DNA from: a bacterium
GTDB taxonomy: Bacteria > UBP14 > UBA6098 > JAFGQG01
Length of the DNA stretch: 56,347 nt
Reading direction: 5' to 3'
Assembly (NCBI GenBank): GCA_016930435.1
Contig: JAFGGQ010000079.1
Location: forward strand, 1-56,347
In this document: positions 1 to 56,347 of the stretch, one piece after another
Layout of the letters: each line of letters starts with the position of its first letter
Position numbering within the stretch: the first letter of the stretch is position 1
Notes under the pieces: generated by a model
Told to the model about the DNA's origin: nothing
What the model saw: the letters and a program-made list of their open reading frames with translations, nothing else
Database searches by the model: none
Translations under genes and position numbers: made by a program

Positions 1-255
1 AGATGCATAGGCTGTTATCATGATTATCTCTGTTTCCGGATTAGTTTTTTTTATCTTCTCGAGCAATTGAACGCCGTCAATTTCTGGCATAACCACATCT
101 GAAATGACCAGATCGAAATCTTCCTGCCCTATTATCTTCAGTGCTTCCATGGAACTAGTAGTGGTACGGACATGGTAACCCTCTTTATTCAACATTATAC
201 TCATGAATTCGCACATAGATTCTTCATCGTCAACAACAAGAATTTTCCTTTTCAT
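1..255 (-). CDS. Response regulator, receiver domain (partial, C-terminus off window)
   Basis: The reverse strand from an ATG at 255 encodes 85 residues of a CheY-like receiver domain before the window ends. Visible residues are the acidic pair D9-D10, the phospho-acceptor D53 in DVVMPEIDG, and the switch threonine T81 in MITAYAS. The ATG follows AAGGA by 5 nt. It starts 13 nt after the stop of the upstream Omp85-fusion gene, so it is probably the last visible gene of that leftward operon. The sequence style resembles the N-terminus of NtrC-family regulators, but the output domain lies outside the window, so DNA-binding or single-domain forms cannot be told apart. Confidence 0.88.
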   Translation of the reverse strand, partial: MKRKILVVDDEESMCEFMSIMLNKEGYHVRTTTSSMEALKIIGQEDFDLVISDVVMPEIDGVQLLEKIKKTNPETEIIMITAYAS

Positions 256-268
256 ATTGATCCTTTTT

Positions 269-3241
269 TTAAAATTCGCCACCAAGGGCGAAGTAATGGA
301 TAGGATGGGAGTATCCGGAAAGATCAGTTTGCCATGCTACATCCCAATTAAGAACGAAATAGCCTACATTCATCCGGGTGCCCAAACCGAAACCCATTTT
401 AACATCCTGGAGTCGTGAATCGTTGATCCACCTGAATTGGCGCCATTGGTCATCGGCTACTGCTCCGATATCGATGAACAGGGCACCATTTATATTGGAG
501 AGGGCTATGGGAGGAAATCCCAGGGCAAGCCTTTCGATGAATGGATATCTGAATTCCAAATTTGCCAAAAAGTATTTTGTTCCTGATAATTCAAAATATT
601 TAAATCCCCGTAAGGGCAGCACCATGGAGGAGAAATACATATCCCGTAAGCTGTAAACATTATCGCGGCCGATATTGTAGTTAAACCAGTTATTCATTCC
701 TCCAAGGTAATAGAGTTTAGGATTGCTTCCGACTGAAAGGCCTGCTGCTAAACGTGTGGCCATGCTGTAACCCCTGGTAAATTTGGCATATCTCCTGACA
801 TCCAGTTCACCGGCTATATACTCCAGTGATCCATCGGAGAGCGGGGGCACAGCTTCCACTGTAAGACAGCTTCTGCCCCCGTTCACGGGGCCCGTATAAC
901 CCCATAAAGTATAATCATTTACGAGGTTCGCCCTGATCTGGAGATTAAGTGTTCTGGTTTCCGTAAAAAGATACTCATAATATTTCCGGTCAACCGCTAA
1001 GAAGAGGGCTTCAAAACCTGCCCTGCTGAATTGCGAGAAAGGATATCCCGCATAAGCACCTCCGCCATATACCCGGTCGCTGAAGATGTTGTAATTATCG
1101 TCCATAAAATAGTCCTTGTAATGAAACCCAATAATGCTGTAGTCAGTACGCCGGGGCAGGTATGAATAATTGACATAAACATTTGATTCATCAATGTTAC
1201 CAAACAGGTCGGTCATGATCAGTATCTGATTATTACCCAGGATATCGGAGAACAGTAGCAAGGTTTGACCCATAAATCCATAGAAGGTGCTATAGCCTAC
1301 ATTCATATTCACCAGGTCCGCGGTAAACTTAGGGGTATATCTACGGGGGCCTCTGGGAGCTTCTCCGGATTCATCTAATGTATTGGAATCGAATACGAAT
1401 TTCTCCAATTTTCCGGTTTCGGTACCGGTGGTTTCAGCAGATTCTTCCGGTGTAGTTGCAAGGGTTTCCATCTCCGCGGCGTAGTCAGTAATAGGCAAAT
1501 TATCCATAGGTTCCAGTTTTTTCAATAAATACAGATCATAACCGCCATCATAAAAAACAGAACTCACGATATCGGAGGAGCTATCAGGCTTCCAGGAAAA
1601 AGTGGCGCACCCGGTCAGGATATTGGTCAGGGGGGCGATTTCGCCTGACTCATGATCCCCCTGATAAATATTATAGATACCGTTACGGTCAGAAATAAAA
1701 GCAATGATGTTCTGATAGAGTGGCGACCAGCGGGGATACAGATTCATTCCACCGTAGGTGGTGAGGGGTACAATGTCCTTGGAAAACAGGTTCATAATGT
1801 AGATATTATATTCACCGAATATAGGCTGGTCTGTGAATTCTGCCGGGCGATCCGAGGAAAAAGCAATAAATTCGCCGTTGGGAGAGAATGAAGGGTGTTT
1901 GTCGTCATAGAGGTCAATTGTAAGCCGTTCATATTTTCGTTCATCCAAGGATAGCAGAAAGAGGTCCTTTTTATCCTTTTCGAGTGCTGAAAAGACGATA
2001 TATTTTCCATCAGGTGACCAATCCGGGGAGGTAATCGCGCTGAACTCATCGAAAGCGAACAGGTCCTTTCTATCTTTACTGGCCACGTCAAGTATAGCAA
2101 TAGCATCTTTCCCTTTATGTTTGATGACATAGGCGAGGCATTCGCCATCGGGCGACCAGGTCATTGAGCTATAGAAGGGATGGAAGGATTCTTCTGATCC
2201 GGACCGTTCTCCCTCGGCAATCTTTTCCACTTTATTTTCATAGGGGTATAGCAAGTAAAGATCGGTGTAATCATGTTTATTTGAGAAAAACGCGATCCTG
2301 TCGCCATTAGGTGAGTATGCCGGTTGAATATTGAAATAGGAATCATCTTTGCGATGGTTTGTAAGGGCTTCACCGATATCATCAGGTGCGGAGAATTTAG
2401 CGATCTGTGGAAAGTAAATTTTTCGAACATGGCTTAACCATTCTTTATAAAGCTCCTCTTCATCCTTCCCGATAGCGGAATTAAGGGCCTTACTCATAGT
2501 CACAAATATTTTGCCCTTAGCAAGTATCTCGCCCAGTTTTTCCCTGCCATACTTCTCGGCAATATATTTTATCACCGATTGTCCTTCCTTGTATGCCAGA
2601 AAACCACCAAGGTATTCCAGGGAATAGACGTACTCATTAAGAATGGCATCGCGAAGGTACATATCGGCGTCGTTGCTCCAGCCCAGGTCGGGATGGGATT
2701 CAAATTCGGAGATCCCTTCCGCGAACCATAGTGGCATTCGAAAGATACGGTTCGGAGAGATAAGGGATACAGGTCCCCGACCATATAAAAAATCGAAACA
2801 AACTGCATGAGCTAACTCATGAACCAGAACATGGCGGAATTCTTCGTAGGAGCCATTGAATGGGACCGCTATACGGTTTTTCATGGTTTCCGTAAAACCG
2901 CCAACCCCTTCTCCCAGAACCTCCATAATAATATTGGTTTCCTGGAAGGTAGATGGACTGGAATAGATGACGATAGGCAACCGTTGCTTAACTTCATAAC
3001 CAAGGTCAGCAGTTATCTGAATATAAGCATCTTCCAGAATGGTCTCGGCTTTACGGGCAAGGCTCTCCATCCCTTTGACATAGTAAATGGTGCAGTGCTC
3101 GGTATCAAAGTAATACCAATGTTTATAGACCCTCTGCACCTTATTCCGTCCGAAGGATGCTCCACTTAATAAATTACTTGAGATAAATATAGCCATTATT
3201 ATGAATAGCAATATATTATAGCTTATTTTATTATATCCCAT
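269..3241 (-). CDS. Metallopeptidase (MA-like) / TolB-type propeller / Omp85 barrel fusion protein
   Basis: Three modules are visible in about 990 residues. After an N-terminal hydrophobic export segment comes a gluzincin-like domain with HELAH at about 141-145 and a downstream glutamate in WFAEGISEF (about 175), the arrangement of zinc peptidases of the MA clan. A central region (about 305-590) carries repeated PD40/WD40-like strands of the type 'PAYSPNGDRIAFFSN', as in TolB. The C-terminal third is rich in amphipathic strands, contains the Omp85-like 'GFKYFELSGTKYFLANLEFR', and ends in a terminal Phe, as in BamA/TamA barrels. The ATG at 3241 is preferred over a GTG at 3253 because AGGAG lies 11 nt before it; it overlaps mutS by 19 nt. 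Likely an outer-membrane protein with a periplasmic peptidase-like part; the substrate is unknown. Confidence 0.85.
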   Translation of the reverse strand: MGYNKISYNILLFIIMAIFISSNLLSGASFGRNKVQRVYKHWYYFDTEHCTIYYVKGMESLARKAETILEDAYIQITADLGYEVKQRLPIVIYSSPSTFQETNIIMEVLGEGVGGFTETMKNRIAVPFNGSYEEFRHVLVHELAHAVCFDFLYGRGPVSLISPNRIFRMPLWFAEGISEFESHPDLGWSNDADMYLRDAILNEYVYSLEYLGGFLAYKEGQSVIKYIAEKYGREKLGEILAKGKIFVTMSKALNSAIGKDEEELYKEWLSHVRKIYFPQIAKFSAPDDIGEALTNHRKDDSYFNIQPAYSPNGDRIAFFSNKHDYTDLYLLYPYENKVEKIAEGERSGSEESFHPFYSSMTWSPDGECLAYVIKHKGKDAIAILDVASKDRKDLFAFDEFSAITSPDWSPDGKYIVFSALEKDKKDLFLLSLDERKYERLTIDLYDDKHPSFSPNGEFIAFSSDRPAEFTDQPIFGEYNIYIMNLFSKDIVPLTTYGGMNLYPRWSPLYQNIIAFISDRNGIYNIYQGDHESGEIAPLTNILTGCATFSWKPDSSSDIVSSVFYDGGYDLYLLKKLEPMDNLPITDYAAEMETLATTPEESAETTGTETGKLEKFVFDSNTLDESGEAPRGPRRYTPKFTADLVNMNVGYSTFYGFMGQTLLLFSDILGNNQILIMTDLFGNIDESNVYVNYSYLPRRTDYSIIGFHYKDYFMDDNYNIFSDRVYGGGAYAGYPFSQFSRAGFEALFLAVDRKYYEYLFTETRTLNLQIRANLVNDYTLWGYTGPVNGGRSCLTVEAVPPLSDGSLEYIAGELDVRRYAKFTRGYSMATRLAAGLSVGSNPKLYYLGGMNNWFNYNIGRDNVYSLRDMYFSSMVLPLRGFKYFELSGTKYFLANLEFRYPFIERLALGFPPIALSNINGALFIDIGAVADDQWRQFRWINDSRLQDVKMGFGLGTRMNVGYFVLNWDVAWQTDLSGYSHPIHYFALGGEF

Positions 3242-5862
3242 TTTTCTTTCCACTCCTGTAGTTGGGCTAATGCCTCCAAAGGCGTCATTTTTAAAGGTTC
3301 GATTTTCTTCAATTCCATGAATAGGGGGTGATATTCTGGTTCGAACAGGCTGATTTGAAAAGCATCAATGCGGTCCTGTTTTCCTTTTTTATTTTGAGGC
3401 TGGATACTTTCCAGTCTTTGCGATGAGATTGAATCGGTTTCCAGGGTATTTAATATCTGATTAGCTCGATCCAGGACTGCTTGTGGTACTCCTGCAAGTT
3501 TAGCTACCTGGATGCCATAGCTATCATCGCATCCCCCTTCGACGATTCGATGTAAAAAAATAACTTTGTCTTTCCATTCTTTGACCACAACCTGGAAATT
3601 TTTCACCCGGGGGAGGTACTTGGAGAGGTAAGTCAACTCGTGGTAATGGGTTGCAAAGATGGTTTTGGCTTTTCTCCCGGGATGATTGTGCAGGTATTCC
3701 GTAGTTGCCCAGGCGATGGATAGTCCGTCGAAAGTAGAGGTTCCCCGGCCGATCTCGTCGAGCAGGATCAGGGAATTATCATTGGCATTGTTCAGGATAG
3801 TGGCGGTTTCGATCATTTCCACCAGGAATGTGGATTGGCCCCTGGCAATATTATCGTGGGCGCCCACCCGCGTGAATATGCGGTCAACGGGGGTCAGCAT
3901 GACCTTACTGGCAGGAACAAAGCTTCCCAGCTGGGCCATCAGAACGATCAAAGCTACCTGCCTTAAAAAGGTGGACTTACCGGACATATTAGGCCCGGTT
4001 ACCACAAGTATCTGATGATCAAGATTGGATAGATATGTATCGTTCGGAACGAACTCGGCTTCCCCCAATATTCCTTCGATAACCGGGTGACGCCCCTCTT
4101 CGATCTTTATAACACCATCCTTAGACAACAGGGGTTTAACATACTTTTTCTTATGTGCGATAAAGGCAAAATCAGAAAGCACATCCAGTTCTGCCAGAAA
4201 ATTTGCTATCAATAATATTTCCGGGGCATGGTGAGCTAACTCGTTCCGGAAGTTAATGAACATTGTTCTTTCTATTTCCTGAGCTCGTTCGTCAGCGGAT
4301 AGGACTTTGACCTCGTATTCCTTTAGCTCAGGTGTGATATAGCGCTCTGAATTCACCAGGGTCTGTTTTCTTTGGAAGAAATCCGGAACCTTATCCAGGT
4401 GGGCTTTAGTAACTTCGATATAATATCCAAATACCTTGTTGTATCCCAGTTTTAATTTTGGGATACCTGTCTCTTCCCGGAGTTGCTGTCCGAACTTCTT
4501 AATCCAATTTTTACCCCCTCGCGCTATCTCCCTTAATTCATCAAGCTCCTCATTGATTCCTGTCCGAAACACTCTTCCCTCATTTAAATTGAGGGGGCAA
4601 TCGGGAGAAATAGCATTTTCGATTTGCTCTTTAAGTGATGTCAAATCGTGAAGATTTTCGTTTATTTTTTTTAAAGTAGGGTCGTTCAAAGTCGCAAGTA
4701 CAGATTTTATCGGGGGTATATATTGCAGTGCTTCAGCCAGAGAGAGCAGGTCACGAGGGTTCGCCTTGAGATTGCCGAGTTTGCAAACCAATCTTTCCAG
4801 ATCACCGATATGCTTAAGGCCTTCCCGAATCTGGTTGAGGGGCTCCCAATTATCATAAAGGGTTTCCACGGCATTGAGGCGGTCTGAAATCAGTTTCGGT
4901 GAGGTCATTGGCTTCAGGATCCATTGCCGGATCAGGCGTGATCCCATGGGGGTTTGTGTATCGTCCAGTTCGCTATAAAGAGTATATTTTTTTGAACCAT
5001 CCATCAGTGAACGAACCAGCTCCAGGTTGCGGACGGTGGCGTTATCCAGAACCATAAAATCATTATCGTAGTGAGCGGATAGACTGGAAAGATGTTTCAA
5101 TTCCCCTTTTTTGAGTTCCTTGAGGTACGCGATAAGGGCTCCTGTGGCTTGAACCTGTTCACTGCTGAGATTTCCAAAGCCTTCCAGTGAGGCAGTTCCG
5201 AAATGTTCCAGGAGGTTTTGGTAACAATAATCATAGTTGAACTTCCATTCTTCAAAATAGCTCAATCTAATATCCGGGAATTGTTGAGTAAGTGGAACGA
5301 CAAGTTCCTCATCGCTATTAGTGGGGAGGAGTATCTCCCGGGGTTCCAGCAATGTTAACTCATTAAGGAGCCTGTTTGGGTGAATTTCTTTGGTAAAAAA
5401 TTGGCCGGTCATGAGGTCTGCGCAGGAGTAAGCCAGTTTGTTCTGGTTCGGGTAGATGGAAAGGAGATAGTTATTGGAAATTCCCAATCCCGGCGTTTCC
5501 AGGGTGATCGTGCCCGGTGACATCACCTCGATGACCTCCCTTTTGACCAATCCTTTGGCTTGTTTGGGATCCTCCACCTGTTCACAGATAGCGACTTTGT
5601 AACCGGCATCGAGAAGCCTCGAGAGGTATTTATCGCTGGCGTGGTATGGCACTCCGGCGAGAGGAGTACGTTCGGGCATGCCATGTCCCCGGGAGGTCAG
5701 GGTGATACCCAGTACCTTTGAAGCCACCTCTGCATCATCTTCGAACATCTCATAAAAGTCACCCATTCGGAAGAAAAGAATGGCATCCGGGTACTTTTGC
5801 TTTATCCGGTAATATTGCTCCATCAAAGGAGTACTGGCGTTTTTTGATTCTTTTTTGGACAT
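3223..5862 (-). CDS. mutS: DNA mismatch repair protein MutS
   Basis: Recognises mismatches and recruits MutL in methyl-independent or methyl-directed repair. The 879-residue length is usual for bacterial MutS1. The N-terminal mismatch-reading motif is present with F36 and E38 in MGDFYEMF. The ATPase has Walker A GPNMSGKST at about 620-628, Walker B ILLDEIGRGTSTFDG and the ABC-type helix TIFATHYHELTYL. The C-terminal domain includes GVPQAVLDRANQIL. The ATG directly abuts the TAG of the upstream SPOR-protein gene and has no Shine-Dalgarno of its own, so translation is probably coupled. The 3' end overlaps the next gene by 19 nt. Confidence 0.98.
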   Translation of the reverse strand: MSKKESKNASTPLMEQYYRIKQKYPDAILFFRMGDFYEMFEDDAEVASKVLGITLTSRGHGMPERTPLAGVPYHASDKYLSRLLDAGYKVAICEQVEDPKQAKGLVKREVIEVMSPGTITLETPGLGISNNYLLSIYPNQNKLAYSCADLMTGQFFTKEIHPNRLLNELTLLEPREILLPTNSDEELVVPLTQQFPDIRLSYFEEWKFNYDYCYQNLLEHFGTASLEGFGNLSSEQVQATGALIAYLKELKKGELKHLSSLSAHYDNDFMVLDNATVRNLELVRSLMDGSKKYTLYSELDDTQTPMGSRLIRQWILKPMTSPKLISDRLNAVETLYDNWEPLNQIREGLKHIGDLERLVCKLGNLKANPRDLLSLAEALQYIPPIKSVLATLNDPTLKKINENLHDLTSLKEQIENAISPDCPLNLNEGRVFRTGINEELDELREIARGGKNWIKKFGQQLREETGIPKLKLGYNKVFGYYIEVTKAHLDKVPDFFQRKQTLVNSERYITPELKEYEVKVLSADERAQEIERTMFINFRNELAHHAPEILLIANFLAELDVLSDFAFIAHKKKYVKPLLSKDGVIKIEEGRHPVIEGILGEAEFVPNDTYLSNLDHQILVVTGPNMSGKSTFLRQVALIVLMAQLGSFVPASKVMLTPVDRIFTRVGAHDNIARGQSTFLVEMIETATILNNANDNSLILLDEIGRGTSTFDGLSIAWATTEYLHNHPGRKAKTIFATHYHELTYLSKYLPRVKNFQVVVKEWKDKVIFLHRIVEGGCDDSYGIQVAKLAGVPQAVLDRANQILNTLETDSISSQRLESIQPQNKKGKQDRIDAFQISLFEPEYHPLFMELKKIEPLKMTPLEALAQLQEWKEKWDIIK

Positions 5863-6660
5863 CTATTCGGTATATAAGATCCGGTAAACATAAAGATCGC
5901 TCATTATTTGAGCGCGTTCCTGGGCTTCTTCGCGTGAATCCCAAATACCTGCCCAAACGAGATAGTACAGGGTATCATCAACCTTTTTCTGGACAATCCT
6001 GGTTCGAAACCCCTCCTTGTCGATTAAATTCTTTAGGTTCCTGGCATTATCCTGGGAAATAAATGCTCCAAATTGTATAACCCACCCTTCCCATTTAAGT
6101 TCTTCGGTATCATCCCCGGACTGGTTATATGGGATTTGGATCTGGCCCAATACGAAATCACAGACATCCTTATCTTCACCGAGGTTACGAAATATCTCGT
6201 TAGCAGCGTTTTGGTTACCCTGGAGGGCATAGATATCAGCGATAGATATCCGGGCAAATTTCGCGTAGGGGTTCTTTGTAATCTTATTAAAAACAACTAT
6301 AGCTGAGTCGTATTCATTGAGAATAAGCAATGTTTGAGCCAACCAGTAAAGATTTTCATCGGTCTTATGGGAATCTAATTCAAGAAGTATTTGAGCTTGC
6401 TGGTAGAGTCCTTTGCTGTAAGCAATCTTTCCCAGTTCTGTACAGGCTGGTCCGGTGGGGTTTTGAGAAAGACTCTCTTTGTACTCTTTCCAGGCGATGT
6501 CGGTGTAAATTTCAAACCTGGTTTGATAAAGCAGTGAGTCCAGTGCGGTGACCGGTTCCGGCCAGTATGTTAGGTATGGGCCGAGATCAATTCCGCAAAA
6601 GAGTAACGCGGGTATAAACAGAAAGAAAATAACAGCATTTTTTATCATTACTCTTACCAT
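5863..6660 (-). CDS. Exported TPR- and SPOR-domain protein
   Basis: The protein has 265 residues with an N-terminal signal sequence (KNAVIFFLFIPALLFCG). The cysteine there lacks a good lipobox because Phe precedes it. A helical middle of TPR type follows (ELGKIAYSKGLYQQAQILLE, then NEYDSAIVVFNKI and ADIYALQGNQNAANEIF). The C-terminal 75 residues form a SPOR domain (GWVIQFGAFISQDNARNL ... YYLVWAGIWDSREEAQERA), a fold that binds denuded glycan strands of peptidoglycan at division sites. AAGGAG lies 7 nt before the ATG at 6660. It sits 26 nt after the UPF0182 gene and directly abuts mutS. A role at the periplasmic cell wall is inferred. Confidence 0.85.
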   Translation of the reverse strand: MVRVMIKNAVIFFLFIPALLFCGIDLGPYLTYWPEPVTALDSLLYQTRFEIYTDIAWKEYKESLSQNPTGPACTELGKIAYSKGLYQQAQILLELDSHKTDENLYWLAQTLLILNEYDSAIVVFNKITKNPYAKFARISIADIYALQGNQNAANEIFRNLGEDKDVCDFVLGQIQIPYNQSGDDTEELKWEGWVIQFGAFISQDNARNLKNLIDKEGFRTRIVQKKVDDTLYYLVWAGIWDSREEAQERAQIMSDLYVYRILYTE

Positions 6661-6686
6661 TAAATCTCTCCTTAACGAGCTTTTAC

Positions 6687-9389
6687 TTAATATGATTCAT
6701 CTTGGGCTAATTTCTGTAAAATCTCTTGTAATCTATTCATTTCTCTGCCGAAGTTTTCCCAGTTCCCATTTTGCAGGTATTGTAAAGCGTTGTTATATGA
6801 TTCCAGGGCTTCTTTAGCGGTTTTTTCGAGAGTGGGGTAATAGGGCATTTCGTGAACCTGTTCCTGGGATACATAATCCTGAGAACTCTCATCGCTAAAA
6901 ACCATAAGCAGGGCTTTATCAAAGCTTTCAGCCATTACGATCCGGTTCTCATAACCAACGATCACGCGTTTCAGTTCCGGAAGCTGGCTTTGTTCTGCTT
7001 TCAGAAACAGGGGTTCCACATAAAGTATAGCCCCTTCAATGGGGAGTACCAGCAGATTTCCCCGTATTACATTAGAGCCTTTCTGGCTCCAGAGTGTCAA
7101 CACCTCGGATATGGTTGTATTCTGATCCACTTTGGCTTCGATCTGCATGGGACCGTAGATGAGCTTCTTTTTGGGGAATTTGTATAGCAGCAATTCCCCG
7201 TAATGCTGGCCATCGCAACGGGCGCAAAGCCAGGAGACCATATTGCTTTTTCGGGCAGGAGTGAAAGGCATCATAAGAATGAACTCAGCACCTTCCATTT
7301 CCGGGGGTTCCATAACAACATAATAAGGTTGTATCTGCTGGTTTTTGTTCTCGTATATCTCCATAGGAATGTCCCACATATCCTCTTTATTGTAGAATAC
7401 CTCCGGATCCTCCATGTGGTAGTTTGTAAGAATTCGTGATTGTATCATAAAAAGGTCTTCCGGATAGCGAAGATGATCTTTGAGATCCGGTGGCATAGTC
7501 TCAAATGGCTTGAACAGCTTGGGGAATATAGCCTTGTAGGTACAGATCAGCGGATCTGCAGGGTCGATAATATAAAAGTCCACCGTCCCATGATAAGCGT
7601 CAATCACTATTTTAACGGAATTACGGATGTAATTAATCCCTGTAAAGGGCTCGGAATAGGGATATTTATCAGTTACCGTGTAGGCGTCCATGATCCAGAA
7701 CAACCGCCCTTCTGAGATAACCATGTAGGGATCATGATCCTGGCGGAGGAACGGGGCTATTTTGTGGACTCTTTCCAGAAGATTACGGTTCAGCATCAAT
7801 CTGCTTTCCTTTGTAAAGTAGCCGGAGAGTATTAACTTCAGGGATTGCAGCTTAGTAGCATAAATGATACGTTTGAAAAATGATCCGAGTATAATTCCTC
7901 CATCGCCTTCATAAAAAGTATATTCATTTTTATCACCGACAGGGTAATCGAATTCCTTGGTTTTTGTTTTTACAATAACATAATTATCGGTTTTTTTCCC
8001 ATAGTATATTTCCGGCCTGGTGATCTTAAGGTCAACACTGGATACCGGTGGAATGTCCTTGATCATCAACTGGGGTTGACCTTCCTTATTGATCTCGTTA
8101 ACGGGGGAGAGGCATAATCCATAACCATGTGTATATTTCAGCCGCTGATTGACCCAGGTTTTAGCCTGGGATGGTATCTTGTCATAATTCAATTCACGGG
8201 GGGCAAGCATTACTTGCCGGTATTGGCCGTTAATGTAGTAACGGTCGATGTCCACGCTGGGGAAATCATAGTATAAACGGATTTCCTGGAGCTGTTTGTA
8301 AGTCTCCATCAATGGGCGCCAATCCCATAAGCGAATATTATTGATTGTTTCCGGGTGCTGGTATATTTTCTCGAGATTCAGGCCGTAGTTTACCTCGTAC
8401 TCCTTAAGCTGTATCTTATCAAGATTATAAGCCTTGCGGGTAAACTCGATATTTGTTTTAATGAAACGCTCTTCCTTTTTTAACTCATTGGGTTCAACAA
8501 GGAGTTTTTGAAGCAATCCGGGTAAAATACCATTGAGAATGATGATTCCTGCTACCATGGTCAAGACGCCTATTCGGATAAATCTCCGCATTTTAAGAAA
8601 AACGTTTAATAGCAGAAATAAGGTCATTAGAAGGCTGATGATGATGAGCACCCGGTAAGCTGACAGATAACCATAAACATCGGCATAACTGGCTCCGAAT
8701 ACTACTCCGCGCGGTGAATAAACCAGGGAATACGCTGTTAGCAGGTAACTGAATGCTATGATCACCATAAGTATGGCGAACAGAATTGACAAATGCGCTT
8801 TGACCTTTGGGGAGAGAGCCGGACCATGCCCTATAGCTCTGAAAGTCAGTATCCCCCTGCTTATGTATGCGATTATCGAGGTAATTATGGAAATAATCAA
8901 AATGCCTAAAAGATAAGACTTTAAGGATGATAAAAGAGGCAGAACAAAAGTGTAAAATGAAGCGTTCAAATTGAAAACAGGATCACTAAGGGTAAAGGGT
9001 TGTCTGTTAAGAAATGTAAGGACTGATTCCCATCTGGAAGCCCATATAAAGCCCATGATCAGGGAAATGAATATAATCAGAGCCCACCTCAGATAGGGGA
9101 GTATTATCTCATTGGGGAAATTTATCTTAATATTATCATACGCCCAATTTGACCAGGAATGAGGTGATACACGCCGGATTATCCTGAAGTTCAACAGGAG
9201 TAAAATGGCTGTTATCAGAAATCCACCTAAAAACAGAAATATCTGTGTAAACAAAATCTTCAAATACACTGATTGGTATGATAGACTATCGAACCAATAA
9301 TAATCGCCCAATATCCCCAGAAATCTCAATAGGAAGATTAGGCACCCGATAACAACAACAGTTATAATTAAGTTCCATTTAACTTTCAT
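6687..9389 (-). CDS. UPF0182 family integral membrane protein
   Basis: The 900 residues match the UPF0182 / COG1615 layout: an N-terminal segment with about seven transmembrane helices (for example WNLIITVVVIGCLIFLLRFL, then further helices to about residue 280), followed by a large soluble domain with NLEKIYQHPETINNIRLWDW and a late 'RGNLLVLPIEGAILYVEPLF' segment characteristic of the family. The biochemical function is not known. It is the first gene of the leftward operon; the ATG is preceded by AGGTGAT and a consensus promoter lies about 70 bp upstream (9459-9487). Confidence 0.92.
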   Translation of the reverse strand: MKVKWNLIITVVVIGCLIFLLRFLGILGDYYWFDSLSYQSVYLKILFTQIFLFLGGFLITAILLLLNFRIIRRVSPHSWSNWAYDNIKINFPNEIILPYLRWALIIFISLIMGFIWASRWESVLTFLNRQPFTLSDPVFNLNASFYTFVLPLLSSLKSYLLGILIISIITSIIAYISRGILTFRAIGHGPALSPKVKAHLSILFAILMVIIAFSYLLTAYSLVYSPRGVVFGASYADVYGYLSAYRVLIIISLLMTLFLLLNVFLKMRRFIRIGVLTMVAGIIILNGILPGLLQKLLVEPNELKKEERFIKTNIEFTRKAYNLDKIQLKEYEVNYGLNLEKIYQHPETINNIRLWDWRPLMETYKQLQEIRLYYDFPSVDIDRYYINGQYRQVMLAPRELNYDKIPSQAKTWVNQRLKYTHGYGLCLSPVNEINKEGQPQLMIKDIPPVSSVDLKITRPEIYYGKKTDNYVIVKTKTKEFDYPVGDKNEYTFYEGDGGIILGSFFKRIIYATKLQSLKLILSGYFTKESRLMLNRNLLERVHKIAPFLRQDHDPYMVISEGRLFWIMDAYTVTDKYPYSEPFTGINYIRNSVKIVIDAYHGTVDFYIIDPADPLICTYKAIFPKLFKPFETMPPDLKDHLRYPEDLFMIQSRILTNYHMEDPEVFYNKEDMWDIPMEIYENKNQQIQPYYVVMEPPEMEGAEFILMMPFTPARKSNMVSWLCARCDGQHYGELLLYKFPKKKLIYGPMQIEAKVDQNTTISEVLTLWSQKGSNVIRGNLLVLPIEGAILYVEPLFLKAEQSQLPELKRVIVGYENRIVMAESFDKALLMVFSDESSQDYVSQEQVHEMPYYPTLEKTAKEALESYNNALQYLQNGNWENFGREMNRLQEILQKLAQDESY

Positions 9390-9458
9390 TCATCATCACC
9401 TTTTTTATAAAAATTAGTTTTTGCTATTATAACAACCGTTAAGCCGATTCGATTTTGA

Positions 9459-9487
9459 AATATATTAATAAAAGGAGAGCTTGTCAA
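9459..9487 (-). promoter_or_regulatory. Sigma-70-type promoter for the UPF0182-mutS operon
   Basis: On the reverse strand TTGACA (9482-9487) and TATATT (9459-9464) are separated by 17 bp, which predicts transcription starting near 9452 and a leader of about 60 nt. The -35 hexamer is perfect and the -10 matches five of six positions. Confidence 0.7.
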
Positions 9488-9698
9488 ATATTTTAAAGTC
9501 AATGATTCATTAATATATGCGTAATAATAAAACTTTGGTAGCGCATTTATATTTCCCGTGAAAATCCTTTTTCCCATAGCCGGTGGTTATCTTTTGTTCT
9601 TTTCGTATTTTTAATTGAAAATAATTGACATATTTGTATCAGGGTATATCTTATAATACAAAACGAATTTATTTAGTAAAAATAATTCTAATAAAAAC

Positions 9699-9727
9699 TT
9701 GACAGAATTTGCTAAGATTAATATATT
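9699..9727 (+). promoter_or_regulatory. Sigma-70-type promoter for the exported-protein operon
   Basis: TTGACA (9699-9704), a 17-bp spacer and TATATT (9722-9727) form the same hexamer pair as the divergent promoter at 9459-9487. It overlaps the first codons of the longest reading frame of the downstream gene, so either the true start is further in or a different promoter is used. A second TTGACA at 9625 with TATAAT at 9652 has a 21-bp spacer and is less convincing. The rest of 9390-9698 is AT-rich and shows no convincing gene. Confidence 0.55.
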
Positions 9728-10539
9728 CTTATTGTATTTTTAAACGCGGTTATCTGCTATTGTTAGCATGGTCGTTGATCTCTCTGAGAGTGGCTAACCT
9801 GCAAGCGGCCGAACTTGAAATTGACTATACGGATTTTTGTTATAGCTCTATAAAAATTGGTAAGCATCAGAACCTGGAACCTGGTTTTCGAATTTTCAAT
9901 AGCACTTCCTCTGAGAAATCCTATTCGGTTAAACTGGTGGGATTAGAAAGTGATGACTATTATCAGCGTATCCCTGATTTCAGGTGGGTTAAACTACCCT
10001 CTGAGGTTAAGGTTCCGGAGGATAGTTTCTCCATAATCAATCTAAGACTGGACATTCCCGGTGATTCGCAATACTATAATAGAAGGTGGTCTTTTGGCGT
10101 GGTTGTACAGGAGAACCGGAGAAGTGGACTGGTTGATCTTGTAGGAATGATTAGGATCATGGTTGAAACCGAGGGATCGGATCAGGAAAAAAATGGAAAA
10201 ATTTGCGCCCCTACTGAAATTTATGTTGCCAACTATGACACAATTGGTTATTTTGAATTCTGGGTTTGGAATAATGCCCAAAAAGCTTTAGATTATAGGA
10301 TCAAACCCAACATGAAAGAGAGAGAAGTGCAAAGGAAATTGGGATTTAACCATGAAGGAATTGATGTTTGGTTAGATGATTCAAGTTTTTCCCTTCTTCC
10401 GGATAGTTCTAAAAGATGCAAGGGTTTTTACAAAACGGATGATTTAGATGGAGATTATGAATCTATTTTATTTATTGGAAACAACCGAAATCAGAAAGAT
10501 TTCATAAGGATATTAATATCAAACAGATTCAACAAGTAA
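9709..10539 (+). CDS. Exported protein of unknown function, Ig-like
   Basis: Not assigned to a family with certainty. The longest frame starts at a TTG (9709) and gives 276 residues. An in-frame stop at 9700 rules out an earlier start. The N-terminus from about residue 11 reads as a signal peptide (KRGYLLLLAWSLISL ... LQAAE). The mature part is predicted mostly beta, with 'PGFRIFNSTSSEKSYSVKL' and 'FSIINLRLDIPGDSQYYNR' recalling the Ig-like peptidoglycan-binding and WxL-interacting domains of DUF916 type; this is a resemblance only. There is no Shine-Dalgarno, and the promoter at 9699-9727 overlaps the start, so the true initiation site may be a non-ATG codon up to about 9736. The next gene begins 12 nt after its stop. 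Confidence 0.7.
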   Translation: MLRLIYSYCIFKRGYLLLLAWSLISLRVANLQAAELEIDYTDFCYSSIKIGKHQNLEPGFRIFNSTSSEKSYSVKLVGLESDDYYQRIPDFRWVKLPSEVKVPEDSFSIINLRLDIPGDSQYYNRRWSFGVVVQENRRSGLVDLVGMIRIMVETEGSDQEKNGKICAPTEIYVANYDTIGYFEFWVWNNAQKALDYRIKPNMKEREVQRKLGFNHEGIDVWLDDSSFSLLPDSSKRCKGFYKTDDLDGDYESILFIGNNRNQKDFIRILISNRFNK

Positions 10540-10551
10540 GGAGGTGTAAAA

Positions 10552-11754
10552 ATGGGAAAAAGCAGCTGGTTTAGGGTGATTACTGTTGGAATCGTCCTGT
10601 TATTCCTTTCAGCCGGGCTTATTCTCGCGGATCGAAGAGGGGAGGAAGTAGCCGATCCCTTCGAAGTTGAACGGTCATTAAGAGATGACAGCGGACCTTA
10701 TATTCCGACGGAACCAGCCACTCCCATGTCGGAGAGTCAGGAGATCTATATCTATGTTACACTCAGACAGCCAGAGTGTGCCGGACCCCCCGATAGTATC
10801 GAGATCAGTGCAGTTTCATCCCCAGGTGACCCGGAGCAACTTCAGCTAAAAGCTAGCCGAAACCCGGTAGGCAGCCAGTGGTTCAATATTTACAGGGATA
10901 CCAGACCGATGTTCTGGATAACCTCTATTGGTGATACCAACCGGCTTCCAGATATCACTACCAGCAGGTTTTTCACTGATTTTTTCCTGGATCCAATTGG
11001 TTTGCTCGAACCAGGATTATATGACTGTGAGGTAAACTACTTTTATGTGATGACTTCCGGAGATACTCTTGTTACTGGTGACACTTGCGAATCGGCATAT
11101 CCATCCAACTGCGCTGGAGAGTTTGATTTTTGCATTTGCGAGGGGCCATCTACCAACATTAACTTTGTTACCTACGCTGTAACCGATGGTGCAATTGAGG
11201 CTTCGGGCCGAGATCCCGCGGTATTTGGTGGTTCTTTTGGAGGAACTTCCGGAGATCCGGGTTGTACCGCCGTGAGAAGATGGAATGGCAATGCACAAAT
11301 CTGGGAGAATGTAGCCGTATGGGTAACCGTCCCCTTCCCCCGCTGGTCAGTTCCTGCCGGAATGGTTATTGAACTGCTGCATCCTTACCTGGTCAATGGG
11401 CCAGGCATGGATCCTATATGGTCGCTCCAGATCCCGGGGAAGGTGCCCCCAGACCCTCACTTCACCCTCTATCGTCATCCTACCGGCACCAGCCTGAACA
11501 TGGTCTCCCTTCCATTTATGGAACAGCAAATTGCAGAGATCGAAACCGGCGAAGATCTGGGTAATGATATCTCTGGTTGCGTCGCTATCCGTGAATGGGA
11601 TTGCGATGCCCAAATCTGGGTTAATGTTGCAGTTTATACCCTGGTTCCTTTCCCCAGATGGATCAATTATAGAAATGTCAGGGCAGGATATCCTTATTTT
11701 GTCAGTATGGGACCGGATGCACCTCCTACCCTGGAATGGCCACCCTTAAGATAA
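10552..11754 (+). CDS. Exported protein with two C-terminal repeats, unknown function
   Basis: A 400-residue protein with a clear signal peptide (FRVITVGIVLLFLSAGLILA). AAGGAGG precedes the ATG. A middle region has several cysteines (C76, C159, C179, C187, C194, C196) that may form disulphides. Two copies of one module follow: residues 237-291 and 342-396 share the pattern GC-x-A-x-R-x-W, AQIW-x-NVAV, PFPRW, then PY-x-V and GP, and end near a Trp. Between them lies 'LNMVSLPFMEQQIAEIETGE'. No known domain is recognised. It is the middle gene of a three-gene exported-protein operon, and probably acts at the cell surface or periplasm with its neighbours. Confidence 0.82.
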   Translation: MGKSSWFRVITVGIVLLFLSAGLILADRRGEEVADPFEVERSLRDDSGPYIPTEPATPMSESQEIYIYVTLRQPECAGPPDSIEISAVSSPGDPEQLQLKASRNPVGSQWFNIYRDTRPMFWITSIGDTNRLPDITTSRFFTDFFLDPIGLLEPGLYDCEVNYFYVMTSGDTLVTGDTCESAYPSNCAGEFDFCICEGPSTNINFVTYAVTDGAIEASGRDPAVFGGSFGGTSGDPGCTAVRRWNGNAQIWENVAVWVTVPFPRWSVPAGMVIELLHPYLVNGPGMDPIWSLQIPGKVPPDPHFTLYRHPTGTSLNMVSLPFMEQQIAEIETGEDLGNDISGCVAIREWDCDAQIWVNVAVYTLVPFPRWINYRNVRAGYPYFVSMGPDAPPTLEWPPLR

Positions 11755-11790
11755 TTATGGCAAATTTATATATGGTAAAAGGAGGAAATA

Positions 11791-12588
11791 ATGTATAAAA
11801 AAATCTCTATCATACTGATTGCCCTATTAGTAACCGGCCTGGCCGCGGGTTCCATGGCCGCTGACAAATCACCGGATGTAGCGATCTCTATCTTCGTTTC
11901 AGTATTTAATTCCGATGGTACCACAATACCCGGACCAACTACCGGAACGGATATAACCATGGATATCTGGGGCGTAAAGGCAACTACCGGAGAAATATCA
12001 CGGCATGAAGATTTCGATTCACCCGGTTTCGACTGGCTCTGGGAAGACTTCGGACCCCCTTATGGGATCTGGGCCGTTATTAGTTTCATACCGGCTAACT
12101 TCAAAAAAACTGATGGGAACGATTTTGGTTTCGCCATTGGCGATTCCTTCATCATTCGCGTATGGGACAACAACCCCCCATTCGATGCAGATACAGGTTA
12201 CTTCCACCTGCTGGTCGATGCTGATGTTGCATCCCATGATCCTTTCTATGATACCCTTTACCTGCTGGATTCCGGAACCGGTATCACCGAAGCTAAATCT
12301 GAACTTCCAATGGTTTACTACCTTCATCAAAATCATCCCAATCCATTCAATGCTTCTACGATCATCGAATACGGAATTCCCGTTGCTAACGATGTGAAAC
12401 TGACCATCACCAATATTCTCGGTGAGGATGTTCGCACCCTGGTCAACGAGAATCAGAGTGCCGGGCACAAAAAGGTCGCCTGGGATGCTACCGATGACAC
12501 CGGGAATAGGGTAAGTACCGGTATCTATTTTTACAAGGTCAAAACCGAGGGTTTTGAAGCCCAGAAAAGAATGATTTTGCTTAAGTAA
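11791..12588 (+). CDS. Secreted protein with C-terminal FlgD-like / T9SS sorting domain
   Basis: 265 residues with a signal peptide (ISIILIALLVTGLAAGSMAA). An acidic beta-rich domain follows, then a typical sorting domain from about residue 178: HQNHPNPFNASTIIEYGIP, KLTITNILGEDVRTL, GHKKVAWDATDDTGN, VSTGIYFYKVKTEG and a basic end (QKRMILLK). This C-terminal fold marks T9SS-type or related surface anchoring in FCB bacteria. AAAGGAGG precedes the ATG. It is the last gene of the operon and is followed by a strong terminator. Confidence 0.87.
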   Translation: MYKKISIILIALLVTGLAAGSMAADKSPDVAISIFVSVFNSDGTTIPGPTTGTDITMDIWGVKATTGEISRHEDFDSPGFDWLWEDFGPPYGIWAVISFIPANFKKTDGNDFGFAIGDSFIIRVWDNNPPFDADTGYFHLLVDADVASHDPFYDTLYLLDSGTGITEAKSELPMVYYLHQNHPNPFNASTIIEYGIPVANDVKLTITNILGEDVRTLVNENQSAGHKKVAWDATDDTGNRVSTGIYFYKVKTEGFEAQKRMILLK

Positions 12589-12625
12589 TCTGTTATATTT
12601 TTACACCTTATTTAGATACGTAAAA

Positions 12626-12666
12626 GAATAAGCTACCCCTGGCTGCGGGTAGCTTGTTCTTTTTTT
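12626..12666 (+). terminator. Rho-independent terminator
   Basis: A stem of nine perfect pairs (AAGCTACCC 12630-12638 with GGGTAGCTT 12647-12655) extends to 13 pairs with one G-T. It has an 8-nt loop and is followed by seven T residues (12660-12666). It closes the exported-protein operon before the tRNA gene. Confidence 0.92.
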
Positions 12667-12776
12667 GTATATACCACTATTTCCCCGAATGCAGTATGTT
12701 ATTTAAAACTCTTTATAAATAAAGATAATCCCAAAAATCACTTGCTATTAATCTTATATACTATTAAATTATAAGT

Positions 12777-12799
12777 TTAAATTTTCTTTGAAAATTTAA
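12777..12799. repeat. Perfect 23-bp AT-rich palindrome upstream of tRNA-Leu
   Basis: TTAAATTTTC (12777-12786) and its exact complement GAAAATTTAA (12790-12799) flank a 3-nt loop, 12 bp before the tRNA. No U-tract follows, so it is not a terminator. It could be an operator, a processing site in the tRNA leader, or chance in AT-rich DNA. Confidence 0.5.
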
Positions 12800-12811
12800 T
12801 CAGTTCTTCAT

Positions 12812-12893
12812 GCCGAGGTGGTGGAATTGGTAGACACGCATGACTTAGGATCATGTGGTTTTTGCCGTGCGGGTTCGAGTCCCGCCCCCGGCA
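12812..12893 (+). tRNA. tRNA-Leu (anticodon TAG)
   Basis: The cloverleaf can be traced by eye. The anticodon stem CATGA/TCATG encloses loop CTTAGGA with anticodon TAG (reads CUA). The D-arm holds GGAATTGGTAGAC, a long class-II variable arm lies between 12856 and 12868, and the T-arm is GCGGG-TTCGAGT-CCCGC. The acceptor GCCGAGG pairs with CCCCGGC, leaving one A-C mismatch at the 5:68 pair. The discriminator is A, and CCA is not encoded, so it must be added after transcription. Confidence 0.95.
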
Positions 12894-12958
12894 TTTAATA
12901 ACATGGTTCATGAATGAATTAGTTATATGGTAACCAACTATTTTCAGATCGGAGTAAA

Positions 12959-14218
12959 ATGGATATTAAGATTGAATCCCCTCTTTCCTGGAAGAAGAGC
13001 ATTATTATCACATATTCATCCGGGGAGGTAGCGGAGCGTTTAAAACAGCAATATAAAAAATATGGTTCCCAACTGAGAGTACCTGGATTCCGGCCGGGAA
13101 AAGCCCCTGAGAGCCTGATTAAAACCCGGTTCGGCGATGCAATCAAAACAGAGTTGATCGAAGAACTTTCTAATGAAGGTTTTAGACAAGCAGTTAAAGA
13201 ACACAAGATTCGAGCAGTCAATACCCCGCAGACTAATCCTCCTGAGTTAGAGGAGGACCAGGATTTAACTATAACTATTGAGGTAGAGGTAGTACCTGAA
13301 TTTGAACTTCTGAAATACACCGGTTTCCAGTTGGAAAAAACCGAATACGAGATTTCCGAAACTGATGTCCAACGCTATATTGACCAGTTCCTGGGAAATT
13401 ATGCCGACTATGTCCCCGTAGAACGGCCTATTCAAAACAACGATTATGTCGTTATAGAATACCATTTGGAGGGGCATGAAGAACCGACCGAAGACGCCTT
13501 TGTATTAGATCAGAATAAAAACAAGGAACTTTTTGAAAGCCTTAAAGAAGCGCGTATTGGAGAAACAAGGAAGATTAAGGTGCTCTATTCTGATGAATAT
13601 GATATTAAAGAGAAAGCAAATACCACAGGGGAGGTCGAAGCTAAGGTAGTGGAGATAAAGGCTCCGCAGCTTCCTGAACTTAACATGGATTTTTTAAAGA
13701 GCAAAAATCTTGGTTTTGAAAGCGTGGATGAATTTATCATTACTGCCCGGAAGGGATTGGAAAGTTTAAAGCTAAAACGGGAAATAGAAGAACTTGATTT
13801 TGCCGTAACCGAGCAGCTTATACAATCCAATCCGTTGGAATTGCCACCTACACTTGAGATTGCAGGAACCGACCAGATTCTGAGCCGTCACTGGGATTTG
13901 GATAAGCTTTCAGCAGATGAATTGAGTGAACTCCAGGGAAAATTTAAACCTGCCGGCATTCGCTTAATAAAGAGGGAATTGATACTGAACAAACTGATTA
14001 AGCAGGAAGATTTAATTGTATCAAAGGAGGAGTTAGAGACCAGGGTCAGGGAGATTGCCGAGCAGCGTGGTCTGGACTTTAACAAGTTCTATATGGAATA
14101 TCGCAGTCGCGGCTATCTGGACAATTTAAAGGATGACCTTCTGCAGGATAAAGCGATCAAGTTTGTTGCGGAAAATTCTACATTTAACATCAAGAAACAA
14201 AATATAACCCAGGAATAG
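12959..14218 (+). CDS. tig: Trigger factor (ribosome-associated chaperone / prolyl isomerase)
   Basis: 419 residues in the trigger-factor layout. The N-terminal ribosome-binding domain carries the docking loop [14 protein letters not shown] (about residues 41-54). The central FKBP-like region runs about 150-240, and the long helical C-terminal cradle ends in '[18 protein letters not shown]'. It binds nascent chains at the ribosomal exit tunnel. GGAG precedes the ATG. Its stop is 12 nt before the clpP ATG, so the three form a tig-clpP-clpX folding/degradation operon, a common bacterial order. Confidence 0.96.
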
Positions 14219-14232
14219 AAGTGGAGGCTTAC

Positions 14233-14820
14233 ATGTCATTAGTGCCCATAGTTGTGGAGCAAACCGCGCGGGGGGAGCGGCCTTACGATATTTTCTCCCG
14301 GCTTTTAAAGGACCGGATAGTTTTTTTGGGTAATCCGGTAGATGATGTTATGTCCAACATTATTGTAGCGCAGTTACTTTTTCTGGAAGCCGAGGATTCG
14401 GAAAAGGATATCTATCTTTACCTTAATTCTCCGGGTGGGTATGTTACTGCAGGATTAGCTATTTATGATACTATGCAGTTCATTAAGCCTGATGTAGCAA
14501 CCACCTGCATTGGTCAGGCGTCTTCTATGGCTGCTCTTTTACTGGCTGGTGGTGCTGATGGCAAGCGCGCCTCATTGCCCTGCTCAAAGATCATGATACA
14601 TCAGCCCTGGGGAGGGGTACAAGGTCAGGTTACGGACATTGAGATTCATACCCGTGAATTGCAGCGCACCAAGCAACTCATCAATGAACTTCTAGCGAAA
14701 CATACCGGGAAATCGGTCAAACAACTGGAGAAGGACACTGACCGGAATTTTTTCATGACACCCGAAGAAGCGATGAAATATGGGATCATCGATAAGGTTT
14801 ATGAACACAGGAGCAAATAG
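14233..14820 (+). CDS. clpP: ATP-dependent Clp protease proteolytic subunit, Asp-to-Asn triad variant
   Basis: Serine peptidase ring partner of ClpX, 195 residues. The ATG at 14233 is chosen over an in-frame GTG at 14221 because GGAGG lies 5 nt before it and the protein then begins [11 protein letters not shown] as in the family. The nucleophile S98 is in GQASSMAA and H123 is in IMIHQP. The third triad position is N172 (codon AAT) in [10 protein letters not shown], where E. coli has D171 in ERDTERDRF. Asn at this position is known in some ClpPs, such as Listeria ClpP1, where it makes activity conditional. Three nt separate it from clpX, the likely partner. Confidence 0.95.
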
Positions 14821-14823
14821 TAA

Positions 14824-16065
14824 ATGAAGAAGGACAAAGACCAGGAACAATGCTGTTCATTTTGTGGCCGGGAATATAATGAGGTTGACAATCTGATCGC
14901 CGGGCCAGGGGTTTATATCTGTAATCACTGTGTTAACAGTTGCTATGATATTCTAAAAGAAAAGACCCCCCTGGTTAAATATTGGAATAATAAAGCCCGT
15001 CCAACTCCCAGCCAAATCAAGGAATTTTTAGACCTTTATGTAATAGGCCAGGACACCGTAAAAAAAGCCGTTTCAGTTGCTGTTTATAATCATTACAAGC
15101 GCATTTTTTCCGAGCAGATAGATGATGTAGAATTGGAGAAAAGTAATATACTGCTTCTGGGGCCAACCGGCACAGGTAAAACATTGATAGCCCAAACCCT
15201 TGCTAAATTTCTGGATTTGCCCTTCACTATTGCCGATGCAACCGTACTTACCGAGGCGGGATACGTGGGAGAAGATGTTGAAAATATTCTGGTAAGATTG
15301 TTGCAGGCTGCAGACTATGAGGTTGACAAAGCGGAATTAGGAATAATCTACATTGACGAACTTGACAAGATCGCCCGTAAGGGAGACAATCCTTCTATTA
15401 CGAGGGATGTTTCAGGTGAGGGTGTACAGCAAGCTCTTCTTAAGATACTGGAGGGAACCAAATCATTGGTTCCACCCCGTGGCGGCCGAAAGCATCCGGA
15501 GCAATCTATGATCGAGATCGATACCCGTAATATCCTTTTTATTGCCGGGGGCGCTTTTAATGGATTGGAAAACATCATTGCCCACCGGGTAAACAAGAAG
15601 GTCATTGGCTTTGACGCTGAAATGCAAACGCTGAACGAGGATCAACGTGGCCAGCTCTTATCTCTGGTGGAACCGGAAGATTTACTGGAATACGGTTTAA
15701 TCCCCGAACTAGTAGGGCGCCTTCCGGTCACCGTAAGTCTGGATTATCTTGATGATGCTGCTCTGAAAGCTATCCTCACTGAACCTAAAAATGCCCTGAT
15801 CAAACAATATAAGAGGTTATTCGAGCTGGAAGGGGTCGAACTGGATTTTGATCCGGAGGTTCTTGATCTTATAGTTAGCGAATCGCAAAAACGTAAGACC
15901 GGCGCACGGGCTTTGAGGTCCATATTAGAACGCGCAATGTGCAATGTTATGTTTGAAATACCCTCCCTGAAGGATGTAAAATCATGCCGAATAACTACTG
16001 AAGTAATAACTGAGGGCAAGCTGCCTGAGATAACTTTTATAAAAAAAGAGAAGAAACGGGCTTGA
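14824..16065 (+). CDS. clpX: ATP-dependent Clp protease ATP-binding subunit ClpX
   Basis: Unfoldase of the AAA+ class that feeds ClpP. 413 residues. The N-terminal zinc-binding domain has CSFCG and CNHCVNSC. Walker A GPTGTGKT lies at about 116-123, the pore loop is in [11 protein letters not shown], Walker B is [10 protein letters not shown], and the IGF loop that docks on ClpP is present in KKVIGFDAE. The C-terminal part includes [16 protein letters not shown]. The ATG lies 3 nt after the clpP stop, which implies coupled expression. Confidence 0.97.
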
Positions 16066-16124
16066 TTCAGTGTATTTTGTTTAATATTAAATTTAATTAA
16101 TACCCACAAAGCTAATTTAGCACT

Positions 16125-16628
16125 ATGAAAATAAAGAGCATTATCTATATCCTGGTCATATTTATCCTGGATCAGGTTTCTAAAGTCCTAATCGTCCAAA
16201 ATTTGACCCCTCATCAATCCATCCCGATTCTTGGGGACATCTTAAGGTTCACCCTGATCTTTAATGTGGGCGGTGCCTTTGGCACTAAACTGGGTGGTAC
16301 CCTCTTTTACCTTGTGATGACAATTTCCGCTACTATCGCTATAATCGTTTATTTTTTAGTTAACAAGCAGCAGAGCCGACTTTTGAATATCAGCCTGGTG
16401 ATGGTTTTGGGTGGAGCCATTGGAAATCTGGTGGACCGGGTCCGTTTAAGTAAGGTCATCGATTTTCTGGATATGGGAATTGGAAATTTGCGCTGGCCTA
16501 TCTATAATGTTGCCGATATGGCTATAACTTTCGGCCTGATACTATTGATTATCACCAGCTTTAAACAAGATGGAAGAAACAAAAATAACAGTCAGTGTTC
16601 CGGAAGGGATCGAACCCATCCGGATTGA
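16125..16628 (+). CDS. lspA: Lipoprotein signal peptidase (signal peptidase II)
   Basis: Aspartic peptidase of the inner membrane that cleaves prolipoproteins before the lipidated Cys. 167 residues with four hydrophobic helices. Family motifs present: LDQVSK, NVGGAFG, GGAIGNLVDR, and the catalytic aspartates D113 (VIDFLD) and D131 (YNVADMAI). The last 20 residues (from about 148) are hydrophilic and are read from DNA that also encodes the start of rluD, an overlap of 59 nt in another frame. At least two lipoproteins in the window (19558 and 47053 genes) are plausible substrates. Confidence 0.95.
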   Translation: MKIKSIIYILVIFILDQVSKVLIVQNLTPHQSIPILGDILRFTLIFNVGGAFGTKLGGTLFYLVMTISATIAIIVYFLVNKQQSRLLNISLVMVLGGAIGNLVDRVRLSKVIDFLDMGIGNLRWPIYNVADMAITFGLILLIITSFKQDGRNKNNSQCSGRDRTHPD

Positions 16629-17538
16629 CCTTTACCTTGTTAGTTTACCCCAGGTCGAGTTATCCCGCAGTCAAATCAAGCATCTGATACAGGAAAAGCT
16701 AATCGTGATCCCGGGTAAGGGGATCAAGCCCAATTTTCAATTAAGGGGCGGTGAGAGCATTGATATTTCAATTCCTGAAGCGGTCAGGCCCCGTTTGATC
16801 GCCCAGGACATCCCCCTTGATATCCTGTACGAGGATGATCATTTACTGGTGGTCAATAAGCCGGCAGGGATGGTGGTTCATCCCGCCCGGGGGAACTGGC
16901 AGGATACCCTGATAAATGCTATTCTATACCATACCAAGATTGAATCCAATATAGGTGGGGAATTCCGGCCAGGGATCGTTCATCGCCTGGACAAGGAAAC
17001 CAGCGGACTGCTTATAGTAGCAAAAACCGAGAAGGCCCAGCATAGTTTGAGTTATCAGATCGAGAAACGCAAGATTGAACGGAAATATGTTGCCCTGATC
17101 TGGGGCACTCCCCGGGAAGCTGCAGGTATTATTGATCTCTCTTTGGGCCATCATCCCAGGGATCACCGAAAAAGGGCCGTTATTCCGGGCGGGAAAAAGG
17201 CCGTTACCGAATATCAGGTACTCCAATATTATCCGTTCCTGACCCTTTTGGAAGTCAAGCTACATACCGGACGAACCCATCAGATAAGGGTTCATATGGA
17301 GCATATCGGGCATCCGGTGTTCGGCGACCCCGACTATGGGGGTAGGGAGGAAAGGCTAAAAGGTATCGCTCCAAATTACAGACTTACCGCAAGTGAACTG
17401 CTTAAACTGATCGATCGTCAAGCCCTTCATGCCCGGACTATCGGTTTCAGCCATCCGATAAGCCGTGAATTTATGCAGTTCGAATCACCCTTGCCCCAGG
17501 ATATCAAAGCAGTTTTAGACAGCTTAAAGGAAATATGA
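16570..17538 (+). CDS. rluD: 23S rRNA pseudouridine synthase, RluA/RluD family
   Basis: Converts uridines in rRNA to pseudouridine. 322 residues. The N-terminal S4-like RNA-binding domain includes LSRSQIKHLIQEKLI. The catalytic motif HRLDKETSGLL has the nucleophile D141. The family motifs YEDDHLLVVNKPAGMVVHP and HTGRTHQIRVHM also fit. The S4 domain begins immediately after the ATG at 16570, so the 59-nt overlap with lspA appears genuine. The stop overlaps the next ATG by 4 nt (ATGA). The symbol is given by family; RluA-type paralogues cannot be excluded. Confidence 0.92.
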   Translation: MEETKITVSVPEGIEPIRIDLYLVSLPQVELSRSQIKHLIQEKLIVIPGKGIKPNFQLRGGESIDISIPEAVRPRLIAQDIPLDILYEDDHLLVVNKPAGMVVHPARGNWQDTLINAILYHTKIESNIGGEFRPGIVHRLDKETSGLLIVAKTEKAQHSLSYQIEKRKIERKYVALIWGTPREAAGIIDLSLGHHPRDHRKRAVIPGGKKAVTEYQVLQYYPFLTLLEVKLHTGRTHQIRVHMEHIGHPVFGDPDYGGREERLKGIAPNYRLTASELLKLIDRQALHARTIGFSHPISREFMQFESPLPQDIKAVLDSLKEI

Positions 17539-19010
17539 GATTAAGGGCAATTATAATCATCATTACAGCAGTTTCCATTTTTGGTGGTGTTCCAGGCCAG
17601 GCTGTAGTGGGTTTTGAACCAGGTGATTGGGTAACATATAAAGATTTCAGAGTTCAGATCAAGGTAGGAGGAAGCAGACAGTACATTTACTTTCTGAGCA
17701 CCGAAGGCTTGATACGCTTCGACACATACACTGAGCAGTGGGAGGAACCTTTAAGTTTCCGGGATATCGGTTTTAATGCGCCCCCCTCAAATATGTGGAT
17801 AAAGGATGAAGTACTTTTTTTCGACTATTATGGCAGTATATACTCGATATCCGAATTCAATCTTACCTGGCGATCACCACGGCGGGTCTATAATACTCTT
17901 GAACTGAGCCTGCCGCAGTACCCGTGTCCGGAAGAATTCCCCCTTTTCTTCACACCTTATGGATATATTTTTAAGGATGAAGGGGCTATAATGGACTATA
18001 ATTTCCGGGAATACGAGGTAGTAGCATGCTACCAGGACGAGTGGGAGAATTTATGGATGGCTACCTGGGGAGGAGGAGCTATAAGAGCATCCTTGCGAGA
18101 CCTTAGATTAGAAATTATTCCTTTTGGACTTGCCAATTCAAATATTGAGGCTATATTAATAGATGGGGATTCAATCTGGTTCGGTGGATGGAATATACCC
18201 TACCAGGAATCATCAGGAATTACCCTTTATGACCGTAACAGTGAGCAATGGACATACTTTGATGCGGATCTTAACGTTTATATGATTTCTGATGAAGTAA
18301 ATTGTTTTGAAGCAAACAAGGAATTTGTTTTTATCGGTACTTCTATGGGTTTAGTGGTTTACAACAAAGGTTCCGGAAACTTTACTTCATATAATACTTT
18401 TCAGGGCATTCCCGACGATGAAGTTACAGCTCTGTGCATTAAGGATGAGGAGCTTTGGGTAGGCACCGAAACGGGTATTGGGAAATGTATAATCGGAGAT
18501 TTCGATTTTGAACGGGCCTCCCGGATTCATTTCCCTGAAGTATATGATATTATCTACGATGGGGTTACCCTTTGGGCAGGGACCAGTGATGGAGCTTATT
18601 TCCTTACCGGGGAAGGCTGGCGTCACTTCGGCACACCGGATGGCTACCTTGATGCGCCTATCTGGAGTTTAACCCTGGATGGAGATTATATCTGGTTTGC
18701 AGGCCAATTAGGACTACTGAAGATGAGTACCAAAGGGGGCTCCCGGGAATTATTCCCGGTTACCTCGGTATTGCCCCGTACCACCTTTTTCGATATCAAA
18801 GCCGATAACCGCTATGTATGGGTCGCTACAGGAAATGGCGTTTACCGGTATCGTAAAAATGATAAAACCTGGCTAACCTATTATTACTCTGATGGATTAG
18901 CCTCCAATACTATCTGGACAATCGCTCCTGATGGTGATTATATCTGGTTTGGCACCCCGGAGGGAGCAACCCGCTTTCTCTGGAATGAGCCTTCAAGGCT
19001 CGATTATTGA
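17535..19010 (+). CDS. Exported beta-propeller protein (two-component-regulator propeller type)
   Basis: 491 residues with a signal peptide (AIIIIITAVSIFGGVPGQA). The body is a series of strands of the kind VTALCIKDEELWVGTETGIG, WSLTLDGDYIWFAGQLGLL and IWTIAPDGDYIWFGTPEGA. These repeat about every 40-50 residues, as in the 'Reg_prop' / YVTN-like propeller of hybrid sensors. No membrane anchor, kinase or output domain follows, so it is probably a free periplasmic propeller. Translation is coupled to rluD through an ATGA overlap. The ligand is unknown. Confidence 0.82.
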   Translation: MRLRAIIIIITAVSIFGGVPGQAVVGFEPGDWVTYKDFRVQIKVGGSRQYIYFLSTEGLIRFDTYTEQWEEPLSFRDIGFNAPPSNMWIKDEVLFFDYYGSIYSISEFNLTWRSPRRVYNTLELSLPQYPCPEEFPLFFTPYGYIFKDEGAIMDYNFREYEVVACYQDEWENLWMATWGGGAIRASLRDLRLEIIPFGLANSNIEAILIDGDSIWFGGWNIPYQESSGITLYDRNSEQWTYFDADLNVYMISDEVNCFEANKEFVFIGTSMGLVVYNKGSGNFTSYNTFQGIPDDEVTALCIKDEELWVGTETGIGKCIIGDFDFERASRIHFPEVYDIIYDGVTLWAGTSDGAYFLTGEGWRHFGTPDGYLDAPIWSLTLDGDYIWFAGQLGLLKMSTKGGSRELFPVTSVLPRTTFFDIKADNRYVWVATGNGVYRYRKNDKTWLTYYYSDGLASNTIWTIAPDGDYIWFGTPEGATRFLWNEPSRLDY

Positions 19011-19036
19011 CTGAAGATGAAGAGGAGAGTTGGGAT

Positions 19037-19393
19037 ATGATCAAGTTTGATTCTACCCGCTTCGGGTCAGTTACTATCGATGGCAAAAAATTCAGCGATG
19101 TGATCGTTACCAAAGGAAACTTCATTATCCGTAAAAAGTACGTCCTGGAAAAAACCTTCGGTACTTCACATACAATCAGCCCATCTGAACTGACCCAACT
19201 CGTTTCCGGGCACCCTGACATCGTCGTTATCGGAACCGGTCAGAAAGGAAACCTCGAAGTGACACGCGAGATCCGGGCCGCTATTGAAAAACAAGCAGAA
19301 CTGATCGTGCTGCAAACACCGGAAGCCATTAAAAAGTATAATGAACTGGTTGAAGACCATAAAGTGAATGCTTTAATTCATACTACCTGTTGA
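19037..19393 (+). CDS. Mth938-like domain protein
   Basis: A single-domain protein of 118 residues from the ATG at 19037. AGGAG lies 9 nt upstream; a longer reading from a TTG at 19007 overlaps the previous gene and is less likely. The segments IDGKKFSDVIVTKGNFI, DIVVIGTGQKGNLEV and ELIVLQTPEAIKKYNELV match the Mth938 / AAMDC fold (former DUF498/598). The function of this family in bacteria is unclear; some members are linked to respiratory-complex assembly. Last gene of the lspA-rluD transcript. Confidence 0.87.
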   Translation: MIKFDSTRFGSVTIDGKKFSDVIVTKGNFIIRKKYVLEKTFGTSHTISPSELTQLVSGHPDIVVIGTGQKGNLEVTREIRAAIEKQAELIVLQTPEAIKKYNELVEDHKVNALIHTTC

Positions 19394-19557
19394 ATTATAT
19401 TAAATTAAATAAAACAAATAAAGCATTTTATTATAATATTGTTGTAACTACAATCAATGCAATATAGTAACAATAGTATATAGTAATATTTTAAAAGCAT
19501 ATCTTCCTAAACCTTTTACTGAATAAAACAATGAGTATTATTATAGGAGCTTATAAA

Positions 19558-20046
19558 ATGTTAAAAAAAGAAATTCTGATCGCTATCACCTTGTTGACCT
19601 TATTATTGGTATCCTGTTCCATGCTTAACCAGGTTCAATCCAGGTTGGCTATAAAGAATTGCCAATTCCGCATAGTCAGCGTTAGGGATATTACATATAA
19701 TCCCCTTCAAGATCCCGACCTGATAGGCTTTACAATCAATATGGACTGCAGAAATCCCAATGAAAGCATTGAAACAATCCTGGATAAACTCTCTTTTGAC
19801 CTTTATATAAATGAGGAGAAAACAACATCGGCCATTATAAATGACCAGATCAAAATAGGACCTTCCAAAACTGTAGCGATTCCGGTGGGGGTCAAGGTAT
19901 CTATTGCGGAGGCTTCTTCTTCCATTTTCCAGGCTATTGTGGACAGGGAGGCTAATTATAAGATAAAGGGAAACGCTTATTTTTCTACGCCAATAGGGGA
20001 ATTATCATTTCCGGTCACCATTAAAGAGGGTACCTGGTCGATCTGA
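19558..20046 (+). CDS. LEA14/WHy-domain lipoprotein
   Basis: 162 residues from the ATG at 19558, which follows AGGAG by 8 nt; an upstream ATG at 19531 lacks such a site. The N-terminus is a lipoprotein signal (EILIAITLLTLLLVSC, lipobox LVSC). The mature part resembles LEA type-2 / WHy proteins: FTINMDCRNPNESIETILDKL, a second strand set with KIGPSKTVAIPVGVKV, and a final IKGNAYFSTPIGELSFPV. This beta-sandwich occurs in periplasmic or outer-membrane lipoproteins of unclear role. It stands alone between two AT-rich intergenic regions. Confidence 0.83.
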   Translation: MLKKEILIAITLLTLLLVSCSMLNQVQSRLAIKNCQFRIVSVRDITYNPLQDPDLIGFTINMDCRNPNESIETILDKLSFDLYINEEKTTSAIINDQIKIGPSKTVAIPVGVKVSIAEASSSIFQAIVDREANYKIKGNAYFSTPIGELSFPVTIKEGTWSI

Positions 20047-20051
20047 AGTCT

Positions 20052-20123
20052 GCATTTGTAAGTTCCCATCCGTTTAAAATAGGGGGGGGCACCAAGAATT
20101 AACTTGATTTTCCCCACAAATGC
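20052..20123 (+). promoter_or_regulatory. Possible structured leader of msbA with a G8 tract
   Basis: GCATTTGT (20052-20059) is exactly complementary to ACAAATGC (20116-20123). Inside, an eight-G run (20082-20089) can pair with CCCC (20112-20115) directly next to the outer stem. The fold would end 34 nt before the msbA ATG, which has no Shine-Dalgarno. Regulation is only an inference. Confidence 0.3.
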
Positions 20124-20157
20124 TCTAATATGTTGTGATTAAATTTTTAAAAAAGCC

Positions 20158-22077
20158 ATGAGAGAATCCCTTAAGTTACTAAAATATATAAAGCCACTCT
20201 GGAGGAGTGTTTTAGTTGGTTTTATTTTCATGCTATTTTTTGCCCTCTTCAGCGGGAGTTCCATAGGCATGCTGATTCCCCTGATGGACAATGTATTTAC
20301 CCCACAAAGGGTTATTGAACCAGACACTCAACTTACAGTAGGCGAAGCCTGGCAAGCTTTCAGCGGGGATATCCGAAAATATATCGGGGAACACCGGGGA
20401 GAAGAAAACTGGCTGGAAGAGCTTCTTGGAGAGATCAAGTCAAATGGAATTAATTATCTCAACCGTATCCCCCCCCGTGAAATCCTTAAGGTCATCTGTA
20501 TCGCAATTATCATCCTGTTTTTTCTGAAGAATCTCTTCTTTTATCTGAACAAGCTGATATTCATAATTGTTGAAAACAAGGTAACGAGGGATCTTAGAAA
20601 CGACCTTTATGCGAAATTTCACGCGCTTTCCATGTCATTTTTCCATAAGCATCCCACAGGTGAACTTACCTCGCGGTTGTTCAACGACATCTTTGTCATC
20701 GACACTCTGACCGTTAATGTATTCGCAATTTTGATTCGGGATATAATAATGGTAATAATCTATGCTGCGATTGCAATTTATATTTCCAGTGGGCTGTTCC
20801 TCTATATCCTGTTAGTTATTCCGCCTATCGTTTATGCGGTAAGCTATCTAAACCGTAAGCTTAGAAAATACTCGGGGAGGAGGCAGGAAAAGATAGCGCA
20901 GCTTTATTCGCTGGTACAGGATGTTCTTCCCGGAATCCAGGTCGTTAAGGCTTTTAATATGGAGAATTATGAGGTTCAGCGGTTCAGGAAGGAAAACCAG
21001 AAATTTTTTAAGTATATAAACAAACTGAAAAAATACACTATAATGTCCATTCCTCTCAGCGATATCTCGGGAGCTCTGATAGCAGTGTTTGTCCTGTGGT
21101 ATGGAGGAAACCGCTTTTTATCTCCGGAAACAAGCCTGACAACCGGGCGTTTCTTTGCTTTCCTGGGAGCATTGTTATCCATGATCACTCCCATGAAGAA
21201 TATCATCAAGGAAGTTGGCAATATTCAGAAAGCATCTGTAGCAGTGAAGAGGGTTTTCGATCTATTCGAGATAGTGCCCGAAATCCAGGATGATCCACGT
21301 GCGGTAGCCATAGAGAATTTCAATGATAGTCTTATATTTAAAGACCTCTATTTTAAATATGATTCCAGCGAACCGGTTCTGGAGAACATTAATCTGGAGA
21401 TCAAAAAGGGCCAAATTGTTGCTTTTGTTGGGCACAGTGGTGGTGGAAAAACTACTCTTGTGAACTTGTTGCCCCGTTTTTATGATCCTACCAGCGGGGT
21501 TATCCTGTTGGATGGCTTTGATCTGAAAATGGTCAAATTAAGCAGTTTAAGAGCCCTTCTGGGTATAGTAACTCAGGATGTGATACTATTTAACGATTCT
21601 ATTCTTAATAATATTGCTTATGGTTTGGAATCTGTAAACCGGGAGCAGGTAGAGGATGCCTGCCGGGCTGCCAACGCCCTTGAATTTATCAAGAGGCTGC
21701 CAAACGGATTCGATACCAAAATAGGGGAGCGGGGATGCAATCTATCCGGAGGCCAAAAACAGAGGCTGGCTATCGCCAGGGCAATCCTGAAAAACCCACC
21801 AATCCTGATTTTTGATGAAGCTACTTCCTCACTGGATACTGAATCGGAAGCATTGGTTCAGCAAGCTATCAATAACCTGATCAAAAATCGAACCGCTTTG
21901 GTTATCGCCCATCGGCTATCCACAATTACACATGCTGACCTTATCGTAGTGGTGGAGGGTGGAAAAATTGTTGAGACCGGTTCGCATCATCAGCTTCTGC
22001 AGAAAGGAACCCGATATAAACAGCTCTATGATCTTCAATTCAGGGAAGATAGGATCAATCCGGAGAAACCTTTATAA
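20158..22077 (+). CDS. ABC transporter, MsbA/lipid exporter family (fused permease-ATPase)
   Basis: 639 residues. A six-helix exporter transmembrane domain spans about 1-345 and includes the intracellular motif MSFFHKHPTGELTSRLFND. The nucleotide-binding domain has Walker A GHSGGGKTT at about 426, Q-loop IVTQDVILFND, signature LSGGQKQRLAIARAI, Walker B PILIFDEATSSLD and switch VIAHRLST. The family exports lipid A, glycolipids or peptides as a homodimer. An unusual insert of about 70 residues (about 40-110, GEAWQAFSGDIRKYIGE ... YLNRIPPREIL) lies between the first two helices, in the periplasm. Convergent with a glycosyltransferase operon, which suits export of a lipid-linked sugar, but MsbA function is inferred. 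Confidence 0.9.
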   Translation: MRESLKLLKYIKPLWRSVLVGFIFMLFFALFSGSSIGMLIPLMDNVFTPQRVIEPDTQLTVGEAWQAFSGDIRKYIGEHRGEENWLEELLGEIKSNGINYLNRIPPREILKVICIAIIILFFLKNLFFYLNKLIFIIVENKVTRDLRNDLYAKFHALSMSFFHKHPTGELTSRLFNDIFVIDTLTVNVFAILIRDIIMVIIYAAIAIYISSGLFLYILLVIPPIVYAVSYLNRKLRKYSGRRQEKIAQLYSLVQDVLPGIQVVKAFNMENYEVQRFRKENQKFFKYINKLKKYTIMSIPLSDISGALIAVFVLWYGGNRFLSPETSLTTGRFFAFLGALLSMITPMKNIIKEVGNIQKASVAVKRVFDLFEIVPEIQDDPRAVAIENFNDSLIFKDLYFKYDSSEPVLENINLEIKKGQIVAFVGHSGGGKTTLVNLLPRFYDPTSGVILLDGFDLKMVKLSSLRALLGIVTQDVILFNDSILNNIAYGLESVNREQVEDACRAANALEFIKRLPNGFDTKIGERGCNLSGGQKQRLAIARAILKNPPILIFDEATSSLDTESEALVQQAINNLIKNRTALVIAHRLSTITHADLIVVVEGGKIVETGSHHQLLQKGTRYKQLYDLQFREDRINPEKPL

Positions 22078-22088
22078 GTAAACACCAA

Positions 22089-23273
22089 TCAGGAAGTTCC
22101 AGCCATCTTTTCCAGTATTTTAGCGATGATAATTCCCCTTTTCTCCCAGGTCAGAGATTCTGCACGAGCCCTCACTGCCTCAACCAATTTCCAATAATCC
22201 ACCTTATCGCTAAAAGCGAATTTCAATATCTCGGTCCAGTTCTTGTAATCAGGGTCTTTTACCGTAAAACCCTCTACGCCGTTGCTAATATAATCATTTA
22301 CGCTTTCCAGGGAGTTGGTAATTACCGGTACACCATTAGCATAGTAATCCAGTATCTTGAGCGGAGAGGTCAAAAAACGATTGAAGAAGGTGTTCTCAAG
22401 GGGAACACAGCCATATTTGACCTTGCTCAATAGCCCGGATATCTCCTTGTAGGGTACCCAGCCAGTTATCTCTATGCGATGATCTATGTTCAGTTCACGG
22501 GAGAAAGCCATAATAGTATCGATCTCCTTGCGATTGCGGCCCCCGATAATGAGTAATTTGATATCCCGGTCATCTAAAGAGGCTAATGCCCTGATCAAGG
22601 TAAATACCCCCTTGTGCTTATCAAGGGAACCGATATAGCTGATAATATTCTCCTTTTCAACCGGAACGCTGTCCTTTTGCATTAAGCCGGTGTGGGCAAT
22701 GTAACCCCTGACCCCCGGAAATAGTTCGCTATAGAGCATTTGCTGAGAACTCTGTAAAAAAATGAGGGCATCCACACTGGGAATATACTCCCGCTCCAGC
22801 CGCTCTTTAAAAACATATTTTCGTTTATTGATTATATCAGTTCTTCTTGAAAGGTCGGCGAAGCAGTCATGGATTTCATAAAATACCGGAACCCCGAGCT
22901 TTTCCTTCAACAGTACCAGATTGGGAAGGAACTCGATAGAGCGTGTAATGACGGCCTTTAATGGCTCATTTTGGTGAAGCTTTAGAAGGGTTCCCATTAC
23001 CTGTTTGAAAAAATGTCGATGGGCATATAAAATATGTCTCGATTTTAAACGATGAACCCTTAAATTTTCTGGCAATTCAAGTTTAAAGCGATTAAAAAAT
23101 ATTTCAGCGCTTTTTTCGTTGGAATTGTCCTTAACGAACAGGTGTGTTCTCAAACCTGCCTGAGCCATACCATAGGCATTGAAGGACACAAACTGGAAAC
23201 TGGGTGAATCCGAGGGCCAGTTTGTGGTATGTATATAGGCAACGCACTTCTCTAAATTCAAGCTATTAGTCAT
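22089..23273 (-). CDS. Glycosyltransferase, GT-B fold (family 4 type)
   Basis: 394 residues with the two-lobed GT4 pattern. The C-terminal lobe carries IISYIGSLDKHKGVFTLIRA, LLIIGG, EITGWVPYKEISGLLSK and LTSPLKILDYYANGVPVI, the donor-binding region. The usual E-x7-E is altered to S-x3-ILDYYANG. No signal or membrane segment is present, so it acts at the cytoplasmic face. Its start overlaps the stop of the preceding gene by 4 nt. Last gene of a four-glycosyltransferase operon; donor and acceptor cannot be told from sequence. Confidence 0.88.
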   Translation of the reverse strand: MTNSLNLEKCVAYIHTTNWPSDSPSFQFVSFNAYGMAQAGLRTHLFVKDNSNEKSAEIFFNRFKLELPENLRVHRLKSRHILYAHRHFFKQVMGTLLKLHQNEPLKAVITRSIEFLPNLVLLKEKLGVPVFYEIHDCFADLSRRTDIINKRKYVFKERLEREYIPSVDALIFLQSSQQMLYSELFPGVRGYIAHTGLMQKDSVPVEKENIISYIGSLDKHKGVFTLIRALASLDDRDIKLLIIGGRNRKEIDTIMAFSRELNIDHRIEITGWVPYKEISGLLSKVKYGCVPLENTFFNRFLTSPLKILDYYANGVPVITNSLESVNDYISNGVEGFTVKDPDYKNWTEILKFAFSDKVDYWKLVEAVRARAESLTWEKRGIIIAKILEKMAGTS

Positions 23274-24484
23274 TTCACTTTATCCGGATAGAGGAGCTGT
23301 TGGTATAACTGAAGCAGGTTTTGGGATTCTTTTTCCCAGTTGTAGTGGCTCTGAACGGCTTTAAAACCACTTTCTGCATAAACTGTCCTGTCCTCTCGGT
23401 AGAATTCCAGGAGTTTTCTTGCGCAATCTTCAGGATTTCCCGCTTCAAATACCTTTCCGCAACCATTACCTTCTACCATCCGGGCTAACGATCGGCAATC
23501 GCTGACCAATACAGGTTTGCGGAAATACATATACTGGAATAGCTTATGAGGAGCGCAGGCTTCGGTAAGAAGCTCTTTCTGGTGTGGAACACAGCAAATA
23601 TCCGACGTTTTAATGTATGATAATGCGGTAGCAAAATCCACCCTGGGAATCAGTTCGATGATATTTTCCAAATCATTTTTCCTGATCAGCCGGCGAATGT
23701 AATCAGAATATCCTCCGGATTTTGCACCCACAAGCAGAAGCTTCACTTCGGGAATCTCTTTTCTCAAATATGGTATCGCCTCTACAAGTGTGTGAATACC
23801 ACGAAAGAAACCACCGAAGCCACCAACATAGGAAATTACAAAATTATCCCGGTAGCAATCGAACACTTTTAGTTCTAAATCATCGACTTCCGCCTGATCA
23901 AAGGTATTGGAAACGATAATGATCTTTTGTGGATCGACCTTCTGTTCCTTAATAAGGTAATCCCTGTTTTCTTCAACTACCACAATGATTCCCTGAACCT
24001 TATGGAGATAACTATGCTCATAGGCAAACCATTTTCTGAATACTTTTTCCCGTTTATAGGGGGGTTGGGTAGAGGATATGTAAGCAGGATAATTTTCATG
24101 TAAGTCCAGGACTATGGGGCTCGAAAAACCGTGGGGTAAAGCATGAATGACCGTTTTTATTAATGGTAAATCATGGACATGAACCAGGTCAAAACGCTCC
24201 TTTTTCAACAGTCGCCGCAATTCCAGCCACCATATCGTGGAGAAGTGGGTCAGTTTCCTTAAATCCTGGGTCAGACTGAACAGCAAAGGATAATCCTCAC
24301 GGCGGTTAAAACGTACAACACGGGTCTTTGGGGCATAATCAAGATAACGCTTTTCATCCTTGCGGCTCCGATAGGAAAGCAGCGTCACCTCGTAATTAGC
24401 CTTGTTAAGACTGCGAATTTCTTTCTCCACCCGAATATCAGGTGGGAAGGCATTGTCCAGAACCATTAATATTCGCTTGCTCAT
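23270..24484 (-). CDS. Glycosyltransferase, GT-B fold (family 4 type)
   Basis: 404 residues. The N-terminal lobe begins KRILMVLDNAFPPDIRVEKE and includes FDLVHVHDLPL. The C-terminal lobe has ISYVGGFGGFFRGIHTLVEA, VKLLLVGAKSGGY, CCVPHQKELLTEACAPHKLF and YMYFRKPVLVSDC. This is the usual family 4 layout for sugar transfer onto a lipid-linked or surface glycan. It overlaps the next gene by ATGA and lies 5 nt after the previous one, so it is co-transcribed. Confidence 0.9.
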   Translation of the reverse strand: MSKRILMVLDNAFPPDIRVEKEIRSLNKANYEVTLLSYRSRKDEKRYLDYAPKTRVVRFNRREDYPLLFSLTQDLRKLTHFSTIWWLELRRLLKKERFDLVHVHDLPLIKTVIHALPHGFSSPIVLDLHENYPAYISSTQPPYKREKVFRKWFAYEHSYLHKVQGIIVVVEENRDYLIKEQKVDPQKIIIVSNTFDQAEVDDLELKVFDCYRDNFVISYVGGFGGFFRGIHTLVEAIPYLRKEIPEVKLLLVGAKSGGYSDYIRRLIRKNDLENIIELIPRVDFATALSYIKTSDICCVPHQKELLTEACAPHKLFQYMYFRKPVLVSDCRSLARMVEGNGCGKVFEAGNPEDCARKLLEFYREDRTVYAESGFKAVQSHYNWEKESQNLLQLYQQLLYPDKVK

Positions 24485-24489
24485 TAATA

Positions 24490-25716
24490 CTATCTACCAG
24501 TTAGTTCATCAAACAGTTGTGATAAGCGCGCGGTCAGGGAGCGTCTTGAAAACTCCCGGATAAGCTGGCTAAAATATCCAGAATTATCCCTCTTATAGTC
24601 ATCTTGAAATACTCTCAGCAAACCGGTTTTTATGCTATCCACCGAAGCTTCATCACAGACATAGCATTTATCGAACCGGGAACAAAGATCGTGAAGGTAT
24701 CCATGTGGAGGCACAAGGCAGAGGATAGGCCGGTTCAGGTATAAATATTCATAAAATTTTCCCGGAACGAAATCCCTTTCATTGGTATTAGTAGCTAAAA
24801 GCAGTAAGAAATCAGACTCCGCTAATTTCCCCAGGCAGTCTTGATGGGGAAGATACTGTTCAAATTTGATAATGCCGTTATTTAGAAGTGAGGGGAAATT
24901 ATCCAGCCAGTTCGCGCTTTGAGAATTTGTGTAAAAAACCGTCTTCAGTGGAGGAAGCCGATCGTCCATCCTTAGTTCGTTAAGAGCATTCAAAAAATTC
25001 ACCGGGGAATGAAGTTCATTTAAACGCCCGGCATAAGCAATGGTGGCTCGCGTAGAATTTGGCCGGTTTTCCTTGTGTGGTAAATTTTCCGGTGCGGGAA
25101 AATCTGTTTCGTCAAAACCATTGGTAATGACCTCGTATCGGGAGTCCGGGCAGAGCTTTTGAAAATTTGATTTCATAACCGGGGTATTGCAAAGGATAAT
25201 ATCCGCTTTCCGGATGACCTCCAGCTCCATTTGTAATTGCTTTGGGGCTTTATGCTTTTGCCCGAAATGGGGGTTAAAGCTCCATTCGTCCCGAAAATCA
25301 GCGACCCATTTAATCCCCATGGAATCCTTTAAATTAATCCCTGTTAGCTGAGTTGAATGAGGGGGAGAGGTGGTCATCAAGATATCTGGATTAAACTTTT
25401 TTATCAACCTGATTGCCTTTTTGAATGAAGGTATTGACCAGCTTATACGCCGATCCGGAATATTCCTGTCAGGTAGTAACTTGCGTAACTCTCCGGGGAT
25501 AAGATTCCCAAAATCATATTTCCGGAAGATCAAAACCCTTTCACTGAGCTCTTCCAGCAATTGAGGGTCCTTCCCGGTCATTGAATAACCGGAAGCAGTA
25601 AGGACTACTGGCTGCCACCCGAATTCAGGCAAATATTTACAGAATTTAAGTACGCGCTGTACTGCCCCTGAGCCGTCCGGCGGAAAATTGTAAGAGATAA
25701 TCAGTACCCGATTCAT
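24490..25716 (-). CDS. Glycosyltransferase, GT-B fold (family 4 type)
   Basis: 408 residues. Starts RVLIISYNFPPDGSGAVQR, a typical opening of family 4 enzymes with an N-terminal acceptor domain. DILMTTSPPHSTQLTG and IKWVADFRDEWSFNP follow. The donor lobe has ATIAYAGRLNELHSPVNFLN and 'FVPGKFYEYLYLNRPILCLV', where K-x-YEYL replaces the common E-x7-E. Five nt separate it from both neighbours, so it lies within the operon. The sugar is unknown. Confidence 0.88.
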   Translation of the reverse strand: MNRVLIISYNFPPDGSGAVQRVLKFCKYLPEFGWQPVVLTASGYSMTGKDPQLLEELSERVLIFRKYDFGNLIPGELRKLLPDRNIPDRRISWSIPSFKKAIRLIKKFNPDILMTTSPPHSTQLTGINLKDSMGIKWVADFRDEWSFNPHFGQKHKAPKQLQMELEVIRKADIILCNTPVMKSNFQKLCPDSRYEVITNGFDETDFPAPENLPHKENRPNSTRATIAYAGRLNELHSPVNFLNALNELRMDDRLPPLKTVFYTNSQSANWLDNFPSLLNNGIIKFEQYLPHQDCLGKLAESDFLLLLATNTNERDFVPGKFYEYLYLNRPILCLVPPHGYLHDLCSRFDKCYVCDEASVDSIKTGLLRVFQDDYKRDNSGYFSQLIREFSRRSLTARLSQLFDELTGR

Positions 25717-25721
25717 TAAGT

Positions 25722-26666
25722 TTATTTAGGTAATAAAATATAATTTTTGAATTCACCCACGCGCCTTCCACCCAAAAAGTTGTTTTCAATGAAGGATAGA
25801 AAGCGGTATTTGAATCGCTCGTGTTTATGGGGTTTTCTCATCTTATTAAGCTTCCCCTTATATTGCAGTTTGGATTTCCAAAAAAGTTCTGCGATCCGTT
25901 TTTGCATAACAGCAGGATGGGAATCCCTAAAAATGTCAAGTCTGTTCAGGGGACCATAATCGAACTCAAGAGGTTGACGCTGATAATAGTCGGATGAAGC
26001 TTTTTTCCCCCAATGCACGCCATCCAGTGCTTTTCTTTTGCTTTGCATAAGTTGCGGAGGACGAACCCAGCCATAGTGGAATATTCGGGCCTTTACTTCA
26101 GCGACCTTCAACTTAAAATGACCTTTTTCCTGCCTGGGATCTTCGTAATTATCGAATCGCCTGAATGATTGAGCGCTTTCCCAGGAATGAATGGCGGCAT
26201 CATTTCGAATAATGCGAATCTCCTTGCTATACCAGCCATGGCCCTTTAAATAATGATCATAATCACCCCAAAAATGAAGATAATTGAATATTAAGCCTTC
26301 TACTTCCCGGTCATCAAGCAATTCTTCACAACGCCTTTGGATAACCGGCAGGTCTTGTTCATGTACAACTTCATCTGCCTGAAGATAAAAACACCAGTCT
26401 CCTGTACATTCCTTCAAGGCGATATCGGTTTGAATTGAATTTATCCGGCCCCGGTCAAAATATTTTTCATCCCACTCGGTCTCAATTATCCTGATCTTGT
26501 CGCTTTGAATGTTCTCGATCTGTTCCCGTGTGCTGTCGTCGTCGTCACCCTTTCCGACTGCGATAACGAATTCATGGCAAATAGGGAGGATGGAGAGGAT
26601 TGACTCCACAACGGGATAATAAAGTTTAATTCCATTTCGTACGAATGAGAACCCACTGATTTTCAT
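25722..26666 (-). CDS. Glycosyltransferase family 2-like (GT-A fold)
   Basis: 314 residues. Opens KISGFSFVRNGIKLYYPVVE followed by HEFVIAVGKGDDDDSTREQI, as in the GT-A enzymes of the GT2 'SPBc2-like' group. The nucleotide-sugar metal site is probably YLQADEVVHEQD (about 114-125). The middle contains EIRIIRNDAAIHSW, common near the acceptor site. No membrane segment. AGGA precedes the ATG at 26666. First gene of the four-gene operon, behind a good promoter at 26693-26720. Confidence 0.85.
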   Translation of the reverse strand: MKISGFSFVRNGIKLYYPVVESILSILPICHEFVIAVGKGDDDDSTREQIENIQSDKIRIIETEWDEKYFDRGRINSIQTDIALKECTGDWCFYLQADEVVHEQDLPVIQRRCEELLDDREVEGLIFNYLHFWGDYDHYLKGHGWYSKEIRIIRNDAAIHSWESAQSFRRFDNYEDPRQEKGHFKLKVAEVKARIFHYGWVRPPQLMQSKRKALDGVHWGKKASSDYYQRQPLEFDYGPLNRLDIFRDSHPAVMQKRIAELFWKSKLQYKGKLNKMRKPHKHERFKYRFLSFIENNFLGGRRVGEFKNYILLPK

Positions 26667-26692
26667 TTTATTTCCTGATTTTAAATTTATTA

Positions 26693-26720
26693 ATTATAAA
26701 GAAAGAATGATTAAAGTCAA
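26693..26720 (-). promoter_or_regulatory. Sigma-70-type promoter for the glycosyltransferase operon
   Basis: On the reverse strand TTGACT (26715-26720) and a perfect TATAAT (26693-26698) are separated by 16 bp. This predicts a start near 26686, about 20 nt before the first ATG. The rest of the 231-bp gap to folC holds no gene that I can support. Confidence 0.75.
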
Positions 26721-26897
26721 TTGTATTTTTTTAAAGGGTGTTGCCTAATGGATTTTTAAGATAAGGGAAGTTATATTCTATTGAATTGAGTAGAAGTATA
26801 TTTTGGATAGGGGAGCGGATTTTAAAAGCTACAATTTACAGCAGGATTTTATTAGTTTACATAATATTTCTTATACGAAGCTATTTGGGCCGGTTTT

Positions 26898-28262
26898 CTA
26901 TAAACCCGCACCAATACCTACCTCTGAATCATATCCAAAACCCAAACTACTTATTAACTCCGAGTCGATCGCCCTTAAATTATAAAGCTCATTGATTGTT
27001 TCGCCAACCGTATAATGAGAACCCGTTACCAGCGCAACTGCCCTGGGACTTTTTAGTGATTCAAGCATTTCGCGAACAGCTTCACCGATATTCTCTGAAG
27101 GTCTGGAGCCAAAACCCTGCCCGTTAAAAAACCGGGAAAGCTCATCAGAACCACAAGCGCGTGGATTTAGGGGTTTTACCGTAACAAAATCCAAAACTTC
27201 AGGTTCAATCCTTTTCAGGCAACGGGCTATAGCTGTCAGGTCCTTATCCTGTGCCATTCCCAGCAATAGAAATATTCGCTTTTTTGGAAGGAATCTGTTT
27301 ACCAGGTCTATCAATGAGTTAAAGGACATCTCATTATGAGCGACGTCTGCAATAATAAAGGGCGATTCGCTAAGTATCTCGAATCTGCCGGGCCAGTAAA
27401 GCTTTTCGATGCCCGATTTAATCTGAGCAAGGCTTAATTCAAGCCCATTTTGGTTCAACAACCTGACAGCCGTTAAGCTCGTGAGCAAATTGTCCACCTG
27501 GAAATCCCCGCATAGAGGGTAGAAACATCGGAACCCGTCCATACCGGGCAAATACAATGAGATTTGACTCCCATTAATATAATAATCTGCATTAACTAAA
27601 TTAACTAACACATTATTATTATATAATTTAGAATTCCTATTGCTACATTCAGAACGGAATAAACCGGAGAGTTCATCGTCCTGAGATCCCAGCACGGTCG
27701 GTCTGTCACCTTTGATGATTCCGGCTTTTTGGCGTGCTATAGATGGCAAGTCGTTACCCAGGTACCTGGTATGATCGAATCCGATTCTCGTAATTATAGC
27801 CAACTCCGGAAGCAGTACATTGGTTGCGTCATACTCGCCCCCCAAACCGGTTTCAAAAACGCCCCAGGGAACATTGTTATCCCTGAAATAACAAAAGGCC
27901 ATTGCCGTTATAGTCTCAAAAAAGGAAATCCCATTATCTGTTAGATAACTTTTGTTATCATTAATAAAATCAATTATATAATCTTTTGAGATAAAGTTAT
28001 TTCTACCAATTTTAATGCGTTCCCGGAAGCTGACCAAATGTGGTGAAGTAAAAATTCCTACATCTGGTTCAACTTCACCGATAATTGAGGCGACAGTTGC
28101 GGTAACCGAGCCTTTGCCATTAGTACCGGCAATATGAATTGAGCGGAATTTGTCCTGGGGATCTCCAAGGTGTCTGCAAAATTTCCGGATATTATCAAGT
28201 CCGGGCTTAATGCCAAACCGATGCAAATTGAATATATAATTTAAGGTTTCGGGATATGTCAT
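26898..28262 (-). CDS. folC: Folylpolyglutamate synthase / dihydrofolate synthase
   Basis: 454 residues of the Mur-ligase superfamily. Adds glutamate to dihydropteroate or folates with ATP. The P-loop is HIAGTNGKGSVTA (about 43-55), followed by VGIFTSPHLVSFRERI, then VFETGLGGEYDATNVL and AIITRIGFDHTRYLG, which carry the metal ligands. The C-terminal domain has IADVAHNEMSFNSLIDL and FLLLGMAQDKDL. The ATG lies 14 nt after the accD stop, with no clear Shine-Dalgarno, as often in accD-folC pairs. Confidence 0.95.
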   Translation of the reverse strand: MTYPETLNYIFNLHRFGIKPGLDNIRKFCRHLGDPQDKFRSIHIAGTNGKGSVTATVASIIGEVEPDVGIFTSPHLVSFRERIKIGRNNFISKDYIIDFINDNKSYLTDNGISFFETITAMAFCYFRDNNVPWGVFETGLGGEYDATNVLLPELAIITRIGFDHTRYLGNDLPSIARQKAGIIKGDRPTVLGSQDDELSGLFRSECSNRNSKLYNNNVLVNLVNADYYINGSQISLYLPGMDGFRCFYPLCGDFQVDNLLTSLTAVRLLNQNGLELSLAQIKSGIEKLYWPGRFEILSESPFIIADVAHNEMSFNSLIDLVNRFLPKKRIFLLLGMAQDKDLTAIARCLKRIEPEVLDFVTVKPLNPRACGSDELSRFFNGQGFGSRPSENIGEAVREMLESLKSPRAVALVTGSHYTVGETINELYNLRAIDSELISSLGFGYDSEVGIGAGL

Positions 28263-28276
28263 CTAATATGCTATTA

Positions 28277-29122
28277 TCATTTTGGGAGATAAAGGTATTT
28301 CAATAATTGTGACACCACTACTTTAAGGTTTTTTCTCTCTGCGATGATATCGATAAAACCATGTTCCCGGAAGAATTCGGAGGTCTGGAAATTTTCGGGG
28401 AGTTCTTTACCGATAGTTTGTTTAATCACTCTTGGGCCGGCAAATCCAAGCAGGGCTTTAGGTTCGGCGATAATAACGTCTCCCAGGGATGCATAGCTTG
28501 CCATGACACCAGCGGTAGTTGGATTGGTCAATATAGTAAGATAAGGGAGTTTTTTTTCGGAGAGTATTGAAAGCAATGCGCTGGTCTTAGCCATTTGCAT
28601 CAGGGACAGTATCCCTTCCTGCATACGCGCCCCGCCGGATGCGCAGACTATAAGCAGTGGGATTTTAAGTTCAATAGCTCGTTCTATAGCCCGGGCGACC
28701 TTCTCCCCTACCACTGAACCCATGCTTCCGCCAATGAACCGGAAATCCATTATGGCAAGGCTAACCCGAATTCCGGAAATTGTGCAGGTTCCACTCAACA
28801 ATGCTGAATTCAAACCGGTTTTTTTTACGGCCTCTTTAACGCGCTCGGGATAGCTTTTCGAGTCACTAAAATTCAGCGGGTCAGTCGATCTTAAAAGAGC
28901 ATCCTTCTCCTGAAAGCTATTCTCATCGGAAAGTATTTGCAAATATCTGGAAGCATCAATTTTGATATGGAAACCGCAGTTGGGACAGACCCATAATTTC
29001 TTTTCCAGTTCCTTGCGGTAGATGATCTCCTGACATGATTCGCATTTCAGCCATAATCCATCAGGAATCTCTTTGGGTTTCTGTTGCTGGATACCCTTTG
29101 CTATTTTGTTAAACCAGGCCAT
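28277..29122 (-). CDS. accD: Acetyl-CoA carboxylase carboxyltransferase subunit beta
   Basis: 281 residues. Forms the carboxyltransferase with AccA and makes malonyl-CoA for fatty acid synthesis. The N-terminal zinc ribbon has C27, C30, C46 and C49 (CESC and CPNC). The crotonase-like core includes SALLSGTCTISGIRVSLAIM, FIGGSMGSVVGEKVARAIE, ASGGARMQEGILSLMQMAK and PTTAGVMASYASLGDVIIAE. The gene sits 14 nt before folC and 57 nt after PNP, probably one transcript. accA is not in the window. Confidence 0.97.
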   Translation of the reverse strand: MAWFNKIAKGIQQQKPKEIPDGLWLKCESCQEIIYRKELEKKLWVCPNCGFHIKIDASRYLQILSDENSFQEKDALLRSTDPLNFSDSKSYPERVKEAVKKTGLNSALLSGTCTISGIRVSLAIMDFRFIGGSMGSVVGEKVARAIERAIELKIPLLIVCASGGARMQEGILSLMQMAKTSALLSILSEKKLPYLTILTNPTTAGVMASYASLGDVIIAEPKALLGFAGPRVIKQTIGKELPENFQTSEFFREHGFIDIIAERKNLKVVVSQLLKYLYLPK

Positions 29123-29179
29123 ATTTGATTATAATCAGTTTGAAATTGTGGAGTCAAATTACTCTCAAATAAGGAAATG

Positions 29180-29974
29180 TCAATTTAAATCTTTGATGAC
29201 AGATGTCAGGAATTTTGAAAGGACCGTCCCCCCCTCAACTGCAGTTTTTAGGACGTCCTGATGATTGGGAATACCCTTTCCGTGGACATTTGTGATAAAT
29301 GCCAGGCCCAGAACATTGAGGTTCAGATTTACTGCCAGTTGAGTTTCAGCGGCTATGGACATAGAGATGGCTTGCATTCCTATTTTTCTCAGGAAGTGTA
29401 TTTCAGCGGGTGTTTCGTACATAGGTCCCGGCACGGCTACCAGTGTTCCCTTTTGAATTCCGAAATTCATTTTTTTTGCGGTATTCAGCGCCAGTTTGAC
29501 CAGTTCCGGATGGAATAATGCAGGTTTGTTGAGTTTGGTATCAAGGCCCGGTGAGGGTGCCGCAAATTGCAGGTCGAGAATATCCGTAATGATCATAAGG
29601 TCTCCCACCTTGAATTCCGGGTCAATACCACCCGCAGAGCACGTCAGGATAACATTCCGGCAGCCTAATTGCTCTAAAATTCTTATTCCGAAAGTTACAG
29701 ATTCCCAGCCTTCGCCTTCATAAAGGTGCTTTCGTCCCTGAAGCGCAGCCACATTATGATTACCTATGCTGCCAAAAACAAAATTGCCCGGATGGCCCTC
29801 CACCCTACTTACAGGATAACCAGGGATATCCTTATAGGGAAAGGCTATTTTGTTATTCATTAGAGCAGTAAATCCGGACAATCCTGAACCAAGAACCAGG
29901 CCGGTATCCGGCGGATATTGAATTTTATCCGCAATGTATCTATTGGCTTTAATAATTTTTTTTAATTGTTTCAA
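29180..29974 (-). CDS. Purine-nucleoside phosphorylase (trimeric, class I)
   Basis: Splits purine ribonucleosides or deoxyribonucleosides with phosphate. 264 residues from a TTG at 29974, which follows AGGTGG by 7 nt. An upstream TTG at 30022 would give 280 residues but has no ribosome site. Landmarks are LVLGSGLSG (phosphate loop), VEGHPGNFVFG, GRKHLYEGEG, LTCSAGGIDPEFKVGDLM, the base-site glutamate in GPMYETPAEI, and the purine-contacting Asn in AFITNVHGKG. Upstream of accD-folC. Confidence 0.93.
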   Translation of the reverse strand: MKQLKKIIKANRYIADKIQYPPDTGLVLGSGLSGFTALMNNKIAFPYKDIPGYPVSRVEGHPGNFVFGSIGNHNVAALQGRKHLYEGEGWESVTFGIRILEQLGCRNVILTCSAGGIDPEFKVGDLMIITDILDLQFAAPSPGLDTKLNKPALFHPELVKLALNTAKKMNFGIQKGTLVAVPGPMYETPAEIHFLRKIGMQAISMSIAAETQLAVNLNLNVLGLAFITNVHGKGIPNHQDVLKTAVEGGTVLSKFLTSVIKDLN

Positions 29975-30087
29975 TCGACTTCCACCTGTTGTTTCCCGAA
30001 CGTATTCTGTCTTCCCTTCCAATGATGGCGATTAGTGAATTAGGGTAATAAATCCATTTGAAAATTCATATCCTTTTTTTCCCATCC

Positions 30088-30173
30088 GTCCCTACGGGAC
30101 TGAAATTTAATCAGATCATTAAACCCCATCAATAAATTGATGGGTTAATTTCGCATAATCCCTCACGGGATTA
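30088..30173. repeat. Cluster of three REP-like hairpins
   Basis: Three short perfect stems within 86 bp: GTCCC/GGGAC (30088-30092, 30096-30100), CCCATCAA/TTGATGGG (30125-30132, 30137-30144) and TAATCCC/GGGATTA (30156-30162, 30167-30173). All are topped or closed by CCC/GGG. The first and third match the kind of short 'CCCGTAGGGA' palindromes dispersed in many FCB genomes, often linked to RAYT transposases; no such gene is present here. They fill the gap between PNP and the cassette-like island. Confidence 0.6.
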
Positions 30174-30175
30174 AC

Positions 30176-30299
30176 GGTTGAGTATATGAAAAGTAGGCGA
30201 TTGCGAACTTCAAACTTATCAAAACGAGATAATTTTCAAACGGGTTTCAGCCCTTGAACTTACTACTATCACGCCTATTTTGGATATACATTGTTCGGG
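30176..30299. repeat. attC-like imperfect palindrome, copy A
   Basis: The outer arms GTATATGAAAAGTAGGCG (30182-30199) and the complement of CGCCTATTTTGGATATAC (30272-30289) match at 15 of 18 positions, with a longer, partly paired middle. It ends in CATTGTT (30289-30295). The first 27 nt match copy B (30933-30959) at 23 positions and the total lengths agree within 1 nt. It lies 6 nt beyond the stop of the DUF6624 gene, where an integron cassette would carry its attC site. Confidence 0.65.
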
Positions 30300-30305
30300 G
30301 CAGTA

Positions 30306-30905
30306 TTATTTTATCCAACCTACTGATTTTCTCCATTTGTCATATTCTCGTCTTCTTTCTTCAAAGTCTTTCGGTGGTCGTTGTTTCTCGCTTTTCACTC
30401 TATTTTTCATGATTTCAGTCTGTTCTTCAAGCGTGTTTAAACCAAGAGCTTTTCTCCTTTGGTTTACTTTTGCGGAGTCGTCAAATTGATTAGGTTTCAT
30501 TTCTCCATTTTCGTTCCAATCAAATTGAGTTCCGTAGAGTTGTGGTTTTCCTTCAAAAACGGCTATTCGGTCGGTCAAGTATGCTAAGCATTTCGGGTCT
30601 GCTTTTTTTTCGTTAACAGCAATTTCTAATAGTCTTGCAGATTTTTTCATAAAGTTAGGTTGCCCGATAGAGTGCTGAATAATGAGCCAAGCAGCATTAC
30701 TTGCTTCTTCGCCAACTTTATCAGATGTCGGAAACCCAATTTTTTCCATTATCAGGTTGAGTTCTTTGGCATTTTCATTATTCAAGACTTCCATTTCCTG
30801 ATTGTAGCCATTTGAAAGAGTTCCTTCCCTTATCAATTCAGTTCTAAGTTTGTCGTCCTTCTTTTTAAGTCCAATTAACTTCCTAGAGATTTTATCAAAG
30901 TCCAT
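30306..30905 (-). CDS. DUF6624 family protein in cassette-like unit
   Basis: 199 residues from the ATG at 30905. A longer frame to 31049 only reads through the palindromic element and is not used. The segments SNAAWLIIQHSIGQPNFMKK, LAYLTDRIAVFEGKPQLYG and TQFDWNENGEMKP are typical of DUF6624, a family of unknown function found sporadically in bacteria. No signal peptide or transmembrane helix is seen. The DNA is more AT-rich than that of flanking genes. It lies between two related palindromic elements on the same strand as the nuclease-like gene. Confidence 0.82.
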   Translation of the reverse strand: MDFDKISRKLIGLKKKDDKLRTELIREGTLSNGYNQEMEVLNNENAKELNLIMEKIGFPTSDKVGEEASNAAWLIIQHSIGQPNFMKKSARLLEIAVNEKKADPKCLAYLTDRIAVFEGKPQLYGTQFDWNENGEMKPNQFDDSAKVNQRRKALGLNTLEEQTEIMKNRVKSEKQRPPKDFEERRREYDKWRKSVGWIK

Positions 30906-30932
30906 TATGCTCTTTTTTAAATTAACCCAAAA

Positions 30933-31054
30933 GGTTGCGTGTATGAAACGTTGGCGATTAAGGGCTTCGTACTTGTCCACCCAAAACTTAAACTTGCTAA
31001 GAGCCCGAAACTTGCGGAAACCACTGTCCGCCCTATATTTTATACCCATTGTTG
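30933..31054. repeat. attC-like imperfect palindrome, copy B
   Basis: Begins GGTTGCGTGTATGAAACG and ends with CATTGTT (31047-31053), the same layout as copy A at nearly equal length (about 121 nt to the CATTGTT). The outer arms GTATGAAACGTTGGCG and GTATAAAATATAGGGCG (read on the other strand) pair imperfectly. An inner GGGCT/AGCCC stem is also present. It overlaps the last 15 nt of the nuclease-like gene and precedes the DUF6624 gene, as expected for a cassette junction. Confidence 0.65.
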
Positions 31055-31660
31055 TGTGTAGTTTTTTTGTTCTTTATATGATTTCGTTATTTCACTTTTT
31101 AATTCACTATATCTTTTGGGTTCAGTCAGTTTTTTTAATGAATTAATTGTGATTGAACTCTGACTTCTTTCGTAGTTGTCAAGTCGATAAGTTGGTAGGA
31201 TATAAAAATCCCATTGTTCCATTTTTAATGGGTCAATCGTTTTTTGGTCTTTATGTTTTAAATGGCATAATACGTAAAGGTCAGCATGTCTTTTTGCTTC
31301 TCCACTTTCCATATTTGTTTCTGCGTCCCAATATCTTGCAGGCCTGATTGAAAATGAAATGGTCGAAAAGCTCTTTTGGTTCCAACTTTGGATATAAGCG
31401 GCAGATTTAACTTCTATTTTTATTCCATCTTCTGTCGTCAAGTCATAAGCATCCCATTCGTTTCTTAAATTTTCGGGATTTAGTCCGACTGCTGTTCCAA
31501 CAACAAATTCTGCAAATCTTCCGCGAGTTGCATTGCTCAGAATGTCTGATACACTCCAACGCCAAAAGTCCAACAGGTTATAGTTCGTATTCTGTCCATT
31601 GTCCGTTAAACTTTCTTTTCCGGTTTTTGGACTGGCTTTTATTTCTTTGAGTTCGTTCAT
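31040..31660 (-). CDS. Putative PD-(D/E)XK nuclease-like protein in cassette-like unit
   Basis: 206 residues, no signal or membrane segment. A restriction-endonuclease-like core can be proposed: E51 in RFAEFVVGTAVGL, D70/D73 in NEWDAYDLT, and E83-x-K85 in IKIEVKSAAYIQSW, the usual D-(x)n-E-x-K spacing. The second half (WDFYILPTYRLDNY, then a KKL-containing tail) resembles small hypothetical proteins carried on accessory DNA. The ATG has no Shine-Dalgarno; only an AT-rich TAATTTAAA precedes it. Codon use is AT-rich. Could act in defence or element maintenance; that is speculation. Confidence 0.68.
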   Translation of the reverse strand: MNELKEIKASPKTGKESLTDNGQNTNYNLLDFWRWSVSDILSNATRGRFAEFVVGTAVGLNPENLRNEWDAYDLTTEDGIKIEVKSAAYIQSWNQKSFSTISFSIRPARYWDAETNMESGEAKRHADLYVLCHLKHKDQKTIDPLKMEQWDFYILPTYRLDNYERSQSSITINSLKKLTEPKRYSELKSEITKSYKEQKNYTQQWV

Positions 31661-31670
31661 TTTAAATTAC

Positions 31671-31735
31671 GCACAACGTATGTCTATATTCATTGTTGTT
31701 ACAGCACAAATCTGGAGGGATAACAACAATTGTTG
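31671..31735. repeat. Short attC-like / terminal element, copy C
   Basis: Upstream edge of the two-gene island. ACAAC (31673-31677) and GTTGT (31695-31699) enclose GTATG and TATATTCATTG, the end boxes of copies A and B without their middle. ATTGTTGTTA (31692-31701) also pairs exactly with TAACAACAAT (31721-31730), and a 12-bp palindrome CAACAATTGTTG lies at 31724-31735. The following 31736-31880 has no convincing gene. Confidence 0.5.
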
Positions 31736-31880
31736 ATACATTCCATTTACCATATCAAACCTTTTACTCAAAAAAAACATCAACTGGATTTCAAATTTTA
31801 CCAATCGCCTTTTTGGACAACAAAAATGATCTAATCCTTTTTTATTACCCAGCAAGGGAAAAATCCCCCTTTTCAGAGCT

Positions 31881-32555
31881 TCACCTCGTTTTGAATTTTT
31901 TCATGTAAACTGGCTCGATTGAATCCGGCGCAGTGAAATCGCTGCATTCATATTTCATAGTCCCTATCATTGCCACGGAGACTGCTGATGGATAGATATT
32001 ATTCGGTGAAGCAAACCGGGCTCTTTCACCTAAAAGCCCTGTTATCTCGTCCTTATAGGTATGGATGGCTTCGCCGGTAAAGATGATCGTTTTTTCAACC
32101 GGTATAAGTTTTACAAAATCAGCTAACTTGCGACATTCAGCCGGGAGCAACTCCTGAGGGAGACCGTCCTGGCAATTAAAAAGGGCAGAAGCCACCTGGC
32201 CTTCCCGTGCATCCAGAATTGGAGCTATCAAGAATGGATTAGGTGCAAAAAGATAAGCCATTGCCTTCAGGGTATTTACTGTGACCAGGGCTATGTTATT
32301 CTCCACCACCAAACCCAATACAGTAGCCAAACCAACCCGCAAACCAGTATAAGCCCCCGGACCCGTGGAAATGGCAATTGCATCGATGTCATTCAGGGTG
32401 AGTTCCCGTGCCCGTAGCAAAAAAATAAGGGCAGGAATAATAGTAGCTGAATGCTTTTGAGTATGGGAGCATCGGATATCCCCTTCAAGCCGTCCCTCAT
32501 TCAATAAAGCTATAGCCGTAATTTCAGTAGAACTGTCAATACCCAGGATACGCAA
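31881..32555 (-). CDS. tsaB: tRNA threonylcarbamoyladenosine biosynthesis protein TsaB
   Basis: Non-catalytic ASKHA-fold partner of TsaD and TsaE in forming t6A37 of ANN-decoding tRNAs. 224 residues. Opens RILGIDSSTEITAIALL, followed by the diagnostic AIAISTGPGAYTGLRVGLAT and a LDAREGQVASALF segment. The start is a TTG at 32555 with GGGAGGAG upstream. It lies 11 nt after the glmS stop, so it is the last gene of a glmM-glmS-tsaB transcript. Confidence 0.95.
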   Translation of the reverse strand: MRILGIDSSTEITAIALLNEGRLEGDIRCSHTQKHSATIIPALIFLLRARELTLNDIDAIAISTGPGAYTGLRVGLATVLGLVVENNIALVTVNTLKAMAYLFAPNPFLIAPILDAREGQVASALFNCQDGLPQELLPAECRKLADFVKLIPVEKTIIFTGEAIHTYKDEITGLLGERARFASPNNIYPSAVSVAMIGTMKYECSDFTAPDSIEPVYMKKFKTR

Positions 32556-32566
32556 AATACTCCTCC

Positions 32567-34402
32567 CTATTCGACGGTTACGCTTTTGGCCAAATTACGG
32601 GGTTGGTCGATATCGCACCCGCGGTTGACGGCTATATGATAAGCCAGGAGTTGAAGGGGTATTACGGAGAGCAGGGGGACCAAAAATGGCTCGGTAGGAG
32701 GAATGTATATTACGTGATCCACAAGTTCCCGGATAAAGTTATTCCCTTCGGTAGCTACGGCTATGACATTGCCGCCACGGGTTTTGACCTCTTTAATGTT
32801 GCTGATGATCTTTTCATAGATAGGGTCATCGGTAGCAAGAAAAATTACCGGCATATTTTCATCGATAAGGGCAATGGGCCCATGTTTCATCTCTGCCGCT
32901 GGATAGCCTTCTGCATGTATGTACGAGATCTCCTTGAGCTTAAGCGCTCCCTCTAAAGCCACCGGGTAATTATAGCTTCTTCCCAGGTAGAGGAAATTAT
33001 TCCATTGATAATACTGATCGGCAATATTTTTAATAATTAGGTTATTCTTTTCATTTTCAAGTATATTAGCCACCTTAACGGGGATCATCTGGATTTCCTT
33101 TAAAATCTGGGTACCCCGGTCCACACCCATGCCCTTCATTCTTCCAAGCATCAGTGCAATCAGGTTGAGGGTCATTACCTGTGAAGTAAATGCTTTGGTA
33201 GAAGCGACGCCTATCTCCGGGCCAGCGTGAATATATACTCCGGCGTCGGTTTCCCGAGCGATACTGCTTCCCACTACATTGCAGATACCGAGGCCGACAG
33301 CCCCTTTACGCTGCGCTTCTCGAAGTGCAGCCAGCGTATCTGCGGTCTCGCCCGACTGGCTTATCACAAAAACAATGTTACCAGGATTAATTACCGGATT
33401 ACGGTACCGGAATTCAGAGGCATATTCCACCTCAACGGGAATGTCCGCCAGTTCTTCGATCAGGTATTCCCCTATCAGGCTGGCGTGGAAACTTGTTCCG
33501 CAAGCGGTAATAATAATCCTGTTACTCTCCCGAAGCAGGCTGAAATAGGGTTTCAATCCATTCAGACGGCTGGAGCCGGCAGGTTCATCCAGGCGGCCCC
33601 GAAAAGCGTTCTGAAGTGTTATCGGCTGTTCATAGATCTCCTTGAGCATAAAATGGTCATGACCGCCTTTCTCAATCTTGTGGAGATCCCAGGAGAGCTT
33701 TTCCACCATTGGGACCACCGTCTTGCGGTCAAGGGTGGTAATGTCATAGCCGTCACGTGAAAGGCAAGCTATCTCCTTTTCCTTCAAATATATGACCTGA
33801 TTGGTATGTCTGATAATAGCTGCTGCATCTGATGCCAGAAAGTATTCTCCTTCTCCCTTACCTATCAAAAGCGGGCTGCCGTGCCTCGCAGCATATACCT
33901 TTCCGGGCTCTCCCTCAAATAGTATTCCCAGACCATAAGTTCCTTCCAGCTCCAGAAGGGCAACCCTGACCGCCTCCAGGAAATCTCCATCATAAGCCTC
34001 TTCGATAAGATGAGCGATGATTTCCGTATCGGTTTCAGTTTCAAATCGATGGCCCTTTTTCTCCAGATACTTTTTCAGGGTATAATAATTCTCGATGATC
34101 CCATTATGAACCAGGGCGATCTTTTTTGATCCGTCCATTTGAGGATGAGCGTTCAGTTCGGAGGGTTCACCGTGAGTTGCCCAACGGGTATGGGCTATAC
34201 CTGAAGTGGCTGAATACTCTGTATGCGCAATCAATTCCTTTAAACGGGCAATCTTACCCCGCTGCTTTATACAGAGCAGTTTATTATTTTCCCAGATGGC
34301 CAAACCCGCCGAATCATAACCCCTGTATTCCAACATTTCCAACCCTTCCATCAGAATGGGTACCGCTGGTCTGTCTCCAATATATCCTACAATTCCGCAC
34401 AT
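32567..34402 (-). CDS. glmS: Glutamine-fructose-6-phosphate aminotransferase (isomerizing)
   Basis: Makes glucosamine-6-phosphate from fructose-6-phosphate and glutamine, the entry to UDP-GlcNAc. 611 residues, usual length. The N-terminal glutaminase starts MCGIVGYIG with the nucleophile Cys2 and contains HTRWATHGEPSELNAHP. Two SIS domains follow (CGTSFHASLIGEYLIE; FLYLGRSYNYPVALEGALK), and the classic C-terminus DQPRNLAKSVTVE ends it. The ATG follows GGAGG by 10 nt. There is no room for a glmS ribozyme in the 60-bp gap upstream. Confidence 0.98.
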   Translation of the reverse strand: MCGIVGYIGDRPAVPILMEGLEMLEYRGYDSAGLAIWENNKLLCIKQRGKIARLKELIAHTEYSATSGIAHTRWATHGEPSELNAHPQMDGSKKIALVHNGIIENYYTLKKYLEKKGHRFETETDTEIIAHLIEEAYDGDFLEAVRVALLELEGTYGLGILFEGEPGKVYAARHGSPLLIGKGEGEYFLASDAAAIIRHTNQVIYLKEKEIACLSRDGYDITTLDRKTVVPMVEKLSWDLHKIEKGGHDHFMLKEIYEQPITLQNAFRGRLDEPAGSSRLNGLKPYFSLLRESNRIIITACGTSFHASLIGEYLIEELADIPVEVEYASEFRYRNPVINPGNIVFVISQSGETADTLAALREAQRKGAVGLGICNVVGSSIARETDAGVYIHAGPEIGVASTKAFTSQVMTLNLIALMLGRMKGMGVDRGTQILKEIQMIPVKVANILENEKNNLIIKNIADQYYQWNNFLYLGRSYNYPVALEGALKLKEISYIHAEGYPAAEMKHGPIALIDENMPVIFLATDDPIYEKIISNIKEVKTRGGNVIAVATEGNNFIRELVDHVIYIPPTEPFLVPLLSVIPLQLLAYHIAVNRGCDIDQPRNLAKSVTVE

Positions 34403-34462
34403 TTATTATATTCCTCCATATTCTTGTATTGCCGGCGTTTAGTTAACCTTTCCAGCACGATG

Positions 34463-35824
34463 CTAAATTGTTACCCACGCTTTTAAAATACCCTTTAATC
34501 TATTCAGCTCCTGTTGGGAATCCGCTTCTATAATGACCCTGATAACCGGCTCGGTATTTGACCTCCGTATCTGTACCCAACCATTTTTCAATGTCAGGCG
34601 CAGTCCATCACTTCTATCCACGCTAACCGGATTGAATTGCTGTATTATCTGGGGGTTATTAATATCAAAGCTGGGATGGTCCTGAATTTTATCCTTCAGC
34701 ATATAGTATTTAGGCAATTCCCCGATAATTTCGGATATTGGGCGTTTTTCGCTAACCATCAAAGTCAGGATCAGGATTGCGGCAACTATACCGTCACGCC
34801 CGTAATGAACATCGGGGAGAATAACTCCTCCGTTACCTTCTCCTCCAAAAACCGCGCCTGTTTCGAGCATTTTTTCCACGACATTCCTCTCACCCACTTT
34901 TGAGCGGGTACATTCAACCCCGAATCCAAGTGCGATCTTCTCCACAAGTGCCGAGGTGGATTGGTTAATTACCACAGGGCCCCGGAGATGGCGGAGCGCA
35001 AATAATGCCGCAAGTACAAGTGTGAACTCCTCGTTCAAAATATTTCCTTTTTCATCAAAAACAACCAGACGGTCCGCATCGGGATCGGAAGCAAAACCGA
35101 CGGACAGGTTTTCCTTCTGAAAGATTTCGGCCACCTTTTGAAGGTTTTCGGGTATGGGTTCCAGTGGATGAGCGAACTGCCCGAGTACTTCACAGCCAAC
35201 TGGCACGCATTCAACTCCCAGCCTTTCAAACAGAGCCGGGAAAATGACGCAGCCCGTGCCTCCATTGCCATCGTAACCCACTCTAAAAGCGGCTTTTCTG
35301 ACATCCTCAAGATGCAAAAAATTCAAAGCGCAGGCTGCTTCAATATGATCCTGTATTGCACGGTCATAATAGACCTGTGGGTGCAGCTGGTCATAACGGG
35401 CATAATCCAACTGGTCATTTGAGACCCCCTTTTCAATCCTGGCCAGAGTGGTCTGGTCAATGAATAATCCCCGATGATCGAAGAATTTCAAACCGTTCCA
35501 TGGTGGTGGATTATGGCTGGCGGTTACCATCACGCCAGCTTGAGCCCGGAGAGCCGGGACAACAATTCCCATGGTAGGTGTGGTGACTATTCCAACGTCC
35601 ACGACCTGGTTTCCAAAAGCCTGTAAAATAGCTTTTGCCAGGCTGCTGATCCATTCACTGGAGGAGCGGGTATCCCTACCGATGATTATTTTTCCGGCTT
35701 TGAAGACCAGGGCGAAAGCGGATAAAATATCGCTCAGGCTCCGTGGCGAAAGTCCTTCGCCTACTACTCCCCGAATGCCGGAGATACTTATTTTCAGGTT
35801 TGGGAATCTATCTGACATGGGCAT
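34463..35824 (-). CDS. glmM: Phosphoglucosamine mutase (phosphohexomutase family)
   Basis: Converts glucosamine-6-phosphate to glucosamine-1-phosphate. 453 residues. The phosphoserine S103 is in VTASHNPPPWNGLK. The metal loop is ASDPDADRLV (about 246-255), the sugar loop is GGEGNGGVI, and the phosphate-binding loop is RRSNTEPVIRV. The close neighbour glmS supports GlmM, but phosphomannomutase or phosphoglucomutase activity cannot be excluded because the SHNPPPWNG loop is shared with such enzymes. Either ATG at 35824 or 35818 could be the start. Confidence 0.88.
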   Translation of the reverse strand: MPMSDRFPNLKISISGIRGVVGEGLSPRSLSDILSAFALVFKAGKIIIGRDTRSSSEWISSLAKAILQAFGNQVVDVGIVTTPTMGIVVPALRAQAGVMVTASHNPPPWNGLKFFDHRGLFIDQTTLARIEKGVSNDQLDYARYDQLHPQVYYDRAIQDHIEAACALNFLHLEDVRKAAFRVGYDGNGGTGCVIFPALFERLGVECVPVGCEVLGQFAHPLEPIPENLQKVAEIFQKENLSVGFASDPDADRLVVFDEKGNILNEEFTLVLAALFALRHLRGPVVINQSTSALVEKIALGFGVECTRSKVGERNVVEKMLETGAVFGGEGNGGVILPDVHYGRDGIVAAILILTLMVSEKRPISEIIGELPKYYMLKDKIQDHPSFDINNPQIIQQFNPVSVDRSDGLRLTLKNGWVQIRRSNTEPVIRVIIEADSQQELNRLKGILKAWVTI

Positions 35825-35851
35825 TTCCGAATTAATTGATACTGATAATTG

Positions 35852-35880
35852 AATAAAAGCTTATTAGGTTAAAAAGTCAA
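35852..35880 (-). promoter_or_regulatory. Sigma-70-type promoter for glmM-glmS-tsaB
   Basis: Reverse-strand TTGACT (35875-35880), a 17-bp spacer and TTTATT (35852-35857) predict a start near 35845, about 20 nt before the ATG. The -35 is good; the -10 matches four of six. Confidence 0.5.
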
Positions 35881-35918
35881 GGAAAAATGGGAGGGCTTTT
35901 CAGGGGTGAAAGTCTAAG

Positions 35919-35952
35919 AAAAAAAAAAGGGTGGGAACGAATTCCCACCCTT
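35919..35952 (-). terminator. Rho-independent terminator of the HU gene
   Basis: An 11-bp perfect stem (35927-35937 with 35942-35952, core GGGTGGGAA/TTCCCACCC) has a 4-nt loop. On the reverse strand it is followed by ten U residues (35919-35928). It lies 26 nt after the HU stop and insulates glmM. Confidence 0.93.
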
Positions 35953-35978
35953 AATAGAGTCGTCAGGAAACCGCTGAA

Positions 35979-36254
35979 CTACTTGTTGACAGCGTCTCTC
36001 AGGCTCTTACCGGGTTTGAATTTCGGTACAGTAGCGGACTTGATGGTCATGGATTTGCCAGTTTGAGGATTTCTTCCACTTCTGGAAGCTCTCTTAACTG
36101 CTTTGAAAGTGCCAAAACCAACGAATCCAACCTTGTCGCCTTTTTTCAAGGCTTTGGTAACGGTATCAAGAAGAGCCTTTAAGGTCTTATCTACTTGTGC
36201 CTTTGGTAATTTGGTTTGTTTGGCTACGGTCTCTACGACTTCCTTTTTAGTCAT
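35979..36254 (-). CDS. HU-family DNA-binding protein
   Basis: Small nucleoid protein, 91 residues from the ATG at 36254, which follows GGAGG by 8 nt. A GTG at 36263 overlaps that site and is rejected. Begins MTKKEVVETVAKQTKLPKAQ. The beta-arm carries VGFVGFGTFKAVKRA and the DNA-intercalating tip RSGRNPQTGKSM. Binds and bends DNA as a dimer. Single-gene transcript between its own promoter and a strong terminator. Confidence 0.97.
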   Translation of the reverse strand: MTKKEVVETVAKQTKLPKAQVDKTLKALLDTVTKALKKGDKVGFVGFGTFKAVKRASRSGRNPQTGKSMTIKSATVPKFKPGKSLRDAVNK

Positions 36255-36317
36255 GTCGCGCACCTCCTTTAGTTAAGTGTTTATGGGCTTTAGCAGCCCT
36301 TTTGATGATATGCGTAC

Positions 36318-36345
36318 AGAATAAAGAGAGAAATTAATTTGTCAA
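36318..36345 (-). promoter_or_regulatory. Sigma-70-type promoter of the HU gene
   Basis: Reverse-strand TTGACA (36340-36345), a 16-bp spacer and TATTCT (36318-36323). The leader contains a GGGCT/AGCCC hairpin (36287-36301) before the Shine-Dalgarno. Confidence 0.65.
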
Positions 36346-36421
36346 GTGTTTTTTTAAAAAAAGTCCACTTTTTTTTGCTATTTATAGGCATTTGAGAAAA
36401 ATCACTCAAAAAATATTTATG

Positions 36422-39400
36422 TCAAAAAAATGAACGGAGCCGTCCGTGCCCACCCTCAATCTTTACCTCTTTATGCTCTTTTACATTGATTTTGAAATAG
36501 TACCCGTTCTCGTAACCCATTGGTACCCATACAAATCGACCCTCAAAACAATGCATATCGCGGTATATGACAATCTGCTCACTAACCTTCTCAAATGCTT
36601 CTATATCAAAATATAAATCGTAATCAATCTTCCAATTGCTGGTGATTTCAAAGGTTGTTTTAAATTTTAACCAATGACTTTGTAAATTAATATCAGAGGA
36701 TATAGTTTTCGAAAAATAGTGTGAAATTCTGGTATCCCAGCGATGAGATTTCTTTTCGAGGGAATTATCCTCCCTCCAGTTTAACATTTGCTGAAATGAA
36801 AGATCGCTGTTTACTGATATATTTTTCAGGTTTGGAACCAGTTCAATTTGATCACTTCCCTCTGGATAAAAGGAATGGGTCATGCTAATATTGATATTCC
36901 AGAAAGAGAAAGGTTGGGTTCGTAAACTTGTTTTTAGGTCGGACAATGGCTGTTCTTCTGAGAGAAAGTTATAGCTTCCGCTCGTGGAGGCATTAAAAAG
37001 ATTGATCTTTTTGGTTTGTGCCCCTTCCTTGATCTTAAGCTGAAATATATTGGATACGCTGAAGTTGAGTCGGCGGTCTTCTGCAGCAGAGCCGCCCACT
37101 CCCCCTACAGAATAGAAACGGTCCATATCCTTGAACTTGGGTCGCCAGCTAAATCCGGCAGAGGGGCTGAAAACATGCCGAATGCCATCCATCTTTCCAA
37201 TCCGGATCGGAAAGTTCCCATACATAATGGTCTTGGCGTTGATCTGAGCATCGCAGATGGTCCTTAACGGAAATTTATGCCCTTCTTTATCTTCATCGTA
37301 AAGGGTAGCCTTCAGGTTCAATCTGGGTGTCAGTGTAAGATAAGGACCCAGATCGTAGGGGAATGAAAAGGAGGCCTGGTTGTCCAGTGCTTTACGGTTC
37401 TCCTTAACATCAGGTGAGTGTTTCAGATAATTGATAGCCGTAGCTCCATAGGAATATTGAAAGAGGTGGAACCACTTCTCCTTTTCACCGATATCCCGTG
37501 GGATAATACTACGGCTGTACAGGTTATACTTTAGCGTTGGCAAATATTCAGTCCTGATACCGGTTTCCAAGTTCTCCTGCCTGCTCAGGGTAGCTGATAG
37601 TACCGAATTTTTCCAGCTCTTGGTAAGGGTGAGGTTTGAACTAAGGGTTCTCTCCATTCTTTCCTGTGGAAGGTCCTTGGATTCCTGGAGGAACGATGCA
37701 TCACTCACGAAAGTACCGCTTCCCCTTATTTTTAAAGTTGGACTGATATCCTGGTTATGGCTAAGCCGGAAATCCCAGTGATTTTTCTCCTCTACCTCTT
37801 CCCAACCCTTAACCTGTTTCCACTTATAACTGCCCCTGAGGTAACCCGAAAATTTATACCGAAGGGCGTACTTGAAATCTGATTTAAAGAGCCAGCCGGC
37901 ATTCTCATCGTAGTCAAAACTTGCGCCAATATCCCAATAATCACTGGGTGCGTAATAGTAGCCGATATCCTTTACGAAGCGGTCCCCTCGCTGAAACCTG
38001 CCTACCTTGAAGGGCAGAATTCCCGAATGCCGGTCCGGCTTGATGGAAAATACATAAAAGGGAATGGCAAAGACCGGAAGCTCCATTATATATAGTACAA
38101 TCGAACGGGCAATTATCTTATCCCTGGTTATCATCTTGAATCTGCTGCTGGCAAAATGATAATGAGGATCATGGGTATATTCACAGGTGGTGTAATCTAT
38201 ATTCCTGCCATAGAAAACATTATCATCGCTTTTCTTGATAACCTTACCATTATAGTACCCCCGCTTGTAACTGGTGCTTGCGGTGATTATTTTCCCCCTT
38301 TTGCTTTGGGTATTGTAATACAGTTCAATTCCTTTAATAGTACCTTCATTATCCGATAGCACAGGATAATTTACAAGGCTGTCGGGTAGCTCTTGATAAT
38401 CCGGTTCAGGAGTCGCCTTTATAATATTTTCTTCGATATTATATATTATTATATATGAAGTTAATCCCATTTTATTATATTTTACTTTAGCTCTATCTAT
38501 TATCCTTACTATTTTATTAGGTATAGAAAATTGAATAATTTCACCCATATACTCAATAGTATCACTAATGGTGTTTTGGTCCCTCTTGTATTGTTCGGTG
38601 AAATATGCCCCTATCGTTCCACCGGAAATTTCGATGCTGTCCATCTGACCCTCCTTGAACCAGATCAGGATGGAGTCACCAGAAACCTCATTCCATTCGC
38701 GTTTCAGAGTGTCCGGTGAGAAGGGATAGTACTTGGACCGAGCCCTGCGGTACAAAGCTCCCCGGACAATCTGGCCCTCTTCAAAATAGAAGACCATGGA
38801 ATCAGATTCGAATTTGCTGTCTGGCAAAATACCCAGAGAATCTTCCGGGGGATGATAAAAGCCTTCCGGGTTCCCCTGTACATTGACCTTTGAAATCTGC
38901 CCTTCTTCAAGATAAACAGTAATATTATCACCTTTGATGCGGCTGTTAGGATCTTCAATAATTGGCCGGTCAGAAAGATATATGACCTGGAGTGACTCCT
39001 GATATTCTGCATAATGACAGAATGCTGAAGTAGTATCCTTGATTATTTTCACATTATTATATGCTATGACCAGGTCTGACCGGGTAAAAAACTCCATGCT
39101 ATCGCAATAAATAATAAGCGGATTGAGGCTATCCCCCTGTTCGAACATTCGGGCTTGAACGTTGCCGACTGCCACTCCCTTGTCTTCTTCCATATAATAA
39201 AGCATTTTTTGAGCGGAGACATGAATACGGCCTGAGTCCGCGGAATCGACTGATACAAGCGCCGGTTCCTTTTTCATTATCATCTTTTTTTCACGGCCCC
39301 AGTACTCCCCTTCCTTTCCAGAAACCCGAGTATTCCCGCGGTTAAGAAAAAGCTGTACTTCCCCGATAGCCTGAGCATATTCCAATCTCTTATCGTATTT

Positions 39401-39664
39401 TAACCATTTCGTGCTGAGTTTGAAACGCTCTCCATAGATCCAAACGTCCTGGATGAACTGTACCTGATCCTGATCCTTGTTCCAGATAGCGTGGCTGCTG
39501 GTGAGCGTATCTGACTTATACCTGACCTTCACATTTCCGTCCAGATATACCACTTCCTCCCCTTTCAGAGAGGTGCGCAAGCGGTCAGCGTGGTCAAGGA
39601 TGATCTCATCTCCCCATAGAGGAATGCTTATAATGAAGAGGAATAACCAAGCTATTTTGTTCAT
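36422..39664 (-). CDS. lptD: LPS-assembly protein LptD/OstA-like outer-membrane protein
   Basis: About 1080 residues with a signal peptide (KIAWLFLFIISIPLWG). The N-terminal half has repeated OstA/LptA-type jellyroll strands (DGNVKVRYKSDTLTSSHAIW, IGEVQLFLNRGNTRVSGKEG, VYLEEGQISKVNVQGNPEG). A LptD-type region follows (TTCEYTHDPHYHFASSRFKM and PVFAIPFYVFSIKPDRHSGI), then a large barrel of alternating strands ending in a terminal Phe. LptD inserts LPS at the outer leaflet with LptE. It is longer than E. coli LptD (784) because of extra OstA repeats. The ATG at 39664 is taken over an adjacent TTG. It has its own promoter. Confidence 0.9.
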   Translation of the reverse strand: MNKIAWLFLFIISIPLWGDEIILDHADRLRTSLKGEEVVYLDGNVKVRYKSDTLTSSHAIWNKDQDQVQFIQDVWIYGERFKLSTKWLKYDKRLEYAQAIGEVQLFLNRGNTRVSGKEGEYWGREKKMIMKKEPALVSVDSADSGRIHVSAQKMLYYMEEDKGVAVGNVQARMFEQGDSLNPLIIYCDSMEFFTRSDLVIAYNNVKIIKDTTSAFCHYAEYQESLQVIYLSDRPIIEDPNSRIKGDNITVYLEEGQISKVNVQGNPEGFYHPPEDSLGILPDSKFESDSMVFYFEEGQIVRGALYRRARSKYYPFSPDTLKREWNEVSGDSILIWFKEGQMDSIEISGGTIGAYFTEQYKRDQNTISDTIEYMGEIIQFSIPNKIVRIIDRAKVKYNKMGLTSYIIIYNIEENIIKATPEPDYQELPDSLVNYPVLSDNEGTIKGIELYYNTQSKRGKIITASTSYKRGYYNGKVIKKSDDNVFYGRNIDYTTCEYTHDPHYHFASSRFKMITRDKIIARSIVLYIMELPVFAIPFYVFSIKPDRHSGILPFKVGRFQRGDRFVKDIGYYYAPSDYWDIGASFDYDENAGWLFKSDFKYALRYKFSGYLRGSYKWKQVKGWEEVEEKNHWDFRLSHNQDISPTLKIRGSGTFVSDASFLQESKDLPQERMERTLSSNLTLTKSWKNSVLSATLSRQENLETGIRTEYLPTLKYNLYSRSIIPRDIGEKEKWFHLFQYSYGATAINYLKHSPDVKENRKALDNQASFSFPYDLGPYLTLTPRLNLKATLYDEDKEGHKFPLRTICDAQINAKTIMYGNFPIRIGKMDGIRHVFSPSAGFSWRPKFKDMDRFYSVGGVGGSAAEDRRLNFSVSNIFQLKIKEGAQTKKINLFNASTSGSYNFLSEEQPLSDLKTSLRTQPFSFWNINISMTHSFYPEGSDQIELVPNLKNISVNSDLSFQQMLNWREDNSLEKKSHRWDTRISHYFSKTISSDINLQSHWLKFKTTFEITSNWKIDYDLYFDIEAFEKVSEQIVIYRDMHCFEGRFVWVPMGYENGYYFKINVKEHKEVKIEGGHGRLRSFF

Positions 39665-39709
39665 CAACCCTTACTGTTAAAAAATACAATTTGAGATTTT
39701 TTTTGTATC

Positions 39710-39737
39710 AATATAAAGAGGAGAGCGGTTTAGTCAA
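39710..39737 (-). promoter_or_regulatory. Sigma-70-type promoter of lptD
   Basis: Reverse-strand TTGACT (39732-39737), a 16-bp spacer and TATATT (39710-39715), with a start predicted near 39703, about 40 nt before the ATG. It lies just downstream of the zinc-ribbon gene terminator, so lptD is transcribed separately. Confidence 0.7.
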
Positions 39738-39760
39738 TGAATTTTGGGATCTGTATTGAG

Positions 39761-39798
39761 TAAAAAAAATACAGCTTACCCAATAAAAGAGTAAGCTG
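39761..39798 (-). terminator. Rho-independent terminator of the zinc-ribbon gene
   Basis: Stem CAGCTTAC (39772-39779) with GTAAGCTG (39791-39798) and an 11-nt loop. On the reverse strand it is followed by eight U residues (39762-39769). It separates the zinc-ribbon gene from lptD. Confidence 0.9.
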
Positions 39799-39830
39799 CA
39801 TTTTACAGTATCAAGACCGTTACATTAAGC

Positions 39831-40160
39831 CTAATTACATACTCCCAGGAACTTTGATTTACCTTTAAGAATTTCATTGCAGAGCTTTGCGAATTTTCCA
39901 CCACTGGAGTCAAAATTCACCGGAGAATTTTGTAATTGCTGAATATTAATTATCCTGAACTTTTTGGTAGGTTCAATATCGACATTTTTAGGTTGACGAT
40001 AATGAACCTTGCCCTCGCGAAGGTGTGAGGTAGCCAAAGCAGCGCATTTAGAACAGCAATATTTCTGCTGATATTTAGCGCCGACTCTAACGATGAAGGT
40101 ATTTTCACATCCTTCTCTCTCACACTTTTTCATGGCTCTGGGCAACTTTTTCCTGGCCAT
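39831..40160 (-). CDS. Small zinc-ribbon protein of unknown function
   Basis: 109 residues, basic N-terminus (ARKKLPRAMKK). A compact metal site is visible: C13 and C18 in CEREGCENTF, then C34, C35 and C38 in KYCCSKCAA, as in treble-clef or zinc-ribbon modules. The rest has no recognisable domain. GGAGG precedes the ATG by 9 nt. It is a single-gene transcript: a near-consensus sigma-54 promoter lies about 43 nt upstream of the ATG and a terminator follows. Possibly a nucleic-acid-binding regulator or a small ribosome- or stress-related protein; this is not certain. Confidence 0.78.
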   Translation of the reverse strand: MARKKLPRAMKKCEREGCENTFIVRVGAKYQQKYCCSKCAALATSHLREGKVHYRQPKNVDIEPTKKFRIINIQQLQNSPVNFDSSGGKFAKLCNEILKGKSKFLGVCN

Positions 40161-40202
40161 TAGAGTTCACCTCCCAATATAGTTATAATCATATTAATTA
40201 GT

Positions 40203-40219
40203 AACAAATATCGTGCCAA
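40203..40219 (-). promoter_or_regulatory. Sigma-54 (-24/-12) promoter of the zinc-ribbon gene
   Basis: On the reverse strand TGGCACG (40218-40212), ATAT, then TTGTT (40207-40203) match the consensus YTGGCACGrNNNTTGCW except for T in place of C at -12. The predicted start is near 40192, about 31 nt before the ATG. A dyad TACGA/TCGTA (40273-40277, 40283-40287) about 88 bp upstream and a palindrome ATTATT-T-AATAAT (40291-40303) could be activator sites. The gene upstream on the same strand encodes a sigma-54 activator. Confidence 0.65.
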
Positions 40220-40398
40220 ACCCAATTAATAGCATGTACTGTTAGTATTATCCCTTGATATCAAACAGCTTATACGATTTATTCGTAATTATTATTTAAT
40301 AATATAATATAAAGGTGTGAATATTTTTGGGGAATTAGCACCAATCTATAACAATGTTGGGGAATATGATCCCCCCCCAAAAAAAACAAAAAATCTGA

Positions 40399-41886
40399 TT
40401 ATTTATAATCGGAAGGTTCTATTTCAAATTTCTCGATACGGTAGCGCAGCCTATCTCGGGTTATTCCCAATGCTTTTGCGGTTTTGGTCTGGTTGCCGCG
40501 ATTCTTCTTTAGGGTTTGAATGATAATGTTTTTCTCAATAGATGGCAAGGTAGCATTTTCAGAGATAGTAATACTATCCCTTTTATCTGGGACATCTTGC
40601 ATTTCCGCCGGGAAAAATTTAATGGAGATAATATCCTCCCTGCCCAGGATAACCACTCTTTCGAGGGTGTTTTCCAATTCCCGGACATTGCCCGGCCAAT
40701 GGTACTTCATCAATAAATCCTTGGCTTCCCGGGACAGAACCGGAGTGGCAATGCCGAATTTGCGGGATAACCTCTCCAGAAAATAATCTGCTAATAGAAG
40801 TATATCGTCTTTCCGTTCCCTTAATGGAGCAAGATTCACGGGAACCACGTTCAGCCGATAGTAGAGATCATCCCGGAATTCCGATTGTTCAGTAGCTTTT
40901 TTAAGGTCCTTATTCGATGCGGCGATAACCCTTACATCTACTTTCAAGGTTTTGGAACCACCCACCCTCTCAAACTCCATCTCCTGAATAACCCTTAATA
41001 GTTTTGCCTGTAAGTTTAGAGGAAGTTCTCCCACTTCATCCAGGAAGATAGTTCCCTCATGGGCCAGTTCAAACCTTCCAATGCGCTGGGCTGTAGCTCC
41101 TGTAAACGCCCCCTTCTCGTGGCCGAAGAACTCGCTTTCCAGAAGATTATCCGGTATTGCGGCGCAACTAACCTTGATAAAGGGTTTGTCGTTCCGGTTG
41201 CTTTCAAAATGGATATTCCGGGCAACTACTTCCTTTCCGGTACCGCTTTCTCCGCTGATTAAAACCGTGGCGTCTGTGGGAGCTACCCGCTTGATCAAGG
41301 CAAGAGTCTCCCGGGATTGGCTGGATTGACCAATAAACTCATACTGACGGTTCAACTCCTGCTCCAGCGTATGAGCTTTACCCTTAAGTTCCGCAAATAT
41401 CTTGGCATTCTCAATGGCAATCACCACAAATCTTGCAAAGGTTGAAAGGGTTTTAAGATCATCCCCGGTAAAACCAGTCTGATTGCGCTTGTTCACTGCT
41501 TCAAGCGCCCCTATGATATTTCCCTTACTGACTAATGGAACTGCAAGGATGGAGCGCGTAATAAAATCATTTTGAGCATCGACCAGGCCGTTAAAACGTT
41601 TATCTGCTTGGGTATCATTGACCAGAGCCGGCTTATTTTCACGAACTACCCACCCCACTACACCGGTATTGGCATCCATACGGAATTCGCTTAGTTCAAG
41701 AGTCTTCAGGCCCGTAACCACCTTAAAAACCAGCTCATTGGTTTTGGGGTCCAACAGCAGCACTGACCCAGCTTCCGCATCTACCAGCTCTGCAGCGGTA
41801 TTCATCACAAGAATAAAAAGTTCATTTAAATCCAGTGTCGAATTTATTTGGGCGCCGGACTGTATTATCTTTTCTATCTTATCCAT
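40399..41886 (-). CDS. Sigma-54-dependent transcriptional activator with GAF domain
   Basis: 495 residues in NtrC-type order. A GAF sensor spans about 1-165 ([36 protein letters not shown]). The AAA+ domain spans about 180-410, with Walker A GESGTGKE, the sigma-54 contact loop GAFTGA at about 258-263, Walker [12 protein letters not shown] and [14 protein letters not shown] Fis-type helix-turn-helix follows at about 455-490 ([20 protein letters not shown]). There is no receiver domain, so the signal is probably a small ligand or redox state sensed by GAF. Located directly upstream of the sigma-54 promoter at 40203-40219, its likely target. Confidence 0.95.
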
Positions 41887-41903
41887 ACCAAAATGATACC
41901 CTT

Positions 41904-41946
41904 AAAAAATATCGTATAGGGGCCCTCTTCAAAAGGACCCCTATAC
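41904..41946 (-). terminator. Terminator after the 42010-44991 secreted-protein gene
   Basis: GTATAGGGG (41914-41922) pairs perfectly with CCCCTATAC (41938-41946), with a further CCT/AGG inside. On the reverse strand a GATATTTTTTAA stretch follows. It sits between the large secreted-protein gene and the sigma-54 activator. Confidence 0.75.
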
Positions 41947-42009
41947 TTGTATTTATGCAGTTATTCTGTCCTTGTGTTTATAGCTTCATAGTTTTTAATT
42001 CAACGAGGG

Positions 42010-44991
42010 CTATTTCATAAGGATCATTTTTTCAGTTCTAACCGTTTGAGGGGTTGTTAACCGATAAAAATAAACTCCGCTGGGCATATCGGTAGCATCC
42101 CACTCAACGATAAAGGAACCGGGTTCGGTAATCCCCTGGTGCAAAATCTCAAGCTTCTGCCCAAGTATATCATAGACCGCGAGTTCGATATTTTCTCTCT
42201 GCGGAACTGCGAATGAGATCTTGGTTATTGGATTGAATGGGTTAGGATAGGCTGCTCCCAGGCAATAATTTGCGGGTACCGGTTTGATTTCCCGGACTAT
42301 CCCCTCGGTACTGCTCACCAGCGCCCTGATCATCAGGTCTATCTCATTGAAGGGAGAAGATGCGCCTTCCAGTGACCAGAAAGTATCGCTTATCACTACC
42401 CAGGAATAAGGATCAACACTGCTGTTATCGACTCCAATGCTGACGCCGCCGAAGTCCAGATTGCGGAAGCCCACAAAGAAATTATGTCCATCAAGTTCGA
42501 TATTGGGCAAGGATACGTCAAACCATTCGCCTGTAATGTCAGGATCTACCATAAACGGGGCCATAATGGGGTCACCGGGTTCGCCCATGCTCTCTTCCCA
42601 GACGTTGACTTCAAAAGGGACCTCGGTGCCAAGGTAAAACCGGGCTCCGATAAGTACATCGGTGGCATAGGGGGGCATAAACTTGACCAGAAGACCATCG
42701 CCGGGATCGGTTGTAGCATAGAGATATGAGAATGAACCGCTGCCGGTAGTAACCGTGTCGATCACTCCATCATCCCACTTGAGCTCGATGCTATCACCTT
42801 CCGGCGGTATAAAAGCGGGACGGTGCCAGGTCACCAGTATTTGATTGAACATTCCTTCAGATGCCAAAAGGTTCAGGGGAGGGAAAACAGTGGTCGTAGT
42901 GGCAAGACGATAGCGAGGATTGAGTTCAATCTCAAAGGTTTCCATAGGTGCTACCCGGAATCTACCGGTAGGTTCACCAACCATATCTTCCATATAAGCG
43001 GACAGTATAGTAGCCCGGTTATTGGGTTCGATATCATCATGCATCCCGCCCAGATAGACTGCGGAATAGATCGCTTTATAACCATGGATTGTGGAGTAGT
43101 AGCGGGAACCACGTCCGGTTCCATCCTGATCGGTTAATATTAATCCGGCTCCGGCAGCAGATATCTCATCCACGTAGTGATCAGCGGTCATCTGGTAATC
43201 ATAGTCCACGGTAATACCTTCACCAAAATACACGCTGGTTCCCTGAATATATTCCACGTTTCCGGTAGATGCTTCGTAACCATCATCGTCCCAGCTGATA
43301 TGGAAGATATCGAAGAAGGTGCTGCCTGCTGCGCTGCCGTCATACAGGTAATCCCAGCCAAGGTCCACCCCTTCAAAGTATATACTTCCACCGTCCTCAA
43401 GATAAGCAACGATGCTGTCCAGATCCTCATCACTGATCGGGGGAGGATTGGGATATGCACCGGTTATCACTATTATCGCTTGATAGTCCCTCAGGTTGTA
43501 CCGGGATAGGTTCTCGTCTTCCATGGAGCGATAGACATCGGTATAGCCCAGATCAGCCAGGACAGAGATAATCACATCGGCTTCGTCATTAGTTCCTTCG
43601 TCGGCAAGGATGTCTCCCCCATCGTAATCATAGATCAGCACTTGAGCTGGAGGAGCTGTTGAGGTTGCCTGTCCGGAGTCAATCGGGGAGAGTTCACTTT
43701 CCCCATCATCAAAAACAGATGTTATTCCGTAGAAATACCATTCACCCGGTACTACATCAGCATCGATATAATGGAGACTTTCTGCGGGAACGGTTCCAAG
43801 AAGTTCCCCTTCGGATGTTTCGGTAAATACCTCATCGTTGCGGTAGATATTATATTCTAAGAGTTCCATTGGGGCGGTCAGGGGTCTCATCAAAAAGGTA
43901 GCTTCGGGGTGGCCAGTATATTCTGTTATCGGGCTTCCCTTAGATGGATTGACCAGGGAGGTATGTCCTATATTCTTGGGTTCTGAATAGATAGGGGTAG
44001 GTCTCAGAGCCATGATGCGCCCATCCTCGGTCTCAATAACCGCTCTGATAATCAAGTCATGGTATTCAAACCCACTGAAATCGCTAAGCACTGACCATCC
44101 TTCACCGGATGTATAGACCCAGGAGCGGTCGTCGGGATCGCTTGTATCAGCAGCTACGTAAGGGGTTCCCATAGCGAGTTCGATCCAGCCGCCAAAGAAA
44201 TCATTATCGATGAAGATTTCAGGAGTAGGGACATCTACCCATACTGCAGCTATTGTAGGGACATTGATCGGGGCGATTATGGGAGTGACCAGATTAGCGC
44301 CGGGACCGTCATCCCAGACGTGAACCTCGAAGCTCAGACCATCACTTATATTTGTGAACATAAACCTTAAACCTAATAGAGTGCAGCCACCCGGGGGCGG
44401 GGTAAATCTTACCGCCAGGCCATTTCCGGCAGAACCATAACCCAAGGACAGGTAAGGAATGCCGCTATCATAATAAATCTCATCCCCTACTAAAACGGTT
44501 GGAGCGGCCCAGTAAACGTCAACCTGACCAAAATTAACATCGGTTGCGTAAACGCCCTGCGGTGGGTTGATTGGTGTAGGCGAGGGGGGAACACTGTAAC
44601 CGGAATCCAGATTCGAGGGTACCGACTCACTATCTCCATATACCGCAGTAGCGCGATAGAAATAGTAAACCAGGCTATCCACATCCGTATCTACATAGCG
44701 CTCAGTTCCAAAGGGAATAGAAGCAATAAGGTCTGCATCGCCAATACTCTCGAAATATGAATCACTACGATACAAATTATATTCATCAGGCCAGTCCATT
44801 GGACCACTAAAAGCCCTTGCAAATCCTTCAGGATAAGGTTCCACGGGTACTTCCTGCAAAACCTTTTTATCCAGTGACATTACTTTTACCGTTTCAGATC
44901 CGAGTCGCTTGTCAGCATTGGTAAGTGTGACCGTCATAGCTACTACAAGAACGAAACCAAGTAACAAGTACATCCCTTTTTTCATCTTCAT
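42010..44991 (-). CDS. Large secreted surface protein with T9SS-type sorting domain
   Basis: 993 residues with a signal peptide (MYLLLGFVLVVAMTVTLTNA). Fibronectin-III-like segments (EYNLYRSDSYFESIGDADLI; LEYNIYRNDEVFTETSEGEL) alternate with two copies of a roughly 170-residue module: LLGLRFMFTN ... FEVHVWDD ... DLIIRAVIETEDGR and, later, LIGARFYLGTE ... FEVNVWEE ... DLMIRALVSSTEG. Between them lies an alpha/beta domain (VLIYDYDGGDILADE, IIVITGAYPNPPPIS, YLEDGGSIYFEGVDLG) of glutamine-amidotransferase-like look. The C-terminus is a FlgD-like sorting domain (GAAYPNPFNPITKISFAVP ... GVYFYRLTT ... KMILMK). GGAG precedes the ATG. Probably a surface or secreted protein; ligand or enzyme activity unknown. 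Confidence 0.87.
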   Translation of the reverse strand: MKMKKGMYLLLGFVLVVAMTVTLTNADKRLGSETVKVMSLDKKVLQEVPVEPYPEGFARAFSGPMDWPDEYNLYRSDSYFESIGDADLIASIPFGTERYVDTDVDSLVYYFYRATAVYGDSESVPSNLDSGYSVPPSPTPINPPQGVYATDVNFGQVDVYWAAPTVLVGDEIYYDSGIPYLSLGYGSAGNGLAVRFTPPPGGCTLLGLRFMFTNISDGLSFEVHVWDDGPGANLVTPIIAPINVPTIAAVWVDVPTPEIFIDNDFFGGWIELAMGTPYVAADTSDPDDRSWVYTSGEGWSVLSDFSGFEYHDLIIRAVIETEDGRIMALRPTPIYSEPKNIGHTSLVNPSKGSPITEYTGHPEATFLMRPLTAPMELLEYNIYRNDEVFTETSEGELLGTVPAESLHYIDADVVPGEWYFYGITSVFDDGESELSPIDSGQATSTAPPAQVLIYDYDGGDILADEGTNDEADVIISVLADLGYTDVYRSMEDENLSRYNLRDYQAIIVITGAYPNPPPISDEDLDSIVAYLEDGGSIYFEGVDLGWDYLYDGSAAGSTFFDIFHISWDDDGYEASTGNVEYIQGTSVYFGEGITVDYDYQMTADHYVDEISAAGAGLILTDQDGTGRGSRYYSTIHGYKAIYSAVYLGGMHDDIEPNNRATILSAYMEDMVGEPTGRFRVAPMETFEIELNPRYRLATTTTVFPPLNLLASEGMFNQILVTWHRPAFIPPEGDSIELKWDDGVIDTVTTGSGSFSYLYATTDPGDGLLVKFMPPYATDVLIGARFYLGTEVPFEVNVWEESMGEPGDPIMAPFMVDPDITGEWFDVSLPNIELDGHNFFVGFRNLDFGGVSIGVDNSSVDPYSWVVISDTFWSLEGASSPFNEIDLMIRALVSSTEGIVREIKPVPANYCLGAAYPNPFNPITKISFAVPQRENIELAVYDILGQKLEILHQGITEPGSFIVEWDATDMPSGVYFYRLTTPQTVRTEKMILMK

Positions 44992-45096
44992 AACCTCTCC
45001 TTGTCTAAATTTCGGGTTTAGGGGTGCTTCTTATTGAAGGGTTATCCTGTTTTCGCAACCTCCTTTTTCTTGTTTTTTTTATATAGAATTTTTTGA

Positions 45097-46554
45097 TTAA
45101 CCTTTAGCTACTCCGATTGGAACCATTCTGGCAATTTTTTTGGAGATCCCGGCCCCTACAACCACCTCAATAATATGATCGATGTCCTTATAGGCATCGG
45201 GAATTTCCTCATGAAGGGTTCTCCAGCCTTTAGCTTTCACAAAGATTCCTTTGTGTTCAAGTTCTTTTTCAATATCCCTGTTTTTAGATGATTTAACAGC
45301 TTTTGTTCGGCTCATAACTCTTCCGGCGCCATGGCAGGTAGAGCCGAAAGAATCGGTCATAGCTCGTTCGGTACCGGCGAGTATATAAGAAGCTGTACCC
45401 ATATCACCGGGTATAATTACCGGTTGACCAATACTATGGTATTCTTGGGGAATTTCGGGGTGACCAGGTCCGAAGGCACGGGTAGCGCCCTTACGGTGAA
45501 TAAATATTTTAACTGGTTGACCATCAACAGTGTGCTTTTCGAATTTGCCTATATTATGAGCTACGTCGTAGATCAGATTCATTTTAAGTCCAGTAGCAGC
45601 GTTGGTTCCGAAGATTTTCTCAAATGTTTCCCTGGCCCAATGGGTAATGCACTGGCGGTTTGCCCAGGCATAATTAGCGGCGGCAGCCATAGCTTTCAGG
45701 TAGCCTTTTGCCTCTGGTGAATCCAGTGGTGCGCAGGCCAATTGGCGGTCAGGGAGATTTATCTTATACTTATTCATGGCTGGTATCATGTTTTGTACGT
45801 AATCTTCACAGACCTGATAACCCAGGCCCCGTGATCCAGTGTGTATCATTAGCGTAATCTGGTCCTTAAACAGGCCCATGATATTGGCGGCTTCCGGGTC
45901 GAAAAGCTCATCAACTTTTTGAATTTCCAGGAAATGGTTTCCTGCTCCAAGTGTCCCCAACTGGTCCAGTCCGCGTTCGCTTGCCCTGGGTGACAGTGCT
46001 TCGGGATCCGCACCAGGAAGAGCGCCATTTTCCTCGCAATGTGTGAGGTCCTGGGACCAACCATAACCATTTTCAACCGCCCATCCGGCTCCCTTGACAA
46101 GGACCTTTGCTAATTCCCGCCGGTTCAAATGTACCTTACCGGTAGAACCAATTCCGCACGGAATATTGTGAAAAAGCCCTTCTATCATCTCACGTATCCG
46201 GGGTTGAACATCCTTTATACTTAAATCAGTCCGGAGCAGACGGACTCCGCAATTAATATCTGAACCTACCCCTCCGGGGGTCACTACTCCCCCATCAACC
46301 TTAACCGGGACTACCCCTCCGATAGGGAGACCATAGCCCCAGTGAATATCCGGCATAGCCATGGAATACTTGATTATCCCGGGCAAATGAGCGGCATTGG
46401 CCACTTGCTTAAAGGCTTCTTCCTCCAGTACATGGCCCAGAAGTTTTTCATCGGAGAAAATCAAACCGGGAACCCTCATTCCGGTTTGGTAATCCACGGG
46501 TATCTCCCAATGATACTCATCGATTTTTTTAATCATGCCCTTATAAGTAGTCAT
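45097..46554 (-). CDS. rtcB: RNA-splicing ligase RtcB (tRNA/RNA 3'-phosphate ligase)
   Basis: GTP- and Mn-dependent ligase that joins 2',3'-cyclic phosphate and 5'-OH RNA ends. About 485 residues from the ATG at 46554; another ATG at 46536 is possible, and a longer frame to 46668 runs through the promoter region and is rejected. Metal residues lie in VGSDINCGVRLL (D99, C102). Further motifs are GTLGAGNHFLEIQ, LMIHTGSRGLGYQV, FIHRKGATRAFGPGH and the guanylated His in CHGAGRVMSR. No archease or RtcA gene is adjacent. Divergent from the DUF3467 gene. Confidence 0.96.
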   Translation of the reverse strand: MTTYKGMIKKIDEYHWEIPVDYQTGMRVPGLIFSDEKLLGHVLEEEAFKQVANAAHLPGIIKYSMAMPDIHWGYGLPIGGVVPVKVDGGVVTPGGVGSDINCGVRLLRTDLSIKDVQPRIREMIEGLFHNIPCGIGSTGKVHLNRRELAKVLVKGAGWAVENGYGWSQDLTHCEENGALPGADPEALSPRASERGLDQLGTLGAGNHFLEIQKVDELFDPEAANIMGLFKDQITLMIHTGSRGLGYQVCEDYVQNMIPAMNKYKINLPDRQLACAPLDSPEAKGYLKAMAAAANYAWANRQCITHWARETFEKIFGTNAATGLKMNLIYDVAHNIGKFEKHTVDGQPVKIFIHRKGATRAFGPGHPEIPQEYHSIGQPVIIPGDMGTASYILAGTERAMTDSFGSTCHGAGRVMSRTKAVKSSKNRDIEKELEHKGIFVKAKGWRTLHEEIPDAYKDIDHIIEVVVGAGISKKIARMVPIGVAKG

Positions 46555-46590
46555 AGCACTTAAAAATATTTTACTTGCTATATTAAAAAG

Positions 46591-46625
46591 TTGATTTAAT
46601 ATAAAATCAATAGTAATGTTTGCAA
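46591..46625. promoter_or_regulatory. Divergent promoter region with palindrome over the rtcB -10
   Basis: The rtcB promoter on the reverse strand can be read as TTGCAA (46620-46625), a 16-bp spacer and TATATT (46598-46603). That -10 is exactly the centre of an inverted repeat TTGATTT (46591-46597) / AAATCAA (46604-46610). The same repeat covers a weaker forward promoter (TTGATT 46591-46596, TAATGT 46614-46619) for the DUF3467 gene. A repressor site shared by both genes is possible. Confidence 0.45.
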
Positions 46626-46650
46626 GAAAAAAATACAAGGAGGCACAAAA

Positions 46651-46962
46651 ATGGCTGATAATCCCCAAAACCCTCAGGAATTCCGGTTAAATATCGAACT
46701 TCCCGATGACAAATCAGAAGGGATTTATGCAAATTTGGCTATTATTGCATTTTCCCCCTCTGAGTTTATTGTTGATTTTGTACGTGCAGTACCGCGTTCC
46801 CCGAAAGCTAAGGTGCAATCCAGGATCATAATGACCCCTCATAATGTGAAATTATTGCAAAGGGCTCTTGAAGAAAATATCAATAAGTTCGAGAGTAAAT
46901 ACGGGGAAATTAAAATAATGGGTAAGGGAGAGAAGTCCATCGGGTTTGCTTCTGCAGATTAA
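46651..46962 (+). CDS. DUF3467 family protein
   Basis: 103 residues, no signal peptide. The segments GIYANLAIIAFSPSEFIVDF, VRAVPRSPKAKVQSRIIM and TPHNVKLLQRALEENINKFE are diagnostic of DUF3467, a small family of unknown role that is common in anaerobic and FCB bacteria. AAGGAGG lies a good distance before the ATG. Divergent from rtcB and convergent with the lipoprotein gene at 47053. Confidence 0.9.
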   Translation: MADNPQNPQEFRLNIELPDDKSEGIYANLAIIAFSPSEFIVDFVRAVPRSPKAKVQSRIIMTPHNVKLLQRALEENINKFESKYGEIKIMGKGEKSIGFASAD

Positions 46963-46972
46963 TAAACCACCC

Positions 46973-47047
46973 TACCGTTATCCTACGGTAATTTCCCGCT
47001 AAATATTGATATTCCCGAAAGACTCTAAAGGGATTTCAGGAATATTT
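46973..47047. terminator. Possible bidirectional terminator region
   Basis: Between two convergent genes, TACCGT/ACGGTA (46973-46978, 46985-46990) and a composite stem AAATATT (47001-47007) / AATATTT (47041-47047) enclosing ATTCCC and GGGAT are visible. T-runs are short, so this is weak. Confidence 0.3.
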
Positions 47048-47052
47048 TCCGC

Positions 47053-47862
47053 TTAGAATTTCCGAAATCCTTCCATAGGCTGAAAATAAGCGTCAAACAC
47101 GATACCGTTACTGAGTATTTCCTTAACCTGCAGTTTCGCGTAATATTCACCGTCAATAAGCAGATAGAACAGGAAATCCTCGTAGATCCCGGCTACTTCG
47201 GGAGCATAACCGTCTATGATGGTCTTTGGCGAGTATGAATCGGTAGTTTGAGTGATTCCGGTGTTCCCCCAGGGCACATCTGGGGGTGTGCTGCTTCCAA
47301 CTGCTTCGTCGGGAACGACCAAGCGGAAAAGGGAATCGACAGAAGCGCCGGGCACCCCGTCATCCAAGTAACAGAACCATCTGGTTGATGCTTCATTAAC
47401 CGAGGTGACAAAACCCTCGCCTGTGGTCATATTCCATCCAAAGGCGCTGGAGTTCCCGCCGGAGTGATCTCTCTCATAAAGGGTGATTTGAGCTGTTTTA
47501 ACTGGCGCGCTGGATACAATTTCGCTTAAGGGGCCGGAGGTTGCGTCGTAATCCCCTCCCACTGCGCGCACCGCATAATACCCTGCGTTCTCCAATGATG
47601 TGCTATCATGATAGAAATAGTTGGGAGCGATCACCTTACAAAGTGCTCTCAGCGAGTCGGGATTTCCCGAAATTCCATAGTAAAGATAATATGCATTTGC
47701 CTCGCTGACCGTATCCCAATCGATCCGTATTCCTGCGCCATTCTGAACCACGGTAAGTTCGATGTTTTGAGGAGCAGCCAGGTCCGGCTCATTGCTCTCT
47801 TCGCAACCGAAAAGGAAGAGCAGCATAGCTATCAAAAGAAGGGTAATTAGTTTTTTCATCAT
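47053..47862 (-). CDS. Lipoprotein with fibronectin-III domain
   Basis: 269 residues. Lipoprotein signal KLITLLLIAMLLFLFGC with Cys at the lipobox end, followed by an acidic spacer (EESNEPDLAAPQN). A fibronectin-III domain spans about 33-118 (IDWDTVSEANAYYLYYG, AGYYAVRAVGGDYDATSG). The C-terminal half is beta-rich, with ITLYERDHSGGNSSAFGWNM and IYEDFLFYLLIDGEYYAKL, and has no clear family. Starts 11 nt after the PorV-like gene stop, so likely co-transcribed. Probably anchored in the outer membrane; partner unknown. Confidence 0.83.
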   Translation of the reverse strand: MMKKLITLLLIAMLLFLFGCEESNEPDLAAPQNIELTVVQNGAGIRIDWDTVSEANAYYLYYGISGNPDSLRALCKVIAPNYFYHDSTSLENAGYYAVRAVGGDYDATSGPLSEIVSSAPVKTAQITLYERDHSGGNSSAFGWNMTTGEGFVTSVNEASTRWFCYLDDGVPGASVDSLFRLVVPDEAVGSSTPPDVPWGNTGITQTTDSYSPKTIIDGYAPEVAGIYEDFLFYLLIDGEYYAKLQVKEILSNGIVFDAYFQPMEGFRKF

Positions 47863-47873
47863 GGTATCTCCTT

Positions 47874-48887
47874 TTAGAATCCGACTTTTAAGGCAAAGCG
47901 GTGAGTGAAACCTAATCTACCCCTGTCTTCAGCGGCGTAATCGAAAGTATAATTAGAGTATTTAAACCCGACTCCGCCGGCGAATCCTTCCAGGCTGGAA
48001 TCCCGGTCTTCCCACAAGTTGGGATCATAGTTGAATCCGCCTCGTACAAAGAACATATCGTTCCAGGCGTATTCAGCACCGGTTTGGAAACGTTCCGGAC
48101 CATCATTGGGGTGAGCAAGGTCTATCGCCCAGGTTAAGTTATGACCGGGACCATTGAGTATCCGGTAAGCGAGTCCCAATTTTACGCACAGTGGCAGGGC
48201 ATAGGATGCTGAAACGGGTTCAACCTCCATATCCCCCGTACCGGTAACCCATTCGTCACGGAAGAGTTTTTCGGAAATTCCGGTGAACTGGAGATTGGTA
48301 CCGAAATTAGTCATGGTAGCGCCTACGGTTAACCTTTTGAAACGGTCTGGATATAGCAGGAATCCCAGATCCATAGCCAGACCGGTAGCGGAAAGTTCCC
48401 AGATCGATTCCCTGATCAATTTTGCGGTAAATCCAAAGGAGAACTCATTGGTAAACCAACGGGCATAACTTACTCCCAGGGCTATAGAATTGGCATTCCA
48501 GTAATAACCTGTACCTTCTGGTTCCTCTATAGTGGTAATCTCTTCTTCACCCATAGTCAAAGCAGTAAGCGAGATTCCGATGGTACTGTTCCTGTTCCCA
48601 AGGGGCATAATAAAGCCGGCAAAGTTATTTCTTATATCCACAAACCATTCTACATCCGAAAAGAGTATTTCCGTTCTTCGCGGTACAGCGATACCTGCTG
48701 GATTCCAGTATAGCGAAGCGATATCACCGGTAACTGCCGTAAATGCGTAGCCCATTGCAGCGCCCCGGGGGTCAACCGATATACTCAGGAACTTGGCTCC
48801 AGCGGTACCTACTTTAGAGACCTGCGAATAACTACTTGTCGTCAGCAATAATAAGCAAACGGCAAGTAAGATATATCGCTTGAGCAT
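47874..48887 (-). CDS. PorV/PorQ family outer-membrane protein
   Basis: 337 residues with a signal peptide (YILLAVCLLLLTTSSYSQ). Begins GTAGAKFLSISVDPRGAAMG and contains ASLYWNPAGIA, both characteristic of PorV/PorQ/UPF0164 proteins. These form FadL-like 14-strand barrels and in T9SS carry substrates or help attach them at the surface. The end is RGRLGFTHRFALKVGF, with a terminal Phe as in barrels. GGAGG precedes the ATG. Located between a sorting-domain protein and a lipoprotein, which suits a role in surface secretion; no core T9SS gene is in the window. Confidence 0.9.
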   Translation of the reverse strand: MLKRYILLAVCLLLLTTSSYSQVSKVGTAGAKFLSISVDPRGAAMGYAFTAVTGDIASLYWNPAGIAVPRRTEILFSDVEWFVDIRNNFAGFIMPLGNRNSTIGISLTALTMGEEEITTIEEPEGTGYYWNANSIALGVSYARWFTNEFSFGFTAKLIRESIWELSATGLAMDLGFLLYPDRFKRLTVGATMTNFGTNLQFTGISEKLFRDEWVTGTGDMEVEPVSASYALPLCVKLGLAYRILNGPGHNLTWAIDLAHPNDGPERFQTGAEYAWNDMFFVRGGFNYDPNLWEDRDSSLEGFAGGVGFKYSNYTFDYAAEDRGRLGFTHRFALKVGF

Positions 48888-48971
48888 AGATCCCTCCTTT
48901 TTTTTCTATTAATATTTTTTGTTTCATATTTTTATTTGACTAAACTTTTCCTCATTAGATTGACAATGCTA

Positions 48972-51900
48972 TTATCTGATTATCGAGAATTTTCCGGTCT
49001 TTTCCTGGCCACCAGGGGTCGAAAGGTAGTAGATATAGACTCCACTAGCGGGTATCTGGTCGTCCTCGGTACGAATATCCCATTCTTCTACTCCACCGTC
49101 TTCGATGGTAGCGAAATGTTCGAGTGTGCGAACCAGGTCACCTGCCAGATTGTAGATCCTAATGGTGCATTCCTGGGGCAAATGAGTAAACTGAATCTTT
49201 CGGGTGTTCTTGCTGCGGTCCCAATCGGCCCTGATAACGTAAGGATTCGGGACTACTTTGATCAGGTCCAGATTGCCCTCGGAGAGATATCCCGGTGCTT
49301 CCGTGGAGAATGTATAGAGATTTCCCTTCACCGGTGGGATAGTATTAGCAGATGAATAGATTCGCCATATATCTCCCTGTTCTGGCCGGGCGGCCCAGTT
49401 CATAGGAGCCGGCTGATTGAAGTAATACTTCATACCGCAAACGTAAAACCATATCCGGTAAGGAGGGGGCTGTGTCCCGGTGATAAAACATCTTGCCGGA
49501 GCAGAGCCAAATCCAAAACACCAGTTATCTCCAAAGGCACTGTCATAGGGAACTTCCTCGCCGGTGAGGACATCGAGAACCTGCATAGTTAAGGTATCTT
49601 CGTGACCATTATAGTAGTTCCAGCGGATCTCCAAATCCAGTCCGCCGTGATATGCCCATACTGATTGAAAAGAAGGGAACAAAGCCAGGTTCCCGGTGTA
49701 TTCAGTCGCCCCGTCCTCAATAATAACCAGGCTGTCCGGCATGCCGAAAGGAGTTGTATAGTAATCCTTGTAATAGGTTGTGGTAAAGGTGTCTGGGGGT
49801 ATAATAGAATCTACCACCACGCTGTCCACAAGCGTATTCATAACCTTTGAACTTGATACCAAAACGGTATCAGTCCATATTCCATAATCATTAGTAGTAG
49901 CCCGATAGGTATTCCGTAGTACCTCCTGATAGCTGACCTGGTGTCTGGCCTGGGCCACGCTAAGGGAGCCTGATACCACTAAACCATCGAAGGGCTTGTT
50001 GAAATAACCGAACCAGCTCCAGAGGCTATCATAATAAACCGTCTCCCATTCTGTTTTACGCAGGAAAAACACGGTGTCTTCGCCGCTGGAAATAATGGAA
50101 TCTGCTAATACATTTGAGTCAGAGCTTTCCACCGAAACGGTTACTCCGCTAATAGTAGGTACCTGGAAATCACCGATCGAAATGTATCTGCTGGTAGTTT
50201 CGTCGTAAATATTATAAGTATAAACAGGCAGGTTTGAAGAGCCTATCTGAATGTCCTTCCATTCCAGGGTGTACTCATGCCCGGTAACTTCAATATCGCC
50301 AATTATCTCCACTTCTAGGGCGGACAAGGTATTGCAGTTTCCGCTGACCTGGTTGATTGCTGATGCAGTTGGATAGTCAAAGTTAGCGGGTTCAGCCCTC
50401 GGTGCAGCGGTAACAGGGTCTATTCCGGATTCAAGGCTGGTGTATATATTTTCTTCGTTAGGTACAGCCCCCGGAGTATTGTAATCATAGGAAGTAATAG
50501 AATAAAAATAGGTGATCCCATTCATTACGTCTCTATCCATATATGAATATACTAAACCGCTATTGTTGCTGGAGGTTCCATTAATGTTAAATCCATCAGG
50601 ATAATCATCATTCCTGATCCAGAAGTCGCCTGGCAGAATGGTGATTTCGTTTTCGAGATCCCATTGTCCTAACAGGTCCCATTCTTCTGGTAAGCCGGTT
50701 CGTGATTTCCATAAACGGTATCCCTCAAAATCAAATTGGCGGTAAACGGTATCCCCTGCTTCTTCCATGACCTTGCTGAAGGGATCGGGTGTAAATTCAG
50801 CGGAATTATCCCAAACCAGAGCGATTTTCTGGTCGCCTGGAATAACGCTTAGTGCGGGTGATGGAGGCGGAGATGGCACTACCCAACCGGCAAGGTAAGC
50901 TGTAAGTGCGGCGTCTCCTTCAGACTGGAGGTATTCCAGACCGCCTGTGCCGCCATTGGAGAACATGATCCCTACAAGGAAAGTATCCACCTCACCGGGA
51001 CTAAGACTAAATGGCCCACAACCCATAACCTGTCTTTTATCTGCGGGAACCTCATCGGCCACGCCCTGCCATGGGTCATAATCGTGAGTTTCGATATTAT
51101 AACCTGCAAGCATTTCGTAGCGTTCAGCGTCGTTCTCAGGGTCGCCTCCCTTTTCACGAGTACAGCGGGTAAAGGATGTAAGCACAAGATGTTCACCAGG
51201 CAATACGGTATCCATAACCGCATTGGGATAGTCAGGATTTTCGGGTCCCGGGGGAGCGGGAACATAAACGGTATCATCGGATTTAGGTCCCTGCAGGAAC
51301 TTAACACCGACGTAATAAGGGGGCCGTGAGCTCCAGCCGTCTTCCTGGCTAAGTGTATATGTATAACCCAGGCTTCGGCCCACATCACAGCCGGTGAGAT
51401 CGTCATCGGCATAACCCACATCCATGTCAGAGCCCATGCCGACATACATATTCTCTATTCGTTCATCGCCTACGTTTTCTATTTCATAGAGAAAAAAGAC
51501 CATATTCACGTAGAGTTTGGTAGTCCAGCCGAAGGTAAGCTGTCTGACGTGCAGGCCTAACGGACCCGTACCGGGGTCCCAGGAATGGCGATCCGCCCAG
51601 GTATCATTATATTCGCACCACATGTCCTGATCACCCAATATAACGGGTTCATTCAGGGAATCCCTGTAAGGCCACAAATCGAGATCCTCACTATTTGTAG
51701 AGACCAACACCCGGTCTTCCGGGTGAGAATTTGGGTTCAGGTAATGGTCTCCTGCGTTTACAGGCGGTCCGGGTATAAAATCATTGCCTGCACCATAGGT
51801 GTTATAGCCACAACTTACCAGCCGTTGTCCGCCTTTGATCCCTCCGATCCAAATTCCGGAGCCAAAAATGTAGGCTTCGCCGGAACCCTTTGGCCAAAAA

Positions 51901-52097
51901 CCGTACATATATCCGAATTCACCATAATTGGTAACCGGCATCTGGCAATTATTTACGTTAAACCACTCATCCCCGCTGTAGAGCTTTGACCCCTTGCCAG
52001 TCTTTTCAGCAGTGGCCAAACCAATAGTGATGAGTAGAGAAAGCGTAATAACCAACAGAATGGTCAGCTTTCGGTTAGTTTGAAAGTTATGATTCAT
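48972..52097 (-). CDS. Large secreted protein with C-terminal sorting domain
   Basis: 1041 residues with signal peptide (LTILLVITLSLLITIGLATA). The N-terminal domain has the start 'SGDEWFNVNNCQMPVTNYGE' and many Trp/Tyr/Gly turns (GSGIWIGGIKGGQRLVSCGY). This layout is often seen next to TonB receptor and PorV genes in FCB candidate phyla. A region of Fn3-like strands follows (IALVWDNSAEFTPDPFSKV; TYFYSITSYDYNTPGAVPN). The end is a FlgD-like domain: VVPNPYVIRADWDRSKNTR, CTIRIYNLAGDLVRTLE, VYIYYLSTPGGQEKTGK. Function unknown; likely surface-exposed and co-expressed with the PorV-like gene 84 bp downstream. Confidence 0.86.
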   Translation of the reverse strand: MNHNFQTNRKLTILLVITLSLLITIGLATAEKTGKGSKLYSGDEWFNVNNCQMPVTNYGEFGYMYGFWPKGSGEAYIFGSGIWIGGIKGGQRLVSCGYNTYGAGNDFIPGPPVNAGDHYLNPNSHPEDRVLVSTNSEDLDLWPYRDSLNEPVILGDQDMWCEYNDTWADRHSWDPGTGPLGLHVRQLTFGWTTKLYVNMVFFLYEIENVGDERIENMYVGMGSDMDVGYADDDLTGCDVGRSLGYTYTLSQEDGWSSRPPYYVGVKFLQGPKSDDTVYVPAPPGPENPDYPNAVMDTVLPGEHLVLTSFTRCTREKGGDPENDAERYEMLAGYNIETHDYDPWQGVADEVPADKRQVMGCGPFSLSPGEVDTFLVGIMFSNGGTGGLEYLQSEGDAALTAYLAGWVVPSPPPSPALSVIPGDQKIALVWDNSAEFTPDPFSKVMEEAGDTVYRQFDFEGYRLWKSRTGLPEEWDLLGQWDLENEITILPGDFWIRNDDYPDGFNINGTSSNNSGLVYSYMDRDVMNGITYFYSITSYDYNTPGAVPNEENIYTSLESGIDPVTAAPRAEPANFDYPTASAINQVSGNCNTLSALEVEIIGDIEVTGHEYTLEWKDIQIGSSNLPVYTYNIYDETTSRYISIGDFQVPTISGVTVSVESSDSNVLADSIISSGEDTVFFLRKTEWETVYYDSLWSWFGYFNKPFDGLVVSGSLSVAQARHQVSYQEVLRNTYRATTNDYGIWTDTVLVSSSKVMNTLVDSVVVDSIIPPDTFTTTYYKDYYTTPFGMPDSLVIIEDGATEYTGNLALFPSFQSVWAYHGGLDLEIRWNYYNGHEDTLTMQVLDVLTGEEVPYDSAFGDNWCFGFGSAPARCFITGTQPPPYRIWFYVCGMKYYFNQPAPMNWAARPEQGDIWRIYSSANTIPPVKGNLYTFSTEAPGYLSEGNLDLIKVVPNPYVIRADWDRSKNTRKIQFTHLPQECTIRIYNLAGDLVRTLEHFATIEDGGVEEWDIRTEDDQIPASGVYIYYLSTPGGQEKTGKFSIIR

Positions 52098-52177
52098 ATT
52101 TTCCTCCTTGCAAACTGCCTGCTCTTTTAGAGCTACAAAACAGAAGTTTGGTAGCTCATTAGAGCCATTTAAACAGT

Positions 52178-55102
52178 TTACCAGTTTATTTGTAAACCTA
52201 CTTCGATTCTGCGTGGAGAGCTCACCATATTAGGATCCTTCAGAAAATCTTCACGAGCTGTAATATAGGACTGATACCATTCGTCCTGAGTGATGAAACC
52301 ATCATCATCCAGATCCCTTCTCTCATCTGCGCTGGCCGAATAACCTACCGCTACCCGGTCACCGCTGTAAACCCAGGTCTGGTCCATATAGGTCGTAAAA
52401 TCCTGGGTCATTCCGTTATCATCAACCTTACCGGTATTTGGATATACATTAAGAATATTTTTCATATTAAAGAGGTTGGAAACGCGCATAAAAACGGAAG
52501 CGCTGATACCAGCTATGGTAAAGGGTCTATCTAATTTCAGATCGGTGCTGTAGGTCCAGGGAGTGCGTGCTCCGCCTACCTCGCCTATCCGCTGACCACG
52601 GCTATCCTCCTGGGTATAAGGGAGGCCTGATCCGACTTCGGTAAGCAGATTCAGGTTCCACCGTTCAAAAGGCCGAAGTCCGATAACTTCCGGACCGAAT
52701 CCTTTGGGAGTGAGCAGATTAATGTTGACATTGAAGGTATGTCTCTGGTCAAATTCCAATGGGAAGTCGATCTTGGGCATCTGCAAAGGCTCGCCAGTTA
52801 TGGGATCGGGCATTATATTGGCAATATATTCGTAATAGGCTTCCCGGACGTCAGAACTGGTGCCGTTCGCAAATTGCATTGTGTAAGCTACATGCCCGGA
52901 GACCCAGTCGCCCATCCGTTTTTTCAATGATAGTTCAACACCCTTTACATTTCCATAATCTTCGGTTTGATATATACTGTAATTCCTGGGTACTGCTTCT
53001 ACATACCGGGTTCCCACAAGATGATATATATCCTTATAGAAAGTAGAGACATTAAGAGCTACATCAGGAGTAATACTGTGTCCGATACCCGCCTCGAACT
53101 GTATAGTATGCTGAGGGTCTAAATCCGGATTAGAGACAATGGGCCAGCCGCCTGGGTAAGTGTAAAGATCGATATTATGTGAATCATAAAGCCAGCGGAA
53201 CTGACTAACCTGGAAGAAATGGCCATAGGCAAGATGAAATGCGGTGCGGTCCGTAATTGGGAAAGCCAAACCTATCCTGGGGGATATTTGCATTTTCTTC
53301 TTGGCGGTAACCGTATCCAGGGCACCGGTGATTGAATCGTAGGGAACCGCGAGATCCTGATAGCGCCATGAAGCCGGATCGAAGTAGTCGAACCGTATTC
53401 CACCGTTGATAATAAAGCCTGGATATTCTATTTTATCCTGGAGATAAACCGCAAACTCTTTAGGATAATAATCATAACTATCCGAATACATAGCATATTT
53501 CATATCCCTGTATTCCGGAGAGACCTCAGTCCCGACTTTTTCGCCATAATTGTAAACCGGAACATTAGGGGTATAGTCTATATACTGGGCATTATCCCTC
53601 TTTGCCCTGTGAAGGCGGCCATCAATGCCCACTTTTATGAGGTGATGTTTGGTGAATTGAGATGTCAGGTCGAACTTTACACCGTCATAAGCGGAGATTC
53701 TTTCCAGCCAGCCAACCGGGCTTCCCAACCGGAAACCGGAGGCGAAGGCAACCCCGTAAGGGTAGTAGTAATTTCCATCCTCATCCTTGGCGTCCCAGCC
53801 CGGGTCATCATTTCGGGCATCGCCAGCTTCGGTATAGGTCCACCATGGCCGGAAAGAGAAGTCCTCCCAAAAATTGCGGTCTTCTTCCAGATCCCAATCC
53901 CGATGCCCGTCGATCCGCTGAGACCTGAAAGTACCCGCGCGAATCTCATAGAATGTGGCATTGGAAAGGGAATGGGTAAGTGTCAATACCCCTTGGTAAG
54001 CACTCTGGAATCCATCGGAGCGGTACTCCGGTGCTGCGTATTTAAGGGAATTAGAACACCAGGAGTCAATATCAGCATATCCGACATACATTCCGAATCT
54101 CCCCCATTGTTGCCGGGACATGAACCCGGAAAGATTAAGTTTAAGATTAGGGGATATCCGGTAAGTTAGTTTAGCCTGAAGTGAATAGGATTCGTTGTCG
54201 GTATTGGACATCTGACCGTACCAGGATTGAGCATGGTCCCGGAAGGAAAGTTCACCGGAAAAGAAATAGCGAAGGTTGGGCATGAAGATGACCGGTCCGC
54301 CCGTAAAGACCTCGATGACTTCCTGTTCCCTGGGGTTGCCGGAAATCCGGTCAGTCGTGACCCTGAGCATCCCTTCGGGTTCCCGGGCGCCTTCTTTAGT
54401 TATCACATTTACCACTCCGGACATAGCCTGTCCGAATTCCGGACTGAATCCACCGGTGATCACCGAAACCTCTTCTACGGCAGAAATATTGACGTTAATC
54501 GCGGCATCGCTTCGGCCGGTCAGGCGGTCTTGAGCAGGCATACCATCGATCATAAAGGCTACTTCATCTCCTCGACCTCCGCGAATATGCAAACCATCAG
54601 TAGTCCAGGAGGTCCCGCCGGTGGAACTGACCACACCGGATTGTTGTTGCACGACTTGAGTGAAAGCCCTAATAGGCTGCTGACTGATCTGTTCTGCAGT
54701 CGTGATATGAGTGGTTGCCGTGGCATCCACATTAACCATGGGTCTCTCCGCAATAACCGTAATCGCCTCACCTTTGATCGCAGCAGGTCTTAATTCGAAA
54801 TCAAGATTAGTAGTTAGATTTGAATTCACCTCTACATTGGTAACACTAACGGACTCATAACCCATCATAGTAGCAGTTACTGTATATCTGCCAACCCTGA
54901 TGTTTACAACAAAATAATATCCATCCAAATCAGTAGCTCCTCCCCTCTCCGTGCCTTCAACTATAATATTGGCACCGATAAGGGGTTTTCCCGTTTCTTT
55001 ATCCTTTACCTGGCCGGATATCTTCCCGGTAACTTGAGCCATCAAGAAGGTGGGGATAAGAAGCAGGAATAATAACAAGAGCCAAAGGGACTTCTTTTGC
55101 AT
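52178..55102 (-). CDS. TonB-dependent receptor with carboxypeptidase-like regulatory domain
   Basis: 974 residues. Signal peptide LLLLFLLLIPTFLMAQ. A CarboxypepD_reg domain (about 24-110, GQVKDKETGKPLIGANIIVE, YTVTATMMGYESVSV) is followed by a plug (about 115-235, LHIRGGRGDEVAFMIDGMPA, FSPEFGQAMSGVVNVITKEG) and an outer-membrane barrel that ends in IEVGLQINW. A canonical EF-hand loop DLDDDGFITQDE lies at 930-941, just before the final strand. GGAGG is 4 nt before the ATG. Probably transports or binds a large ligand with the secreted protein 48972-52097 and the PorV-like protein downstream; the ligand is unknown. Confidence 0.93.
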   Translation of the reverse strand: MQKKSLWLLLLFLLLIPTFLMAQVTGKISGQVKDKETGKPLIGANIIVEGTERGGATDLDGYYFVVNIRVGRYTVTATMMGYESVSVTNVEVNSNLTTNLDFELRPAAIKGEAITVIAERPMVNVDATATTHITTAEQISQQPIRAFTQVVQQQSGVVSSTGGTSWTTDGLHIRGGRGDEVAFMIDGMPAQDRLTGRSDAAINVNISAVEEVSVITGGFSPEFGQAMSGVVNVITKEGAREPEGMLRVTTDRISGNPREQEVIEVFTGGPVIFMPNLRYFFSGELSFRDHAQSWYGQMSNTDNESYSLQAKLTYRISPNLKLNLSGFMSRQQWGRFGMYVGYADIDSWCSNSLKYAAPEYRSDGFQSAYQGVLTLTHSLSNATFYEIRAGTFRSQRIDGHRDWDLEEDRNFWEDFSFRPWWTYTEAGDARNDDPGWDAKDEDGNYYYPYGVAFASGFRLGSPVGWLERISAYDGVKFDLTSQFTKHHLIKVGIDGRLHRAKRDNAQYIDYTPNVPVYNYGEKVGTEVSPEYRDMKYAMYSDSYDYYPKEFAVYLQDKIEYPGFIINGGIRFDYFDPASWRYQDLAVPYDSITGALDTVTAKKKMQISPRIGLAFPITDRTAFHLAYGHFFQVSQFRWLYDSHNIDLYTYPGGWPIVSNPDLDPQHTIQFEAGIGHSITPDVALNVSTFYKDIYHLVGTRYVEAVPRNYSIYQTEDYGNVKGVELSLKKRMGDWVSGHVAYTMQFANGTSSDVREAYYEYIANIMPDPITGEPLQMPKIDFPLEFDQRHTFNVNINLLTPKGFGPEVIGLRPFERWNLNLLTEVGSGLPYTQEDSRGQRIGEVGGARTPWTYSTDLKLDRPFTIAGISASVFMRVSNLFNMKNILNVYPNTGKVDDNGMTQDFTTYMDQTWVYSGDRVAVGYSASADERRDLDDDGFITQDEWYQSYITAREDFLKDPNMVSSPRRIEVGLQINW

Positions 55103-55434
55103 ATTACCTCCCTTTTAACGTATTGTTAAAATTGCTATTATATGATAAATCGGTTTTTTTTATTTCAATGCTATGATTATTATGCTCACTGTCACTTGCA
55201 GGAATTCTGAAGGAAGTGTTTTTGCAAGTGTAATCAATATCCTTATAAGAATGTATAACTTCCCTTATCTTTTCCCGCGCTACATTATGGAATAAATTTG
55301 AATCTGGTCCCATATTCAGAGTAAAAGCTTAATTTAAAATGTCATATAATTTATTGTTTACCTCGAGCTTGAATATTCATCAACTGGAGTATTTAATGGC
55401 ATATATTCTTTGCCCCCGATACTCCTTAAATAAT
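55103..55434 (-). promoter_or_regulatory. Intergenic leader of the TonB receptor with an inverted repeat
   Basis: A 330-bp AT-rich region with no gene I can support. CACTTGCA (55193-55200) and TGCAAGTG (55223-55230) form a perfect 8-bp inverted repeat with a 22-nt spacer, about 90-130 bp before the ATG. A TATAAT-like hexamer lies on the reverse strand near the gene, but its best -35 partner is 20 bp away. The repeat may be an operator or an RNA hairpin. Confidence 0.35.
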
Positions 55435-55463
55435 AGAGGGGGGAACCTTTTCTGGTTCCCCCC
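55426..55463 (-). terminator. Rho-independent terminator of the partial surface-protein gene
   Basis: GGGGGGAACC (55438-55447) pairs perfectly with GGTTCCCCCC (55454-55463), with a 6-nt loop. On the reverse strand a U-rich stretch (TCTATTATTTAA) follows. It lies 10 nt after the stop at 55474. Confidence 0.88.
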
Positions 55464-55473
55464 CATAGAACGT

Positions 55474-56347
55474 TTATCTTATCATTATTGTTTTTTGGGT
55501 AGCGTTGGTATTTCCGGTACGGAGTTGATAGAAATAAACTCCGGCAGGGACTTTTTGGCCGTTGGAATCTTTGCCATCCCACATTACACTATGAATACCG
55601 GATTCCACTTGATCATCGAGAATAGTGTTAACCACTCTTCCGGAGAGGTTATACACTTTCAGGGATACCCTACCCGCTTGAGGCATAGCATATTTGATGG
55701 TAGTGAATCTGGCGAAAGGATTAGGAGTAGCTTGATAGAGGGTTAGTTCCTTAATAGTGGTTACTTCTGGTTCATCAATAGCAGTGAGGCCCATCCAATC
55801 CCTAACGTTTTCGATAAGGGTGATCTGTGCTACGGTATCTTCTTCGATATAGCTTCCTATGTAGTTGAATGGCCAATACAGGAAGACTATCTTGTAGGTG
55901 CCTGTGTCCATTCGATAACCGAGGTTAGCGCCAAAACCATCCATAAAGACTAATTCTGCATTGGCGTCAAGGGAATCGAATCTACCGGCATAATTATAAC
56001 CGGGGCCTACCCAGTAGTAAGGACTGACTTCGATACCAGCCTGGAAATCATCGCTGATTGGGTCACCCGCCATTCCATAGAGGGTGAAAGTACTATCCAA
56101 ATTATAGTCATCAAAGACCCCTTTGATACCCATGTATCTATTCAACCAGTGATCGGCAGGGATGACAACACCTTCATCATAACCCAACTCGAATCCGCCA
56201 CCGACAACATCCTGAGCGGAGAGGAAGAGGTTTCCGCCGGCATCCAGAAATTCGCCGATCCAGGTGGTATCAGCGGCAAATGAGGTTCCTCCCCAACCAA
56301 CCCAGAAAATCCCTTTCTGGCCGGCACCGGAGGTATAGAAATCCAAA
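55474..56347 (-). CDS. Secreted protein with T9SS-type sorting domain (partial, N-terminus off window)
   Basis: The last 290 residues of a protein that continues past the window edge. The visible part has an alpha/beta domain (WIGEFLDAGGNLFLSAQDVV, ELVFMDGFGANLGYRMDTG, KIVFLYWPFNYIGSYIEED) like the amidotransferase-like domain in the 42010-44991 protein. It ends in a sorting domain: LYQATPNPFARFTTIKYAMP, VSLKVYNLSGRVVNTILDD, GVYFYQLRTGN, ATQKTIMIR. Likely a large surface protein of the same group; its start and N-terminal domains are not visible. Confidence 0.87.
   Translation of the reverse strand, partial: LDFYTSGAGQKGIFWVGWGGTSFAADTTWIGEFLDAGGNLFLSAQDVVGGGFELGYDEGVVIPADHWLNRYMGIKGVFDDYNLDSTFTLYGMAGDPISDDFQAGIEVSPYYWVGPGYNYAGRFDSLDANAELVFMDGFGANLGYRMDTGTYKIVFLYWPFNYIGSYIEEDTVAQITLIENVRDWMGLTAIDEPEVTTIKELTLYQATPNPFARFTTIKYAMPQAGRVSLKVYNLSGRVVNTILDDQVESGIHSVMWDGKDSNGQKVPAGVYFYQLRTGNTNATQKTIMIR

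Follow-up and report, generated by a model that had tools for sequence, protein, structure and literature searches.

Recombinase-associated acquired interbacterial defence (rAID) loci of the gut Bacteroidales are built from an upstream tyrosine recombinase, co-oriented short AT-rich genes and conserved intergenic motifs, and the biogenesis of these arrays has been stated to be an open question (PMC12247911). In the literature that we searched, no paper joining rAID to integrons was found, although others may exist, and none was found there on a Persicobacter integron. In integrons, a cassette begins with the second half of its own recombination site, and these first bases are complementary to the R'' box that follows its gene. 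To our knowledge, reports of integrons from Bacteroidetes are rare. One complete integron was newly reported in Bacteroidetes proper by IntegronFinder 2, namely, that of Salinibacter ruber (PMC9024848). The same program recognizes CALIN, clusters of attC sites lacking the integron integrase.

Here, we analysed a window of 56,347 nucleotides of bacterial DNA (GenBank assembly GCA_016930435.1, contig JAFGGQ010000079.1) containing an island of two genes, each followed by a palindromic element. Very probably, the two genes are cassettes of an integron-like gene-capture system and form a cluster that now lacks its integrase.

The island and its host flanks

Read along the minus strand, the locus comprises, in this order, tsaB (31881-32555), a palindromic site C, a gene for a nuclease-like protein, site B, a DUF6624 gene, site A and the gene for purine-nucleoside phosphorylase (PNP; 29180-30022), with tsaB and PNP, both on the minus strand, forming the host flanks. 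The predicted inserted segment (30175-31676, minus strand) measures 1502 bp and comprises two gene cassettes. Its left edge, at GTTGTGCG, comes after C, the predicted crossover falling between 31677 (G) and 31676 (TT), whereas the right crossover is predicted at A, between 30175 and 30174. At this point begins a stem-loop-rich interspersed host repeat (30087-30174, minus strand) of 87 bp, which recurs elsewhere in the genome as four nearly complete copies plus a partial one, on several contigs and with 89-91% identity. These copies start at the equivalent of 30173-30174, the predicted G(30175)/TT(30174-30173) crossover, such that the right edge of A and the edge of the host repeat agree within 1 nt.

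The gene of cassette 1 (31040-31660, minus strand) encodes a protein of 206 aa in which E51, D73 and E83-x-K85 are invariant in an alignment of 21 homologues, 62-87% identical; these motifs suggest a PD-(D/E)XK nuclease-like product. A Pfam search with this protein yielded no match, the PADLOC match was weak (mREase_II, E 0.019), and the AlphaFold model was poor (pLDDT 60), with an uninformative fold search. Cassette 2 carries a gene (30306-30905, minus strand) for a 199-aa DUF6624 protein (Pfam PF20329, E 3.3e-14). Domain-profile searches, including Pfam and PADLOC, detected no immunity domain in either product.

The GC content of the two cassette genes is 35% and 37%, compared with 45-48% for PNP, tsaB and glmS, so that the base composition, which a preliminary description of the bare sequence had already singled out, indeed sets both genes apart. 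The missing Shine-Dalgarno sequences, taken there as another mark of the island, do not discriminate, because such a sequence is also missing from 3 of the 4 adjacent host genes that were checked. Elsewhere in the class, five genomes have tsaB and PNP adjoining or overlapping, with zero intervening DNA; given that these genomes come from other families and that the proteins are only about one-third identical, this abutment represents synteny rather than a clean empty site. The counter-case considered in the preliminary description, a related genome carrying both cassette genes at this locus but lacking the elements, was not found. We infer that the island arrived by recombination.

The attC-like sites and the cassette rule

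The starting DNA search with B gave seven matches, the best being 82% identical, in plasmid pPP2 of Persicobacter psychrovividus, within a region that consists of a long series of co-oriented small genes. A covariance model, R1, was built from 25 aligned pPP2 sites and contains no sequence from the window. Its score is 76.9 bits (E 2.3e-16) at B (30924-31060, minus strand), the attC-like site of cassette 1, and 73.7 bits (E 1.3e-15) at A (30166-30302, minus strand), the attC-like site of cassette 2. Judged by R1, each of the two is a complete copy of the same element. The initial observation that each AT-rich gene is followed by a palindromic element is thereby borne out, with both elements belonging to one type of site, whereas the proposed length of about 120 bp proved too short: the box boundaries lie further out and the element spans about 137 bp. 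The R1 hairpin has 14 pairs, 12 of which show compensatory changes among the 25 Persicobacter sites, and both A and B fit the model. Covariance models were needed because simple DNA searches with B or C, run against the own genome, returned solely the window itself and short chance matches; a search of Rfam with the elements gave zero matches.

At the crossover triplets, A fits AAC...GTT, with an intact GTT at 30175-30173, whereas B has AAC but carries CTT instead of GTT in R'; the R'' box of B, TACACACAAC, runs into the last codons of the cassette 1 gene. As was noticed at the outset, the boxes of the window fall outside the strict RYYYAAC / GTTRRRY consensus. So do nearly all those of the pPP2 array, where 2 of 48 sites fit on each side, which accounts for the doubt that the consensus had raised.

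R1 also identified a second island in the own genome, on contig 64 (14900-16082). It consists of a left-end site, a 147-codon gene and a 78.5-bit site, followed by a next cassette that is cut by the contig end. The start of the complete cassette, GTTGTGTGGC, is complementary to its R'' box, GCCACACAAC, at 10 of 10 positions, as the cassette rule of integrons demands. In the window, cassette 1 starts with GTTGTGCGTA, which is complementary to TACACACAAC at 9 of 10 positions (p 0.003 by shuffling). The rule is seen on a larger scale in the 75-kb pPP2 array, where an exact 9-base complement lies downstream of 52 cassette starts, compared with 1-6 in shuffles and 9 on the other strand. The start of cassette 2, by contrast, matches its own R'' at only 5 of 10 positions. 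Given this and the CTT in the R' of B, the pair formed by cassette 2 and B appears to be decayed or otherwise assembled, and B itself may have decayed.

Palindromes 3' of genes are often terminators, and this genome does carry stem-loop repeats, as would suit an ordinary acquired two-gene island whose elements are terminators or REP-like repeats with no role in recombination. However, termination cannot account for cassette starts that are complementary to the 3' site, and the site accompanies unrelated genes across phyla, with its AAC/GTT ends fixed, which renders such an origin of the elements extremely improbable.

C (31668-31775, minus strand), with its 10-bp perfect inverted repeat ATTGTTGTTA/TAACAACAAT, had been described as a short third copy of the element. 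As a short third attC, it was rejected, R1 giving only 11.8 bits (E 0.4); instead, C is a separate left-end site common to two other islands. Indeed, C, the left end of the contig 64 island and the left end of a Neomarinimicrobiota locus (L012), which forms the left border of an island with the same nuclease cassette, align over about 108 columns with a common hairpin (p 0.002 for C against the L012 left end, without the gene). A second model, R2, built from these three left ends, was run on 582 kb of the own genome (about 20%) and matched solely beside cassette islands. Given that homologous left ends are found at unrelated loci, one of them in another phylum, and that none is present elsewhere in these 582 kb, C travels with the islands rather than belonging to the host locus. 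Weak R2 matches, of 18 and 16 bits, were obtained in recombinase-bearing genomes, among them matches in register at the attI positions of two loci (L197 and L196), with scores that alone are not significant, and the attI of Persicobacter JZB09 has a 14-base match with the L012 left end. From these comparisons, C is probably an attI-like site.

Alternatively, C could be a mere host sequence that served as an attG-like chromosomal target, an explanation which differs from ours in the identity of C only. Cassette insertion at attG is documented, according to the article through which we cite it (Loot et al. 2024, as cited in PMC12901181), and the right junction of the island does fall at the edge of a host repeat, at G/TT. 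However, the homology of C to the left ends of two islands at unrelated loci, its restriction to island borders in the part of the own genome covered by R2 and the R2 matches at attI positions argue against a host sequence, and we consider this alternative unlikely, although the least so of those discussed here. Under the cassette-cluster interpretation that we favour, each cassette would comprise one gene and a 137-bp site, the single strand of which would form an extended hairpin (R''-L''...L'-R'). Cutting at G/TT would be the work of a tyrosine recombinase that either acted in trans or has since been lost, and circular cassettes would be joined at the attI-like C and so placed between tsaB and PNP.

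Spread of the sites and the associated recombinases

Whole-genome counts of R1 sites are lower bounds, because no more than 150 candidates were scored in each genome. Such sites are present in at least 21 of the 22 named FCB genomes holding a relative of the nuclease, with at least 48 in the richest genome, and in at least 3 of the 17 genomes of the class to which the window belongs; apart from the own genome, two same-class genomes have them. Thus, the elements do recur outside the window, on contig 64 and well beyond, which is what the preliminary description had made its cassette reading depend on. The nuclease gene itself (protein 81-86% identical) lies between such sites in Ignavibacteriota (L009), Fidelibacterota (L012) and Bacteroidota (L011, L013). 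At L012, two different cassette genes, one HNH-type (1118-2170) and the other nuclease-like (2319-2939), have almost identical first 18 codons, as if gene starts had been swapped between cassettes.

Several other arrays are described here for their contents. In one genome of the same class (L133, G011:C16, 5464-8575), a 293-aa ORF and an N6/N4 methyltransferase gene are followed by a 99.7-bit site and then by another methyltransferase gene; judging by these products, the cassette is probably a restriction-modification one. In another (L134, G008:C182, 3654-5696), a cassette encodes an EcoRI-family endonuclease and an EcoRI-type methyltransferase, with an 85.9-bit site behind. Many near-identical cassettes starting with GTTATCTCTG and with no evident annotated gene recur through the pPP2 array (L032 / L052). 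In Aurantibacter crassamenti (G056 contig 1, 2892160-3026328), many R1 sites share one strand across about 134 kb of a large contig; a strong pPP2-type recombinase was not found in that genome.

The island had been described as lacking an integrase, and this holds for the whole of the own genome as assembled (90% complete), where neither an IntI above the curated cut-off nor a pPP2-type recombinase was found, only XerC/D-like proteins and a 112-aa fragment. A tyrosine recombinase, for which a search had been proposed, is found beside such arrays in other genomes. In pPP2, the array starts right after a gene in the same orientation for a 379-aa tyrosine recombinase with an N-terminal extension of about 100 aa, which scores above the NF040815 cut-off and below that of TIGR02249. 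Its relatives are encoded directly upstream of co-oriented arrays in Pontibacter, Rufibacter and Parabacteroides plasmids. The same succession of recombinase and array is found in Pedobacter arcticus, P. changchengzhani, Xanthomarina and a Bacteroidia MAG, with the first cassette 100-180 bp downstream, and in Persicobacter JZB09 the recombinase is accompanied by an attI-like stretch and a single cassette. A Cryomorphaceae recombinase of the same family (L205, 1834-4891) has R1 sites upstream, not downstream; two others (L195, L199) lie near a contig end, and no array was seen beside a further one (L201).

All array-associated recombinases lack the IntI-specific insertion, and the IntI-specific domain is considered a defining trait (PMC9668308). 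In a tree of 30 rows, in which other tyrosine recombinases are thinly sampled, the array recombinases group with IntI against XerC/D with full support. The type that is commonest beside the arrays is akin to Xer as well as to IntI and would be the one acting on these sites.

A true IntI-type integrase (366 bits, above the TIGR02249 cut-off) is encoded in a genome of the same family as that of the window (G001; L054, G001:C58, 1-1366). Together with the integron-cassette architecture of the island, this raises the possibility of a classical CALIN, i.e., of ordinary IntI integron cassettes whose attC sites have drifted and whose canonical IntI has since been lost. However, no cassettes were found beside this IntI, and there is no R1 site of that genome among the matches listed. 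Furthermore, the boxes depart from the strict consensus, and the integrase found beside this type of site in other genomes lacks the IntI insertion. We regard a classical CALIN as unlikely, somewhat more so than an attG-like target, and prefer the integron-like system served by a different recombinase.

Relation to known systems

Taken beyond the window, the data incline us, with somewhat less assurance than for the island itself, to the view that Bacteroidota and allied phyla possess an integron lineage of their own, missed by IntI-based searches. This lineage would be characterized by a recombinase that lacks the IntI insertion and is co-directional with the cassettes, a palindromic attI, and attC sites of 130-140 nt that are fixed only at AAC/GTT. 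Its form in the gut would be the rAID immunity arrays, and cassettes could settle in genomes devoid of an integrase by way of solo attI-like platforms, such as C. If these arrays act as integrons, a large pool of cassettes has been missed, with at least 48 sites in the richest genome and some cassettes carrying restriction-modification genes; rAID would gain a concrete mechanism of acquisition, and an integrase devoid of the IntI-specific domain would reveal what this domain is really required for.

In sum, the island is a cluster of the CALIN-like kind, belonging to an integron-like system that is of Bacteroidota type and related to rAID. It was not classed as a classical integron, given boxes that deviate from the strict consensus and the lack of an IntI, be it in the genome or, by domain, beside such arrays elsewhere. 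Accordingly, the preliminary label of a CALIN-like cluster survives as regards the layout, with attC-type sites and no integrase, but not as regards strict boxes or IntI, whereas the accompanying suggestion of a possibly different cassette system gains from both the off-consensus boxes and the array recombinases without the IntI insertion. In common with CALIN, the locus has co-oriented single-gene cassettes and two attC-type hairpins, scored here by R1 rather than by the model of IntegronFinder, that lie 0.8 kb apart (the criterion being < 4 kb), and no intI; unlike in CALIN, the boxes are off RYYYAAC/GTTRRRY and the integrase associated with such sites elsewhere is not IntI by domain. The likeness to attG insertion consists in cassettes located outside an integrase-bearing platform and in the G/TT junctions, the difference being the conserved left-end site that accompanies the islands.

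Sedentary chromosomal integrons, or superintegrons, resemble the related arrays in their length, reaching 75 kb beside the recombinase in pPP2, and in their mostly unknown single-gene cassettes. Here, by contrast, the recombinase gene points the same way as the array, its product is devoid of the IntI-specific insertion, and the attI of pPP2 is palindromic. Compared with rAID, the window differs in that no tyrosine recombinase is encoded directly upstream, its genes are nuclease-like and DUF6624 rather than orphan T6SS immunity genes, and its sites are longer (137 bp). Nevertheless, it does contain at least two co-oriented short genes with a GC content below 41% (206 and 199 codons), and the arrays found elsewhere share with rAID the upstream recombinase, the co-oriented short AT-rich genes and the intergenic motifs. 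In the Parabacteroides relative, SUKH/Tdi1-type genes are arranged in the rAID layout and the cassette rule holds.
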